DNA of 52,885 nt from Actinocrinis puniceicyclus (GTDB lineage: Bacteria > Actinomycetota > Actinomycetes > Streptomycetales > Catenulisporaceae): positions 1 through 52,885 of the forward strand of contig NZ_JAGSXH010000001.1 in assembly GCF_018283645.1 (NCBI RefSeq), given 5' to 3'. Shown here one piece after another: positions 1 to 52,885 of this stretch. The notes under the pieces were generated by a model. The model searched no databases, was not told where the DNA came from, and worked only from the letters and a program-made list of their open reading frames with translations. A program made the position numbers and the translations under genes. Every line of letters begins with the position of its first letter. The stretch's first letter is position 1.

Positions 1-1289
1 AGGGTCAGCTCGTTGGAGGAGTTGTGCGTCCAGGTCTGGTTCGCCGCACCGTTGCAGGTGTAGATCTGCTGCTGGGTGCCCAGCGTCGTGGTGCTGTTCG
101 GGTCGTCCAGGCACTTGCCCGCACCCACCGCGTGCAACGCACCCGTGCTACCGCCGCCGCCACCACCGCCGCCACCACCGCTGGACGAGCCGCCCCACGC
201 GGTGAGGGTGGAGTTGTAGGCGGGCTTGGGCTGGTAGTTGCTGTCGTACATGGTCGCGGCGCCGTACCCGGAGAAGGTGCCCGGGATCCAGGAGTCGGCG
301 TCGCCGACGCCCCATTGCGAGACTCCGACGCAGCGCGAGACGCTCAGGCACCACTTGACGATGTTGCCGTAGTCGGTGGCCTGCTGCTGGAGGTTTCCGC
401 TGGAGGCCGGCAGCGGGATGCGGTCGTCCAGTTCGGTGACCGCCACGTCCAGGCCCAGGGCGGCGAAGCGCTGCATGTTGGCCTGCATGCTGCTGGGCAC
501 CTGGCCGACGATGAAGTGGCTCTCCAGGCCGATGCCGCCCAGCGGTACGCCCTGCTGCAGCAGTTGCTGGGCGAGGGTGTACATCGCGTTGCTCTTGGAG
601 TTCTCGCCCTCGATGTTGTAGTCGTTCAGGTACAGCTTGGCGTTGGGGTCGGCGGCGTGCGCGGTCTTGATGGCGTCGGCGATGTACGCCTCGCCGCCGC
701 CGAAGGCGTTGTAGAACACGTCCTGGCGGTAGGAGCCGTCCTCGTTGAGGGGCTCGTTGACCACGTCCCAGGCGTAGATCTTGCCCTTGTAGTGGGTGAC
801 CTCGGTGGTGATGTGGGACTCCATCACGCCCTTGACCTGGCTCAGCGGCAGGCTGGAGACCCAGCCGGGCAGCTGGGAGTGCCAGACCAGGTTGTGGCCG
901 CGCACGCGCATGTTGTGCGACTGCGCGAAGTTGACGATGCCGTCGCCGGGCCCGAAGTTGTAGGAGCCGTTGGACGGCTCGGTGGTGTCCCACTTCATCT
1001 CGTTGCCGGGGGTGACCATGTCGAACTGGGTGCCGGCCAGGTTGGTGATCGTGGAGTTGTTCACCATGTTGCCGGTCAGCTCGGTACCCATGTACCGGCT
1101 CTGCGCCTCGGCCGCCGCACGCAGCGTCGAAGCGGCCGAGGCCGAGCCGGCCAGAGCCACCGCGCCGGCCGTCGTCGCGACCGCGGCGACGGTTCCGGCC
1201 GCGTACAGGGCACGCAGCTTGCGCCGCCGACCGGAGGGGCCGGGCTGGGGCCGACTCGCTCCGATACCGGCGCCGATGTCGATATCCAT
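1..1289 (-). CDS. GH10 endo-1,4-beta-xylanase with C-terminal CBM13 (partial, 3' end outside window)
   Basis: Secreted enzyme predicted to cut internal beta-1,4 bonds of xylan. Reading the minus strand from the ATG at 1289 gives a basic N-terminus and a hydrophobic stretch ending near Ala-Ala at residues 52-53, a signal peptide. The GH10 domain follows: WDVVNEPLN carries the acid/base Glu at about 179, and VTELDD carries the nucleophile Glu at about 286. A Gly-rich linker and the start of a ricin-type beta-trefoil come next (GKCLDD, then NQTW). The frame is open to base 1, so the end of CBM13 lies outside. An AAAGGGA ribosome site sits about ten bases before the start. Three GAAA/TTTC palindromes lie upstream. 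The family call is firm; substrate preference is inferred from the family. Confidence 0.95.
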   Translation of the reverse strand, partial: MDIDIGAGIGASRPQPGPSGRRRKLRALYAAGTVAAVATTAGAVALAGSASAASTLRAAAEAQSRYMGTELTGNMVNNSTITNLAGTQFDMVTPGNEMKWDTTEPSNGSYNFGPGDGIVNFAQSHNMRVRGHNLVWHSQLPGWVSSLPLSQVKGVMESHITTEVTHYKGKIYAWDVVNEPLNEDGSYRQDVFYNAFGGGEAYIADAIKTAHAADPNAKLYLNDYNIEGENSKSNAMYTLAQQLLQQGVPLGGIGLESHFIVGQVPSSMQANMQRFAALGLDVAVTELDDRIPLPASSGNLQQQATDYGNIVKWCLSVSRCVGVSQWGVGDADSWIPGTFSGYGAATMYDSNYQPKPAYNSTLTAWGGSSSGGGGGGGGGGSTGALHAVGAGKCLDDPNSTTTLGTQQQIYTCNGAANQTWTHNSSNELT

Positions 1290-1377
1290 TGGGCTAGTCC
1301 CTTTCCGCCCCGGCCGTACGCCGTCCATAGCGCTGACGCGGACGGCTCTCGTGGCTGGCTACGGCCGGCGAACGTCT

Positions 1378-1389
1378 CGAAATCTTTCG
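1378..1389. promoter_or_regulatory. Palindrome CGAAATCTTTCG upstream of xylanase
   Basis: Inverted repeat CGAAA-TC-TTTCG about 90 bases before the xylanase start. It resembles the CGAAA(C/G)TTTCG elements described upstream of actinomycete xylanase genes. It is the copy closest to the gene. Confidence 0.55.
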
Positions 1390-1468
1390 GTATCACGGCA
1401 GGCTCGCCGCGACGCGGTGACGTTAGGACCGGGCGTCGGAAACCGTCAAGGCTCTGGTCTCGTTGGCC

Positions 1469-1478
1469 GAAAGCTTTC
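1469..1478. promoter_or_regulatory. Palindrome GAAAGCTTTC upstream of xylanase
   Basis: Perfect 10-base inverted repeat of the same GAAA/TTTC type as its neighbours, 13 bases from the third copy. Likely a repressor or activator site for the xylanase gene. Confidence 0.55.
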
Positions 1479-1490
1479 AGGGCGTCAGCT

Positions 1491-1500
1491 GGAAAGTTTC
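1491..1500. promoter_or_regulatory. Palindrome GGAAAGTTTC upstream of xylanase
   Basis: The core GAAAGTTTC matches the half-site pattern of the two other elements in this gap and is closest to the published xylanase-type element. Three copies in about 120 bases suggest cooperative binding. Confidence 0.5.
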
Positions 1501-1692
1501 ACGCCACGTGATGGGATTACTTCCGGTGTGCCGCGGCGGGAATCGATCGCGCGCGACGAGGCGAAGCGAAGCGGGCGGCGGCGGCGGCGCGCCCCGGCGT
1601 AGCCGCCGTGGCATGCACACCGCCGCCGCCCTGCGCTGTCAGGGATCTGTTTCGCGCCTCGGCGCCCGCGACGAGCGCGGTTTCCCCGCGGG

Positions 1693-2403
1693 TTACTTCA
1701 GTTCGGCCCGCACCTTCTTCGCGTCGTCGCGAGCCTGCTTCAGATCCTTGCGCGCACTCTTCGCCGCGTCCACCAGCGGGGTGATGGCGCCACGGATCGC
1801 GGTGGCGTCCGCGCCCGGCTGGATCGCCAGCAGCGTGGCCGTCTTCCCCGACTCGGCCTGCTCGGCGTTCTGGACCCGCGTCTGCAGGTCGGCCAGCTGG
1901 GCCTGCTCGGCGGCGGTGGCGCCGCCGGGCTGCTTCGCCACCCGCTCGGCCAGCTTGTCGTGCACCTTCCGCAGCGCGGAGACGGCCGCGGCCTCGATAT
2001 CGAACGCGTCGGTGAGGTGGACCTTCGGCACGACCAGCATGTACACCCGGTACTGGTCCACCATGACGGTCTCGTCCGCGCGCACCGCCGCGACCGCGCT
2101 CTCCGCGGCGACCTTGCCGCGCAGCGCGGTCAGGCCACTGACATCAGAGGTCAGCAGGCTGCCGAGCGCGGAGCGGTCGGCGCTGGTCAGGTGTGCCGCG
2201 TTGGTCACCGCGAGCTGGAGCGCGCGCAGGGTCTCCAGCCGTCCGTCGATGCGCGCGGTGGCCAGCGCCTTGACCGCGTCGAGGCCCAAGCCGGACCGGG
2301 CCGCGGGCGCGGGTGTGCTCTGTGCCTGGGCGGGCAAGGCGATCCCGGCGGCCAGCACCGCCGTGGCGGTGGTCGCCACACCGAGGCGTGTAAGGGTCTT
2401 CAC
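1693..2403 (-). CDS. Secreted alpha-helical protein of unknown function
   Basis: The GTG start at 2403 gives 236 residues; the frame is open further upstream, but only from this start does the protein begin with a normal signal peptide (basic KTLTR, a hydrophobic Ala/Val-rich core, cleavage near ALPAQAQS). The mature part is rich in Ala, Lys, Asp and Glu and is probably mostly helical, with a coiled-coil-like C-terminus full of Lys/Asp/Arg. No catalytic motif is recognisable. It lies 40 bases downstream of the small lipoprotein gene on the same strand, so the two are probably co-transcribed envelope proteins. I do not recognise a family. Confidence 0.8.
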   Translation of the reverse strand: MKTLTRLGVATTATAVLAAGIALPAQAQSTPAPAARSGLGLDAVKALATARIDGRLETLRALQLAVTNAAHLTSADRSALGSLLTSDVSGLTALRGKVAAESAVAAVRADETVMVDQYRVYMLVVPKVHLTDAFDIEAAAVSALRKVHDKLAERVAKQPGGATAAEQAQLADLQTRVQNAEQAESGKTATLLAIQPGADATAIRGAITPLVDAAKSARKDLKQARDDAKKVRAELK

Positions 2404-2443
2404 GATGGATTCCCGTCTTCGTAACGTCGTGCGGCGGCTTCGG

Positions 2444-2731
2444 TCAGCCGCCGTCGGAGGGGCTCTGGGTGGCCTGCGCGAGCGCGGAGTCCAGCCCGGA
2501 AAGCTGGCCGTCGACCGCGCTGAGGTCGGAGTCGACGCCCGCGCCCGCGGGTGTGGTGCCGTCCGGCGCGCCGGCGGGCACCGCGCCGACGCCGGCCGTG
2601 CTCGTGACCGAGCCCGCGGGCTGTGACGCGACGGACTGCGCGCGGCAGCCGGCCAGCACACCCGCCAGCGCCGTGGCGCACAGGACCGACGTGGCCGCCG
2701 CAACCGCTCTACCGGTCGCTCGTTTCACCAT
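2444..2731 (-). CDS. Small lipoprotein, unknown function
   Basis: 95 residues with a type II signal sequence: basic N-terminus, hydrophobic core and a lipobox ending in LAGC near residue 29. The mature part is short, rich in Gly/Ala/Ser/Asp and probably disordered. GGAGG lies only one base before the ATG at 2731 and four before an in-frame GTG at 2728, so the GTG may be the true start. It is first in a probable two-gene operon with the secreted protein at 1693-2403. The role may be anchoring or partnering that protein; nothing shows this directly. Confidence 0.75.
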   Translation of the reverse strand: MVKRATGRAVAAATSVLCATALAGVLAGCRAQSVASQPAGSVTSTAGVGAVPAGAPDGTTPAGAGVDSDLSAVDGQLSGLDSALAQATQSPSDGG

Positions 2732-2942
2732 TCCTCCAACCGAATCGCTCTGGACACCACCGACTATCGCGGGCCGGGTGTAAGAGCCCGGTAAACGCTC
2801 CCGGCGCGATGACGGCGCGGTTCTTGCGCCGGGGCTCGCCGCTTATGATCGACAGCACGGCGGACGGCGGACGGCGGCCGGCGAACGTCGGCTGGCCGGC
2901 GGCTGGACTGCGGCGGGAGCGGGAGAAGGAGAGGGGCGCGGC

Positions 2943-3923
2943 ATGCGCGCGGTGATGGTCGAGCGATACGGCGGGCCCGAGGTCCTCAAGCCGACCGAGC
3001 TGCCCGAGCCGCAACCGCGGCCGGGCCAGGTTTCGATCGAGGTGGCGTACGCGGGAATCAACTACGCGGACGTCATGGCGCGCCGGGACGGCTACCAGGT
3101 CTCGGCGCTGCCGTTCGTGCCAGGACTGGAGCTCTCCGGCACGGTGCGCGCCCTCGGGTCCGGTGCGACAGGGTTCCGGCTCGGTCAGCCGGTGGCCGCG
3201 TTCGTCCCCTCCGGCGGATACGCGCAAGTCGCGGTCGCCGGCCTCGCGAGCGTGTACCCGCTGCCGGAGGGCACCGATCTGCGCGAGGCGGCGACCTGGC
3301 TCGCGGTGCTGCCGACCGCGTACGCGCTGCTGCACCGGATCGGCCGCCTCGCCGCCGGTGAGACAGTGCTCGTACACAGCGCGGCCGGCGGTGTCGGCAC
3401 CGCGATCGGGCAACTGGCGCGCGCCGCCGGGGCCGCGGCCGTCTACGGCGTCGTGTCCTCGCCCCGGAAGGTGGCCTTCGCGCTCCGCTTCGGCTACGAC
3501 CGGGTGTTCGTCGGGGACCGGTACGCCGCGGCGCTTGCGGAGGCGACCGGCGGACGCGGCGTCGACCTGATCCTCGACCCGGTCGGCGGCGAGACGCTGC
3601 GCACCGGGCTGTCGCTGCTGGCCCGCTTCGGCCGGCTCGTCTCCTACGGCAACGCGGGCGCGCAGGAGCCGTGGCGGGCCGGGCCCGGCGAACTGTACCC
3701 GCGCGCGCTGAGCGTGTCAGGGTTCTCGCTGCGCGCGATCAGCCGGGAGGAACCGGCGCTGCTGCGGCAGATCACCGAGAGCGCGATCCGGGCGGCGCGC
3801 GCCGCGGCCGTCCAGACCCCGATCACCGGCGAATACGCGCTCGAAGAGGTCGCCGAGGCGCACCGGATGCTCGAATCGCGGGCGACGACGGGCAAGCTCG
3901 TCGCGCGTGTCGCAGAGCACTGA
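2943..3923 (+). CDS. Zinc-independent quinone oxidoreductase (MDR superfamily)
   Basis: 326-residue medium-chain dehydrogenase/reductase predicted to reduce quinones or other enones with NADPH. The N-terminal GroES-like domain has the family's FVPGLELSG motif. The Rossmann domain has AAGGVGTAIGQLA as its nucleotide-binding glycine motif near residue 148, followed by LDPVGG. The structural and catalytic zinc ligands of alcohol dehydrogenases are absent, as in QOR-type proteins. The ATG follows a purine-rich GGAGAAGGAGAGG stretch. It converges on the dehydratase gene with a gap of about 26 bases. The physiological substrate cannot be told. Confidence 0.92.
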   Translation: MRAVMVERYGGPEVLKPTELPEPQPRPGQVSIEVAYAGINYADVMARRDGYQVSALPFVPGLELSGTVRALGSGATGFRLGQPVAAFVPSGGYAQVAVAGLASVYPLPEGTDLREAATWLAVLPTAYALLHRIGRLAAGETVLVHSAAGGVGTAIGQLARAAGAAAVYGVVSSPRKVAFALRFGYDRVFVGDRYAAALAEATGGRGVDLILDPVGGETLRTGLSLLARFGRLVSYGNAGAQEPWRAGPGELYPRALSVSGFSLRAISREEPALLRQITESAIRAARAAAVQTPITGEYALEEVAEAHRMLESRATTGKLVARVAEH

Positions 3924-3949
3924 CGGTCTCGGCCACCGAGGGCCCCGGT

Positions 3950-4945
3950 TCAGGCCGGCAGCGGGGTGCCGAGCACCGCGGACAGTTCCGCCTCGCTCAC
4001 GTTGCCGCCGCTGCAGATCAGGCCCACGTTCCTGCCCGCGTACTGTTCGCGGCGGGCCAGCAGCCCGGCCAGCGCGGCGGCACCCGCGCCCTCCGCCATC
4101 GTGTGCGCGGCGACGAGCATGAGGCGCTGCGCGGCGCGGATCTCCGTGTCGTCGAGCAGCAGGAAGTCGGCCAGCAGCGCTCGCATGATGCGCTGCGGGA
4201 GGTGGAACGCCTCACCGGTGGACAGGCCCTCGATCACGGTCTTGTTCGGCCGTTGCACGGGTGAACCGCCGCGCCAGGACTCGTATGCGGCCGGGGCCTG
4301 CGCCGACTGCACGCCGATCACACGGCAGTCCGGCGCGACGGCTCGCGCGCTCAGGCACGCCCCGGCCGCGCCCGTGCCCGAGCCGACCGGCACGAACAAT
4401 GCGTCGAGCCTGGGCGCGACCTCGAACATTTCCAGCGCCGCGGTCGCCACACCCGCGATCAGCTTCGCTTCGTTGCCGGAGTCGACGTAGCGCGCCCCCG
4501 ACTCGGCGGCCAGTTGCGCGGCGATCCGGCGGCATTCGTCGAAGTGCTCGCCGCGCAGCACGAGTTCGGCGCCGAGCGCCCGCACCGCCGCGGCCTTGAC
4601 CGGGTTCGCGCTCTGAGGCATGACGATCGTGCACGGCGCCCCGAACTGCCGCGCGGCGTATGCGACCGACTGGGCGTGGTTGCCGGTGGAGGCCGCGACC
4701 ACTCCCCCGGCGCGCTGCCCCGGCGAGAGCGAGGCGAGCAGTGTCAGCCCGCCGCGCACCTTGAACGCCCCGACCGGCTGGGCGTTCTCGTGTTTGATCC
4801 ACACCGTCGCGCCGACGGCCTCGTTCAGAACGGGATACGTCCAGGCGGGCGTGGGCGGCAGATGCGCCGCGAGCACCCGGCGCGCCTCCAGGACGTCGGT
4901 GAACGTCGGTTCGTCGGGAAGCGCGGCGCTGTGCGATGTGGTCAT
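3950..4945 (-). CDS. PLP-dependent threonine/serine dehydratase
   Basis: 331 residues, fold type II PLP enzyme that deaminates L-threonine or L-serine to a 2-oxoacid and ammonia. GAFKVRGG contains the Schiff-base lysine (about residue 62); a glycine-rich phosphate loop, GSGTGAAGA, lies in the middle, and SGGN near the C-terminus contacts the pyridine ring. There is no C-terminal ACT regulatory domain, so this resembles the short catabolic form. The frame is open further upstream, but AGAGG nine bases before the ATG at 4945 supports this start. The divergent ArsR gene starts about 130 bases away. The exact amino acid substrate is not certain; a serine racemase is the alternative. Confidence 0.92.
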   Translation of the reverse strand: MTTSHSAALPDEPTFTDVLEARRVLAAHLPPTPAWTYPVLNEAVGATVWIKHENAQPVGAFKVRGGLTLLASLSPGQRAGGVVAASTGNHAQSVAYAARQFGAPCTIVMPQSANPVKAAAVRALGAELVLRGEHFDECRRIAAQLAAESGARYVDSGNEAKLIAGVATAALEMFEVAPRLDALFVPVGSGTGAAGACLSARAVAPDCRVIGVQSAQAPAAYESWRGGSPVQRPNKTVIEGLSTGEAFHLPQRIMRALLADFLLLDDTEIRAAQRLMLVAAHTMAEGAGAAALAGLLARREQYAGRNVGLICSGGNVSEAELSAVLGTPLPA

Positions 4946-5062
4946 GCCGTTCATCCTCTTGAGCGCCGTGAGCGGTTGTCCACCGGTTTCGCGCAGCCCT
5001 GGGCAGCCCTGGGACCGCTTTCGCGCGACCTGCGGACCATCCTTGACACGGCCGGGACATTG

Positions 5063-5080
5063 CATAACCATTTGGTTATG
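5063..5080. promoter_or_regulatory. Perfect palindrome over the ArsR-gene start (probable autoregulatory operator)
   Basis: CATAACCA-TT-TGGTTATG is a perfect 8-base inverted repeat with a two-base centre. Its right arm ends in the ATG of the ArsR-type gene. TTGACA lies at 5043-5048, so the palindrome overlaps the expected -10 region, and the transcript may be leaderless. This geometry is typical of a self-repressing ArsR regulator. Confidence 0.7.
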
Positions 5081-5434
5081 GAAACGGCGACCCTCTCCGA
5101 GGTGGAGCTCGACGCGGCGTTCACCGCGCTGGCCGATCCGACCCGCCGGGCGATCATCTCCCGGCTGGCTCGGGGGGAGGCCGGGGTGCTGGAGCTGACC
5201 GAGCGGTTCCCGATGAGCCAGCCGGCGATCTCGAAGCACCTGAAGGTGCTGGAGGCGGCCGGGCTGATCTCGCGGCGCAGGCAGGCGCAGCGCCGCCCGT
5301 GCCGGCTCGAACCGCTGCGGCTCAAGCAGCTGGCCGACTGGGTCGGCTCGTACCGCGAGTTCTGGGAGGCCGGTTTCCAGCGCCTCGACGATTACCTGGA
5401 CGATCTGCAACAACAGGAGGAACAACCGCGATGA
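5078..5434 (+). CDS. ArsR-family winged-helix repressor
   Basis: 118 residues. ALADPTRRAIISRLARGE and the recognition helix region MSQPAISKHLKVLEAAGLI are classic ArsR/SmtB features of the subgroup paired with SRPBCC proteins; no metal-binding cysteine cluster is seen. The ATG at 5078 sits inside a perfect palindrome, and no ribosome site precedes it, suggesting leaderless translation. The stop overlaps the next start by ATGA, so the regulator and the SRPBCC protein are translationally coupled. It probably represses its own operon. The ligand is unknown. Confidence 0.9.
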   Translation: METATLSEVELDAAFTALADPTRRAIISRLARGEAGVLELTERFPMSQPAISKHLKVLEAAGLISRRRQAQRRPCRLEPLRLKQLADWVGSYREFWEAGFQRLDDYLDDLQQQEEQPR

Positions 5435-5961
5435 ACGCTCAGCACACGGCGCCACAAACCGCGACGCACACGGCGAGCGCGCACCCCGCCCTCGAACTCG
5501 AGATCCCGCCGGGCCTGCCGGTGATCAACTACCGGCGCTTCGTCAAGGCCCCGCCCGACCTCGTCTTCACCGCCTTCACCGATCCGCGGCACCTGCGCAA
5601 CTGGTGGGGCCCGCGGCGGATGGAGCTGGTGGTGTGCGAGGTCGATCTTCGCGTCGGCGGCGGCTACCGGTTCGTCTCGCGCGCCCCGGACGGACAGGAG
5701 TTCGGTTTCCACGGCGAGTACCGCGAGATCGACCGGCCCAACCGACTGGTGAACACTTTCGTGTTCGAAGGCGCCCCGGACCACTACGCCGTGGACACGG
5801 CGGTGTTCGAACGGGTCGAGGGCGGCACGCTGATCCGCGGCGAATCGGTGCACGACAGCGTCGAGGCGCGCGACGCACACGTGGCCGCCGGCATGGAGCC
5901 GGGCATGATCGAGACCATGGATCGACTCGACGACCTCGTCGCCGCCGCGCAGACGGTATAG
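5431..5961 (+). CDS. SRPBCC (AHSA1-like) protein
   Basis: 176 residues. An AHSA1/START-like ligand-binding fold is indicated by FVKAPPDLVFTAFTDP, RNWWGP and the GGGYRF-to-FHGEYREI segment, the standard order in this family. The start at 5431 is preceded by AGGAGG ten bases upstream and overlaps the ArsR stop by ATGA. About 30 residues of Thr/Ala-rich extension precede the domain. Proteins of this type paired with ArsR regulators are thought to bind hydrophobic ligands; the ligand here is not known. The same two domains occur fused in one gene at 43734-44525. Confidence 0.88.
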   Translation: MNAQHTAPQTATHTASAHPALELEIPPGLPVINYRRFVKAPPDLVFTAFTDPRHLRNWWGPRRMELVVCEVDLRVGGGYRFVSRAPDGQEFGFHGEYREIDRPNRLVNTFVFEGAPDHYAVDTAVFERVEGGTLIRGESVHDSVEARDAHVAAGMEPGMIETMDRLDDLVAAAQTV

Positions 5962-6090
5962 CACCGGCCCAGGCCAGACCGGGCACGGGTTTCCGCATCG
6001 TCACCGCGGCCGCCACCGCCTCGGTGCATGGCGCCGGGAACGCGGGGCAATAGACGGCGCCCGATCCCGCGATCCCTGACTTGGCGGACG

Positions 6091-7380
6091 ATGAGTGAAT
6101 CACCGACGGAACGTCAAGGGCCGGTTTCGGTAGAGCCGGCCGCGGTTTCGGTAGAGCCGGACATACGGCGGGATCCTCCGGCCGCTGAGCGCTCCCGCCG
6201 TCCTCGCCTGCATCCCCTTGACGTGTTCGCGCTGGCGCTGCTGGTCGCGGGCGCGCTGTGCGTGGCCACCGGCGCCCTCTCCCGGCCCGACACCTCGGCG
6301 ATCCTGCACCGGATCCTGCCGCTGCTGCTGTTCCTCGGCACGGTGATCATCCTGGCCGAGCTGACCGGCCGAGCGCAGACCTTCGACGTGGTCGCCACCC
6401 GGCTGGCGATCGCCGGGCGCGGGCGCTACGGCCTGCTGTTCGCGCTGTGCGTGCTGATGGCCGTGGTCACCACGGTGGGCCTGAACCTGGACACCACCGC
6501 CGTGCTGCTGACCCCGATCATGCTGGCGATGGCGGCGCGGGTCGGGCTGCCGCTGCTGCCGCTGGCGATGACCACGGTGCTGCTGGCGAACACCGCGAGC
6601 CTGCTGCTGCCGGTCGGGAACCTGACGAACCTGCTGGCCGCGGACCGGGTCACGCTCAACGCGGTGGATTTCGCGGCGCGGATGGCCACCCCCGAGGCCG
6701 CGAGTGTCGCGGTGACCATGGCGGTGCTCTGGTTCGGGTACTGGAGCCGGTCCAGGCGCGGCGGGGCGGCGCGCTACGAACTGCCCGAACCGTTCGCGCC
6801 GCGCGACCGGGTGCTGTGCGTGGTCGCCGGGGCGGCGTGCATGCTGTTCGTCGGCGCGATCCTGCTGGGCGCGCCGCTCGGCGCCGCCTCCGCCGCGGCC
6901 GCGGCCGTCACGGTCGCGGCCTTCGCGCTGCGCGAGCGCGCGGCGCTGCGCTGGTCGCTGCTGCCGTGGCGGCTGCTGGCCACCGTCACCGGGATGTTCC
7001 TGGTGGTGCAGACGATCACGGTGCACGGCCTCGGCTCGCTGGTCGCGCACCTGGTCGGCGCATCGAACTCGTTTCCGGGCCAGATGCGCGCCGCCGGCAC
7101 CGGGGCGCTGCTGGCGAACCTCGTCAACAACCTGCCAGCCTACGTCGCGGGCGAGAGCGCGGTGCCGGCGGCGAACCACGGTCAGTTGCTCGCGTTGCTG
7201 ATCGGGGTGAACGTCGGCCCGGTGATCACCGCCTGGGCCTCGCTGGCGACGCTGCTCTGGTACGAGCGATGCGCCGCGTTCGGGCTGCGCATCCCGAAGC
7301 GGCGCACGCTGGTCAACGGCGTGATCCTCGCGGTCCTCGGCGTGTTCGCGGCCACCGCCGCGCTGGCCGTGACCGGGTGA
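6091..7380 (+). CDS. ArsB/NhaD (SLC13-like) ion transporter permease
   Basis: 429 residues with about ten hydrophobic helices. The motif-rich halves NLDTTAVLLTPI and NLVNNLPAY are the inverted-repeat re-entrant loops of the arsenite/Na+:H+ antiporter superfamily. The ATG at 6091 is preferred over an upstream in-frame ATG because the cytosolic leader is then of normal length; no strong ribosome site is seen. The N-terminus carries a 7-residue duplication (VSVEP units) from an 18-base direct repeat at 6122-6139 and 6143-6160. The transported ion is unresolved: the nearby ArsR gene is of the SRPBCC type, not an arsenic sensor. It converges on the F420 enzyme, 10 bases apart. Confidence 0.85.
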   Translation: MSESPTERQGPVSVEPAAVSVEPDIRRDPPAAERSRRPRLHPLDVFALALLVAGALCVATGALSRPDTSAILHRILPLLLFLGTVIILAELTGRAQTFDVVATRLAIAGRGRYGLLFALCVLMAVVTTVGLNLDTTAVLLTPIMLAMAARVGLPLLPLAMTTVLLANTASLLLPVGNLTNLLAADRVTLNAVDFAARMATPEAASVAVTMAVLWFGYWSRSRRGGAARYELPEPFAPRDRVLCVVAGAACMLFVGAILLGAPLGAASAAAAAVTVAAFALRERAALRWSLLPWRLLATVTGMFLVVQTITVHGLGSLVAHLVGASNSFPGQMRAAGTGALLANLVNNLPAYVAGESAVPAANHGQLLALLIGVNVGPVITAWASLATLLWYERCAAFGLRIPKRRTLVNGVILAVLGVFAATAALAVTG

Positions 7381-7390
7381 GCGACGCGGG

Positions 7391-8383
7391 CTACGAGGCC
7401 GGCAGTTCCGGCACGACCTGCTTGACGAACAGTTCGATGCCTGACTTGTCGTAGGCGGCCTCGGCGAAGTTGAGGATCGCGTATGTCATGCCGAAGCCGC
7501 GCGCCTCGGTCAGGTTCTCCACGATCTGCTCGGGCGTGCCGACCAGGGGGCCGGTGGTGAAGTTGTTCATCGTCTCGTCCAACTTCTGCTCGTTCAGGAA
7601 CGGCGCATACCGGCTGCGGATCCAGGCGAGGCGGTCCTGCACGTCCTTCTCGGTCTCGCCGATCACGACGTTGTAGTTACCGGAGCGCACAATCGCGTCG
7701 AAGTCGGTGCCGACCTCGCGGCAGTGCTCGGCCAGGATCTGCGACTTGCGCTTGAAGACCTCGGGCGTCGCGTCGAAGTTGGTGTATTGGGCGTACTTGG
7801 CGGCGATGCGCAGGGTCTTCTTCTCGCCGCCGCCGGCGATCCACAGCGGGATGCCGCCCTCCTGCAGCGGCAGCGGCCGGCTGATTGCGCCGTCCACCTG
7901 GTAGTGCTTGCCGTCCAGGGTCGCGGTGCCCTCGGTCCACAGTTGGCGCATGATCTGCACGCCTTCGTCGAGCATCCCGAGCCGGTCGCCGGCCGTCGGG
8001 AAGCCGTAGCCGTAGGCGCGCCACTCGTGCTCGTACCAGCCCCCGCCGATACCCATCTCGGCGCGGCCGCCGGAGATCAGGTCCACCGTCGCGGCGACTT
8101 TCGCCAGGTAAGCCGGGTTGCGGTAACCCATGCAGGTGCACATCTGGCCCAGCCGCACTCGGCTGGTCGCGGCGGCGAACGCGGCCATGAGCGTCCACGC
8201 CTCGTGCGTGGCCTGGTCAGTAGGCACCGGCACGGTGTGAAAGTGGTCGTATACCCAGATCGATTCGAAGGGGCCGTTCTCGGCGGTGCGGGCGACGTCG
8301 AGCATCGCGTTCCACTGCTCGGCGGGGTCGATCCCGGTCAGGTCGAGCCGCCAGCCCTGCGGTACAAAGAGTCCTAAGCGCAT
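7391..8383 (-). CDS. LLM-class F420-dependent oxidoreductase
   Basis: 330 residues of the bacterial luciferase-like TIM-barrel family, most members of which in actinomycetes use coenzyme F420. The N-terminus MRLGLFVPQG, the DHF loop (SIWVYDHFHT), the RVRLGQMCTCMGYRNPAYLAK segment in the middle and the GGRAEMGIGGGWYEHEW signature are typical. It is probably a single-gene unit; the divergent-side spacing shows no partner. The substrate cannot be inferred. FMN instead of F420 is the main alternative cofactor. Confidence 0.9.
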   Translation of the reverse strand: MRLGLFVPQGWRLDLTGIDPAEQWNAMLDVARTAENGPFESIWVYDHFHTVPVPTDQATHEAWTLMAAFAAATSRVRLGQMCTCMGYRNPAYLAKVAATVDLISGGRAEMGIGGGWYEHEWRAYGYGFPTAGDRLGMLDEGVQIMRQLWTEGTATLDGKHYQVDGAISRPLPLQEGGIPLWIAGGGEKKTLRIAAKYAQYTNFDATPEVFKRKSQILAEHCREVGTDFDAIVRSGNYNVVIGETEKDVQDRLAWIRSRYAPFLNEQKLDETMNNFTTGPLVGTPEQIVENLTEARGFGMTYAILNFAEAAYDKSGIELFVKQVVPELPAS

Positions 8384-8494
8384 GGTCCCAGACTAGTGAG
8401 GAAGATCCGGTAAGAGCCACTGCCGCTCCCGGGGATGTCACGCTGTCGTCGTCCCCGGCTTCGCCTGGCGCTCGTCCAGTTGTCAGGGCGCCTC

Positions 8495-9259
8495 TCAAGG
8501 CTGCGGAATCGTGCGCTGCCCGACGACTCGAAGCTGTCGAGGCAGCCCGAGATCCGAGAGATACGAGATGCGCGCGTTGATCGCGGCTGCGAAATGCCGC
8601 CAGTCCAGCGAGTCGACAATCTCGTTCGGCGATGGATCTCGCGGCGAAGAGGTGATGTAACACGCTGCGTCATATAGGCCCTCAGCTATAAGGCGCTGAC
8701 AGAAGATCGCGAATCTCTGCTGATACGACTTCCCGTGCCAGATTTCTTCGACGGGGAACGCGCCGTCTCCGTTGCGCACCGGCGTGCGGGAGCCTTCAGC
8801 GTCCTGCATTATGAAGAAGTAGCCAAGCCACGGCCTCTCGCCTGGGTACAGCTCGGCGAGCGCGGCGCGTCGAATGTCTACGGCACTGCCGAGAGCTTCC
8901 TCGACCCGGTTGTTGTAGTTGTTGCCGAACGATGGGCCGCCAAGTGCCTTTAGTTCGAAGGCTGCGACGAGGGTGTCGCCGTGCACGACGACTACGTCCC
9001 ACTGCTTCTGAGGGCGGTAATAGCCTGGCAGCTCGAGACGCTGCTGCGTAGTGACCCGGATGTCCTCGGCCGGGTAGCCCGCTTCCAGGAAGAACTTGGC
9101 AAGCAATGCCGCGATCGCGTCGAAGTGCTTGCCGGCGCGCACGGCGGCGGCTGTTCCCGCGGCGACGACATCTTTGATCGCTGAGAGTTGTTGCTGTGTC
9201 TCCTTCACTCTCCAGTACGCTGCGACCGCGTTTTCGAAGTCCTCTCGGGTGACTGTCAC
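8495..9259 (-). CDS. Type II restriction endonuclease, PaeR7I/XhoI family
   Basis: 254 residues. The family hallmark GPSFGNNYNNRVEEA (about 108-122) and the catalytic core with Asp88 and ELK at 102-104, a PD-(D/E)xK arrangement, identify an XhoI/PaeR7I-type enzyme. Known members cleave CTCGAG, so that specificity is inferred. The GTG at 9259 has AGGGG about seven bases upstream. It starts 12 bases after the stop of the methyltransferase gene, so protection is translated first. G+C and codon use are visibly lower than in flanking genes, which fits horizontal acquisition. Confidence 0.93.
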   Translation of the reverse strand: MTVTREDFENAVAAYWRVKETQQQLSAIKDVVAAGTAAAVRAGKHFDAIAALLAKFFLEAGYPAEDIRVTTQQRLELPGYYRPQKQWDVVVVHGDTLVAAFELKALGGPSFGNNYNNRVEEALGSAVDIRRAALAELYPGERPWLGYFFIMQDAEGSRTPVRNGDGAFPVEEIWHGKSYQQRFAIFCQRLIAEGLYDAACYITSSPRDPSPNEIVDSLDWRHFAAAINARISYLSDLGLPRQLRVVGQRTIPQP

Positions 9260-9271
9260 TCGTCGCCCCTT

Positions 9272-10948
9272 CTAGTCCGGTAGTTCGTCGAGTCCGTAGA
9301 CGCGTAGCGCTGCCTCAGTTGCCGCCTTCACATCGCGGCGGTCGAACGCGTCCGCGAGGGCGGCGCGGTCCCGTTCGTCAAGCTGCCCGGGATCGGGCAC
9401 GCGGATTCTGCGCAGGTACTGAGCTTGGAAACGTAGCGTCCCGCCTCGCATCTTCACCGCGTAGGCGTCGATGAACGCTTCCGCCACGCCGGAGAGCAGC
9501 AGGCCGCCGAGCACACGCAGATCCCAGGTCCGCGAGGTGATGTAGTACAGGTTGTGATGCGGGTAGAAACCGCCCTCGTCCAGGACCGGGTGAATTGTCA
9601 GCTTCATGTCCGGAAACAGAAGCTTCGCGCGGCCCGTGAGCCGATGATTGACCTTGTCAATGGTTTTGTACCACCGGTCAGGCTGCTTGCCCGCGACATA
9701 GCGCTTGGACAGCGCGGGCCGGTGTCGTTCGAAGTACTCGGCAAGCCGTGGATGGTCGCGCAGGTCGACAAGCTGACCGTCGCAGTCCCAAGGGTTGACG
9801 AGGTAGGCGCCCTGCCAACGCAGGTAGCCGCTGAGCGTGTCTTGAACCATTGCCAACGGCAGCAGGCGATCCGTCTCGACGAGATCGCCATCACGGGTGA
9901 TGAAGATCCCGTCCGCGCCCGTGGCGACACCGATGCCGACTTGCGTGCCGGTCGTCTCGTCCTCGAGCAGACGAAAACGGTCGCTGAGGTCTTCGAGCAT
10001 CGCCAGACGGGCCGGAGAGGCGGCGGGCCAGGAGTCCTCGCCGGGAAACCAGTGCGGCAGGCGCACTGCGTGGAATGCGCTTGCTTCGATGCGTTCCTGC
10101 GCGCTTTCCAGCGTCCAGGCCACCAGGCGCTTCGCGTCGTCAGAGCCGAAAGCGCCGCTCGCGGTGGCAGCTACCGCAGTGCCCTGCACGGATTTGCTGA
10201 TGATCGTGATTGCTGGATACGCCGACACCTGCTCGTGAAACGCGTCGACGCTGTGCATGCTGAGCACGAGGTCGACGCTGTAGCGGCGGGTGACCAGCCG
10301 GCGCAGTCCGCGCCCGTACTGGTTACGCATCCACCGATCAGCGCAGATGAACCCGAGCCGGCCGTTTGGCTTGAGAGCGGCCAAACCGACCTCGTAGAAG
10401 CCGACGTACACGTCGGCTCTGCCCTCCATCAAGACGCAGGAGCGCCGATAGGCGGCCATGCGTGCGACGGGCACATCTTCCAGGCGGATATAGGGCGGAT
10501 TGCCGACGATGAAGTCAGCCGGTTTCAGGTCGCGGCCCTGCAACAGGTAGTCGCCTTGACGGACCCACGCCCGTACAAGCTTGCTGACATCGTCCGGGTT
10601 CCAACCGTCCCGGGTGAGCACTTCGGCGACCGCGTCTCGGCTCCGCGTGACGTTGTGGTCAAGCAGTTCCAGCGCTTCAACGGCCGATTGAGCGTCGAGT
10701 AGAGGTCTGTGGTGCTTGCGACACGACGCGCTCAGGCGCTCGGCGATGGGGCCGAGAAAAGCCCCGCCGCCGCAGGCGGGCTCGACGATCCGCATCGCGG
10801 CCAGGTCGCGCTCGACCGTGTAGCCGACGAAATCGAGAATGGTCTCGACCACCCACCGGCGCGTGAAGACCTCGCCGTGCTCGACCGCATCCAGCATAGA
10901 GGGTGGCACCGCAAGATCATCGATCGCGAAGAGGGCGTCACCGTGCAC
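9272..10948 (-). CDS. N6-adenine DNA methyltransferase of a type II R-M system (PaeR7I-type)
   Basis: 558 residues. Motif I, VEPACGGGAF (about 56-64), binds S-adenosylmethionine, and IVGNPPY (147-153) is motif IV of N6-adenine methylases of the Eco57I/TaqI type. The C-terminal part should be the target-recognition region. It is followed by the cognate endonuclease gene after 12 bases. The GTG at 10948 is the only start before an in-frame TAG; no clear ribosome site is visible. It probably methylates the adenine of CTCGAG. Lower G+C than the surroundings suggests acquisition. Confidence 0.93.
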   Translation of the reverse strand: MHGDALFAIDDLAVPPSMLDAVEHGEVFTRRWVVETILDFVGYTVERDLAAMRIVEPACGGGAFLGPIAERLSASCRKHHRPLLDAQSAVEALELLDHNVTRSRDAVAEVLTRDGWNPDDVSKLVRAWVRQGDYLLQGRDLKPADFIVGNPPYIRLEDVPVARMAAYRRSCVLMEGRADVYVGFYEVGLAALKPNGRLGFICADRWMRNQYGRGLRRLVTRRYSVDLVLSMHSVDAFHEQVSAYPAITIISKSVQGTAVAATASGAFGSDDAKRLVAWTLESAQERIEASAFHAVRLPHWFPGEDSWPAASPARLAMLEDLSDRFRLLEDETTGTQVGIGVATGADGIFITRDGDLVETDRLLPLAMVQDTLSGYLRWQGAYLVNPWDCDGQLVDLRDHPRLAEYFERHRPALSKRYVAGKQPDRWYKTIDKVNHRLTGRAKLLFPDMKLTIHPVLDEGGFYPHHNLYYITSRTWDLRVLGGLLLSGVAEAFIDAYAVKMRGGTLRFQAQYLRRIRVPDPGQLDERDRAALADAFDRRDVKAATEAALRVYGLDELPD

Positions 10949-11166
10949 GCAGTGACCCTACAACCACGCCACCCACAGCCCGGTGAGTGCTGGAGTGATG
11001 CTCCGTCCGCTCTGCCGAAATGATCAGGCGGCGGCGGAAACCGACGCCGCCATCTCCTCTGGCGCTACTCGATCACCTGGACCAGGCCGCGTCCGTGACC
11101 GGCCGACCCTCGCCGCGCGACGCGGGAACCGCGGCGCGTGAGCCGACTCGGGCGCAACGCCTGTAA

Positions 11167-11189
11167 GGACTGGAATCAGAAGAGGTCTC
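11167..11189 (+). repeat. Left inverted end of RCC1 cassette
   Basis: GGACTGGAATCAG (11167-11179) followed after two bases by GAGGTCTC (11182-11189). Both blocks recur in reverse complement and same order at 12152-12175. TAA lies immediately outside (11164-11166). The RCC1 stop codon lies six bases inside this end. Confidence 0.75.
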
Positions 11190-11194
11190 CGGGC

Positions 11195-12091
11195 TCACGG
11201 ATGACGGTGTGTCAGTTCACGTTGGTGCGGCCGGGAGGCCTGGGGAAGCTGGACTCCGGACCAGGCATCGACCCCGCACTGTGTGTCGGCGTTGTTCCCT
11301 GCGGCCACGACTGTGCCATTGGCGCGCAGGCCAAGGGTGTGCGTTGAACCGGCCGCCACGGCGACAATGTCGTGCCAATCGCCGACTTTGCACTGTCCGT
11401 AGCTGTTGTCTCCCGCCGCGAGGACCCTTCCGGACGCGGTGACCCCGATGGTGTGGTAACTGCCCGCGCTGAGCGCCACCACGTCTTCCCACTCGTCGAT
11501 CTCGCACGCCCCGGTTGTCCGGTCTCCGGTCGCGACGGCCCGTCCGTCGTGCCTGAGGCCGACGGTGTGGAGATACCCGGCCGCAATGGCGGTGAGGTCG
11601 CACCATTCCTCAACGGCACACTGCCGTCGTCGGTTGGTCCCCGCAGCCAGTGCTGAACCGTCCGACCGGACACCTACCGAGTGCCAGTCGCCACATGAGA
11701 GGGCGACCATCTCGCGCCAGGACTGCACGTCGCACTGTCCTTCTGAACTCCGGCCGACTGCCAGCACGCGGCCATTCGCGAGTAGCCCGAGCGTGCGGCG
11801 CCAGCCCGCGGCCACCGCCGTGACTCCTCGCCATCCGGCGACATCACACTGCCCGTCGCCGTTCCAGCCCGTTGCCAGCACGGTGCCGTCCGACCGGAGT
11901 CCGACCGTGTGGGACCTTCCGGTGTTCGTCGCGGTGTGGACATTGCCGGCTACGACCGAGACGATGTCTTCCCATCGCTCGACACGACATTCAGCGGCTG
12001 TGCTATTGCCTGTGGCGAGAACGGTTCCGTCCCAGCGCCGCCCGACCGAATGACGCCTTCCAGCGGCCAGCGCCGACGGGTTAGCGAGCAT
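11195..12091 (-). CDS. RCC1-like seven-repeat beta-propeller protein
   Basis: 298 residues made almost wholly of seven repeats of about 38-45 residues. Each contains H-(S/T)-(V/I/L)-G, then DGxVLAxG, a QC-V core and a W-x-(D/G)-V/I-x-AxxAG ending, the RCC1/BLIP-II-type blade pattern, so a closed seven-bladed propeller is expected. Most repeats keep a Cys in the same place. No signal peptide is seen, so it is probably cytoplasmic. The ATG at 12091 follows GAGGCAGG. The gene fills a 1,009-bp unit with inverted ends and lies beside the R-M genes. Its function is unknown; propellers of this type usually bind proteins. Confidence 0.85.
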   Translation of the reverse strand: MLANPSALAAGRRHSVGRRWDGTVLATGNSTAAECRVERWEDIVSVVAGNVHTATNTGRSHTVGLRSDGTVLATGWNGDGQCDVAGWRGVTAVAAGWRRTLGLLANGRVLAVGRSSEGQCDVQSWREMVALSCGDWHSVGVRSDGSALAAGTNRRRQCAVEEWCDLTAIAAGYLHTVGLRHDGRAVATGDRTTGACEIDEWEDVVALSAGSYHTIGVTASGRVLAAGDNSYGQCKVGDWHDIVAVAAGSTHTLGLRANGTVVAAGNNADTQCGVDAWSGVQLPQASRPHQRELTHRHP

Positions 12092-12151
12092 TCTGCCTGC
12101 CTCGAGTCGACCGACGCCCGGGACAGATCCAGCATGCAGACCGCCGCCCCA

Positions 12152-12175
12152 GAGACCTCATCCTGATTCCAGTCC
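12152..12175 (-). repeat. Right inverted end of RCC1 cassette
   Basis: GAGACCTC (12152-12159) and CTGATTCCAGTCC (12163-12175) are the reverse complement of the left end, with one extra base between blocks. TAA follows at 12176-12178, matching the TAA outside the left end. Confidence 0.75.
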
Positions 12176-12236
12176 TAAGCCACGCATATCAGAACACAGT
12201 CAGACAACCGCTTGCCACACCGGCGTCGAGCGGGCG

Positions 12237-12365
12237 TCAGTAAGGCAGCTGCCGGCGCCCCGACGGAGTACGCAGATCCAGGGGCGCGAGTTCATGCCTT
12301 GACGAGCGCCGCTTGTGGATACGGACCCGGCGGCCCTGTTCAGCGGTCTCGATGCGTCGCGTCAT
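12237..12365 (-). CDS. Possible small basic protein (42 aa)
   Basis: An ATG at 12365 with AGGAG nine bases upstream opens a 42-codon frame starting MTRRIETAEQGRR and rich in Arg. It has no recognisable domain. It could be a real small protein or chance coding; the ribosome site is the only support. Confidence 0.25.
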   Translation of the reverse strand: MTRRIETAEQGRRVRIHKRRSSRHELAPLDLRTPSGRRQLPY

Positions 12366-12578
12366 CGCATTCGTCTCCTGTTCGAGCGGTTGCGGACGCT
12401 TGCATGCCCGGGTACGCGACCCGGAAACCCGTCTGGGGCGTACGGACGGTGTATGGACCGCGTTTGGACCGCATGGCCCATACGGAGCAGGCGCGTGTAC
12501 ACGATCACCGGGAGGGTAGTGGTGCTGACCGGCATGGACAAGTCGAGGTGAGATGAGGCGCGCCGCTGGAGGTGGCCC

Positions 12579-13154
12579 TTGTATTCGTCGCATCCCCATT
12601 CGTCACAGCCCCATACGTCACGACCCGCCGTGCGTTACGCCGGCCGCGTTCTCGCACTCGCCGCCTGGTGCATGATCGTCTGGATCCTGCTGACCTGGAC
12701 CGTGACGCTCGAACAGTACCTGTTCGGCGTCGGCGTCTCGCTCGCCGTCGCCCTGGCGCTCGCCCCGCTCGGTCCCGTCATCGGCCCGTGGGCCTTGCTC
12801 TCCCCTGGCCGCCTGTGGCGGACCCTCGCCCTGCTGGCCACCTCACTTCGCCGCATCGCCACGGCGAACGTCCGGCTGGCCGCGCGGATCTGGGCGCCGA
12901 GCCGCCCGCTGCGCAGCGGCATGGTGATCACCCCCACGACGCAGCGGACGGTGTTCGGTCTGACCGTGGTCGGGCTGGTGACTTCGGTGGTGGTGGACAC
13001 CCAGCTGGTCGACGTCGACCGACGGCGCCGGCAGTTGCAGTACCACGCGGTCGCGGTGCCGCGACCCGGTGAGCAGAACGCCCGCGCGCAGATCAACGGA
13101 CCGGTCGAGCGATTCCTGCCCGGCGGCCGGCAGGAGAAGGAGGAGCACTCGTGA
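12579..13154 (+). CDS. mnhE: Mrp antiporter subunit MnhE (MbhA-like)
   Basis: 191 residues with two to three N-terminal membrane helices and a cytosolic tail, the MnhE/MrpE layout. TTG at 12579 is chosen because GGAGG ends six bases before it. It is the first gene of a seven-gene operon for a Na+(or K+)/H+ antiporter. The stop overlaps the next GTG start (GTGA). MrpE helps assemble the membrane complex; ion specificity is not visible in the sequence. Confidence 0.88.
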   Translation: MYSSHPHSSQPHTSRPAVRYAGRVLALAAWCMIVWILLTWTVTLEQYLFGVGVSLAVALALAPLGPVIGPWALLSPGRLWRTLALLATSLRRIATANVRLAARIWAPSRPLRSGMVITPTTQRTVFGLTVVGLVTSVVVDTQLVDVDRRRRQLQYHAVAVPRPGEQNARAQINGPVERFLPGGRQEKEEHS

Positions 13155-13414
13155 GTACGTCGCTGTACGGCGTCATCGCCCTCGCCGAGACGGCCATCGG
13201 TCTGCTGCTGATGGTGCGGCTCGCCATCGGGCCCACCATCTCGGACCGCATCGTCGCGCTCAACACCCTGTCGACGCAGGCCGCGCTCGCCGTACTGTTC
13301 TTCGCGGCCTTCGCCGACCGGACGATCTACCTGGACGTCGCGCTGTGGCTGGCCTCGTTCAGTTACCTCGGCGCGATCGTGTGGGCGCGCTACCTGGAGC
13401 GGGGGCTGCTGTGA
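13151..13414 (+). CDS. mnhF: Mrp antiporter subunit MnhF (MbhB-like)
   Basis: 87 residues with three membrane helices and the family segment RLAIGPTISDRIVALNTL after the first helix. It is coupled by GTGA overlaps to mnhE upstream and mnhG downstream. MnhF is a small structural subunit of the multi-subunit cation/proton antiporter. Confidence 0.92.
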   Translation: MSTSLYGVIALAETAIGLLLMVRLAIGPTISDRIVALNTLSTQAALAVLFFAAFADRTIYLDVALWLASFSYLGAIVWARYLERGLL

Positions 13415-13779
13415 AGACCGTGGCGTTCCTGGTGACAGCCGGCATCGGACTCGCGTTCTCGCTCTCCGGCGCGGTGGGGATCCTGCGCATGCCGGACCTG
13501 TACAGCCGCATCCAGTGCTCGTCGAAAACAGTGACGATGGGCGCACTGCCGGCGCTGATCGCGCTGGTCGTCGGCGAGGGGATCGACAGCGGCTACGCCA
13601 GCCGGGCGCTGCTCATCGCGGTGCTGCTGCTCGTGGTGAACCCGACCGCCTCACACGCTCTGGCGCGCGCGGCTTACAAGTCGGGCGTGCCGATGTGGAG
13701 CGGTGCGGTCCGTGACGAAGTCGCCGGGCGCGAGGATTCGCAGCGGCGGCGCGAGCAGGATTGCGCAGGCCCCGAGTGA
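13411..13779 (+). CDS. mnhG: Mrp antiporter subunit MnhG (MbhC-like)
   Basis: 122 residues from the GTG at 13411, which overlaps the mnhF stop. Three helices and the signature GAVGILRMPDLYSRIQ followed by NPTASHALARAAY identify MnhG. A hydrophilic tail rich in Arg/Glu extends past the family core. The frame is open far upstream, but that part is out of family and runs through mnhF. The stop overlaps the next GTG. Confidence 0.92.
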   Translation: MKTVAFLVTAGIGLAFSLSGAVGILRMPDLYSRIQCSSKTVTMGALPALIALVVGEGIDSGYASRALLIAVLLLVVNPTASHALARAAYKSGVPMWSGAVRDEVAGREDSQRRREQDCAGPE

Positions 13780-14072
13780 CGCTCTTCTGGACTCTCGACT
13801 ACCTGGTGCTCGCGCTGATCGTGATCGGGACCGTGCTGGTGGTCAGGCTGCGCAACCTCAACGGCGCCGTGATGGCGCTCTCCGCCGTCGGCACCATGCT
13901 CTCCCTGATCTTCGTCGTGCTGGGCGCGCCCGACGACGCGCACTCCGAGGTCGTCGTCGGCGCGATCGCGTTGCCGGTGCTGTACCTGGTCGCCATCGGC
14001 AAGGCGCGCACCGACGTCGCGGGCGGCGGCGAGATGCAGGAGGAAGGCGAGTCGCACCATGACGGCGACTGA
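13776..14072 (+). CDS. DUF4040 membrane subunit (MbhD-like part of MnhA)
   Basis: 98 residues with three helices; the LRNLNGAVMALSAVGTMLSLIFV segment is the DUF4040/MbhD pattern that in standard Mrp complexes forms part of the C-terminal region of the large MnhA subunit. Here it is a separate gene between mnhG and the MnhB fusion. The GTG at 13776 overlaps the mnhG stop, and its own end overlaps the next start by 14 bases. Confidence 0.85.
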   Translation: MTLFWTLDYLVLALIVIGTVLVVRLRNLNGAVMALSAVGTMLSLIFVVLGAPDDAHSEVVVGAIALPVLYLVAIGKARTDVAGGGEMQEEGESHHDGD

Positions 14073-15090
14073 CGAACGCGGTCAACCCATCCGCGGGGAG
14101 GCCGTCGAAGCCGAGCCGAAGCATCGCATCGTGGTCGGCCTGCTGCTCACCGCGGGCACGGCCGTGGCGCTCGGCGCCGCGCTGCTCGACATCCCGCGGG
14201 CGAACGCGCACCTGTCCGAGGTCGCGCGGTACGCGCTCCAGGTCTCGCTGCCGAGCTGGAACCTCACCGAACCGGTCAACGAGGTCGTCTACGGCACCCG
14301 TGGCTTCGACACCTTCGGCGAGACCTTCCTGCTGCTGGCGGCTGTTGTCAGCGTCGTGCTGCTCTCCCGCCCGCGGGAGCCGAGGACCGGCTACTTCGGC
14401 GAGGACGTCGCGGGAAAGCGCGAGCAGTCCGAGGTCGATCCGTCCGAGAAGCCAGGCGCGGACGAGCGCGAGGCGCGCAGCGCGGAGAGCGGCGAGATGG
14501 ACGAGGATTCGCCCGCGGCCGGGCGAAGCGGCACGCAGCGGCCGAAGACCCCTGACAACGAACGGGTGGGCGGCCGCGGACCGGAGCGCGCCGAGGCGAT
14601 GGCGGTCGTGGTGCGCGGCGGGGTGCGCGCCGCGACACCCGTCCTCGCGGTGGCCGGGTGCTACCTGGTGGCCTGGGGCTACTCCCCCGGCGGCGGCTTC
14701 CCGGGCGGCGCGGTCGTCCTCGGCGTCGTGCTGCTGGTCTACTCGGCCTTCGGACGGGGGCGGATCGCGAGGGTGATCAAGCCCTCGGTTGTCGAGACCG
14801 CCGAAATGGCCGGAGCCGCGCTGATCATCCTGACGGAGGCGCTCGGCCTTGCTCTCAAGGGCTCCTTCACGGCCAACTGGCTGCCGCTGACGCCGCCGGG
14901 GACCATCCGCTCCGGGGGCGTCGTGCAGCTGTTCTCCGCCGGGGAGCTCGTCGAGGTCGGCACGGGCCTGATCATCGCGGTGTTCGCGCTGCTGGCGATG
15001 AGCCACGACTGGGCCCGCGACACCTCGTCCGGCGAAGAAGGCGACGAAGGCGACGAGGGCGGCGGCCGTGAGGGGGGCGCGAAGCAGTGA
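14059..15090 (+). CDS. mnhB: MbhE-like domain fused to MnhB subunit
   Basis: 343 residues, more than twice the usual MnhB. The N-terminal ~110 residues carry two helices and FDTFGETFLLLAAV, matching the MbhE/MnhA C-terminal piece. A charged linker of about 80 residues rich in Glu/Ser follows, then the MnhB domain with SPGGGFPGGAVV (about 213) and four helices. The C-terminus ends in an acidic Gly-rich tail. The ATG at 14059 starts within the DUF4040 gene, and the stop overlaps the mnhC start by GTGA. The fusion joins two subunits that are separate in the archaeal MBH module. Confidence 0.88.
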   Translation: MTATDERGQPIRGEAVEAEPKHRIVVGLLLTAGTAVALGAALLDIPRANAHLSEVARYALQVSLPSWNLTEPVNEVVYGTRGFDTFGETFLLLAAVVSVVLLSRPREPRTGYFGEDVAGKREQSEVDPSEKPGADEREARSAESGEMDEDSPAAGRSGTQRPKTPDNERVGGRGPERAEAMAVVVRGGVRAATPVLAVAGCYLVAWGYSPGGGFPGGAVVLGVVLLVYSAFGRGRIARVIKPSVVETAEMAGAALIILTEALGLALKGSFTANWLPLTPPGTIRSGGVVQLFSAGELVEVGTGLIIAVFALLAMSHDWARDTSSGEEGDEGDEGGGREGGAKQ

Positions 15091-15455
15091 TCCTAGCCAA
15101 CTACCTGGTGGCCGGGTTCGTGTTCTGCGCCGGCCTGTACACGGTGCTGACCCGCCGCAACCTGATCAAGATCGTGATGGGCCTCTCGCTGATGGAGGGC
15201 TCCACCTACCTGCTGTTCATCTCCATGGCCTACCGGGCCGGGTCGACCGCCCCGGTGCTGGTGAGCCCGCCCGCCGGGCGAAGCGCACACGACCTGGTAC
15301 GCGGGAACGTCGCGGATCCGGTGCTGCAGAACTTCTGCCTGACCGCGATCGTCATCGGCGTGGCGGTCACCGCGGTGTTCCTCGCCATCGTGGTGCGGAT
15401 CGCCCAGCACTACCGCACCCTGGACGCCGACAGGATCAGGGAGCTGCGAGGGTGA
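15087..15455 (+). CDS. mnhC: Mrp antiporter subunit MnhC (NuoK-like)
   Basis: 122 residues with three helices and the NuoK/MnhC motif RRNLIKIVMGLSLMEG near the first loop. NuoK-like subunits carry membrane carboxylates for proton transfer; Glu in LMEGST is a candidate. The GTG start overlaps the mnhB stop, and the stop overlaps a 31-codon frame (GTGA). Confidence 0.92.
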   Translation: MILANYLVAGFVFCAGLYTVLTRRNLIKIVMGLSLMEGSTYLLFISMAYRAGSTAPVLVSPPAGRSAHDLVRGNVADPVLQNFCLTAIVIGVAVTAVFLAIVVRIAQHYRTLDADRIRELRG

Positions 15456-15547
15456 ACCAGGAGCCTGAGAGGGTGGTCGGTCCGGTTTCGGGTCCGCGGT
15501 CGCAGGCGCAGGCGCGGTCGCGGTCGGCGCGAGGGGCCCGGCGGTGA
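15452..15547 (+). CDS. Possible 31-aa coupled ORF between mnhC and mnhD
   Basis: GTG at 15452 overlaps the mnhC stop and the TGA at 15545-15547 overlaps the mnhD GTG, so this short Arg/Ser-rich frame exactly bridges the two genes by the same GTGA junction used throughout the operon. It may be a real micro-protein, or a bridge that carries ribosomes to mnhD. It has no membrane helix and no recognisable motif. Confidence 0.4.
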   Translation: MNQEPERVVGPVSGPRSQAQARSRSARGARR

Positions 15548-17319
15548 GCGTCGGGGTGACCGTGGCGGCCGCCGGATCGCTGCTGCCGGTCCCGGTCGCG
15601 CTCCCGCTGACCGGCGCGGTGCTCGCCCCGCTGCTCGCCCGGGTGTTCAAGCGCCTCGCGCTGATCGTCTCGGCGGTCGCGCTGCTCGGCTCGCTGGCCG
15701 TGCTGGCACTGATCGCGCCGAAGGTGTACGGCGACGGCGGCGGCGTCCTCGCGCACTACATGGGCGGCTGGGGTCCGGTCCACGGCGCGGTGCTGGGCAT
15801 CGCGTTCGCCGCCGACCCGTTCGGGATGACCTTCGCGCTCGCCTGCGCCGGAATCAGCACGCTGCTGGTGGTGTACGCGCTCTCCGAGCTCGGCGGCCTC
15901 GGCGAGCGCGAACTGGGCGCCTACGCCTGCCTGTTCCAACTCCTCGTCGCCGCGCTGATCGGGTCGGCGCTGACCGCGGACCTGTTCAACCTGTTCGTCT
16001 GGTTCGAGGTCGCGGCCCTGGCCAGCTACGGGCTGACCGGGTTCTTCCTGGAGCGGCCGATCGCGCTGGAGGCCGCGTTCAAGATCGCGGTGCTGACCAC
16101 GATCGCGGCCTTCGCGGTGTTCGTCGGCGCCGGTCTGCTGTACTCGGGCGACGGAGCGCTGAACCTCGCGCAACTGCACGACGCGCTGGCCGCGCACGTC
16201 GGCACCGCCGACCTCGTCGCGCTGGGACTGCTGACGGCCGGGTTCGCGACGAAGGCGGGGCTGACGCCTTTCCACGGCTGGCTCGCCGACGCGCACACCG
16301 CCGCGCCGGGACCGGTCTCGGCCCTCTTCTCCGGGCTCATGGTCAACCTGGGCGTCGTGGCGGTCGGGCGGCTGGCGTTCCAGGTCTTTCCCACCTCCCG
16401 TGTCCCGATCCTGGGCGTGCTCATGGTCATCGGGATCGTCTCCGCGCTGACCGGGGCGACCCTGGCGCTCGCGCAGGACGAACTCAAGCGCCTGCTGGCG
16501 TACGACACGGTCTCGCAGACAGGCGTGCTGGCGATCGGTCTGGCGACCCGTTCGGCCTCCGGTATCGCAGGCTCCACATACCACCTGGTCAACCACGCGC
16601 TGTTCAAGTCGCTGCTGTTCCTGTGCGCCGGCTCGATCGTGCACCGCACCGGGATCACGAAGCTGTCCGAGCTGGGCGGCCTGCTGCGGCGCTGGCCCGC
16701 GGTCGCGGCGGCGTTCATGGTCGGGGCGGCCTCGATCGCGGGCATCCCGCCGCTGGGCGGCTACGTCTCGCTCAGCCTCATCCACCGCGGCTTGACCGAA
16801 AGCCATCAGTACGTGCCCCTGGCGCTGATGCTGCTGGCGCAGCTGATCACCATCGCGGCGCTCGGGCGGGCGGCGTGGCTGGCGTTCCTGCGCGAGCGCG
16901 AGGAGGACTACGAGCGCGAGCAGCCCCTGCAACCCGGGATGCTGATCGGGCTGAGCGGCCTGGCCGTGTGCTGTTTCGCCTTCGGCGTGCTGCCGGGCGC
17001 CGTGATCGACCACGTGATGGCCCCGGCGGCGTCCGGGCTCTTACACGCCCGGCAGTACGCGCACGCCGTGCTCGCCGGATCCGGCCGGCTGCCGCCGGTG
17101 AGCGTCGTGTTCGACTACACGGATCTGACGGAACTGACCATCGTCGTGGTCAGCCTCGTGCTCGGCGCGTTGCTCGCGTACGGGTATCTGCTGCGTTCGA
17201 AGGAACCGCTGCCCGTGCGGGCCCTGCGCGCCGTGCACACCGGATCGGTGAACGATTACGCGGCCTTCGTTGTGGCCGGGGTGATCGCCGTGATCGCCGC
17301 GCTGCGCTGGGCCGGATAG
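15544..17319 (+). CDS. mnhD: Mrp antiporter subunit MnhD (NuoN/MbhH-like)
   Basis: 591 residues with about 14-16 membrane helices, a proton-channel subunit homologous to NuoL/M/N. FVWFEVAALASYGL holds the conserved helix-5 Glu; FATKAGLTPFHGWLADAH holds the helix-7 Lys and the PFHxWLxxAH motif followed by APGPVSALFSG; TVSQTG follows. It is somewhat longer than usual because of two extra C-terminal helices. It is the last gene of the operon and is followed by a T-tailed hairpin at 17386-17410. No NuoL-like large MnhA is present, so this is the only large ion-translocating subunit. Confidence 0.95.
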   Translation: MSVGVTVAAAGSLLPVPVALPLTGAVLAPLLARVFKRLALIVSAVALLGSLAVLALIAPKVYGDGGGVLAHYMGGWGPVHGAVLGIAFAADPFGMTFALACAGISTLLVVYALSELGGLGERELGAYACLFQLLVAALIGSALTADLFNLFVWFEVAALASYGLTGFFLERPIALEAAFKIAVLTTIAAFAVFVGAGLLYSGDGALNLAQLHDALAAHVGTADLVALGLLTAGFATKAGLTPFHGWLADAHTAAPGPVSALFSGLMVNLGVVAVGRLAFQVFPTSRVPILGVLMVIGIVSALTGATLALAQDELKRLLAYDTVSQTGVLAIGLATRSASGIAGSTYHLVNHALFKSLLFLCAGSIVHRTGITKLSELGGLLRRWPAVAAAFMVGAASIAGIPPLGGYVSLSLIHRGLTESHQYVPLALMLLAQLITIAALGRAAWLAFLREREEDYEREQPLQPGMLIGLSGLAVCCFAFGVLPGAVIDHVMAPAASGLLHARQYAHAVLAGSGRLPPVSVVFDYTDLTELTIVVVSLVLGALLAYGYLLRSKEPLPVRALRAVHTGSVNDYAAFVVAGVIAVIAALRWAG

Positions 17320-17385
17320 GCCGTGTTGGAGAAGTAGCGTCGGATTAGGCCGCGGCGTCTGGCGCGTGCGTTCGCAAGGCGGCGC

Positions 17386-17410
17386 AGCATCCTCATACCG
17401 GGATGCTTTT
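17386..17410 (+). terminator. Rho-independent terminator after antiporter operon
   Basis: AGCATCC pairs with GGATGCT around an 8-base loop and is followed by TTT, about 70 bases after the mnhD stop. Confidence 0.7.
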
Positions 17411-17439
17411 CGGCTCTGCGACTCGGGGACCGTTCGCGC

Positions 17440-17841
17440 CTACGTGTGTGCGTCGTCCGTCATGGAGCCGCTTTCGTCGTCGTCCGGCGCAGGCATCTCG
17501 TACCGGTAGTCGCTCCAGACGTGTGTGAGCATGCCGATTATTCCGGTGAGCACGACGATCCCGACGGCGATCCAGATCAGCACCCTGGGTCCGACGGTCA
17601 GTCCGACGCCGCCGAGGATGAAACCGGCCACGACGATCCCGCTCGCGATGTACCCCGCCCGTGTGCCGCTGTGCCCCACGCTGTTCTCCCAGGTCTCACC
17701 GCCGAGCACGTTGGCGGAATCCGCGAGTTTCTTCTCGTGTCCCTGCGCGCCATGCGCGCGCTGCGCGACATTGTGGATCTCGCGCCCGGTTTCCCCGGCC
17801 TGTCCGTAGACGCGCGTGGCTCTGCTCGTATCGTGGCTCAT
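17440..17841 (-). CDS. Small two-helix membrane protein, unknown function
   Basis: 133 residues. A hydrophilic N-terminal half with an HGAQGHEKKLADSANVLGG-type helical segment is followed by two adjacent membrane helices (GYIASGIVVAGFILGGVGLTV and LIWIAVGIVVLTGIIGMLTHV-type) and an acidic tail. I do not recognise the family. Its ATG overlaps the stop of the F420 enzyme gene by one base (TAATG), so the two are translated from one transcript. A membrane partner or unrelated stress protein is possible. Confidence 0.75.
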   Translation of the reverse strand: MSHDTSRATRVYGQAGETGREIHNVAQRAHGAQGHEKKLADSANVLGGETWENSVGHSGTRAGYIASGIVVAGFILGGVGLTVGPRVLIWIAVGIVVLTGIIGMLTHVWSDYRYEMPAPDDDESGSMTDDAHT

Positions 17842-18809
17842 TACGCGCGCATACCCTTCAGCCTCGGCAGGATGCGTTCCGCGTAGAAGTCGAAGAATCC
17901 GCGCTGCTCCGGGCCGATCTGGTTGATATACACCTCGTCGTACCCGGCGTCGGCATACTCGGCGAACCGGCGCAGGTGCGCCTCCTCGTCATCGCCGCAC
18001 ACCAGCGCCGAGGCCACCATCTGCGGGGTGACCAGCTGCTGCGCCTGTTCGAAGTGCCTCGGCTGCGGCAGCACCTGCGCCAGCTCGCCGGGCAGCTGCT
18101 CGTTCGCCCACCGCTCGTGCGCCGTCTTGACCGCCGCGTCCCGGTCCGGCCCCCAGCACACCTTGTAGCCGCCCTGGGCCGGCTTACCCCGGCCTCCGTG
18201 TTCGCGGAACACGCCAAGCAGTCGGGAGTCCGGTTGGGTGCCGACGTATCCGTCGCCGACGCGTCCGGCCATCCGCGCCGACGCGGGACCGAATCCGGAG
18301 ACGTACACGCGCACGGGTTCCTCCGGCAGCGTGTAGAGCCGAGCCTGGTCGACGGTGTAGTAGGTGCCGCGGTGGTTGACGACGTCCCCCTTCCACAGCT
18401 CCCGCATCACCTCTACCGCTTCCTCCAGCATTTCGCGCCGCACCTTCGAGGTCGGCCACGGCCCGCCGAGGATGTGCTCGTTGAGGGCTTCACCGGTCCC
18501 GACACCGAGCACGAAGCGCCCGCCGGTGAGCACGGCCGCGGTTGCGGCGGCCTGGGCCACGATCGCCGGGTGCATACGGATGGTGGGGCAGGTGACGGCG
18601 GTGGTGATGGGCAGGTCCACGGCCTGCGATAGGGCACCGATGGTGCCCCACACGAAGCTGCTTTGCCCCTGAGCATCGTTCCACGGGTGATAGTGGTCGG
18701 AGATCCAGAGCGCTTCGAAACCCGCGTCCTGGGCCATGCGCGCCTGCTCGACCAGTTCGCGCGGACCGAACTCCTCGCTGGACAGGAAGTACCCGATCTT
18801 CTTGACCAT
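17841..18809 (-). CDS. LLM-class F420-dependent oxidoreductase, G6PDH-like family
   Basis: 322 residues. IGYFLSSEEFGP, WISDHYHPW and GVGTGEALNEHI are typical of the family of F420-dependent enzymes related to F420-dependent glucose-6-phosphate dehydrogenase. The reaction probably transfers hydride between an alcohol-like substrate and F420; glucose 6-phosphate as substrate is not proven. It is the first gene of a two-gene unit with a small membrane protein. A second LLM enzyme, at 7391-8383, is of a different subfamily. Confidence 0.92.
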   Translation of the reverse strand: MVKKIGYFLSSEEFGPRELVEQARMAQDAGFEALWISDHYHPWNDAQGQSSFVWGTIGALSQAVDLPITTAVTCPTIRMHPAIVAQAAATAAVLTGGRFVLGVGTGEALNEHILGGPWPTSKVRREMLEEAVEVMRELWKGDVVNHRGTYYTVDQARLYTLPEEPVRVYVSGFGPASARMAGRVGDGYVGTQPDSRLLGVFREHGGRGKPAQGGYKVCWGPDRDAAVKTAHERWANEQLPGELAQVLPQPRHFEQAQQLVTPQMVASALVCGDDEEAHLRRFAEYADAGYDEVYINQIGPEQRGFFDFYAERILPRLKGMRA

Positions 18810-18988
18810 CGAATTCTCCTTCGATCACCGATGCCTGCCGGAACGTCCCGGCGTCGCCTCGCCCGCGTGTACCCGGGTCCGCGGCGGGTAGTCGGCGCGG
18901 CAGTACTTTTCAGCCCGGAAGGCGATCAACCCGAATTCCACGCCGATAACGCCATGTATCGGCGGCGAAGCAACGGAAGGCAGGCGCA

Positions 18989-19504
18989 ATGGCGCAGAAG
19001 ACGGACCAGGCGGAGCGGGCGGAGCGGGCGCTGCGCGAGGTCGAGCAGGAGTACACGCAGGGAGCGCAATTCCCGCTGCGCAGCTACGTAGGCGCCATGG
19101 GCACCTACACGGCGGTCGTGGCCGCGCTCGCGGGGATCGCGCGGGCGACGCGTCGGCCGGTGCCGAACCCGGGCCCCTGGGACGTGGTGTTGCTCACCGG
19201 CGCGACCCACCGACTCAGCAGGTTGATCTCCCGCGACCCGGTCACCAGCCCGCTGCGCGCGCCCTTCACCCACCTGCGCGGCACGCAGGGTCCGGCGGAG
19301 CTGAAGGAGGAGGTCCGCGGCACCGGCGCGCGCAAAGCCGTCGGCGAACTGCTGACCTGCCCCTTCTGCACCGGCATGTGGATCTCGACCGGTCTGTGCG
19401 CGGGCCTGGTCTTCGCACCCGGCGTGACCCGCCTGGCCGCGGGCGGGCTGACCGCGCTGACCGGCTCGGACTTCCTGCACTTCCTGCGCGCCAAGCTGAT
19501 GTGA
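18989..19504 (+). CDS. DUF1360 membrane protein
   Basis: 171 residues. A hydrophilic N-terminal helix is followed by several short hydrophobic segments and the DUF1360 signatures GATHRLSRLISRDPVTSPLRAPF and LTCPFCTGMW. The CxxC in the latter could bind metal or form a disulfide. The ATG at 18989 has a purine-rich GGAAGGCAGG upstream. The biochemical role of the family is not known. Confidence 0.88.
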   Translation: MAQKTDQAERAERALREVEQEYTQGAQFPLRSYVGAMGTYTAVVAALAGIARATRRPVPNPGPWDVVLLTGATHRLSRLISRDPVTSPLRAPFTHLRGTQGPAELKEEVRGTGARKAVGELLTCPFCTGMWISTGLCAGLVFAPGVTRLAAGGLTALTGSDFLHFLRAKLM

Positions 19505-19558
19505 GATGTCGTCCGCCGGCCGGCCGCGAGCAGCGCGAGCTGATCGGGCCGGCCCCGC

Positions 19559-20116
19559 TCAGCTTTGTTCGAGCAGCGAGAGCATGTCCTCGGCGTGCTC
19601 CTCCTCGGTGGCCAGGATCTCCTCGAAGACCCGCCGCGTGGTCGGGTCGCCGTCGCCGAGCCAGGCGATGATCTCCGTGTAGGCGGCGACCGCGATGCGC
19701 TCCGCGACCAGGTTCTCCTCGATCATCGCGCGCAGTTCGCGCGCGGTGACGTACTGGGAGTGGGCGCGGCCGGTGAGCGTCTGCGGGTTCATGTCCGGCA
19801 CGCCGCCGAGCTGCACGATGCGCCCCGCGAGCATGTCAGCGTGCTGCTGCTCCTCGTCGGCGTGTTCGAGGAACTCCTGCGCGACCGGGGTCGCGTTCAG
19901 GCCGGTGGCGGCGAAGTGGTGCTGCCGGTAGCGCAGCACGCAGACCAGTTCGGTCGCCAGCGACTGGTTCAGCACATCGAGGACCCGGTCGATGTCCGCG
20001 CCGTACGCGGCCGTCACCGGGCCCTTGTCCATCTGCTCGCGCGCCTTGGCCCGCAACGTCTCGATATCGCTGAGAAAAGGCTGGGCGGGGTTCATCGTCT
20101 CCTGGTCCTCCTGCAT
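19559..20116 (-). CDS. Bacterioferritin/ferritin-like diiron protein
   Basis: 185 residues, a four-helix ferritin fold. ATELVCVLRYRQHHF, FLEHADEEQQHADM, ENLVAERIAVAAY and ATEEEHAEDM supply the Glu and His diiron ligands in helices 1 to 4. Starting at 20116 is preferred to 20095 because AGGAGG lies nine bases before it. The family oxidises and stores Fe2+ and may protect against peroxide. The Dps or rubrerythrin-related subfamilies are less likely. Confidence 0.88.
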   Translation of the reverse strand: MQEDQETMNPAQPFLSDIETLRAKAREQMDKGPVTAAYGADIDRVLDVLNQSLATELVCVLRYRQHHFAATGLNATPVAQEFLEHADEEQQHADMLAGRIVQLGGVPDMNPQTLTGRAHSQYVTARELRAMIEENLVAERIAVAAYTEIIAWLGDGDPTTRRVFEEILATEEEHAEDMLSLLEQS

Positions 20117-20314
20117 GTACGCGATCCTCCTCGGTCGGTTCGGCAACCACCGTCGGCTACCCCCGGCTCCATCGGTCAATCCGCCCATCCGGCTTGCGCG
20201 GCCACATCCGCGCACGTGCGCGGATCCGCCGGCAGGCGGCATGGACCCCGGCGAGCGTGCGCAGGTCCGCGCCGGACGGCACGAACAGTCCGGCGCTTCG
20301 AGTCGCCGGCGCGC

Positions 20315-20836
20315 TCACGTGTCACGGGTCAGCGGGTCCTGCCAGCTCTCGGCGGCTTCCGCGTCCCGCTCGCGGGTGTCACGCACGTCCGCGTCGGCGA
20401 TGTGCATCGCCGCCTCCTCGGCGCTGGCCGCTCCCCCGTCGATGCCCATGTCGCGCGCGAGGTAGTTGGGGCTGCTGACCGTGTGCGCGCCCTCGTCCTC
20501 GGCGACCAGACGACCGGCGCGCCGGTCGGGTTCCAGCTGGTCCGGGTCCGGCGGGGCGTCCGATTCCGGCTCCGGCCGGTTGTCCAGCGAGGCGGGCTCG
20601 CCGAAGTCCGGCTCCTCCTCGGCCAGGCGCTGGTCCAGCGGCGCGCCGGTGCGCGCCTCGTTGAACGTCACGCCGTACCTCTCGGACGCGGGCCTGCGCT
20701 CGGGCGGGCTGATACCGGTGTCCAGCGGGTCGCTCGCCAGGTCGTCGGTCTCAAGGCTGTCGCCGGGCTGCAGGACGCCGTCGTCCTCGGGCACGTCCTG
20801 CGGCTCGATCGGGTTCTCGCTCTGGTCCGTTGTCAT
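20315..20836 (-). CDS. DUF5709 protein
   Basis: 173 residues, very acidic and mostly without predicted order. ERYGVTFNEARTGAPLDQRLAEEEPDF is the DUF5709 signature of actinomycetes (shown here in part: ERYGVTFNEA and LDQRLAEEEPD), followed by an RRAGRLVAEDEGAH segment. No enzyme motif is seen. It begins five bases after the transketolase stop on the same strand, so they are co-transcribed. The function of the family is unknown. Confidence 0.85.
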   Translation of the reverse strand: MTTDQSENPIEPQDVPEDDGVLQPGDSLETDDLASDPLDTGISPPERRPASERYGVTFNEARTGAPLDQRLAEEEPDFGEPASLDNRPEPESDAPPDPDQLEPDRRAGRLVAEDEGAHTVSSPNYLARDMGIDGGAASAEEAAMHIADADVRDTRERDAEAAESWQDPLTRDT

Positions 20837-20841
20837 GGTCC

Positions 20842-22779
20842 TCACTCACTTCTCGGGGTGGGCTTGCCGCCGGGCCGCTCGTCACGCTCCAGGAATGCGC
20901 GCGCAGCCTGGACGATGTGCGCAGCGCTGATCCCGGCGGCGTCCAGTGCCGCGGCGGTCGAGGCGGAGCCGGGCAGCGAGTCGACGGCCAGGTGCGCGAA
21001 CCGGGCCGCGCCCGGCGCCGTCCCGCGCCGCGCCAGCACGGCGGCGACCGCCTCGCCGATGCCGCCCTCGGGATGGTGGTCCTCGACGACCATCAGCAGC
21101 CTGGTCTGCTCGGCGCAGCGGCGCAGGCTCGCCTCATCGAGCGGCTTGACCGAGTACAGATCGACGACACGCGTCGCAATGCCCTGCTGGGACAGTCGCG
21201 TCGCGGCCTCCAGGCATTCGTGCAGGGTCACCCCGGCGCCGACCAGTGTCACGACGTCCTGCGGGCTCTCGCCCCAGACCTTGCACCCGCCGACCTGGAA
21301 CCGCTCGTCCGGGCGGTAGAGGACCGGGTAGGCGCCGCGCGTCGTCCGCAGGTAGCTGATACCGGGCAGGTCCGCCATGGTGAGGGTGAGCGCCGCGGCG
21401 CTCGTCGCGTCGGACGGGTAAAGGACCGTCGAACCGTGCACCGACCGCATCATCGCGATGTCCTCCAGCCCCATCTGCGAGGGGCCGTCGGCGCCGATCT
21501 CCACCCCGCAGTGCGAGCCGACGACGCACACGTCGGCCTGTGAGATCGAGGCCATGCGCAGGAAGTCGTGCGCGCGCGTCAGGAAGGCCGCGAAGGTGGC
21601 GGCGAACGGGCGGTATCCGCGCACCGAGAATCCGACCGCCGTGGCGATCATCTGCTGCTCGGCGATGTACATCTGGAAGTAGCGGTCCGCGTGTTCCTTC
21701 TCGAAGTCCTCGCCGTACGTCGAGTTGCCCACCTCGCCGTCGAGGGCGACGACGTCGGGTCGCGCGCCGAGGGCGGCCAGCGCCCGGCCGTACGCCTTGC
21801 GGGTGGCGACCTGCTCGCCGAGTTCGAAGCGCGGCGCCTCGATCGGCTGTCGCGGTCGGGCCGCGCCTACCGGTACCCGGGGCGGCGTGACCGCGTCGGG
21901 CAGCGGGCCGCGCGCCCGGATCGCGCTGACACCGCCGAGTTCCCCGACCGCGCGCCGTGCCATGTCCTCGGGCAGCGGCTTGCCGTGCCAGCCCGGTTTG
22001 TCTTCGATCTCTGCGAACCCGCTGCCCTTGACGGTCCGGGCGATGACGACGGTGGGACGGTCGGCGAGCGTCACGGCCTCGTACGCGGCGGTGATCTCGT
22101 CGGCGTCGTGGCCGTCGATGGTCAGCGCGCGGCAGCCGAACGCGGTCACCCGGTGCGCGTACCGCTCGGTGTCCCAGCCGAATTCGGTCGCGCCCGTCTG
22201 CCCGAGCCGGTTGACGTCGATGATCGCGGTGAAGTTGGCCAGGCCGTAGTGCGCGGCCTTGTCCAGCGCTTCCCACACCGAGCCTTCGGCCATCTCGCCG
22301 TCCCCGCACAGCACCCACACCCGGTAGGGAAGCCGGTCGAGCTTGCGCCCGGCCAGCGCGATGCCGACGCCGTAGCCGATGCCCTGCCCGAGCGAGCCGG
22401 TGGCCACGTCCACCCACGGCAACACCGGGGTCGGGTGGCCCTGGAGCCGGCCGGACCGGCGGTAGGTGTCCAGCAGTTCTTCCTCGCTGATCACCCCGGC
22501 GGCGCGGTACATCGCGTAGAGCAGCGGCGATGCGTGGCCCTTGGACAGGATCAGGTGATCGTTGGCCGGGTTGTCCGGCTCGTCCCAGTCGTAGCGCAGG
22601 TGCCGGGCCATGAGCACCGCCATCAGGTCGGCGGCCGACATGCTGGAGGTGGGGTGCCCGGAGCCGGCGGCGGTGCTGGCCCGCACCGCATCGACGCGCA
22701 GTTGACGCCCCAGGGCGTAGAGCGCGGCCCGGTCCGCCGCGGGGCCAACCATCGGCAGGTCGCTTCCGATCGCATTCAT
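20842..22779 (-). CDS. tkt: Transketolase
   Basis: 645 residues. The TPP-binding signature GDGEMAEGSVWEAL followed by DVNRLGQTG (about 158-196), the N-terminal SGHPTSSMSAADL with conserved His, SKGHASPLLYAMY, and the pyrimidine-domain region AEQQMIATAVGFSVRGYRPF with the catalytic Glu mark a full-length enzyme with PP, Pyr and C-terminal domains. It moves two-carbon units between sugar phosphates in the pentose phosphate cycle. No transaldolase or G6PDH gene lies beside it, so it may be a second, accessory copy. It is followed by the DUF5709 gene. Confidence 0.95.
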   Translation of the reverse strand: MNAIGSDLPMVGPAADRAALYALGRQLRVDAVRASTAAGSGHPTSSMSAADLMAVLMARHLRYDWDEPDNPANDHLILSKGHASPLLYAMYRAAGVISEEELLDTYRRSGRLQGHPTPVLPWVDVATGSLGQGIGYGVGIALAGRKLDRLPYRVWVLCGDGEMAEGSVWEALDKAAHYGLANFTAIIDVNRLGQTGATEFGWDTERYAHRVTAFGCRALTIDGHDADEITAAYEAVTLADRPTVVIARTVKGSGFAEIEDKPGWHGKPLPEDMARRAVGELGGVSAIRARGPLPDAVTPPRVPVGAARPRQPIEAPRFELGEQVATRKAYGRALAALGARPDVVALDGEVGNSTYGEDFEKEHADRYFQMYIAEQQMIATAVGFSVRGYRPFAATFAAFLTRAHDFLRMASISQADVCVVGSHCGVEIGADGPSQMGLEDIAMMRSVHGSTVLYPSDATSAAALTLTMADLPGISYLRTTRGAYPVLYRPDERFQVGGCKVWGESPQDVVTLVGAGVTLHECLEAATRLSQQGIATRVVDLYSVKPLDEASLRRCAEQTRLLMVVEDHHPEGGIGEAVAAVLARRGTAPGAARFAHLAVDSLPGSASTAAALDAAGISAAHIVQAARAFLERDERPGGKPTPRSE

Positions 22780-22896
22780 GCCGTACCCGCTCTCATGCTC
22801 GTCGTCTGTGTTGGGTCCGGTCGCTACCGGTCCGGCGGTACCCGGACGAACCGAAATGATTCGCCCCGGCCGCCCGACTCACGGCTCTTTCATCCT

Positions 22897-23514
22897 TCAG
22901 AGCGTGACGCGCACGAGGGCGGCCGCCAGTCGCGGCAGGTCGCTCTCGGCCACGAGCGCGGCCAGCCGCGCCGGATCGGCGGGCAGCCCGACCGCACCGG
23001 CGCCTTGCAGGGCCCGTTTGTCGAAGGTGGGCCGCAGTTCCGGCCACAGTCCCTGCGCCTCGCGGCAGAAGATCTCGGCACCGACCGGACCGATCCGAGG
23101 CACCTCTCGCAGCAGGCCGCGGATGCGGCGCGCGTCGTGGCCGGCTTCTGCGCGCAGTTTGCGCAGGTCACCGTGCCAGCGGTCGAGGACGAGCTGCGCG
23201 CCCTCGCCCAGGGCCGTCGCGGTGCTCTCGTCGTAGCGGCGGTAGTTCGCGCGGCCGAGCGCGTCAACGCGCTCCTGCCAAGTGGCGTCGAGCATCGCTT
23301 TCGGGCTGCGGTAACCGGCCGCGAACAGCTCGCGCGCCGCATCGACCGCGGTCTGCGCGCGGATGCGGATCGCGGACAGCACGCACACCACCAGCAGTTG
23401 GTAGAGCGGCGCGGGCGAGTCGTGCAGGCGGACTCCGGCTTCGTCGCAGAACGTCCGTCCGTGTTCCCGCAGCAGTTCGCCGGCTTTACGGCGCTGATCT
23501 TCGCTCTCGGGCAT
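22897..23514 (-). CDS. HhH-GPD (endonuclease III-like) protein
   Basis: 205 residues. The helix-hairpin-helix VPRIGPVGAEIF and following Asp in PTFDKRAL (the family's catalytic Asp position) indicate a base-excision repair glycosylase. The residue that is Lys in bifunctional endonuclease III is Val here, and the C-terminal [4Fe-4S] cysteine cluster is absent, so any activity would be monofunctional or altered. GGAGG lies before the ATG at 23514. The substrate base is unknown. Confidence 0.8.
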   Translation of the reverse strand: MPESEDQRRKAGELLREHGRTFCDEAGVRLHDSPAPLYQLLVVCVLSAIRIRAQTAVDAARELFAAGYRSPKAMLDATWQERVDALGRANYRRYDESTATALGEGAQLVLDRWHGDLRKLRAEAGHDARRIRGLLREVPRIGPVGAEIFCREAQGLWPELRPTFDKRALQGAGAVGLPADPARLAALVAESDLPRLAAALVRVTL

Positions 23515-23633
23515 CAGTTCCTCCGATCGGGTCGCGCGTGGAGGCCACGCCTCCGGGTACCCGGTCTCGTCCGGCCTGCACGTGTCGGCCGGACGCGTGA
23601 CGAGTGGAGCGAACGACGATCGAGGAGAACACC

Positions 23634-24083
23634 GTGCCGGGAGGCGAGAACGCCGTGCCGAATCACGATCGCGCAGGGTCGCAGGAGAAGACGAGCGTGC
23701 AGGAGAAGACGAGCGTGCCGGAAGAGACGGCCGCGCCGGAGGAGAACGCCGCGTTCGGCGGGCAGGAGGGTGCCGCACCGGCGGGCGCCGGGTCCGGCGA
23801 TCAGCTGCCGCCTCTTGAGGACGCGGGCACGCCGGAGGCGAAGTACGGGGCGCACGGGGACACGGACGCGCAGGAGGAGATCCGGGGTGAATGGCGGCGC
23901 GCAGGCGAGATGCAGCGCGAGAGCGATCACCTGCGCGAGGTGCTCGATGATGCGCGGGTCGCGGTGCAGAAGGCGGAGGACGCGGACTCGATGGCGTCCG
24001 GCGGGCTCGGGGTGCGGCCACAGGACGTGCAGGACGAGGGATCCGGGCGGGCTGACCGGGACGAGCAGGACAAAGAGCGGTAG
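23634..24083 (+). CDS. Acidic, probably disordered protein with tandem repeats
   Basis: 149 residues from the GTG at 23634 (GAGGAG six bases upstream). The first half contains a perfect QEKTSV duplication from two 18-base repeats, then PEE/APEE variants; the second half is charged and probably helical. There is no membrane segment or known domain. It is divergent from the HhH-GPD gene. An in-frame GTG at 23604 is an alternative start. Confidence 0.6.
   Translation: MPGGENAVPNHDRAGSQEKTSVQEKTSVPEETAAPEENAAFGGQEGAAPAGAGSGDQLPPLEDAGTPEAKYGAHGDTDAQEEIRGEWRRAGEMQRESDHLREVLDDARVAVQKAEDADSMASGGLGVRPQDVQDEGSGRADRDEQDKER
23681..23716 (+). repeat. Two tandem 18-bp repeats in coding sequence
   Basis: GCAGGAGAAGACGAGCGT occurs twice head to tail (23681-23698 and 23699-23716), encoding QEKTSV twice in frame. 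Copy number could vary between strains. Confidence 0.85.
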
Positions 24084-24154
24084 CGGGCGCGGGCGCGGGC
24101 TCCGCTTCGGGGACGGTCCGGAGGAGGGTCACGAGGAGGGTCACGAGGTAACAC

Positions 24155-24178
24155 GAATAGGTGATTTTTCACCCATTC
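24155..24178. promoter_or_regulatory. AT-rich near-palindrome
   Basis: GAATAGGTGA-TTTT-TCACCCATTC pairs in nine of ten positions. It stands out as AT-rich in a GC-rich setting and may be an operator or a weak hairpin. Its target gene is unclear. Confidence 0.35.
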
Positions 24179-24215
24179 ACACGCTTATCGGCCAGGCAGC
24201 CGGTGTTGGCGTCGC

Positions 24216-24241
24216 GCTTTGAGCGCAGGCGCGCTCAAAGC
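24216..24241. repeat. Perfect 11-bp inverted repeat
   Basis: GCTTTGAGCGC and GCGCTCAAAGC are separated by AGGC. It lies just before the truncated frame ending at 24500 and could be an operator, hairpin, or end of a lost element. Confidence 0.55.
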
Positions 24242-24500
24242 ATGCGCGCCAAGCATCGAGCTGCCGACGGATCGGTTACTAGTCCGTCTTGAGCAGTGCG
24301 CTTCACGCAACGGACAGACCAGCGGAACGATCACGGCCGGGCCGCCCGGACCGGGCAGCTTCAGTTGCCCGCCCGGCCAGACGATGTACCTGGTCGCGGT
24401 CAGCTACTCCGGTCTCAACTTGACCGGTGAGAACGGCGACACGATCCACCCCACACCCGACCCGGTCTCGCTGAGCGGCCTCATGATCAAGATCCAGTGA
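24219..24500 (+). pseudogene. C-terminal fragment of an unidentified (secreted?) protein
   Basis: The frame has strongly coding-like third positions only from about 24300 onward (SGTITAG to MIKIQ). The only upstream starts are poor, with no ribosome site, and the nominal TTG lies within a palindrome. The readable part has a C-P-P-G-Q turn, then a beta-rich stretch ending at the stop. It looks like the 3' end of a gene whose 5' part was lost. A genuine small protein cannot be excluded. Confidence 0.4.
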
Positions 24501-24551
24501 GCCACACCCGCGCCGAGTGATCAGCGCTCGGCGCACATGGAACTGACTCGC

Positions 24552-24581
24552 GCCGGCCCTCCCCTCCGCGGGAGGACCGGC
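24552..24581. terminator. Hairpin between convergent genes
   Basis: GCCGGCCCTCCC pairs with GGGAGGACCGGC (one mismatch) around CTCCGC. It can terminate the enolase-superfamily operon from the right and any transcript from the left. Confidence 0.55.
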
Positions 24582-24635
24582 GGGATGCGGGTGCGGGGCC
24601 CGCTGGCAGGCGGACACTTCAGGCAGGCGACCACT

Positions 24636-25784
24636 TCAGGCGACCCGGTACCGGTTCGCCACCGCGCTGCGCAGTTCCAGGCCGAGACCGGCGGCGGTGT
24701 TGTCGCCGGGACGGATCGCGCCGCCGCCCGGATCGAGCGTCCCGTCAAAGAACATTGATTCGATGCGGGTGTGGTCGTGGAACCACTCGAGGTGGCGCAG
24801 GTTGGGCACCGAGGCCGCGACCGCCGCGTGCGCGTGCGGGGCGCAGTGCCCTGAGATCTGGAGTCCCAGCGCCTCCGCGAGCGCCGCGGCGCGCTGCCAG
24901 ACGGTGATGCCGCCGCACCGGGTCACGTCCGCCTGGAGGCAGTCCACCGCGCCCGCGCTCGCCATCCGCGCGAAGTAAGGCAGGTCGTAGCCGTACTCCC
25001 CGGCCGCGACATCCGGGATGATCGCGTCACGGATCTCGCGCAGCCCGGCCAGATCGTCCGAGCTGACCGGCTCCTCGAACCAGGTCACCCCGAGGCCGGC
25101 GAGCACGCGGCCGACCCGGATCGCCTGCTTGCGGGTGTAGCCGCCGTTCGCGTCCACGTACAGTTCCACCCCGTCGCCGACGATCCTGCGGGCCTGCTCG
25201 GCGCGCGCCAGGTCGCGCCGCTCGTCGCCGCCCCACGACTCCCCGATCTTGATCTTGACCCGCCCGATGGCCTGCTCCTGGGTCCAGTAGCGCAGTTGCT
25301 CCTCAAGCTGTTTCTCGCCGTAGGTGGTGAAGCCGCCGCTGCCGTACACAGGTACGTCCGGGCGCGCGGCGCCGAGCAGCCGGACCAGCGGCAGACCGAG
25401 AATGCGCGCCTTCAGGTCCCACAACGCGATGTCGACCGCCGAGACCGCCATCGCGACCAGGCCGGGCTTGCCCGCGTTGCGCACGGCCCGGCACATCGCC
25501 TCGTTCGCGGCCGGCACGTCCAGGGCGCTGCGTCCGCGCACGACCGCGGCCAGTTTGTCGCTGATCACGTTGGTGATCGCCGCCAGGCCGTAGGTCCAGC
25601 CGAATCCGGTGACCCCGGCGGCGGAGGCCCGTGCCATCACCATGGTGGTCGAGTCCCAGGTCAGCGTGCCATCGCCCTCGGGGCTGTCGGTGGGCACGGT
25701 GAACGCGGCCGTGCTGATCGCCTCGATCGGGACGTCCGCGGCGACCGGCACGCCGACGCCGTGCGAGGCCGTGGGCGCGGTCAT
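24636..25784 (-). CDS. Mandelate racemase/muconate lactonizing enzyme-type enolase superfamily protein
   Basis: 382 residues. The N-terminal capping domain is followed by the TIM barrel with VKIKIG (Lys177/179, general base pair), the metal ligands Asp211 in VDANGG, Glu237 in WFEEP and Glu263 in AGEYG, Asp286 in QADVTRCGG and His313 in GHCAPH. These fit an acid-sugar dehydratase or racemase; the substrate is unknown. The ATG at 25784 overlaps the stop of the MEDS/ATPase gene by ATGA, an unusual coupling of an enzyme to a regulatory pair. Confidence 0.9.
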   Translation of the reverse strand: MTAPTASHGVGVPVAADVPIEAISTAAFTVPTDSPEGDGTLTWDSTTMVMARASAAGVTGFGWTYGLAAITNVISDKLAAVVRGRSALDVPAANEAMCRAVRNAGKPGLVAMAVSAVDIALWDLKARILGLPLVRLLGAARPDVPVYGSGGFTTYGEKQLEEQLRYWTQEQAIGRVKIKIGESWGGDERRDLARAEQARRIVGDGVELYVDANGGYTRKQAIRVGRVLAGLGVTWFEEPVSSDDLAGLREIRDAIIPDVAAGEYGYDLPYFARMASAGAVDCLQADVTRCGGITVWQRAAALAEALGLQISGHCAPHAHAAVAASVPNLRHLEWFHDHTRIESMFFDGTLDPGGGAIRPGDNTAAGLGLELRSAVANRYRVA

Positions 25785-26773
25785 ATCCGGCCGGTCCGGG
25801 CTTCGATATGCACGCGCACCGTCGTCCCGTCCTGCGCGGTGGACCTGATCCGCACCAGGTCGCACAGCAGGTTCGCGATCCACAGCCCCGCGCCGCCGTC
25901 GCTGCGCGGATCGGGTTTGCGGCGGCCCGCGAGCGGATCGGTGATCAGGCCACGGTCGCGCACCTCGCAGATCAGCTCGCCGCGCTCCCGCCACAGGCGC
26001 AGCGTGCCGGTGCCGCCTCCGTGCTTGATGCTGTTGCAGGCCAGCTCGTTCGCGACCAGCACCAGGTCGTCCACCCGGTCCGGCGCGACGTGCTCGTGCG
26101 CCGCGCAGGCCGCGACGGCCTGGCGGATGCGCGGCAGGTCGTTCATGCCGAAACCGGTCTGGTAGAGGGTGCCGGTCGGCTCGGACCACGGGGTTGTGTA
26201 CATAGCCGCCTGGGTGAATTGCGCGTTGGGCTGCCGGGCTTCGGCACTGGTCGGGCGCCCGTCGATCATCGCCGGGTGCGTGTGACGGGCCGTGGCGACG
26301 ACGTCTGGACCGAGGCTGGACACGTCGTACGGGCACACCAGCCACCACGGCGGCCCGTCGTCGAACGCGGTGTTGAGCAACGCCTCGTGCAGGTGGCATT
26401 CGGCCAGTTCCGCCTCGCTGCGGCCCCGCCAGATCGGCTCACCCACGCCCCGGAAGGCCCGAGCCGTCCGCGCGTGCCGGGCGGCCCACTCCTGCCAGAC
26501 CGGGATGATGCGGGCCGGGTTGCGGCCGACCGTTTCCATGTCGACGAACTGCACGCGCCGCGTGTCCGCGCCCAGGGCGTCGCGCAGCATGCCCGCGCGC
26601 GGTTCGATCACGGCGACCATGACGGGCTCGTCGGCTGCCAGCGCGTCCCGCACGAACGCCGCGGTGCGCTCGACGAACTGCTCGGCTCCGGCGTACAACA
26701 GCGCCTCGTGCCGGAACCGGCCGGGCTGGGGCGCTTCGCCGCCGTGCGTCCGGGAAAGCTGGTCGATGGTCAT
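25781..26773 (-). CDS. MEDS sensory domain + HATPase anti-sigma-type regulator
   Basis: 330 residues. The N-terminal half (EALLYAGAEQFVERTAAFV to RGVGEPIW) is a MEDS/DcmR-type sensory domain; the C-terminal third is an RsbW-like ATPase with the N-box LVLVANELACNSIKHGG and DGGAGLWIANLLCDLVR. No histidine phosphoacceptor domain is seen, so it is probably an anti-sigma kinase, not a two-component kinase. Its ATG overlaps the stop of the STAS gene by ATGA. Its partner sigma factor is not in the window. Confidence 0.88.
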   Translation of the reverse strand: MTIDQLSRTHGGEAPQPGRFRHEALLYAGAEQFVERTAAFVRDALAADEPVMVAVIEPRAGMLRDALGADTRRVQFVDMETVGRNPARIIPVWQEWAARHARTARAFRGVGEPIWRGRSEAELAECHLHEALLNTAFDDGPPWWLVCPYDVSSLGPDVVATARHTHPAMIDGRPTSAEARQPNAQFTQAAMYTTPWSEPTGTLYQTGFGMNDLPRIRQAVAACAAHEHVAPDRVDDLVLVANELACNSIKHGGGTGTLRLWRERGELICEVRDRGLITDPLAGRRKPDPRSDGGAGLWIANLLCDLVRIRSTAQDGTTVRVHIEARTGRI

Positions 26774-27153
26774 GTGCTGAACTCCACGTTCGGGGCGGCG
26801 GCGTGCAGGTCCAGCAGCGACCAGGCTCGTCGCAGCGTCTCGTTGGCGCCGTTCACGGTGACGGGCGTCCCCAGTCCGCAGGCGGTCCGGGCTATCGCCC
26901 TGAGACTCGCCACGTCGATGAAGCTGAGTTCCCCGCAGTCTAGAACGAGGCCGCCGCCGGCTGCGGAGACGCTACGCATCGCGGCCCGCAGCACGGGTTC
27001 CGTACTCAGGTCGGCCTGCCCGGACAGGTGCCAGAGGTTGCCCCCGGAGTTCCAGATCCGAAGCCGGGAGACGACGGAGGCGCCATCGCAGTCTTCGGAT
27101 ACCTCTGTGCCGACGGGGCGCGCGCAAGCGCCCTGGGACTTCGAGGGCTGCAT
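26770..27153 (-). CDS. STAS-domain (anti-anti-sigma-like) protein lacking the phosphorylation site
   Basis: 127 residues. LWHLSGQADLSTEPVL begins the STAS fold, and LVLDCGELSFIDVASLRAI is the usual loop. In anti-anti-sigma factors the residues after this Asp (80) are Ser/Thr and are phosphorylated; here they are Val81 and Ala82. The protein would thus escape switching by its kinase. AGGAGG seven bases upstream fixes the ATG at 27153. It is first in a coupled three-gene operon. Confidence 0.85.
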   Translation of the reverse strand: MQPSKSQGACARPVGTEVSEDCDGASVVSRLRIWNSGGNLWHLSGQADLSTEPVLRAAMRSVSAAGGGLVLDCGELSFIDVASLRAIARTACGLGTPVTVNGANETLRRAWSLLDLHAAAPNVEFST

Positions 27154-27430
27154 GTCCGGACCTCCTGCGTGCAGCGCGTTCTGGGATTCGCCGGCGCTGC
27201 GGTTACCCGCATCCCGCCGGAATATGCGGTCGGACTGTGCGGCGGAGCATGCGGCCGGAGTATGCGCCGGAAACCGCGGCCCGCCCGGGGTGCCGCCGAG
27301 CGGGGCCGCCGCCGGCGGCGGGAATCAAGCCGCTGTTGCCAGGACGTGGAAAACTGGACGAACCGGGTACCCGCCTGCGCGCTTCCCGTGCCGTGGTGGA
27401 CGTCGGCGCGCCAGGCGAAAGGAGCGGATC

Positions 27431-27868
27431 ATGGGCCACGGGGCTGATCTGGGCACCGAGTTGGACGCCGACCGCCGGTTGATCGAGCTTGCCGCGGATC
27501 GTTGCGAGGCCGAACCCGACCCGGCCCGTCGGCGCGCGCTGGTCGCGCAGTTCGCGGACGCGGTCGGGCAACACGTTCGACTGACGTCGAAGTGCCTGGC
27601 CGGAGCGCTGCGCGAGTACGTCCCCGGCGGTGTCGAGCTCTCCCGCCACACCGAGCGCGTGCGCGACCAGGTCGACTGGACGCTCGGCCGCGTGGCCGAG
27701 CAGAACGGGCGCGGCGGCGCCGGCGGCGAGCTGGTGCGCACGCTCGCGCTGCAGACCCGCGGGCTGCTCGACGAGGAGCGCAAGCGCCTGCTGCCCGCAC
27801 TCGAACAGGCGGTGACCTGGCACGTACTGGAGGATCTGGGCGAGAAGGTGCGCGCCGGGCGGCACTGA
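27431..27868 (+). CDS. Divergent hemerythrin-like protein
   Basis: 145 residues, probably all helical. ADAVGQHVRL, then SRHTERVRDQVDWTL and ARLLDEERKRLLPAL-type helices (LLDEERKRLLPAL as read) follow the HHE layout, but the first His is Asp (ELDADRR) and the HxxxE pair is largely replaced (GQHVRLTSKC). A normal diiron site is therefore doubtful. AAAGGAG precedes the ATG. Compare the canonical hemerythrin at 31671-32258. Confidence 0.6.
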   Translation: MGHGADLGTELDADRRLIELAADRCEAEPDPARRRALVAQFADAVGQHVRLTSKCLAGALREYVPGGVELSRHTERVRDQVDWTLGRVAEQNGRGGAGGELVRTLALQTRGLLDEERKRLLPALEQAVTWHVLEDLGEKVRAGRH

Positions 27869-27925
27869 GGGAACTGAGGGAACTGATGAGGACATCTCCC
27901 GGACCCGGGGCCGGTTCGAGATCGA

Positions 27926-28912
27926 TCAGCCGTCGGCCACGGGCTGGAGTTCCGCGGGGGTGAGGTCCGGACGTGTGCGCAGGAAGCGGGCGGGCTGGCG
28001 CCAGCGGCCGGCCGAGTCCACGGTGGCGGGGGCGCTGACTTCGACGACCGTGTTCGGATCCACCAGGGTCACCGGATAGGCGGCACCGGGCTCGAAGGCC
28101 CGGGTCAGCAGCTGGTCGCGCCACGGGTGCGCGGGACCGGCCCCCGCGAGCTCCGGGGCCAGTTCGGCCGCGGCGGGTGCGTGCAGCGGCACGGTACGGC
28201 CGAGGAAGCGCAGTTGCCGATCCGGTCCGGGAAGACCGACCAGGAGCGTGTCGGGGTGTTCCGGTGTGCCGGTGATGGCGCCGATGACGACTTCGATCGA
28301 GTCGCGTACCCGGTACTTGCGCCAGGCGCGCCGGCCCGGCAGATACGGCTCGTGCAGAGCCTTGAAACAGATGCCTTCGATACCCAGGCCGGTCCACGCG
28401 GTCAGCCAGAGCGCGGCCTCGGCGGGATCGGTGGTCGAGGGGCACAAGGTCCACGGCGGGGTGAGCGCGAACTCGGCGAATAAGCGCTCGAGCTCGCGGC
28501 GGCGCACCAGGTACGGCTCGCGCAGGAGCGAGCGATCGCCGAGATAAAGCAGGTCGAAGGCTACATAGTGGGCCGGGTGCCGCGCCGCCAGCGTGCGAAC
28601 GGCAGCACGGCGCCGGCCCTGACGCTTGAGTAAGAGCTTGAAGTCGAGTCGGCCCTCGTTCCAGATGACCAGCTCGCCGTCGAAGGCGACGTCGCCCAGC
28701 CCGGCAGGCAGCGCGAGGGCGGCATCGACGATCTCCGGGAACGACTCTGCCAGGCTCCTGCCACGCCGTGAGACGAGCTGAACCCTTCCGCCGGCGCCGC
28801 GGGCGAGCAGGGAGCGGAAACCGTCCCACTTCGGCTCCGCGGCCCACCCGGTCGGCAGCCGGGGGGAGGCGGTGGGAGCGGCCAGCATCGGCTCTCCCGG
28901 CAGTTGCGTCAC
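27926..28912 (-). CDS. ATP-dependent DNA ligase (LigC-like)
   Basis: 328 residues. EPKWDGFR has the AMP-accepting Lys28; FDGELVIW is motif III, EGICFKAL motif IV and WRKYRVRDSIEVVIGAI leads into motif V and the OB domain. The compact size matches LigC-type ligases associated with actinomycete stationary-phase repair. The GTG at 28912 is kept because PMLA upstream of the ligase core is conserved; an ATG at 28888 has a better GGGAG site. No Ku or primase gene lies nearby. Confidence 0.93.
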   Translation of the reverse strand: MTQLPGEPMLAAPTASPRLPTGWAAEPKWDGFRSLLARGAGGRVQLVSRRGRSLAESFPEIVDAALALPAGLGDVAFDGELVIWNEGRLDFKLLLKRQGRRRAAVRTLAARHPAHYVAFDLLYLGDRSLLREPYLVRRRELERLFAEFALTPPWTLCPSTTDPAEAALWLTAWTGLGIEGICFKALHEPYLPGRRAWRKYRVRDSIEVVIGAITGTPEHPDTLLVGLPGPDRQLRFLGRTVPLHAPAAAELAPELAGAGPAHPWRDQLLTRAFEPGAAYPVTLVDPNTVVEVSAPATVDSAGRWRQPARFLRTRPDLTPAELQPVADG

Positions 28913-29067
28913 CCTCGACAGCTAACACGAGCCGTATCCGAGCGCACCCCGCCTGCCGCCGTCCGGGCGAAAGTCGGTTCGAGCACCTCAGCGGGCGTTT
29001 GCTCTGGGCTCGCGCCTCCGGGCTGGTCGTTCACTGGGCACGGCCATCTACTCGGTGGTACCGTATA

Positions 29068-29094
29068 GTGGTACTCGGTACTACCGAGTACCAC
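29068..29094. promoter_or_regulatory. Perfect PadR-type operator
   Basis: GTGGTACTCGGT and ACCGAGTACCAC form a perfect 12-base inverted repeat with a 3-base centre. TATAGT at 29064-29069 overlaps it, so bound repressor would block the promoter. Another half (TACTCGGTGGTACC) lies just upstream. The PadR gene starts 22 bases downstream. Confidence 0.8.
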
Positions 29095-29115
29095 GAGGGT
29101 CGAGTTGGAGGCGTG

Positions 29116-29442
29116 ATGGACGACCTGACGGAGATGCTGAAGGGCACGCTCGAAGGCTGCGTGCTCGAAATCATCGGCGGCGAGGAGACCTACGGCTACG
29201 CCATCACACGCCGGCTGAACGAGCTCGGCTTCTGCGACGTCATCGAGGGGACGGTCTACACCATCTTGCTGCGGCTGGAGCGCAACGGACTGGTCCAGGT
29301 GACGAAACGACCATCCGAGGTGGGCCCGCCGCGCAAGTTCTACGCGCTCAACGACGCCGGACGCGAGGAGCTCGCGAAGTTCTGGGCGAAATGGCAGTAC
29401 GTCTCATCACGCATCGACAGGCTCAAGGAGGGCGGGAGATGA
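29116..29442 (+). CDS. PadR-family transcriptional repressor
   Basis: 108 residues. LKGTLEGCVLEIIGGEETYGYAITRRL and EGTVYTILLRLERNGLV are the PadR winged helix, with PPRKFYALNDAGREEL as the beta-hairpin wing. The ATG at 29116 follows GGAG; the stop overlaps the next gene by ATGA. A perfect palindrome covers the promoter, so autorepression is likely. It heads the typical PadR-DUF1048-DUF1048 operon. Confidence 0.93.
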   Translation: MDDLTEMLKGTLEGCVLEIIGGEETYGYAITRRLNELGFCDVIEGTVYTILLRLERNGLVQVTKRPSEVGPPRKFYALNDAGREELAKFWAKWQYVSSRIDRLKEGGR

Positions 29443-29795
29443 ACTTCTGGGAGACCATCACCGGCAGCGATCTCACCAGGGAATGGAAGTCGTTCGAAGC
29501 CCGGGCCGAACCGCTGCCGGAGGACTACCGGGCAGCGTGGGAACAGGTCAAGGGGCACCTGGTCCCCTACGCGGGCTTTGCGGGTCGCAGCCTGATGCCG
29601 ATCCTCGACGCCGCGCTGGGACTGCTCGAAGAAGCTTCGGCGGACGGGCAGAGCATCCACGAGGTGCTCGGCGACGACATCCCCGGCTTTTGCGCGGCCC
29701 TGGCCGGCGCAGAAGGGGCCCGCACCTACCGCGACCGTTGGCGCGAGCAGTTGAACCGGAACGTCGCGAGGAAACTGAGCAGGCTGGGAGGCTGA
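29439..29795 (+). CDS. DUF1048 protein (first copy)
   Basis: 118 residues, all helical, with YRAAWEQVKGHL and a mid-segment SLMPILDAALGLLEEASADGQ. The ATG overlaps the PadR stop. DUF1048 proteins accompany PadR regulators in many bacteria, but their role is unknown. Confidence 0.88.
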   Translation: MNFWETITGSDLTREWKSFEARAEPLPEDYRAAWEQVKGHLVPYAGFAGRSLMPILDAALGLLEEASADGQSIHEVLGDDIPGFCAALAGAEGARTYRDRWREQLNRNVARKLSRLGG

Positions 29796-29796
29796 C

Positions 29797-30123
29797 GTGG
29801 GCATCCAGGACATCATCGAGGGCAAGAAACACTGGCGGGCGCACACGGCTCGGGTCAAGGCGCTGCCGCCGGACTACCAGATCGTCTACAAGGAAATGCA
29901 GAGGTACCTGTTCAAGGTCGGACCGATCGACCTGCCCGACGGGAACCTGCTGCCCGGAATCGTCGACTTCTTCGAGGAGGGCGCCGCGGCCGGCAAGGGA
30001 GTCCTGGAACTGATCGGCAGCGACATCGCCGCCTTCTGCGACGACCTGATCAAGGACTCGCCTACCCACGCGGACGTCTATCAGGCCCAGAAATCCGCGC
30101 GGTCGCCTCGCCCCGGCGATTGA
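29797..30123 (+). CDS. DUF1048 protein (second copy)
   Basis: 108 residues. Y-Q-I-V-Y-K-E-M-Q and LLPGIVDFFEEGAAAGKGVLELIG match the first copy. The GTG follows AGGCTGAC one base after the upstream stop. The last ~20 residues are basic and poorly conserved. A tandem pair is common in this operon type. Confidence 0.88.
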   Translation: MGIQDIIEGKKHWRAHTARVKALPPDYQIVYKEMQRYLFKVGPIDLPDGNLLPGIVDFFEEGAAAGKGVLELIGSDIAAFCDDLIKDSPTHADVYQAQKSARSPRPGD

Positions 30124-30198
30124 CGCACGCGGCCTCAGCCCACGTAGCGGCGGGCCGGCGACCGGCGCTGCGGTGGTTCCAGCAGCCGCGGATCGCCG

Positions 30199-30240
30199 CA
30201 TGACGAATGACGCATGACGCATGAGGCATGAGGCATGACA
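30199..30240 (+). repeat. Six tandem 7-bp repeats (CATGACG/CATGAGG)
   Basis: CATGACG, AATGACG, CATGACG, CATGAGG, CATGAGG and CATGACA follow one another exactly. The array sits between a finished operon and its hairpin and contains no gene. Replication slippage could change the copy number. Confidence 0.85.
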
Positions 30241-30275
30241 CATCGGCCGGACCGAGCGGTGCGGTCCGGCCGATG
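30241..30275. terminator. Bidirectional hairpin terminator
   Basis: CATCGGCCGGACCG and CGGTCCGGCCGATG form a perfect 14-bp stem with a 7-base loop between convergent transcripts (DUF1048 operon and alcohol dehydrogenase). Confidence 0.75.
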
Positions 30276-30352
30276 CCGGTCACCTGAATCAGCTGCCTGT
30301 CGGCGCTCTGATGACAGTTCCCTGTCAGCCGCCTGTCAGCCGCCTCCCGCGG

Positions 30353-31486
30353 TCACGGGTGCAGCACCACCTTCGTCCAGCCCTCGTCGCGGTGATCGAA
30401 GTGCCGGTAGGCGTCCGGGGCGTCGTCGAGGCCGACGTGGTGCGAGACCAGGAACGACGGCTCCGCGCGCCCGGCGTGGATCAGGTCGCGCAACTGCCGG
30501 TTGTACGCCTTCACGTTCGCCTGACCGCTGCCCATCGTCAGGCCCTTCTGGAAGAAGGTGCCCAGGTCGAACGCGACCCGGCCCTGCCTGCCCAGTTCGT
30601 CCGGCGAATGCGGGTCGCTCGGCACGTAAACGCCGACCACGCCGATCGTGCCGGTGGCGCGCACCGAGCGCACCACATTGTTGATCACCATGTCCGGGTG
30701 CTCGTCGCCGCTCGGGTCGTGCGCCTGCCAGCCGACGCAGTCGCAGCCCTTGTCCGCGCCGCGACCGCCGGTCAGCTCCATGATCCGCTCGACCGGGTCG
30801 CCCTCGTTCGCGTCGACCGGCACGGCGCCGATCTTCTCGGCCAGCCGCAGCCGGTCGCGCTGGTGGTCGACCAGCAGGATCTGCGCCGCGCCGCGCAGCG
30901 AGGCCGAGTAGGCGGCCATCAGCCCGACCGGGCCCGCACCGAAGATCGCCACCGAATCGCCGGGGCTCACCCGCGCCAGCTCGGTCGCGTGGTAGCCGGT
31001 CGGGAAGATGTCCGCGAGCATCACGTAGTCGTCCTGGCGTTCCTGCGCGTCCTCGGGCAGGCGCAGGCAGTTGAAGTCGCCGAACGGCACCCGCAGCAGT
31101 TCGGCCTGGCCGCCGTTGTACGGCCCCATCTCGGCGTATCCGTAGGCGCCGCCGGCCATGCCGGGGTTCACCGTCAGGCAGAAGCCGGTCAGGCCGCGCT
31201 CACAGTTGCGGCAGAAGCCGCAGGCGATGTTGAAAGGCAGACACACCCAGTCGCCGACCTTGATCCGCACGACCGCCGACCCGACCTCGATCACCTGTCC
31301 CAGGTTCTCGTGGCCGAGGATCTTTCCCTCCTCCACGCTCGTGCGGCCCTCGTACATGTGCAGGTCCGAGCCGCAGATGTTGGTGGCCGTGATGCGGACC
31401 AGGACGTCCGTGGGCGCTTCGATCCGCGCGTCGGGCACCTGCTCGACCGCGACCTGCCGTTCGCCCTTGTACACCAAAGCCCTCAT
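30353..31486 (-). CDS. Zinc-dependent alcohol/formaldehyde dehydrogenase
   Basis: 377 residues. ICGSDLHMYEGR, GHENLGQV and CGFCRNCERGLTGFC provide the catalytic and structural zinc ligands, and IFGAGPVGLMAAYSA the NAD-binding Rossmann motif. The long insertion and CDCVGWQAHDPSG match the glutathione-independent formaldehyde dehydrogenase group. GAAGGGA seven bases before the ATG at 31486 decides the start. It is probably a single-gene unit. Glutathione- or mycothiol-dependent function is not indicated. Confidence 0.92.
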   Translation of the reverse strand: MRALVYKGERQVAVEQVPDARIEAPTDVLVRITATNICGSDLHMYEGRTSVEEGKILGHENLGQVIEVGSAVVRIKVGDWVCLPFNIACGFCRNCERGLTGFCLTVNPGMAGGAYGYAEMGPYNGGQAELLRVPFGDFNCLRLPEDAQERQDDYVMLADIFPTGYHATELARVSPGDSVAIFGAGPVGLMAAYSASLRGAAQILLVDHQRDRLRLAEKIGAVPVDANEGDPVERIMELTGGRGADKGCDCVGWQAHDPSGDEHPDMVINNVVRSVRATGTIGVVGVYVPSDPHSPDELGRQGRVAFDLGTFFQKGLTMGSGQANVKAYNRQLRDLIHAGRAEPSFLVSHHVGLDDAPDAYRHFDHRDEGWTKVVLHP

Positions 31487-31670
31487 GCTCACGTCCCTTC
31501 GGGGTGGTTGCTTTCGTCGGTTTGTGCTTCGTCAGCCGCCCGGCTGCCCACCGCGATGCGGCACAAACAGGCCAATCCGTCATTTCATCTCATCCACCGC
31601 TTCGGACCGTTTGATCCATCAAGGCCGGGTACCCGGCGGGTCGCGAGTACCCCACCAGAGAGGGAGCACT

Positions 31671-32258
31671 ATGAAGCACGCAGAGAGGGAGCGCATGGAA
31701 GCCGCGAGGCTGCCCGAGGGCAACATCGTCGGACTCCTGCTCGAACAGCACGCCCGTATCCGCGAGTTGTTCATCGCCGTCAAGGCGTCTACCGGCGATC
31801 AGAAGCAGCGCAACTTCGACGAACTGCGCGAACTGCTGGCGGTACACGAGGTCGGCGAGGAAATGATCCTGCGGCCCGTGTCGAAGGACACCGCGGGCAA
31901 GGAGGTCACGGACGCGCGCAACCACGAGGAGGACGAGGCGACGCACGTCCTGGCGCGTCTCGAAGGCATGGACGTGCACAGCGCCGAGTTCGACGCGGAG
32001 TTCTACCGTTTCGAGCAGGCGGTATCCGACCACGCCGAGCACGAGGAGAACGAGGAGTTCCCGACCCTGCTGGCGCAGCGCACCGAGGCCGAGCTCAAGC
32101 GGCTGGGTGACCGGCTGCTGCGGGCCGAGAAGGCGGCCCCGACGCATCCGCACCCGAGCGCCGCAGGCTCTCCCGCCATGGTGAAGGCGGCCGGCCCGTT
32201 CGCGGCGATGCTCGACCGCGCCCGCGACGCGGTCAAGAAGAGCTCCGAGGATCACTGA
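31671..32258 (+). CDS. Hemerythrin-domain protein (HHE)
   Basis: 195 residues. His27, HEVGEE (59-63), NHEEDE (84-88) and DHAEHEENEE (120-129) supply the His/Glu diiron ligands of a canonical hemerythrin-like four-helix bundle; a Pro/Ala-rich tail follows. The ATG at 31671 has GAGAGGGAGC upstream. Such proteins sense or bind oxygen, nitric oxide or peroxide, and some regulate stress responses. Confidence 0.92.
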   Translation: MKHAERERMEAARLPEGNIVGLLLEQHARIRELFIAVKASTGDQKQRNFDELRELLAVHEVGEEMILRPVSKDTAGKEVTDARNHEEDEATHVLARLEGMDVHSAEFDAEFYRFEQAVSDHAEHEENEEFPTLLAQRTEAELKRLGDRLLRAEKAAPTHPHPSAAGSPAMVKAAGPFAAMLDRARDAVKKSSEDH

Positions 32259-32310
32259 CCGGCGGCGGATCGCTGACCGGCGGCCGAGCCGGCGAGCGAG
32301 CGCAACACGA

Positions 32311-32356
32311 CACGACCGGGGCCGGTGGCGGGAGATCGCCACCGGCCCCGGTCGTG
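32311..32356. terminator. Long bidirectional hairpin terminator
   Basis: A perfect 20-bp stem, CACGACCGGGGCCGGTGGCG (32311-32330) pairing with 32337-32356, has the loop GGAGAT. It separates the convergent hemerythrin and DJ-1/PfpI genes. Confidence 0.85.
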
Positions 32357-32412
32357 CGCGCGCGCCGAATTCGCCGAACACCACAGAATGACCGCGCCGC
32401 TGTGCTCGGGGC

Positions 32413-32964
32413 CTACGGGATGCGCTCGAGGTACGCCTCACAGAACGCCTTCAGGTCGTCCGGTTTGCGGCTGGTCACGAGGCTGCTGGGCCGGCTCGTG
32501 CAGACCACCACCTCCTGGTCCACCCAGGTCGCGCCCGCGTTGCGCAGGTCGGTCTGGAGGCTCGGCCACGAGGTGAGGGTGCGCCCGTCGAGGGTGCCGG
32601 TCTCGATCAGCGTCCAGGGGCCGTGGCAGATCGCCGCCACCGGCTTGCCGGCCTCGACGAACCTGCGCACGAAGGCGACGGCCTCCGGCACGGTGCGCAG
32701 CTTGTCCGGGTTCGCCACCCCGCCGGGCAGCACGAGCGCGTCGAACCGGTCGGGATCGGCGGCCGAGAGCGGCTCGTCCACGTCCCACTGCGCGGCCCGG
32801 TCGAGATGGTCGAACAGATCGACCTTGCCGGGTCTCGGGGAAACCAGCACGGGAGTCGCCCCGGCGTCGAGCGCCGCCTGCCACGGATCGCGCAACTCGA
32901 CCCGCTCGGTGCCCTCGTCCGCGACGAGGAAGGCGATGCGGCGACCGGTGAGGTCCTTGGTCAT
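32413..32964 (-). CDS. DJ-1/PfpI-family protein (class I glutamine amidotransferase-like)
   Basis: 183 residues. AICHGPW carries the nucleophile Cys113 and His114; GRRIAFLVADEGTE has the conserved Glu before the elbow. Family members are chaperones, glyoxalases or deglycases; the YajL/YhbO/PfpI type fits best. The ATG at 32964 has GGAG eight bases upstream. Confidence 0.9.
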   Translation of the reverse strand: MTKDLTGRRIAFLVADEGTERVELRDPWQAALDAGATPVLVSPRPGKVDLFDHLDRAAQWDVDEPLSAADPDRFDALVLPGGVANPDKLRTVPEAVAFVRRFVEAGKPVAAICHGPWTLIETGTLDGRTLTSWPSLQTDLRNAGATWVDQEVVVCTSRPSSLVTSRKPDDLKAFCEAYLERIP

Positions 32965-33281
32965 GAGAGTCACTCCGTCCGGTTGGTCGGGATGAAAATG
33001 GGACAGACGCGGGCACCGCACGGTTCGCGGTCCCGCGCGGCTACCCGAGCGCCGCGACGGCCAAACCAGGCAATCCGGGCTCTGGTATCCAGGCGCGGAC
33101 GCGGACGCGCGGCGCCCGTCCGGGAAGCAGCGCTCATTATCGCGGCTCGGGCGCCGAGCGCCGAGCGGCCGTCCGGAAATCCGCCGCATACCGGAATGCA
33201 TTTCGAAAATTGTGCGCGGGCGCGCGGGAACGGCCGACCCGGAAGACCGGACCGGCCGCGTTTTCCCTACAGCAGGTTTGA
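32965..33281. other. Intergenic, no gene seen
   Basis: About 317 bases upstream of the DJ-1/PfpI gene. No convincing reading frame, RNA or repeat was found; it should hold that gene's promoter. Confidence 0.5.
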
Positions 33282-33455
33282 TTACCAGCGCCCGTACCAG
33301 CGGCGGCGGCCACCGGACATCTCGCCGCCCCGGAAGCCGAAGCCCACCAGCCAGGCGACGAAGACGATCAGCGCGATCCACCACAGCACGTGGACCGCAA
33401 AGCCGAGGCCGCCGAGAATCAGCGCCAGCAGCAGAACGAGCAGAACGACACCCAT
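33282..33455 (-). CDS. Small hydrophobic membrane protein (Lmo0937/DUF5670-like)
   Basis: 57 residues. Two adjacent hydrophobic stretches around HVLWWIALIVFVAWLVGF, then a short Arg/Gly tail, match the one- or two-helix small membrane proteins common in stress regulons. The ATG at 33455 has GGAG about 11 bases away. Function unknown. Confidence 0.75.
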   Translation of the reverse strand: MGVVLLVLLLALILGGLGFAVHVLWWIALIVFVAWLVGFGFRGGEMSGGRRRWYGRW

Positions 33456-33708
33456 CTGAGTTCTCACTCCTTTGATCACGTGCGTGATCGGATCTCTTGT
33501 ATTGCGCCGTGCCTTCCGCCGCTCGGATAACCACTTCACGCGGAACCAAACAGGTGTGCGTGGGAGCGTTTTCAAAATGCACGCCGCGCGGCGGCGTCCC
33601 CGTTACCGGTGGTGGCCGCACCGGCTGCCGCGAGATCGATCATCGGCTGACCGGCTGCCGGCGCCGCGGTATCGCGGGCGATGACGACGTGGAACCCGGC
33701 ACCGGCGG

Positions 33709-33975
33709 TCACGCCGGCCAGGTACCGGTCAAGCGGCGCACACCGGCCGCGCCGCCACGGTCCACCGCGGCCCGGACCAGGGCGAAGATCGTGCCCTGCA
33801 GCGCGGAGGCGACCAGCACCTCGCGCCAGCCGCGATCCTCGTCGGTGGGTTCCGGGGCCTCGCGCTGGTGGTCGACCAGCCGCCACACCCGCTTGAACAC
33901 CGCGCCGGCCACCATGCCGCCGCCCATGCCGATGGCCATGCTGAGAGGTTTGTAAGCCGCCTTGCTCAGGTTCAC
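33709..33975 (-). CDS. DUF4235 membrane protein
   Basis: 88 residues. AAYKPLSMAIGMGGGMVAGAVFKRVW, a helix with Gly-rich face, then a polar loop and VLVASALQGTIFALVRAAVDR (second helix) match DUF4235. GAGGAG before the GTG at 33975 fixes the start. Small two-helix actinomycete membrane protein of unknown function. Confidence 0.85.
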   Translation of the reverse strand: MNLSKAAYKPLSMAIGMGGGMVAGAVFKRVWRLVDHQREAPEPTDEDRGWREVLVASALQGTIFALVRAAVDRGGAAGVRRLTGTWPA

Positions 33976-34059
33976 CGCGTTCTCCTCACGTGCCCTATCA
34001 GAGACGTCAGGCTCCCCGCGTCACCTCTCGGCGGCCGATCAAACCACCCCTTCGAACCG

Positions 34060-34572
34060 TCAGGGGCGCCGCTCCAGCACCCCACGGATGAAGGCGGCCT
34101 GGCCGGCGTGCTGCAGGGTGTCGGAGACGACGCTGACAAGTCGGACGCCGAGGCTCACCGGCGGATCCCAGGACTCGTCCACGATGCGGTCGAAGTCCCG
34201 GTCGGCCAGGCCGCGCACCTGCTCGATCGTCTGCGCGTACACCGCGTCGTAGTAGCCGGTCAGCAGTTGCGCGGACTCGATCCGCACCGCCGCCACGTCC
34301 TCGGACTTGTGGCCGTATCCGATCGCGTTCGGTTTGAACGGCAGGTCGAAGCGCTCGTGCCAGCCCTGCGCGGTCCATGCCTGCTCGACGTCGAGGGCGT
34401 GCGCGACGTGATCGTCCTGGACCCGGGTCAAGTGCCACAGCAGCCAGCCGATCGAGTTCGCGTCCGGGTCGAGCCGGTGCGCGAGTTGCTGCGCGGTCAG
34501 GCCCTCGGCGGCCCTGTGGACGACCTCCTGGACGCGACCGAAGGCGTCGACGATCAACTGCGCACCGTTCAC
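34060..34572 (-). CDS. DinB-like / mycothiol-transferase family protein (DUF664)
   Basis: 170 residues of the DinB four-helix fold; SIGWLLWHLTRVQDDHV has the first metal-binding His positions and SDTLQHAGQAAFIRG the last. Some family members are mycothiol-dependent S-transferases; the substrate here is unknown. GAGGGAG precedes the GTG at 34572. Confidence 0.88.
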   Translation of the reverse strand: MNGAQLIVDAFGRVQEVVHRAAEGLTAQQLAHRLDPDANSIGWLLWHLTRVQDDHVAHALDVEQAWTAQGWHERFDLPFKPNAIGYGHKSEDVAAVRIESAQLLTGYYDAVYAQTIEQVRGLADRDFDRIVDESWDPPVSLGVRLVSVVSDTLQHAGQAAFIRGVLERRP

Positions 34573-34769
34573 GCTGGCTCCCTCTAAAAGGTGCTTGGCA
34601 CACGCCGGGCGGTATACCCGGCCGTACTGGTGTGCCGCGCCGGAAATCCGTCAGTGTTCGATCAGAACGTTACCCAATCTCGTCGTCAGAGGCGGAGCGC
34701 GCCGGGGGCTTGCGGCGGTGTATCCGCCCTCCGGCCGCGCCCGCGGCGGCGCGTGCCGGAGTGTCCGCG

Positions 34770-35810
34770 TCATCGGGTGACGGGCGAGACGACGGGCAGC
34801 ATGGCCAGCCGCGCTTGCAGCGTCTCGGCGGTCATCCGCGGGCGGCCGCCGCTGTGCTGCACGGTGAGCCCGGACGCGGCCACCGCCCAGCGCCCCGCCT
34901 CCTGCGGCGGTTCACCGAACGCGAGGGCGCTGGTCAGGGCGGCGACGAAGGAGTCACCGGCGCCGGTCGTGTCCATCGTGTCGGTGTCGTCGAGGGGGTA
35001 GAAGACGTGGCCGCCCTCCCAGGCGAACAGGTTGCCCTCACCTTCGACGGCGAGCGCCACCAGTTCTGGGCCGCCGGCGGCGTCCACCAGATCGCCGGCC
35101 GCGCGCACGGCGTCTTCCACGCCGTGGATCTGGCGGCCGGTAAGCAGCTCGGCCTCGTGGGCGTCCGCGCGCAGCACGTGCGCGTTTCGCAGCAGGGCCC
35201 TGCGGTGCTCGGGACGTGGCGCACCGTCGAGGACGACCCGGCAACCGGACGCGCGGGCCAGCGCGGCGGCGGCGAGGCAGGCCGCGGCGGGCTGCTGAAG
35301 CTGGATCACGGCCGAGTCCGCGCCCGTCAGCAGGCGGGCCGCGGCCTCGACGTCGGTCCGGGTCAGCCGCACCGCCTCGGGCAGGTCTTCCAGGTAGCGC
35401 CAGCGGTGCTCACAGTCCAGGACCTCGACGATCAGTCCGGTGGCGGTGCCGGTGCGCCGCACGACGCAGGAGACGTCGATGCCGTCGGCGCGCGCCTGCG
35501 CCAGCACCTCGTCGCCGGCCCGGTCGTCGCCGAGCACCGCGACCAGCGCCACCGGTACGCCGAGCCGCGCGAAGGACACCGCCTGGTTCGCGCCCTTTCC
35601 CCCGAGCACTTCGCGATGCGTATGCACGACCGCGGACGTGCCCGGCTGCGGTAGTTCGTCCACGGGCAGCACCAGGTCCCGCCCGGCCTGACCGAAGACG
35701 ACCACCTCCGGCTTCGGCTGCGCTTCGCCGTCGGTGGGGTCGGCCTCGGTGGGCTCGGCGTCGGCGTCCGCGGCTGCGGCTGCGGCTGCGGCTGCGGCTG
35801 TCCCGGTCAA
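34770..35810 (-). CDS. PfkB-family sugar kinase (ribokinase-like)
   Basis: 346 residues. GGKGANQAVSFARLG (substrate/ATP region) and the catalytic DTTGAGDSF near 285 are the two PfkB signatures. The Rossmann-like core is complete. An N-terminal poly-Ala tract is encoded by five copies of CGGCTG (35771-35800 on the plus strand), and the tract is followed by an acidic stretch; it may vary in length. Its ATG overlaps the stop of the ChaB-like gene. Ribose is the default substrate guess; no ribose transport genes lie near. Confidence 0.92.
   Translation of the reverse strand: MTGTAAAAAAAAAADADAEPTEADPTDGEAQPKPEVVVFGQAGRDLVLPVDELPQPGTSAVVHTHREVLGGKGANQAVSFARLGVPVALVAVLGDDRAGDEVLAQARADGIDVSCVVRRTGTATGLIVEVLDCEHRWRYLEDLPEAVRLTRTDVEAAARLLTGADSAVIQLQQPAAACLAAAALARASGCRVVLDGAPRPEHRRALLRNAHVLRADAHEAELLTGRQIHGVEDAVRAAGDLVDAAGGPELVALAVEGEGNLFAWEGGHVFYPLDDTDTMDTTGAGDSFVAALTSALAFGEPPQEAGRWAVAASGLTVQHSGGRPRMTAETLQARLAMLPVVSPVTR
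35771..35800. repeat. Hexanucleotide microsatellite in kinase gene
   Basis: CGGCTG occurs five times in a row, coding Ala-Ala units near the kinase N-terminus. The length is a multiple of six, so changes would stay in frame. Confidence 0.85.
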
Positions 35811-36217
35811 CGCGAACTCGGCTGCTTCGCGCGTGTCTCGCCCCGGTTGGCCTTGCGGATCGCGTCAAGCAGCTCACCGCGGCGCATCGTGGAACGGCCG
35901 GAGATGTCGAGCTTCTTGGCGATGTCGTAGAGGTGCCGCTTGCTGGCGTGCTCGTCCACTCCCTCGCCGCTGCGGCCGCCGGCCCGGCGCGGCCTGGCCG
36001 ACCGCGGATCGGACGGTCCCTTGCGGCCGCCCTCCTTCTGCTCCCAGTGGTCGCCCACCTTCTCGAAGGAGTGCTTGAGCGCCCCGAAGGCGACGCGGTG
36101 CGCGCGCTCGCCCTCGCCGTACTGATCGACGGCGCTGTCATGCGCCTCGATCCAGGTGCGCTGCGCCTTCGCCGGAGAGCGGCGCAGCGTCGACGGCAGT
36201 TCCCGGCGTCCCGGCAT
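35807..36217 (-). CDS. ChaB-like protein with Rho-N/SAP-like domain
   Basis: 136 residues. LPSTLRRSPAKAQRTWIEAHDSAVDQYG and AHRVAFGALKHSFEKVGDHW are the ChaB core, followed by a linker and ASKRHLYDIAKKLDISGRSTMRRGELLDAIRK, a Rho-N/SAP-type nucleic-acid-binding helix set. AGGAGG lies before the ATG at 36217. The combination is common in actinomycetes; function unknown. The stop overlaps the kinase ATG. Confidence 0.88.
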   Translation of the reverse strand: MPGRRELPSTLRRSPAKAQRTWIEAHDSAVDQYGEGERAHRVAFGALKHSFEKVGDHWEQKEGGRKGPSDPRSARPRRAGGRSGEGVDEHASKRHLYDIAKKLDISGRSTMRRGELLDAIRKANRGETRAKQPSSR

Positions 36218-36407
36218 GTCGCTAACCTCCTGTCGATCCTCGGTCGCGGTGGCTGCGCACCGAGACCGGCGGTATCACCCTGATCAGCGCCGAGTGCCCC
36301 CTACGTGCGTGCGGAAACCGCCTCCCGGAGACCGCGAAGCGCCCCGCCCGGGCGCCACCGGATGCCTCAGAGGCGCTGGCGCGCGCGGTGCTGTCCGCCG
36401 CTGCGCG

Positions 36408-36863
36408 CTACCGCACGACGATAGTCACCTGCCACTTCGTTCCGTCCGGAAGGGAACTGGCCAATGTCGTGGACCCGGGATGCGCGCCGACGAACACGCC
36501 CGGAGTGACGTTCACCGGGGGTGTGAACACTCCCGAGTTCCCGTAGCCGACCACCGCGCTGTCACCGACCGCGATCCGTGCCCAGCGGGTTCCGGCCGCG
36601 GCGTTCGCCGGCGCGGTGAGGAAGACGTCCAGGATCTGTCCCGGCGCGAGGCAGAAGGACCCTGAATCGCTCTCGCTCAGGCTGCCGGCGGCGTGTGGCA
36701 GGGTCGGTGCTTCAGGCGCCTTACATGAAGGGGCACTCGACACGGCCGCGGATGGCGTAGCAGAGCTCGAACATCCGGCCGCGGCGAGCGTGCCGCATGC
36801 GAACAGCAGCAACGAACAGAACCTTGCAGCCGCCGCGCCGATGCGGGGTTGACGATTCGCCAT
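36408..36863 (-). CDS. Secreted lipoprotein, unknown function
   Basis: 151 residues with a lipobox (LAAAGCSS) after a hydrophobic core. The mature part has a C-x-x-P-G-Q motif and alternating beta-strand-like Val/Thr segments ending KWQVTIVVR, as in small Ig-like inhibitor or sensor domains; a chagasin-like protease inhibitor is one idea, not supported beyond the pattern. It precedes the secretome block. Confidence 0.7.
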   Translation of the reverse strand: MANRQPRIGAAAARFCSLLLFACGTLAAAGCSSSATPSAAVSSAPSCKAPEAPTLPHAAGSLSESDSGSFCLAPGQILDVFLTAPANAAAGTRWARIAVGDSAVVGYGNSGVFTPPVNVTPGVFVGAHPGSTTLASSLPDGTKWQVTIVVR

Positions 36864-36912
36864 ATGAGGTTCCTGAGCTTTCTACCGGCGTCTAAAGGCG
36901 CCGGGCGGCGAC

Positions 36913-36950
36913 GTGTGCCGCCGGCCCGGTACTGCGGGCCGGCGGCACAC
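36913..36950. terminator. Hairpin after secreted protein gene
   Basis: GTGTGCCGCCGGCCCG and its reverse complement form a perfect 16-bp stem with loop GTACTG, 28 bases after the stop at 36978 (minus strand). Confidence 0.75.
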
Positions 36951-36977
36951 GCTGTGTGGATCGAACCGGGCGGATCG

Positions 36978-37967
36978 TCAGTGCTGGTTGGTCGCGCTGG
37001 TGTAGTAGGTCACGCAGTTGCCGGCGCCGCCGTTGTAGTTGTTGCTGAACTCCGACTGCACGGCGAAGTACGCGCCGTTCATGCCGATGATCGCGGACTT
37101 GCCCTGTCCGCTGGAGATCCAGGCGCACTTGTCACCGGTCTCGTAGCCGGCGTTGTCCAGCCAGCCGCTGCCCGCCTGCGGGTCGGTGAGCGTCTCGGCG
37201 TACTCGTGGCCGCCGACGATCGTGACGCCCTCGGTCGAGCCGCTCACGCCGTTGCTCGTCGCGACGAAGTTGGCGCCGCAGCCCGAGCCGGCGTCGGTGA
37301 TGTACGGGAAGTTGGTGTAGGGCACGTCGGCGCCGCTGGAACTGGCGGTCACGTCGTGCCAGGCGCAGTACTGGGTCTTGAAGCCGGAGGGCACCACGCC
37401 GTGCGGCGAGTCCACGATGATCTGGATGTTGTCACCGGACACGCCGAAGTGGGACGCGGCACGCTTGGCCTCGGCCGCCAACTGCGAGTCGGAGGGCCGC
37501 TTCGGCGCCGAGGACGCGCTGTCCAGCCAGGTGCCGGCGACCGGGTTGCTGGAGGGGTGCCCGACGTGGGTGCCGGAACTGCCGCACTGCGTGGTGCCGA
37601 CGGACACGCCCTCGCAGTACTGCGTCTGCGAGGTGAAGTAGGTGTCGCCGCTGCCGTAGGCGTGCTGGAAGAACGACAGCTGCAGGGCCGCCTCGCGCGA
37701 AGGGTCACTGGTCACCGTCGAACCGGTGCCCCACTGGTTGCCCCAGTACACGATGTAGATCTTCGGGCTGGTCACGACGGTCCCCCCGCCGTACGCCAGC
37801 AGGCCGCTGCCGCTGGCCGCCTTGGCGGCGACATGCTGGTGCGCGCTCGCGACGAGCGCGGCCTTGTGGCCGGTGGAGGTGGCTGCCTGGGCCGGAACCG
37901 CGAAGGCGGCGAGGGCTGCCGCGGTGGCGGCCAGCCCGACGGCGCCGGTGGATATGCGGTGGCGCAT
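36978..37967 (-). CDS. Secreted HExxE-motif protein, EXORDIUM-like candidate (short paralogue)
   Basis: 329 residues. A Sec signal peptide ends near AQAA; then SPKIYIVYWGNQWG (about 67-80), TQYCAWHD (198-205), VGGHEYAETLTDP (251-263) and GDKCAW (278-283). The order IYV-WYG, C-WH, HExxE-P, E-xx-DxC resembles the plant EXORDIUM/phosphate-induced family, from memory only. HExxE with the later Glu/Asp could bind a metal. GGAGAGAAG precedes the ATG at 37967. A paralogue with extra domains is encoded divergently at 38606-40552. Enzymatic activity is not shown. Confidence 0.7.
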   Translation of the reverse strand: MRHRISTGAVGLAATAAALAAFAVPAQAATSTGHKAALVASAHQHVAAKAASGSGLLAYGGGTVVTSPKIYIVYWGNQWGTGSTVTSDPSREAALQLSFFQHAYGSGDTYFTSQTQYCEGVSVGTTQCGSSGTHVGHPSSNPVAGTWLDSASSAPKRPSDSQLAAEAKRAASHFGVSGDNIQIIVDSPHGVVPSGFKTQYCAWHDVTASSSGADVPYTNFPYITDAGSGCGANFVATSNGVSGSTEGVTIVGGHEYAETLTDPQAGSGWLDNAGYETGDKCAWISSGQGKSAIIGMNGAYFAVQSEFSNNYNGGAGNCVTYYTSATNQH

Positions 37968-38605
37968 GAGTCTTCTCTCCTTGTCGGAAGACGTGGAACA
38001 CTGAGGCGATGGCCTCGCGGCCTATCAAAGGTCTGGCTGCGGCTCCCGGCAATGCGTAATTCACCAATAGTTCGCCGCGTCTTGGCAAAGACCTGACAAA
38101 GTCGTTGCCCGGGTGCACGTACGGCGATCACAGCCCCACGCGCAGTCGACGTCGGCGCCGCGCCGCGATGACCGTGCGGAAATCCGCTGGAAACCAGTGG
38201 TCTGGGACCGAAGGTAAAAGGAACGCCTGTTTCGTCAGGTATCGTTGACCGGCACATGGCGCGGCGCTAATTTCCACCTCAGTGCCCGGCTAAGCCGGTC
38301 GCGGCGGTCGTCGCGGCCATACCCACCCACGAGCACTGATTTCTACCGACGACCGCCCCGCAGGGATCCTCCCGAACGGGGCGGCGGCGCACGCCAAGCG
38401 GTCGGATCGGGCCCGACTGCACCACACCCACACGTCACTTCCGTCCTCCCCGAGTGTTCCTCCGACGTTGGCACGCGCCAAACCGATCGGGCCGGGTCCC
38501 AGGGTCATGCGGTGATCCCGCAGCCCCGGCGACGCGTGCCCGGACTCCCGTGCGGCCGGACGCACCCACATGCGCCGCCGCCACCCGAGATAAGGGGATA
38601 TGCAG
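37968..38605. other. Divergent promoter region between secreted paralogues
   Basis: About 640 bases with no convincing gene. It must hold both promoters. An 8-bp hairpin (CCGCCCCG at 38353, CGGGGCGG at 38377) encloses GGGATCCTCCC. I looked for c-di-AMP, cobalamin and TPP riboswitch cores and saw none. Confidence 0.5.
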
Positions 38606-40552
38606 GTGACCCACCCACCGCAGGCCGCTACGCACCGCCGCAGCCTGAGAGTCACGCTGGCCGCTGCAGCCGGCTTCGCCCTGGCCACCGGAATGACGGT
38701 GACCGCGCTCGCCCCGGCCGCGTCGGCCGCGACCTCGAGCCCCGCCTCCGCTTCCGCGGTGGCCAATCCGTACTCCCCCGCCTATCAGCACCCGTACCGC
38801 CACGGCGTCCTGCCGACCATCGGGCAGCTGGCCAAGATGAAGCAGTATCAGGCCACGCACCCCGCGGCGACCACGGCCACCGGCCCCGAGACGCTGTCCT
38901 ACGGCGGCGGCATCGACGGCATCGGCGTGCAGAGCGGCCACTCCAAGGTGTACCTGGTCTTCTACGGAAACCAGTGGGGCAGCTCCAGCACGGACTCCAA
39001 CGGCAACCTGAAGTTCAGCGGCGACGCGGACGGCGCGGCGGGCGCCGCGCAGCAGATGTTCAAGGGCATCGGCACCGGCGGCGAGCTGTGGTCCGCCGAC
39101 CTCACTCAGTGGTGCGACGGCCCGAACGTCTCGTCCGGCGCGACCAGCTGCCCGAGCAACGCCAGCTTCGTGCCCTACCAGAGCGGCGGCGTGCTGGCCG
39201 GCGTCTGGTACGACAACTCCGGCGCCTCGCCGAGCGCGGCCAGCGGCCACCAGCTGGGCCAGGAGGCGGTGAACGCCGCGGCGCACTTCGGCAACACCTC
39301 GGCCTCCTCGAACCGCTACGCGTACTACGTGATCCTCTCCCCGCACGGCACGAACCCTGACAGCTACCAGGGCCAGTACTGCGCGTGGCACGACTACAAC
39401 GGCGACAGCACCCTGACAGGTGGCGCGGTCTCCTCTCCGTACGGGGACATCGCCTTCAGCAACCAGCCGTACAACATGGACTCCGGCGCGGGCTGCGGCG
39501 TGGGCTTCGTCAACTCGCCCGGAACCCTGGACGGCTGGACGATGACCCTCGGCCACGAGTGGCACGAGATGATGTCGGACCAGAACCCGGCGGGCGGCTG
39601 GACCAACCAGACCGGCGGCTCGTACAACGGCCAGGAGAACTCGGACGAGTGCGCCTGGCTCAGCCCCGGCACCTCCGGCGGCGCCGCGAACATCACCTTC
39701 GGCTCCTTCGGCACCTACGCCGAGCAGGCCAGCTGGTCCAACGACACCAACAACTGCGCGATCTCGCACGCGATCCTCACCCACGGCGGCTCCGGCAACA
39801 CCGTCTCGGTCAGCAACCCCGGTTCGCAGAGCTCGACGGTCGGAACCCCGGTCTCGCTGCAGATCAGCGCCTCGGACTCCGGCGGCGCGAGCCTGACCTA
39901 CAGCGCCAGCGGCCTGCCCGCCGGCCTGTCGATCAACTCCGGCAGCGGCCTGATCTCCGGCACGCCGACCACCGCGACGAACTACAGCACCACGGTGACC
40001 GCCACCGACAGCACCGGCGCCTCCGGCTCCGCCTCGTTCAGCTGGGCGGTCGGCAGTTCCGGCGGCACCGGCGGCTGCACCGCGGCGCAGCTGATCCGCA
40101 ACCCCGGCTTCGAGACCGGCTCGGCCAGTCCGTGGTCGCTGACCGCGGGGGTGCTCAACAGCAGCAGCTCCGAGCCGGCGCACAGCGGCAGCTGGGACGC
40201 CTGGATGGACGGCTACGGCAGCACGCACACCGACAGCGCGGCGCAGTCCGTTTCGATCCCCTCTTCGTGCAAGAGCGCGAGCTTCTCGTTCTTCCTGCAC
40301 ATCGACACCTCGGAGACCACGACCTCGACCGCGTACGACACGCTCAAGGTGCAGGTCCTCAACAGCTCCGGCTCCGTGTTGAGCACGCTGGCCACGTACT
40401 CGAACCTCAACCACAACTCCGGCTACACCCAGCACAGCTTCAGCCTGGCCTCGTACATCGGCCAGAGCGTCACCCTGAAGTTCACCGGCAGCGAGGACTC
40501 CTCGCTGCAGACCTCCTTCGTGCTCGACGACAACGCGCTGAACGTCTCCTGA
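38606..40552 (+). CDS. Secreted HExxE-motif protein with Ig-like and C-terminal carbohydrate-binding-like domains (long paralogue)
   Basis: 648 residues from the GTG at 38606 (AAGGGGA seven bases upstream; an ATG at 38600 is too close). A long signal peptide is followed by [38 protein letters not shown] (about 317-330) and NSDECAWLS, matching the short paralogue. A putative Ig-like He_PIG domain follows ([15 protein letters not shown] to LPAGLSI to GTPT), then a C-terminal jelly-roll-like domain beginning [10 protein letters not shown]. The added domains suggest binding to polymers or cell surfaces. A hairpin terminator follows. Confidence 0.75.
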
Positions 40553-40856
40553 CGTTCCAGCCGCTCGGTCGCCGGCGTTAGGCGGCAAGGGGCGGGGCGA
40601 GACCACGGTCTCGCCCCGCCCCGCGTCTTGTCTTGACGTCCGTTTGTCTTGACGCCCATCTGGTTTAACAGTTTAATCAAAGCGCGAAATAAGCCGCGGA
40701 CCCGTCGCGCGCGCCAGTTCGGCGCTGCGTGTCCCATCGGGGAGGCGGCCTGGTTCCAGCCGTTCGGCGCGGCGGTCTCTGGATGCACACAGGACAGGGA
40801 GCTCGCTTCCCTCTCCGTACCCATACTCACCTCACCCTCCGCAGAAGAGACCTGTC
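40553..40856. other. Intergenic region before chitinase-like gene
   Basis: About 304 bases: a strong hairpin (40589-40622), TTGTCTTGACG twice, and the AT-rich direct repeat GTTTAACA/GTTTAATC at 40664-40679 or so, followed by the gene's promoter area. Confidence 0.55.
40589..40622 (+). terminator. Strong hairpin terminator
   Basis: GGGGCGGGGCGAGACC pairs perfectly with GGTCTCGCCCCGCCCC around AC, 37 bases after the stop at 40552. Confidence 0.8.
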
Positions 40857-42221
40857 ATGCGACTGACTCGCACCAAAGCGGTCCTCGCCGCGCTGCCCGT
40901 GGTGGCGGCGGGCGGCGCGCTGCTGTCCTTCACCGGGGCCGCCGAGGCGGCCGGAGCGTCCCTGCCGGCCCATTTCGCCGCCCCCTACCTGCAAGTGAGC
41001 ACCGGCGACGTCGGCGACATGAGCGCCGACATGAGCGCGACCGGGCTCAAGTACTACACGCTGGCCTTCCTGATCCCGCAGTCCGGCTGCACGCCGATGT
41101 GGGAGGACGGAAACTACTCGCTGGGCACCTTCAACTCCCAGATCAGTTCCCTGCAGGCAGCCGGCGGCCAGGTCATCGTCTCCTCCGGCGGGGCGTCCGG
41201 CGGCGAGCTGGCGCAGACCTGCACCAGCGTCTCCTCGCTGACCGCCGCGTACGCGAACATCGTCAACACCACCGGCGCGACCCGGCTCGACTTCGACATC
41301 GAAGGCAGCACCCTGAGCGACACGGCCGCCACCTCGCGCCGGGACCAGGCGCTGGCCGCGCTACAGCGGCAGAACCCGGCGGTGCAGGTGGACTTCACCC
41401 TCGGCGTCGCGCCAGGCGGCCTGCCCACCGGCAGCGGCTCGCAATACGCGCTGCTGCAGGACGCACAGAGCAACGGCGTCAACGTCAGCATCGTCAACAT
41501 CATGACGATGGACTTCTACGACGGCCAGCCGGTGCTCGGCGACGCCGAGTCGGCCGCGCGCAACACCGCCGGCCAGCTCGCCGGCCTGTACGGCATCTCC
41601 ACCTCGGCGGCGTACGCGAAGATGGGCCTGACCCCCATCGCGGGCACCAATGACGACGGCGCGTACTTCTCGCAGAGCGACGCGCAGAGCCTGGAGAGCT
41701 TCGCCGCGTCCAACGGCGTGGCCGAGCTGGCGTTCTGGGAGGTCGACGGCTACGACAAGCCGACCGGTTACGCCTACTCGCGCATCTTCAACCAGATCAC
41801 CGGCGGCAGCTCCGGCGGCGGCGGTGGCGGTGGCGGATCCGCCGGTCCCGGCGCGATCACGGGTTATCAGGGCCTGTGCCTGGACGACCGCAGCGCCAGC
41901 ACCGCGAACTACAACCCGGTCCAGGTGTACACCTGTAACGGCACCAACGCGCAGAGCTGGACGCTCACGTCCGGCAACCAGCTGCAGGTGCTCGGCAAGT
42001 GTCTGGACGTTTACGCGGCCGGCACCGCCGACGGCACCCAGGTCGACCTGTACGACTGCAACGGCACCGGAGCACAGACCTGGGTGCACCAGTCAAACGG
42101 CGAATATGTGAACCCGAACTCGGGCAAGTGCCTCGACGACACCGGCTGGGGCGGTTCCGGCACCCAGGTTGAGATCTGGACCTGCGCGGACTCGGCGAAC
42201 CAGCAGTGGAGCCTGCCGTAA
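40857..42221 (+). CDS. Secreted GH18 chitinase-like enzyme with CBM13
   Basis: 454 residues. A signal peptide ends near EAAGAS; LDFDIEGS (144-151) is the GH18 DxxDxDxE-type motif with Glu149 as general acid. A Gly-rich linker (about 315-330) leads to a ricin-type CBM13 with three QxW-like repeats (AQSW, AQTW, NQQW) and KCLD repeats. It probably cleaves chitin or related GlcNAc polymers. The ATG at 40857 has AGAAGAGA upstream. Endo-N-acetylglucosaminidase or a non-chitin GH18 is the alternative. Confidence 0.93.
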   Translation: MRLTRTKAVLAALPVVAAGGALLSFTGAAEAAGASLPAHFAAPYLQVSTGDVGDMSADMSATGLKYYTLAFLIPQSGCTPMWEDGNYSLGTFNSQISSLQAAGGQVIVSSGGASGGELAQTCTSVSSLTAAYANIVNTTGATRLDFDIEGSTLSDTAATSRRDQALAALQRQNPAVQVDFTLGVAPGGLPTGSGSQYALLQDAQSNGVNVSIVNIMTMDFYDGQPVLGDAESAARNTAGQLAGLYGISTSAAYAKMGLTPIAGTNDDGAYFSQSDAQSLESFAASNGVAELAFWEVDGYDKPTGYAYSRIFNQITGGSSGGGGGGGGSAGPGAITGYQGLCLDDRSASTANYNPVQVYTCNGTNAQSWTLTSGNQLQVLGKCLDVYAAGTADGTQVDLYDCNGTGAQTWVHQSNGEYVNPNSGKCLDDTGWGGSGTQVEIWTCADSANQQWSLP

Positions 42222-42330
42222 CGGATCCGCGCCGCGGTCCGTCGGACAACAGCCGAACGAGCGGGGCCCCTCGCCTCGACGTACTGCCGCCGCGAAACAC
42301 CGCAGGACGCCCGGAGCCGGCGGACACGAC

Positions 42331-42372
42331 GCGGCCGCGCTCCCCGGTCACCGTGCCGGGGATCGCGGCCGC
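42331..42372. terminator. Hairpin between chitinase and Lsr2-like genes
   Basis: GCGGCCGCGCTCCCCGG pairs with CCGGGGATCGCGGCCGC (one mismatch) around TCACCGTG, in the gap between convergent genes. Confidence 0.7.
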
Positions 42373-42403
42373 AGTCCGTCGCAGCGGATTGATCCGTCGT
42401 CGG

Positions 42404-42904
42404 CTACTCGTGCGCCAGCGTGTACGCCGAGCGGATCCGGCCGGGGATCGCGCCGCGCTCGCCGATCTCGAAGCCGTTGGCGCGGGCCCACTCCCGGATC
42501 TCGGAGGTGCCAGGCACGACCGGCCTGGGCGCGCGCCGCGGCGTCGCCTTCACCCGGCCGCCCTTGACCGCGCTCTTGACCGACGCGGGCCGCCGCCCGT
42601 GCCGCGCCGGACGCGGCGCCGCCTGGGGCTGCGCCCACTCGGCCGACTCCGCCGGCTCCTCGCTCTCCGACTCCGCTTCCTCCGACTCGTCAGCATTCTG
42701 CGTTTCACCGGATGCGGGCTCCGGCTCGTGCCCGGCGTCCTCGGTCGGATGCCGCGCGGTGATCACCGGGCCGAAGAACTCGCGCAGCTTCTCCACCCCG
42801 GCCGGGGCGAGATCGAGCTTGATCGTCTGCCCGGCTATCGTCACATCACAGATCTCCACGTCACGGTCCGTGCCCGTGATGTCGCACACTCGTTTAAGCG
42901 CCAC
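42404..42904 (-). CDS. lsr2: Lsr2-like nucleoid-associated protein
   Basis: 166 residues from the GTG at 42904 (AAAGGA seven bases upstream). VEICDVTIAGQTIKLDLAPAGVEKLREFF resembles the Lsr2 N-terminal oligomerisation domain (quoted here in part: TIKLDLAPAGVEKLREFF). A long Glu/Ser then basic linker follows, and EIREWARANGFEIGERG through GRIRSAYTLAHE is the C-terminal DNA-binding domain that grips AT-rich minor grooves. Lsr2 proteins silence AT-rich, often acquired, DNA. This may be an accessory paralogue because the N-terminus is divergent. Confidence 0.85.
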   Translation of the reverse strand: MALKRVCDITGTDRDVEICDVTIAGQTIKLDLAPAGVEKLREFFGPVITARHPTEDAGHEPEPASGETQNADESEEAESESEEPAESAEWAQPQAAPRPARHGRRPASVKSAVKGGRVKATPRRAPRPVVPGTSEIREWARANGFEIGERGAIPGRIRSAYTLAHE

Positions 42905-43423
42905 CGGCAAATCCTTTCGGTTGTCTAATTCGCATACCTTAACGCGGTCGTCAACCGGCAAGTCATTTCTGACAAGGGTATCCGGTAACAGTTCGGAGCA
43001 CGCATCGACCCTGCACACCGGCCGAACCGCCGCCGCTTCGCATCCCTCTCGCGTCGTGAGCGCACACAAGGAAAGTCATTCGAAAAGCAGACTTCTGATA
43101 CCTGGAGCCGAATTGGCTGGTGCCGACGGCGGCGCGGGCTGGGGAAACCCCGTGGACACAGCGGTGGTTAGGCGAAGACTAAGACGAAGAACTCCCGTTC
43201 TATCGGCCGCCCGTGCCGCGAAACCGTTGCGCTGCGCATGGACGGCGGCGCGGTGCGCGAAGCTCAGGGGCACAGCGGCGCAGGAGGTCAGGGTCGAGCC
43301 GTCGCCGCCTTCAGCAGCGTCGTGCAGGGATCGGCCGCGGCGGCGGGGGCCAAAGCGAGACCGCCGCAAGCTCGACGGAGCTATCAAATCCCTGATGTCA
43401 CGACGAGCACCGAGCACTGCCAC
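42905..43423. other. Intergenic, relatively AT-rich, upstream of Lsr2-like gene
   Basis: Holds the Lsr2-like promoter and upstream sequence with short AT-rich patches. Overlapping frames here are not coding-like. The region borders an IS630 remnant and may be decayed mobile DNA. Confidence 0.45.
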
Positions 43424-43618
43424 TCAGGTTGAACTCGTGATCTCGTGGTCGGCGAGCGGCCCTCGCCGCACCAGGGACCAGATGCCCTCAACCGGGTTGA
43501 GCTGCGGTATGTAGGGCGGCAGGTGGTAGACGGTCAACCAGTCGTGCTCGGCGATGAACCGGCGCATCCCGGCGGTGCGGTGAGTGTGTGTCCGTGCCGC
43601 CCGATGACCTTCGGTCAT
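43424..43618 (-). pseudogene. IS630-type transposase C-terminal remnant
   Basis: 64-codon frame with LTVYHLPPYIPQLNPVEGIW and a preceding EHDW, the DDE region that carries the final catalytic Glu of IS630/DDE_3 transposases. The upstream two-thirds of the enzyme and normal ends of the element are missing, so it is a relic. Confidence 0.75.
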
Positions 43619-43647
43619 TCAGGCTACGCCCTTGGCAGCCTCCGACC

Positions 43648-43677
43648 TTGACAGGCAGCCGTCTGGCTGCCTAACTT
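43648..43677 (+). promoter_or_regulatory. Promoter of the fused ArsR-SRPBCC gene
   Basis: TTGACA at 43648-43653 and TAACTT at 43672-43677 are 18 bases apart; the first palindrome lies exactly between them. Confidence 0.65.
43653..43672. promoter_or_regulatory. Operator palindrome 1 (ArsR-SRPBCC)
   Basis: AGGCAGCC-GTCT-GGCTGCCT, a perfect 8-bp inverted repeat covering the spacer of the promoter, 62 bases before the GTG start. Confidence 0.75.
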
Positions 43678-43679
43678 AA

Positions 43680-43699
43680 AGGCAGCCCAAAGGCTGCAT
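43680..43699. promoter_or_regulatory. Operator palindrome 2 (ArsR-SRPBCC)
   Basis: AGGCAGCC-CAAA-GGCTGCAT, the same repeat with one mismatch, one short interval after palindrome 1, so two repressor dimers could bind side by side. Confidence 0.7.
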
Positions 43700-43733
43700 A
43701 TCGACAGGCGGCAGCCGTACTACGAGGACGGCC

Positions 43734-44525
43734 GTGGACGAGGTGTTCAAAGCGTTGGCCGATCCGAGTCGGCGCGCGCTGCTCGACTCGCTCAACGCCC
43801 GCAACGGGCAGACGCTGCGCGAGCTGTGCGCCGGACTCGAGATGGCCAGGCAGTCCGTCAGCAAGCACCTCGCGGTGTTGGAGGAGGCCGGGCTCGTCAC
43901 CACGGTGCGGCGGGGCCGGGAGAAGCTGCACTACCTCAACGCCGCGCCCGTGCACGAGATCGCCCACCGGTGGATCAGCCGCTACGACCGGGCCAGGGTC
44001 CAAGCCCTGGCGGACCTGAAACTCGCCCTGGAGGAGACCCCGATGGACGCGCCGACCTTCGTCTACACCACCTATATCCGCACCACCCCGCAAAAGCTCT
44101 GGCAGGCGCTGACCGAGCCCGCCTTCACCCGCCGCTACTGGGCCACGGCGTTCAGCACGGACTGGTCCGTCGGCTCGCCGATGACCTGGGACAACCACGG
44201 CGTGGTCATCGACGATCCGCAGCAGGTCGTGCTGGAGGCCGAACCCTACAGTCGGCTCTCCTACACCTGGCACGCCGTCACCGCGGAGCTCGCCGAGCGC
44301 TTCGGCTGGGACGAGCAGCTGCTCGCCCGGCTGTCCGGCGAGGCTCGCTCAAAGGTCACCTTCACCATCGAGGAGGCCGGGCAGGTGGTGAAGCTCACCG
44401 TCGTGCACGACGGCTTCGAGCCCGGATCGGGCCTGGCCGAGATGGTCAGCTATGGCTGGCCGAACGTGGTAGCGAGCCTGAAGACGTTGCTGGAGACCGG
44501 CGAGCCCCTGCCGGACGACGCCTGA
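43734..44525 (+). CDS. Fused ArsR repressor and SRPBCC (AHSA1) protein
   Basis: 263 residues. Residues 1-95 form an ArsR winged helix (ALADPSRRALLDSL, MARQSVSKHLAVLEEAGLV); residues about 105-260 form an SRPBCC domain (FVYTTYIRTTPQKLWQALTEPAFTRRYW in family order, quoted in part: TTPQKLWQALTEP). Ligand binding in the second domain probably controls DNA binding directly. Two matching palindromes cover the promoter. GAGGACGGCC precedes the GTG. The split version of this pair is at 5078-5961. Confidence 0.92.
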   Translation: MDEVFKALADPSRRALLDSLNARNGQTLRELCAGLEMARQSVSKHLAVLEEAGLVTTVRRGREKLHYLNAAPVHEIAHRWISRYDRARVQALADLKLALEETPMDAPTFVYTTYIRTTPQKLWQALTEPAFTRRYWATAFSTDWSVGSPMTWDNHGVVIDDPQQVVLEAEPYSRLSYTWHAVTAELAERFGWDEQLLARLSGEARSKVTFTIEEAGQVVKLTVVHDGFEPGSGLAEMVSYGWPNVVASLKTLLETGEPLPDDA

Positions 44526-44575
44526 GTGCTTGGATCATGGAGCGGCGACGCGCACCCTGCCGACGCCGTCGGAGG

Positions 44576-45919
44576 TCAGAACCGCGGGCGGTGGCCGCTC
44601 CAGCCGGGGTGCATCAGTCGCATGTGCGTCAAGTCGTCGCGGCGGCGGATCCCGCAGGTGAGGTACTGCTCGTGCAGGCGGGCCAGCGCGTCGCGGTCGA
44701 GTTCGACGCCGAGACCGGGGCCGTCGGGCACGCGCAGCGAGCCGCCCTCGAACCGCAGAGCGCCGGGACGCACCACGTCCTGCGCCTCGTGCGGGCCGCC
44801 GCCGAAACCGCGCTGCCACGGCGAATGCGTGTCCAGGGCGTAGGTCAGGTTCGGGGTCGCGGCGGCCAGCTGGGTCATCGCGGCGAGACTGATCCCCAGG
44901 TGCGTGTTCGAGTGCATCGACAGCCCGAGGCCGAAGGTCTCGCACAGGCCGGCCAGGCGCTGCGAGGCGCGCAGTCCGCCCCAGAAGTGGTGATCCGAGA
45001 GCACGACGCCGACCGCGCCGCGGCGCACCGCCTCCGGGATATCAGCGAACGACGTCACGCACATATTGGTCGCCAGCGGTAGCGCGGTCCCGGCCGCCAC
45101 CTCGGCCATGCCGGCGATACCCGGCGTCGGGTCCTCCAGGTATTCGAGCTCTCCTTCGAGCTGCTCGGCGACGCTCAGGCTGGTCGCCACGCTCCAGTTC
45201 GCGTTGGGGTCGATGCGCAGCGGATGGTCCGGAAAAGCGCGGCGCAGCGCGCGGATCGCCTCGACCTCCTGCTCCGGAGGGAAGACGCCGCCCTTGAGCT
45301 TGAGGGAACCGAAGCCGAACTCGTCCACCATGCGCCGCGCCTGCGCGACGATGCCCTCCGGGTCGAGCGCCGCGCCCCAGCCGTCGGGTTCGAAGTCGCA
45401 GCCGCCGCCGGCGGGATGCTCGGCCCACTTGTAGAAGAGGTATCCGCTGTAATCGACCCGCTCGCGCACCGCGCCGCCGAGCAGGTCCGCCACCCGCCGC
45501 CCGGTCGCCTTGCCCTGCACGTCGAAGCAGGCCACCTCGAAGGCGGCGACGATCTGCGCGACGGTCTTGTCCGCGCCGGTGGGGCCGATCAGCTCGGTGG
45601 GGTTGGAGGCGGTGAACGAGCCGAGCGACGCGGCCGCCCTGCGGGTCAGGCCATTGATGTCGAAGACGTCGAGCCCGGTCAGCGCGCGGGCCGCGCGCCC
45701 GAGCAGGTCGAGAGTCGGGTCGTCGCCGTATGCCTCGGACAGGCCGGTGATCCCGGCGTCCGTGTGCAACTCGATGATCGAGCGCAGCGCGTAGGGCTGG
45801 TGGCAGCCGGAAGCGTTGAGCAGCGGGGGGTCCTTCACCGCGACGGGCGTGACGGTGATGGCGGTGACGGTGAGCCGATCGGCTCGTGCGGCCGCCGGCG
45901 TGCTGGTCTCGTCGTGCAC
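44576..45919 (-). CDS. gudD: D-glucarate dehydratase (enolase superfamily)
   Basis: 447 residues. LKLKGG supplies the KxK base, DPNANWS and YLEDP the metal-binding Asp/Glu, and DHHFWGG with SMHSNTHLGI the His/Asp pair. The reaction is dehydration of D-glucarate to 5-keto-4-deoxyglucarate. The GTG at 45919 has GAGGGA nine bases upstream. A palindrome lies about 105 bases upstream. No glucarate transporter or aldolase gene is adjacent, so the pathway must be completed elsewhere. Confidence 0.93.
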   Translation of the reverse strand: MHDETSTPAAARADRLTVTAITVTPVAVKDPPLLNASGCHQPYALRSIIELHTDAGITGLSEAYGDDPTLDLLGRAARALTGLDVFDINGLTRRAAASLGSFTASNPTELIGPTGADKTVAQIVAAFEVACFDVQGKATGRRVADLLGGAVRERVDYSGYLFYKWAEHPAGGGCDFEPDGWGAALDPEGIVAQARRMVDEFGFGSLKLKGGVFPPEQEVEAIRALRRAFPDHPLRIDPNANWSVATSLSVAEQLEGELEYLEDPTPGIAGMAEVAAGTALPLATNMCVTSFADIPEAVRRGAVGVVLSDHHFWGGLRASQRLAGLCETFGLGLSMHSNTHLGISLAAMTQLAAATPNLTYALDTHSPWQRGFGGGPHEAQDVVRPGALRFEGGSLRVPDGPGLGVELDRDALARLHEQYLTCGIRRRDDLTHMRLMHPGWSGHRPRF

Positions 45920-46022
45920 TGGCTTACCGTCCCTCGTCCCGTCCGTACGGCCCGACCGGCGGCCCGACCGGCGGCCCGGCCGTGCGCGCATGCGGCCGGG
46001 ACCCGGCATCCCCACGGCAACG

Positions 46023-46038
46023 ATTCACGTATGTGAAT
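46023..46038. promoter_or_regulatory. Palindrome upstream of glucarate dehydratase
   Basis: ATTCAC-GTAT-GTGAAT, a perfect 6-bp inverted repeat with 4-base centre, GntR-like in appearance, in the gudD promoter region. Confidence 0.5.
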
Positions 46039-46205
46039 GACGGCCATGTGGATGAATTGATCTGCTCAGGAACATACGCGCGCCCGCGCCCGCCGGTCAA
46101 GGCGGGACGAGGGCTGCGGCCGGTCGCGGCCGGCAGCAGGCTGACGAACCGCGCCGGCAGCGACGGGCCAGCGGCCCGGTGCGCGTCCGCGCGGCTCAGC
46201 ACGGG

Positions 46206-47417
46206 TCAGAACAGGGCGGCGCGCAGCCAGCCGATGCGCTGCGTCGCGGTGTGGAAGTCGCTCGACTTGAGCGTGCCGTCGCCGAGCGCGGTCGCGAGCG
46301 CGTTGCGGGCGCTCTGCCCTTGGGCCACGTCACGCGCCGAGCACAGGATCAGGTCCATTCCGGCGGCCGCGGCCTTCACCGTCCGCTGGGCCGTGGTGCC
46401 ATATGCGCTCAGCGCGCCCGCCTCGAGCGCGTCCGTGATGGTCACCCCGCGGAAGCCGTTGCGGCCGCGCAGTTCGCCGCCCACGATCGTCGGCGAGAGG
46501 CCCGCGGGCAGGTTCGGGTCCAGCGCCGGGTAAAGCGCCCACGAGCACATGACCAGCATGACGCCGGCGCTGATCGCCGCCGGATAGGGCACCTCGTCGG
46601 TGGAGCGCAGCTGGGCCTGCGAGACGTTCAGCGTCACCGGTTGCAGATCGGTGTTCTGCGAGGTCGTCGCCGAACCGAGGCCGGGAAAGTGCTTGGCCGT
46701 GGCCGCGACCCCGGTCGCCTGCTGCGCGCTGATGAACGCCGAGCCGAGCGCGGCGACAGCGGCCGGATCATTGCTGAAAGAGCGCTGATACTGGTCGATG
46801 AAGTCGCCCGCGGAGTAGAACACGTCGAGCACGGGAGCCAGGTTGACGTTCATGCCGACGCCGCGCAGATTGCGCCCGGCCCCCGTCCCGCCCGCACTCG
46901 CCGCGGCCACCGGGTCGGCCGCCTGGCCCATCTGCTTGGCCGAGAGCGTCGGCTCCCCGGGCAGCCGGCGCACCAGGCCGCCCTCCTGGTCCGTCATCAG
47001 CAGCAGCGGCAGCTTGATCGGTCCGCGGGCGGCGGCCTGCCGCAACTGGGAGATCACCCCGGCGATCTGGCTCTCGCTCTGGATGTTCTCGCCGAAGAAG
47101 ATCACCCCGCCGACCAGCCCGGCGCTGATGTCGGACAACAGGCTCGCGGGCGGCGTGACCCCGGAATACGAGAAGATCACGCGCTGACCGGCCAGTTGCT
47201 GACCGGACAGGCCAGGCGGAAAGCTGACCAGCGCGGCGCTGCCCGGCCGCGCGATCGGGTGGTGCGCCGAGCTGTCCTGGCCGCCCTGGTGCCACCGGCC
47301 CAGCACCCCGGCCAGGCCCAGACCCACGGTGCCCGCCAGCACCGCGCGCCTGCCCGGGTTCCCCCCGGGGTCGGCGACATGAGGGCTCTTCGAACGACGG
47401 TGGGCCGGTTCGGGCAT
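46206..47417 (-). CDS. GH3 beta-N-acetylhexosaminidase-like glycosidase
   Basis: 403 residues. GRRAVLAGTVGLG is a twin-Arg-like leader; AKHFPGLGSATTSQNTD holds the Lys-His and Asp of the family's general acid loop, and TDALEAGAL holds the nucleophile Asp. Domain size and motifs match NagZ-type enzymes that release GlcNAc from murein or chitin fragments. It lies directly downstream of the conservon but has its own spacing (97 bases), so co-transcription is possible, not certain. Confidence 0.92.
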   Translation of the reverse strand: MPEPAHRRSKSPHVADPGGNPGRRAVLAGTVGLGLAGVLGRWHQGGQDSSAHHPIARPGSAALVSFPPGLSGQQLAGQRVIFSYSGVTPPASLLSDISAGLVGGVIFFGENIQSESQIAGVISQLRQAAARGPIKLPLLLMTDQEGGLVRRLPGEPTLSAKQMGQAADPVAAASAGGTGAGRNLRGVGMNVNLAPVLDVFYSAGDFIDQYQRSFSNDPAAVAALGSAFISAQQATGVAATAKHFPGLGSATTSQNTDLQPVTLNVSQAQLRSTDEVPYPAAISAGVMLVMCSWALYPALDPNLPAGLSPTIVGGELRGRNGFRGVTITDALEAGALSAYGTTAQRTVKAAAAGMDLILCSARDVAQGQSARNALATALGDGTLKSSDFHTATQRIGWLRAALF

Positions 47418-47514
47418 AGGGTGAGTTTACCGATCGGCCCCGTAATGTCACGAAGCCGACCGGAGGGACGATTCGGATGCGGCCTGGCGCGGGCACGCCT
47501 TCGTGCCCGCCCGC

Positions 47515-48150
47515 TCAGCCGATCCCGCTGCTCACCGCCGAGTTCCCGCTCGCCGAGCGGGAACGGAAGCTGACACTCTGCTGCACCAGCCGGATCAGCG
47601 CCGCCTTCACGGATTCCCGGTCGCGCGCGTCGAGCGGCACGACCGGCACGTCCGCGGCGACGGACAGCGCCTCGCGGATGTCCGAGACCTCGTGCGCGAG
47701 GACCCCGTCGAAGCGGTTGACGCCGATGATGTACGGCAACCCGAAGTCCTCGAAGTAGTCCACCGCGGAGAAGCTGTCCGCCAGCCGGCGGGTGTCCACC
47801 AGCACGATCGCGCCGATCGCGCCTTGGCACAGGTCGTCCCACATGAACCAGAACCGGCTCTGCCCGGGCGTGCCGAACAGGTAGAGCACCAGGTCCTGGT
47901 CCAGCGTCACCCGCCCGAAGTCCATCGCCACGGTGGTGGTCCGCTTCTGCGGCACGGCGTGCACGTCGTCCACGCCCTCGGACACCGCGGTCATGACCGC
48001 CTCCGTGGTCAGCGGCACGATCTCGGAGACCGCCCCGACGAAGGTGGTCTTCCCGGCCCCGAAACCGCCGGCGATCACGATCTTCACCGGCGTGACGGCG
48101 CCGCGGCGCTCGCCGCGACGCCCTTCCGGTTCAGAGGTTGCGAAGCCCAA
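47515..48150 (-). CDS. cvnD: Conservon GTPase (CvnD)
   Basis: 211 residues. GGFGAGKTT is the P-loop, LFGTPGQSRF the G3-like segment and VNRFDG the G4 position (atypical NKxD). It is the MglA/Ras-like GTPase of the conservon. TTG at 48150 has AAAGGG six bases upstream and overlaps the cvnC stop by about 20 bases. Its activity is likely set by the CvnB-type roadblock protein. Confidence 0.93.
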   Translation of the reverse strand: MGFATSEPEGRRGERRGAVTPVKIVIAGGFGAGKTTFVGAVSEIVPLTTEAVMTAVSEGVDDVHAVPQKRTTTVAMDFGRVTLDQDLVLYLFGTPGQSRFWFMWDDLCQGAIGAIVLVDTRRLADSFSAVDYFEDFGLPYIIGVNRFDGVLAHEVSDIREALSVAADVPVVPLDARDRESVKAALIRLVQQSVSFRSRSASGNSAVSSGIG

Positions 48151-48484
48151 TGAGCACCCTTTCCAATAGCGCCAGGTCAGGCTGGCCGTCCGGGGAGCCG
48201 GGCTCCTGCACCGACACCAGTCCGCCCTCCGCCAGGTCCCCGATGATCACTCCGGTGACCCCGAGTGGCATCTTGAGCAGGGCGGCGATCTCGGCCACCG
48301 ACTTGAACTCGGAGCAAAGGCGGCAGACGTTCTCGTACTCGGGCACGAGCGTGTGCATGACGTTCCACCCCCGGGCGGTCGTCGTCACCAGCGCCTCCAT
48401 CGCGAGCAACGACTGGGACTGCGTGCGTCCGCCCGTCACGGCATAGGGGCGCACGAAGGGAGAAGCCTCGCCTTCGGAACCCAC
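48131..48484 (-). CDS. cvnC: Conservon DUF742 protein (CvnC)
   Basis: 117 residues. SPFVRPYAVTGGRTQS and the winged-helix-like FKSVAEIAALLKMPLGVTGVIIGDL are the DUF742 pattern. GGGAGG precedes the GTG at 48484. It sits between CvnB and CvnD; a 151-base gap to cvnB is larger than usual. Confidence 0.93.
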   Translation of the reverse strand: MGSEGEASPFVRPYAVTGGRTQSQSLLAMEALVTTTARGWNVMHTLVPEYENVCRLCSEFKSVAEIAALLKMPLGVTGVIIGDLAEGGLVSVQEPGSPDGQPDLALLERVLIGLRNL

Positions 48485-48635
48485 CTTGCACCTCCCTCAG
48501 CCCGCCGGGCCGGAACACCCGGCCTCGCTGCCCGAGCCCCGTGTCAGCATCCGGATCCGCCTTCCGCTCGGCCGCCCGCGGCACTCCGGCCGGCCGCTGG
48601 CGTATCCACTGCCTGACGTTCGCCGCGCGTCGCGC

Positions 48636-49058
48636 TCACTGCGGCAGGGCGTTTTGCAGTTCCTCGCGCAGCGCCGGGGTCAGCACCTCCCCGGTGCGCT
48701 CCACGAGCATGGTCATCTCGTAGCCGATCAGACCCATGTCGCTCTCGGTGGAGGCCAGCGTCGCCATCACCGAGCCGTCGCTGATCGCCATCACGTACAG
48801 GAAGCCGCGCGCCATCTCCACCACGGTCTGGGTGACGGCGCCGCCCTCGAAGATCCGGGCCGAGCCCTGGGTCAGGCTGGCCAGTCCGCTGGCGACCGCC
48901 GCGAGCTGGTCCGCCCGGTCCCGGGTGAGCCCGTCGGAGGCCGCGATCAGCAGCCCGTCCGAGGAGACCACGATCGTATGGGCGACTCCGGGGACCCTTT
49001 CGACGAAATTCGAAATCAACCAGTTGAGGCTTTCCGCCTCCTGGCTCAGACCCCTCAT
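48636..49058 (-). CDS. cvnB: Conservon roadblock/LC7 protein (CvnB)
   Basis: 140 residues. FVERVPGVAHTIVVSSDGLLIAASDGL and RADQLAAVASGLASL are the roadblock domain hallmarks (MglB-like). Probably a GTPase-activating or effector partner of CvnD. Ten bases separate its ATG from the cvnA stop. Confidence 0.95.
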   Translation of the reverse strand: MRGLSQEAESLNWLISNFVERVPGVAHTIVVSSDGLLIAASDGLTRDRADQLAAVASGLASLTQGSARIFEGGAVTQTVVEMARGFLYVMAISDGSVMATLASTESDMGLIGYEMTMLVERTGEVLTPALREELQNALPQ

Positions 49059-49068
49059 GTTCCGATCC

Positions 49069-52050
49069 TCAACTCTGTTCCGTATCGCCGGCCAACTGCT
49101 GCGAGTTGCGGCGGAAGGTCGACAGGCGCTTGCGCACGGCCTCGGCCGTGGTGGTGATGTCCGGCGGCGGAGTCGCCTTGGCCGCGCCGTCGGCGCCGGC
49201 CTTGCCCGGTACCAGGTTCGCCTTGGGCACCCGGCGCGGCAGGCCCGTGGGGGTCACCCCGTCGCGGACAGGCTGCGCCAGCGCGGCGGCCGCCTTCCAG
49301 GCATCGTCGCCCGGAGAGGACCAGGACCGCGGCTGCTCGGCTTCCGGCTCGGTCATCGTCTGCGCCGGTGCGGACGCCGACTCGAAGCGCGGCGGGGTCG
49401 GGCTCTGCGTATCCGTCCCCGTGGCCTGCAGATTCTGTTGCATCGACTGCGCCGCGCTGTTCGCCGCGCGCGTCGTGTCCCACGGCTGCGCCGAACGCGG
49501 GCTCCAACCGGAGTGCGGCGGGCGGGTGCCGCGGCGGCGGAACCACTCGGATTCCACGGCCTCGAAGATCGGCAGGCGCTCATTGGTGTCGGTGCCCACC
49601 GCCTCAGGTATGCCGGTGGACTGTGCCGGGCCCGGGGACTGTGCCGGGCCCGGGGCGGCCGGAGGCCGGGGCGGCGGAATGTGCGCCCTGGTCTCGGATC
49701 GCGGCCCGGGGATCTGCTCGGCGCGCTCCCCCTCGCCGCGGTCGCGCTGCTCGCCCGGCTTGGCTTCGAACCAGGCGTGATCACTCGCGGGCGCGCTCTG
49801 CGCCGGGCCGGGGAACGGTGGGGCGCCGGACGGCGGCGCGAACGGGCGCGCCCCGGGGCGCGAACCGTTGGCCGGCTGCTCGCGGCCGTTACGGCCGTCC
49901 GGCTGCGGAGGGTTCGGCGGCTCGCCAAGGCGCCTGGTCCGGCCGAAGTCGCCATGTCTGTCGTCGTGAGCGCCGCGTGGCTCCTCGCGGCCGCGGCCCG
50001 GTTCCTGGCCGAGCGTGGTGAAACCCTCGCGGGTCAGGCCGGGCACGGTCAGCCGCTGCTGCATGCCGGAGTCGCCCGGCCGGCGCTGCGCCATCTGGCC
50101 CAGGTCGATCAGCGAGACCGGCAGGTGGATCGAGGCGGTCACGCCGCCGGCCGGGGACTCCGCGAGGGTGACCCGGATTCCGTAGCGCGCGGCCAGCCGG
50201 CCGACCACGAACAAGCCCATCTGCCGGGAGACGCCGACGTCCACCAGCGGCGGGCGGGCCAGCCGCTCGTTCGACTTGGCCAGGTCGGCGACGGTCATCC
50301 CGATGCCGACGTCCTCGATGTGCAGGACTACCCCGCCGTCGTCACCGGGACGCGCGGCGACCCACACCTTCGTCTGCGGGGAGGAATAGGTGGTGGCGTT
50401 CTCCAGCAGCTCGGCGACCAGGTGCGCCACGTCCGGCGCGGCCTTGCCGACGATCCGGGTGCGCGGGATCTCGCCGAACATGATCCGCTCGTACTGCTCC
50501 ACCTCGGCGGCCGCGGCGCGGGCCACGTCCACCAGCTGCACCGCCTCGGTCCACCGCCGCGCCGTCTCCTCGCCCGCGAGAACCAGCAGGTTCTCGTTGT
50601 TGCGGCGCATGCGGGTGGCCAGGTGGTCGAGCTTGAAGAGCTGGGCCAGCTGCCCCGGGTCCTTCTCGCTGTTCTCCAGCGAGTCGATCAGCAGCAGTTG
50701 CCGCTCCACCAGGCCCTGGCTGCGCCGGGAGAGGTTCTTGAACATCGCGTTGACGTTGCCGCGCAGCAGCGCCTGCTCGGTGGCCAGCCGCACCGCGGCG
50801 TCATGCACCTCGTCGAACGCGCGGGCGACCTCACCGATCTCGTCGCGCGAACTCACCGGGATCGGCGCGATCCGGGCCATCGCGCCCGGGTCCACGTCGG
50901 CGGCGTCGCGCAGTCGGCGGATGACCGCCGGCAGGCCCACGTTGGCGATCTGGTAGGCGCTGGTACGCAGCACCTTGAGCGGTTCGACGATCGAGCGGGC
51001 GATCAGCGTGGTAGCGCCGAAAGCCAGCAGCAGCGTCAACACCACGATGCCCGCGTTGACGTACAGCTGCGTGCGCGCCTGGGACTGCAAGAAGGAGGTG
51101 CGGTCCGCCGCATCGGCGCCGACCTGGGCCTCGATCTGGCGTATCTGGGTCACCTTCGCGGTCGCCGCGTTGAACGCTCCCACCGGGTCCGCGCCGATGC
51201 TGCTGACCGGCCGGGCTTCCAGTGCCGCGTCGACGACCTGCTGCACGAGGCTGTCCGCGGTGCCGGTGTTCTGGCCGCTGACCGTGGTCTGGAACTCGTT
51301 CACGGTCGCCGGGTCGGCCTGTGCGGTCAGCGAGACCAGCGCGCCGGTGTACTTGGCCTGCGCCTGGATCAGGGCTTCCTGCTGCACTCGGTTCTGCCCG
51401 CCGCCGCCCAGGATGCCGACCAGATAGCCGCGCTCCTGAGAGGTCTGCTCGCCCGCCTGCTCGACCAGCGCCAGGGTGCCCACGAGGGAGCCGAGGTCGT
51501 GGTCGGTGGTGCCGGTGGCCAGCTGGTCGCTGAAGTTCAGCAGCGTGCTGACGATAGTGGTGTATGCCTGGAACACCGGCCGCGAGTCGCCGAGGCTTAC
51601 CACCGACGTGCGCAGCACGGGCAGGTCACCCAGACGCGCGTCCGCCTGCAGGGCCAGTGCCTGCGCGGCGGGCGAGAGGGCGGCGATGCCGCCCGCGTAC
51701 TGCTTGCGCGCGGCTTCGAACGCCTGTACCTGCGCCGAGGTGCTGCTCTCCGCGGCCGACAGGCTGGTCATGTCCTCAGCACGCTGACCTCCGCTCAGAT
51801 ACCGCGAGATCAGGTCTCGTTCATCCTGCACACTGTGCACGAGCTTTGAGACCGAAAGCGCGACCTGGACCTGACCGGCGAGGTTTCCCTCGGCGGTGAT
51901 CGCTTCGGTCTCGGTGACGATGCGCGCCGTGCCGAGCGCCACACCGGCGGTCAGCGGCAACAGCACCAACAGCACGAGCCGGTTGCGAAGACGCAGGTCG
52001 CGCAGCCCCCGCCGGGTTTTCGGTAAGGCTTCATCCGTGTTCTTAGCCAT
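49069..52050 (-). CDS. cvnA: Conservon sensor histidine-kinase-like protein (CvnA)
   Basis: 993 residues. A first membrane helix (about 20-42), a long extracytoplasmic helical nitrate-sensor-like domain, a second helix near residue 330, a HAMP-type linker, and an ATPase domain with LVAELLENATTYSS (N-box) and DVGIGM (G1). The last ~300 residues are Pro/Ala-rich and probably disordered. No obvious H-box phosphoacceptor; conservon CvnA proteins act through CvnB-D. The ATG at 52050 has GAGG four bases upstream. It heads the cvnABCD operon. Confidence 0.94.
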   Translation of the reverse strand: MAKNTDEALPKTRRGLRDLRLRNRLVLLVLLPLTAGVALGTARIVTETEAITAEGNLAGQVQVALSVSKLVHSVQDERDLISRYLSGGQRAEDMTSLSAAESSTSAQVQAFEAARKQYAGGIAALSPAAQALALQADARLGDLPVLRTSVVSLGDSRPVFQAYTTIVSTLLNFSDQLATGTTDHDLGSLVGTLALVEQAGEQTSQERGYLVGILGGGGQNRVQQEALIQAQAKYTGALVSLTAQADPATVNEFQTTVSGQNTGTADSLVQQVVDAALEARPVSSIGADPVGAFNAATAKVTQIRQIEAQVGADAADRTSFLQSQARTQLYVNAGIVVLTLLLAFGATTLIARSIVEPLKVLRTSAYQIANVGLPAVIRRLRDAADVDPGAMARIAPIPVSSRDEIGEVARAFDEVHDAAVRLATEQALLRGNVNAMFKNLSRRSQGLVERQLLLIDSLENSEKDPGQLAQLFKLDHLATRMRRNNENLLVLAGEETARRWTEAVQLVDVARAAAAEVEQYERIMFGEIPRTRIVGKAAPDVAHLVAELLENATTYSSPQTKVWVAARPGDDGGVVLHIEDVGIGMTVADLAKSNERLARPPLVDVGVSRQMGLFVVGRLAARYGIRVTLAESPAGGVTASIHLPVSLIDLGQMAQRRPGDSGMQQRLTVPGLTREGFTTLGQEPGRGREEPRGAHDDRHGDFGRTRRLGEPPNPPQPDGRNGREQPANGSRPGARPFAPPSGAPPFPGPAQSAPASDHAWFEAKPGEQRDRGEGERAEQIPGPRSETRAHIPPPRPPAAPGPAQSPGPAQSTGIPEAVGTDTNERLPIFEAVESEWFRRRGTRPPHSGWSPRSAQPWDTTRAANSAAQSMQQNLQATGTDTQSPTPPRFESASAPAQTMTEPEAEQPRSWSSPGDDAWKAAAALAQPVRDGVTPTGLPRRVPKANLVPGKAGADGAAKATPPPDITTTAEAVRKRLSTFRRNSQQLAGDTEQS

Positions 52051-52202
52051 CGAGCCTCACACGCTCCTCGTTTCGAGCGGGCACGATCTCCGTCCTCTGC
52101 TACCGACGTGCGGATTGCGTGGTGAAGCCGACACCCCGTACTTGGGACTGGCGCAATTTGAGCACAGGCGCGCAGCAGGGGCCAAGACTTCACACAACTG
52201 AC

Positions 52203-52885
52203 TTAACGGGGGCGCAGCGCGCCCGAATAAGGGCGCTTCGCATGCGTATGGACCTGTCGGGAGCGCACCGGCGGCTGCCGGGCCTCCAGGAGCGTGAAGT
52301 CCACCAGTTCGCCGATGGCGTGGTGAACGCACAGCATCGCGTAGAGCTCCTGGCGAACCAGGTCAGGGCTCTTCGAGCGAAGTACGATCCGGTCTCCTCC
52401 TTGATAGGCGGTGATGCCGCGAAATCCGTTACCGTGCGCGCGGTTGCGGTCGTGGACGGCGGTGAGCCGGTCGGCCGGAGCCTTGCGATGGTCCAGGATC
52501 GAGGTCACCAGCCGGCTGGCGCAGGAACCTCGTTCGATCACCCGTACGATCCGTGCCGCCCCGGCCGCCGCGGGCAGCCGGGAGAGCCCTGATCCGTCAG
52601 GCAGCCGGTGGTGCACCGGAAGGGCGGGGCCCTCCGGTACCGGCCACAGCAGCTCGCCGCCGTGGTCGCCCACCGCGGTCCACAACCCGGCCGACAGGGG
52701 GCGCTCGTCGTCGAGCACCACCAGCGAGCCCGGAGAGACCGAGGCCAGCAGGCGCCGGTCCCGGCCCCCGTCCGTGCCGCCGCCGACCGAGGCCGCCACC
52801 ACCCTGTGGGTCAGGTCGTCGGTGAGCAAGGACAGGTACACCCTCGGTCCCGCCGCGGCGCCCGCCGACCCCGTCTCGGAGCCGC
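52203..52885 (-). pseudogene. IS4-type transposase derivative with degraded catalytic site (5' end outside window)
   Basis: The frame is open to the right edge. LLWPVPEGPALPVHHRLPDG and GDRIVLRSKSPDLVRQELY match the core and C-terminal part of IS4-family DDE transposases. Where active enzymes have YxxRWxxExxxxxxK, this one has HDRNRAHGNGFRGIT, so the catalytic Glu and Lys are replaced. It is a decayed or domesticated copy. The end near 52203 is intact. Confidence 0.65.

Follow-up and report, generated by a model that had tools for sequence, protein, structure and literature searches.

IS elements with passenger genes are described under the concept of the 'transporter IS' (tIS) (PMC3129680). 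In mobile insertion cassettes (MICs), IS ends enclose at least one unrelated gene but no transposase, and the transposase is supplied in trans (PMC3129680, PMC6542083). Among the IS5 elements of actinobacteria, ISLxx6 has been published with a single ORF and an insertion site of 3 nucleotides (PMC2516522). The unit described here shares with the MIC231 type of Bacillus cereus the IS ends, the lack of a transposase and the unrelated gene; it differs in its IS5-family ends, its RCC1-like cargo and the visible descent from a parent with a transposase plus a passenger. The parent is like a tIS in having its own transposase and one unrelated gene between its ends, but the cargo is a beta-propeller, and the outer end appears to be a duplicated left end, as in a collapsed composite. 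The parent also shares with the IS5 family (IS1031/IS427-like) the IS5-type DDE transposase, the ends of about 27 bp and the 3-bp TNA-type duplication, but it has two genes instead of one.

The window, that is, the whole stretch of DNA analysed, comprises 52,885 nucleotides from Actinocrinis puniceicyclus (Catenulisporaceae). The unit at 11164-12178 is very probably an IS5-family IS that lost its transposase by internal deletion and has an RCC1-like seven-bladed propeller as the passenger; its features are listed in Table 1. A unit of about 1 kb with inverted ends, TAA outside both ends and a single gene had been proposed in an earlier note, and this layout is read directly in the sequence. 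The terminal 13-mers GGACTGGAATCAG (11167-11179) and CTGATTCCAGTCC (12163-12175) are located directly inside the two TAA triplets. The inverted repeat resumes past a 1-base gap (GAGGTCTC.GGG), with 14 bp at 100% followed by 15 bp at 87%, resulting in imperfect inverted ends of about 27-28 bp. The 13-mer occurs twice in the 6.77-Mb genome, and both occurrences are the unit ends.

Table 1. Features of the RCC1-bearing unit (positions in the window)
Feature	Position	Strand	Basis
Target-site duplication TAA	11164-11166		Sequence
Outer (right) end: terminal inverted repeat and extension, overlapping the 3' end of the gene	11167-11238	+	
RCC1-like passenger gene, 298 aa, intact, seven-bladed propeller	11195-12091	-	Pfam RCC1_2, AlphaFold2
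IS5 transposase scrap, about 48 bp, codes LDLSRASVDSS...	12098-12145	-	87-88% identical to L083 transposase positions
Left IS end (terminal inverted repeat)	12146-12175	-	91% identity to L083 left end
Target-site duplication TAA	12176-12178		Sequence

The comparison drew on 80 loci that encode relatives of the RCC1-like protein. The same gene, 84-92% identical, is present in other actinomycetes as the passenger of an IS5-family element of about 1.9 kb. The order in this parent is left end, DDE transposase, old internal right end, RCC1 gene and outer end. At the closest loci, the terminal 13-mer is found as direct copies about 65 bp before the RCC1 start codon and after the stop codon, and the upstream copy comes after the transposase reading frame. 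An additional 13-mer in inverted orientation lies about 970 bp upstream of the RCC1 start at L083, L084 and L019 and completes the element of about 1.9 kb. L019, from Streptomyces diastatochromogenes NRRL B-1698 (element 5029-6926), was taken as the reference copy of the parent, and both of its genes are open. The L019 transposase is intact (275 aa, PF13340 and PF01609), and that of L083 matches NCBIfam transpos_IS5_3 with 186 bits against a cut-off of 110. The full-length element with the same ends and a transposase, which the earlier note proposed to look for, was thus found in L019, L083 and L084, and nearly full, with transposase and RCC1, in L167. The DDE transposase, the ends of about 27 bp and the short target duplication place the parent in the IS5 family, and transposase-only relatives of the same IS exist. 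What is new about the RCC1-bearing IS5-family element is its cargo, and the kind of mobile element is known; no published RCC1-bearing IS was found in the open-licence literature.

According to the alignment with the parent, the window copy consists of three blocks (element 28-61, 409-456 and 994-1927 in query numbering). Therefore, two internal deletions have removed the transposase except for the scrap of about 48 bp, which also aligns to L019. The copy retains 33 bp of the left end and this scrap, as well as the RCC1 gene and the outer end. The earlier statement that no transposase is present holds for the gene, but not for this remnant. Because no transposase gene was left by the internal deletion, the window copy is non-autonomous. 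L022 is a further copy that has both ends but lacks the transposase. In L171 (249-2508), the RCC1 copy is bounded by both ends, and other DNA, with a fragment from an unrelated DDE endonuclease (PF13546) in it, occupies the place of the transposase part. With IS-type ends, the transposase scrap only and an intact RCC1-like ORF, the unit is, judged from its sequence, functionally a mobile insertion cassette, whose mobilization in trans is putative and read from the footprint only. A MITE (short, non-coding and usually multicopy) was considered and rejected; the unit is coding, 1 kb long and present in one copy in the genome.

The flanking triplets are TTA/TTA in L019, L083 and L084, and TAA/TAA in the window and in the cousin element described below. 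The 3-bp duplication is imperfect in L022 (TAA/TGA), L171 (TTA/TGA) and L167 (TTA/TAG). Streptomyces sp. SW4 has two 99%-identical copies at different sites with TTA/TTA around each, and one of them sits within another IS5 transposase gene. In L084 (4600-7290), the RCC1 element is inserted inside another IS5 transposase gene; reading its joined flanks as one uninterrupted transposase was rejected, since a frameshift remains. A nearly full copy lies in genome G193; once the element is removed and its flanks are joined, the resulting sequence matches an orthologous, uninterrupted stretch of genome G462. The identity is 84% over the 662-base query and 91% over 164 columns around the junction, and the similarity drops just past the junction, so that the exact insertion base is not fixed by the comparison. 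An empty site with a single TAA, suggested earlier as a check, was not found for the window copy, as the flank adjoining the element is not conserved in 13 family members; the uninterrupted site of the G193 copy answers this check for a sister. Judging from these footprints only, the element would be cut at the GGACTGG ends and T(T/A)A would be duplicated on insertion. A cognate transposase would have acted in one of two ways, on the parent prior to the deletion or in trans on the derivative once the deletion had occurred. The earlier reading as a non-autonomous element with a seven-bladed propeller passenger is borne out by the IS5 ends, the full-length sisters, the uninterrupted site of a sister and a confident seven-blade prediction.

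The IS-borne RCC1 genes all fall into one supported group (28 rows, 99/96), which spans Streptomycetaceae, Streptosporangiaceae and the window copy of Catenulisporaceae. Because IS-borne RCC1 genes from several families form one supported group, the tree points to spread of the element across families. The 13-base end together with the RCC1 gene, which the earlier note had proposed to search for, is carried by near relatives. RCC1 relatives without conserved ends, which that note had named as evidence against an element, are confined to more distant homologs and to decayed copies, and the ends are preserved in the near ones. Of 392 genomes sampled from the order, 42 match at E 1e-120 or better, many of them by the transposase alone. 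No other RCC1-bearing IS copy was detected in the 14 Catenulisporaceae genomes searched. No record of the plasmid collection covers 80% of the element (the 15 matches listed correspond to the transposase part only), and the phage collection gave no match to the element.

The outer end suggests how the passenger may have been captured. In the window, 11167-11238 shows 81% identity over 75 columns with the IS left end, as an inverted copy, and the terminal 27 bp or so match the opposite end of the unit. In many copies, the likeness of the outer end to the left end extends over about 75 bp, and bases 28-75 are 67-79% identical. For the internal right ends and the right ends of transposase-only relatives, the likeness covers about 27 bp, and the next 48 bases are 21-54% identical; the shuffled control for the 48-base comparison gave a mean of 20/48 and a maximum of 34/48. 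The simplest account is that a second, inverted IS copy was once present and that only its outer left end has survived, as the outer end of the element. We infer that two inverted IS copies flanked the RCC1 gene and then collapsed to a unit with one transposase. IS copies can exchange their inverted end copies with one another. The outer end may, with lower probability, thus have been acquired by gene conversion or ectopic inversion with the left end of another copy, and the intermediate composite expected from a collapse was not found. However, the old internal right end lies straight after the transposase and is followed by the cargo and the second end, as fits the collapse of a composite, and a direct-repeat version with another cargo exists.

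This version is the cousin element L127 (2923-6899 of G003:C1), which comes from Catenulisporaceae like the window. Its transposase identity is 90%, its layout is that of the RCC1 parent, and its flanks are TAA/TAA. The cargo is a SUKH/SMI1-KNR4-like gene (196 aa, 3163-3753), whose SUKH/SMI1-KNR4 matches are just under the Pfam cut-offs. The L127 transposase is interrupted by a group II intron with a reverse transcriptase. Since L127 carries a SUKH-like cargo in the same layout, cargo capture probably happened at least twice.

The RCC1-like gene is the sole ORF between the ends of the unit, and its RCC1_2 repeats are detected by Pfam with an E-value of 1.3e-49. The stop codon usual in relatives is lost in the window gene, so that the gene reaches the unit end, and the reading frame runs on for its last 15 or so codons into the outer end. 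The earlier observation that the gene ends six bases inside one end is thereby explained. AlphaFold2 predicts a confident seven-bladed propeller (pLDDT 91.5, pTM 0.88); RCC1 repeats and seven blades are supported by Pfam, AlphaFold2 and the fold comparison together. The best fold match of the predicted model is the Streptomyces protein BLIP-II (beta-lactamase inhibitor protein II), which has an RCC1-type seven-bladed fold (TM 0.81-0.83 by target length), followed by UVR8 and eukaryotic RCC1 domains; human RCC1, a nucleotide exchange factor for Ran, matches more weakly. Inhibitors of the BLIP-II type are secreted and bind class A beta-lactamase; the RCC1-like protein is 26-28% identical to BLIP-II and has no evident secretion signal. 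By eye, no signal peptide is present at the N-terminus MLANPSALAAGRRHS, and the protein is therefore probably intracellular. It is most likely an intracellular protein-binding scaffold, with a predicted fold akin to that of the inhibitor BLIP-II.

The dN/dS of the window RCC1 gene is 0.16-0.27 when it is paired with the other copies that are IS-associated or nearest, and the median of the pairwise values among such copies is 0.20, which indicates purifying selection at the sequence level. Part of this signal may stem from selection that acted prior to capture or in the donor genomes. Where a sizeable part of the transposase remains in these copies, RCC1 is open except in the two SW4 copies, and the transposase is full-length and open in L019 only. 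The set was collected by RCC1 similarity, which biases it to good RCC1 genes; broken RCC1 genes were nonetheless recovered in L018, L083, L084 and L089. According to the purifying selection and the intact gene where the transposase is broken, RCC1 probably has a self-contained function that serves the host and is kept by selection. It is improbable that the RCC1 protein is instead an accessory factor of the element, helping or regulating transposition or acting in counter-defence. RCC1 does lie inside the element in full-length copies, and the purifying selection would also fit such a role. However, RCC1 stays intact in most copies after truncation or frameshift of the transposase, numerous homologs occur on their own, with neither IS ends nor conserved neighbours, the IS also exists with the transposase only, and the cousin element carries the SUKH-like gene in place of RCC1. 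PADLOC gave no defence-family match for the RCC1 protein.

The 13-base match emphasized earlier is present, but such a pair alone proves nothing, because chance alone produces many perfect inverted pairs in the GC-rich window, where 4.3 14-mers and 11.9 13-mers are expected; imperfect ends of 28 bp with an equal flanking triplet were obtained in none of 200 simulated windows (0/200). That a chromosomal RCC1 gene fell between fortuitous inverted repeats is hardly credible and is refuted by the sister elements: for all the abundance of 13-14-bp pairs, full IS copies with a transposase carry the identical ends, and a transposase scrap lies inside the unit.

The window element is the single copy in its own genome. 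No intact cognate transposase was found in this incomplete draft genome, where the best matches are partial, and the window copy is thus probably stranded. One truncated transposase (G000:C392:30616-30999, 146-aa frame) shares 75% identity with the parent IS transposase and has no matching ends. An XhoI-type restriction endonuclease (PF04555) adjoins an Eco57I-like type II methyltransferase at 8495-10948 of the window. This pair was not found at the corresponding place in the relatives searched by DNA. The link of the unit to the restriction-modification pair, raised in the earlier note, does not hold, as no neighbour is conserved among relatives; the XhoI-like endonuclease and the methyltransferase are neighbours by position only, and the pair was rejected as a part of the unit. 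A search for structured RNA near the unit gave none.

It is conceivable, though rather unlikely, that the IS5 lineage repeatedly captures small genes by composite collapse and that the propeller is an intracellular inhibitor or anti-defence protein spreading among actinomycetes. The preferred reading, an internal-deletion derivative with a host-serving passenger, would mean that a minimal IS has carried a eukaryote-like repeat protein from one actinomycete family to another. The series from the transposase-only IS to the IS with cargo and to the transposase-less cassette would show how passenger-bearing IS form and decay, and the retained, conserved propeller may offer a handle on what bacterial RCC1-like proteins do.
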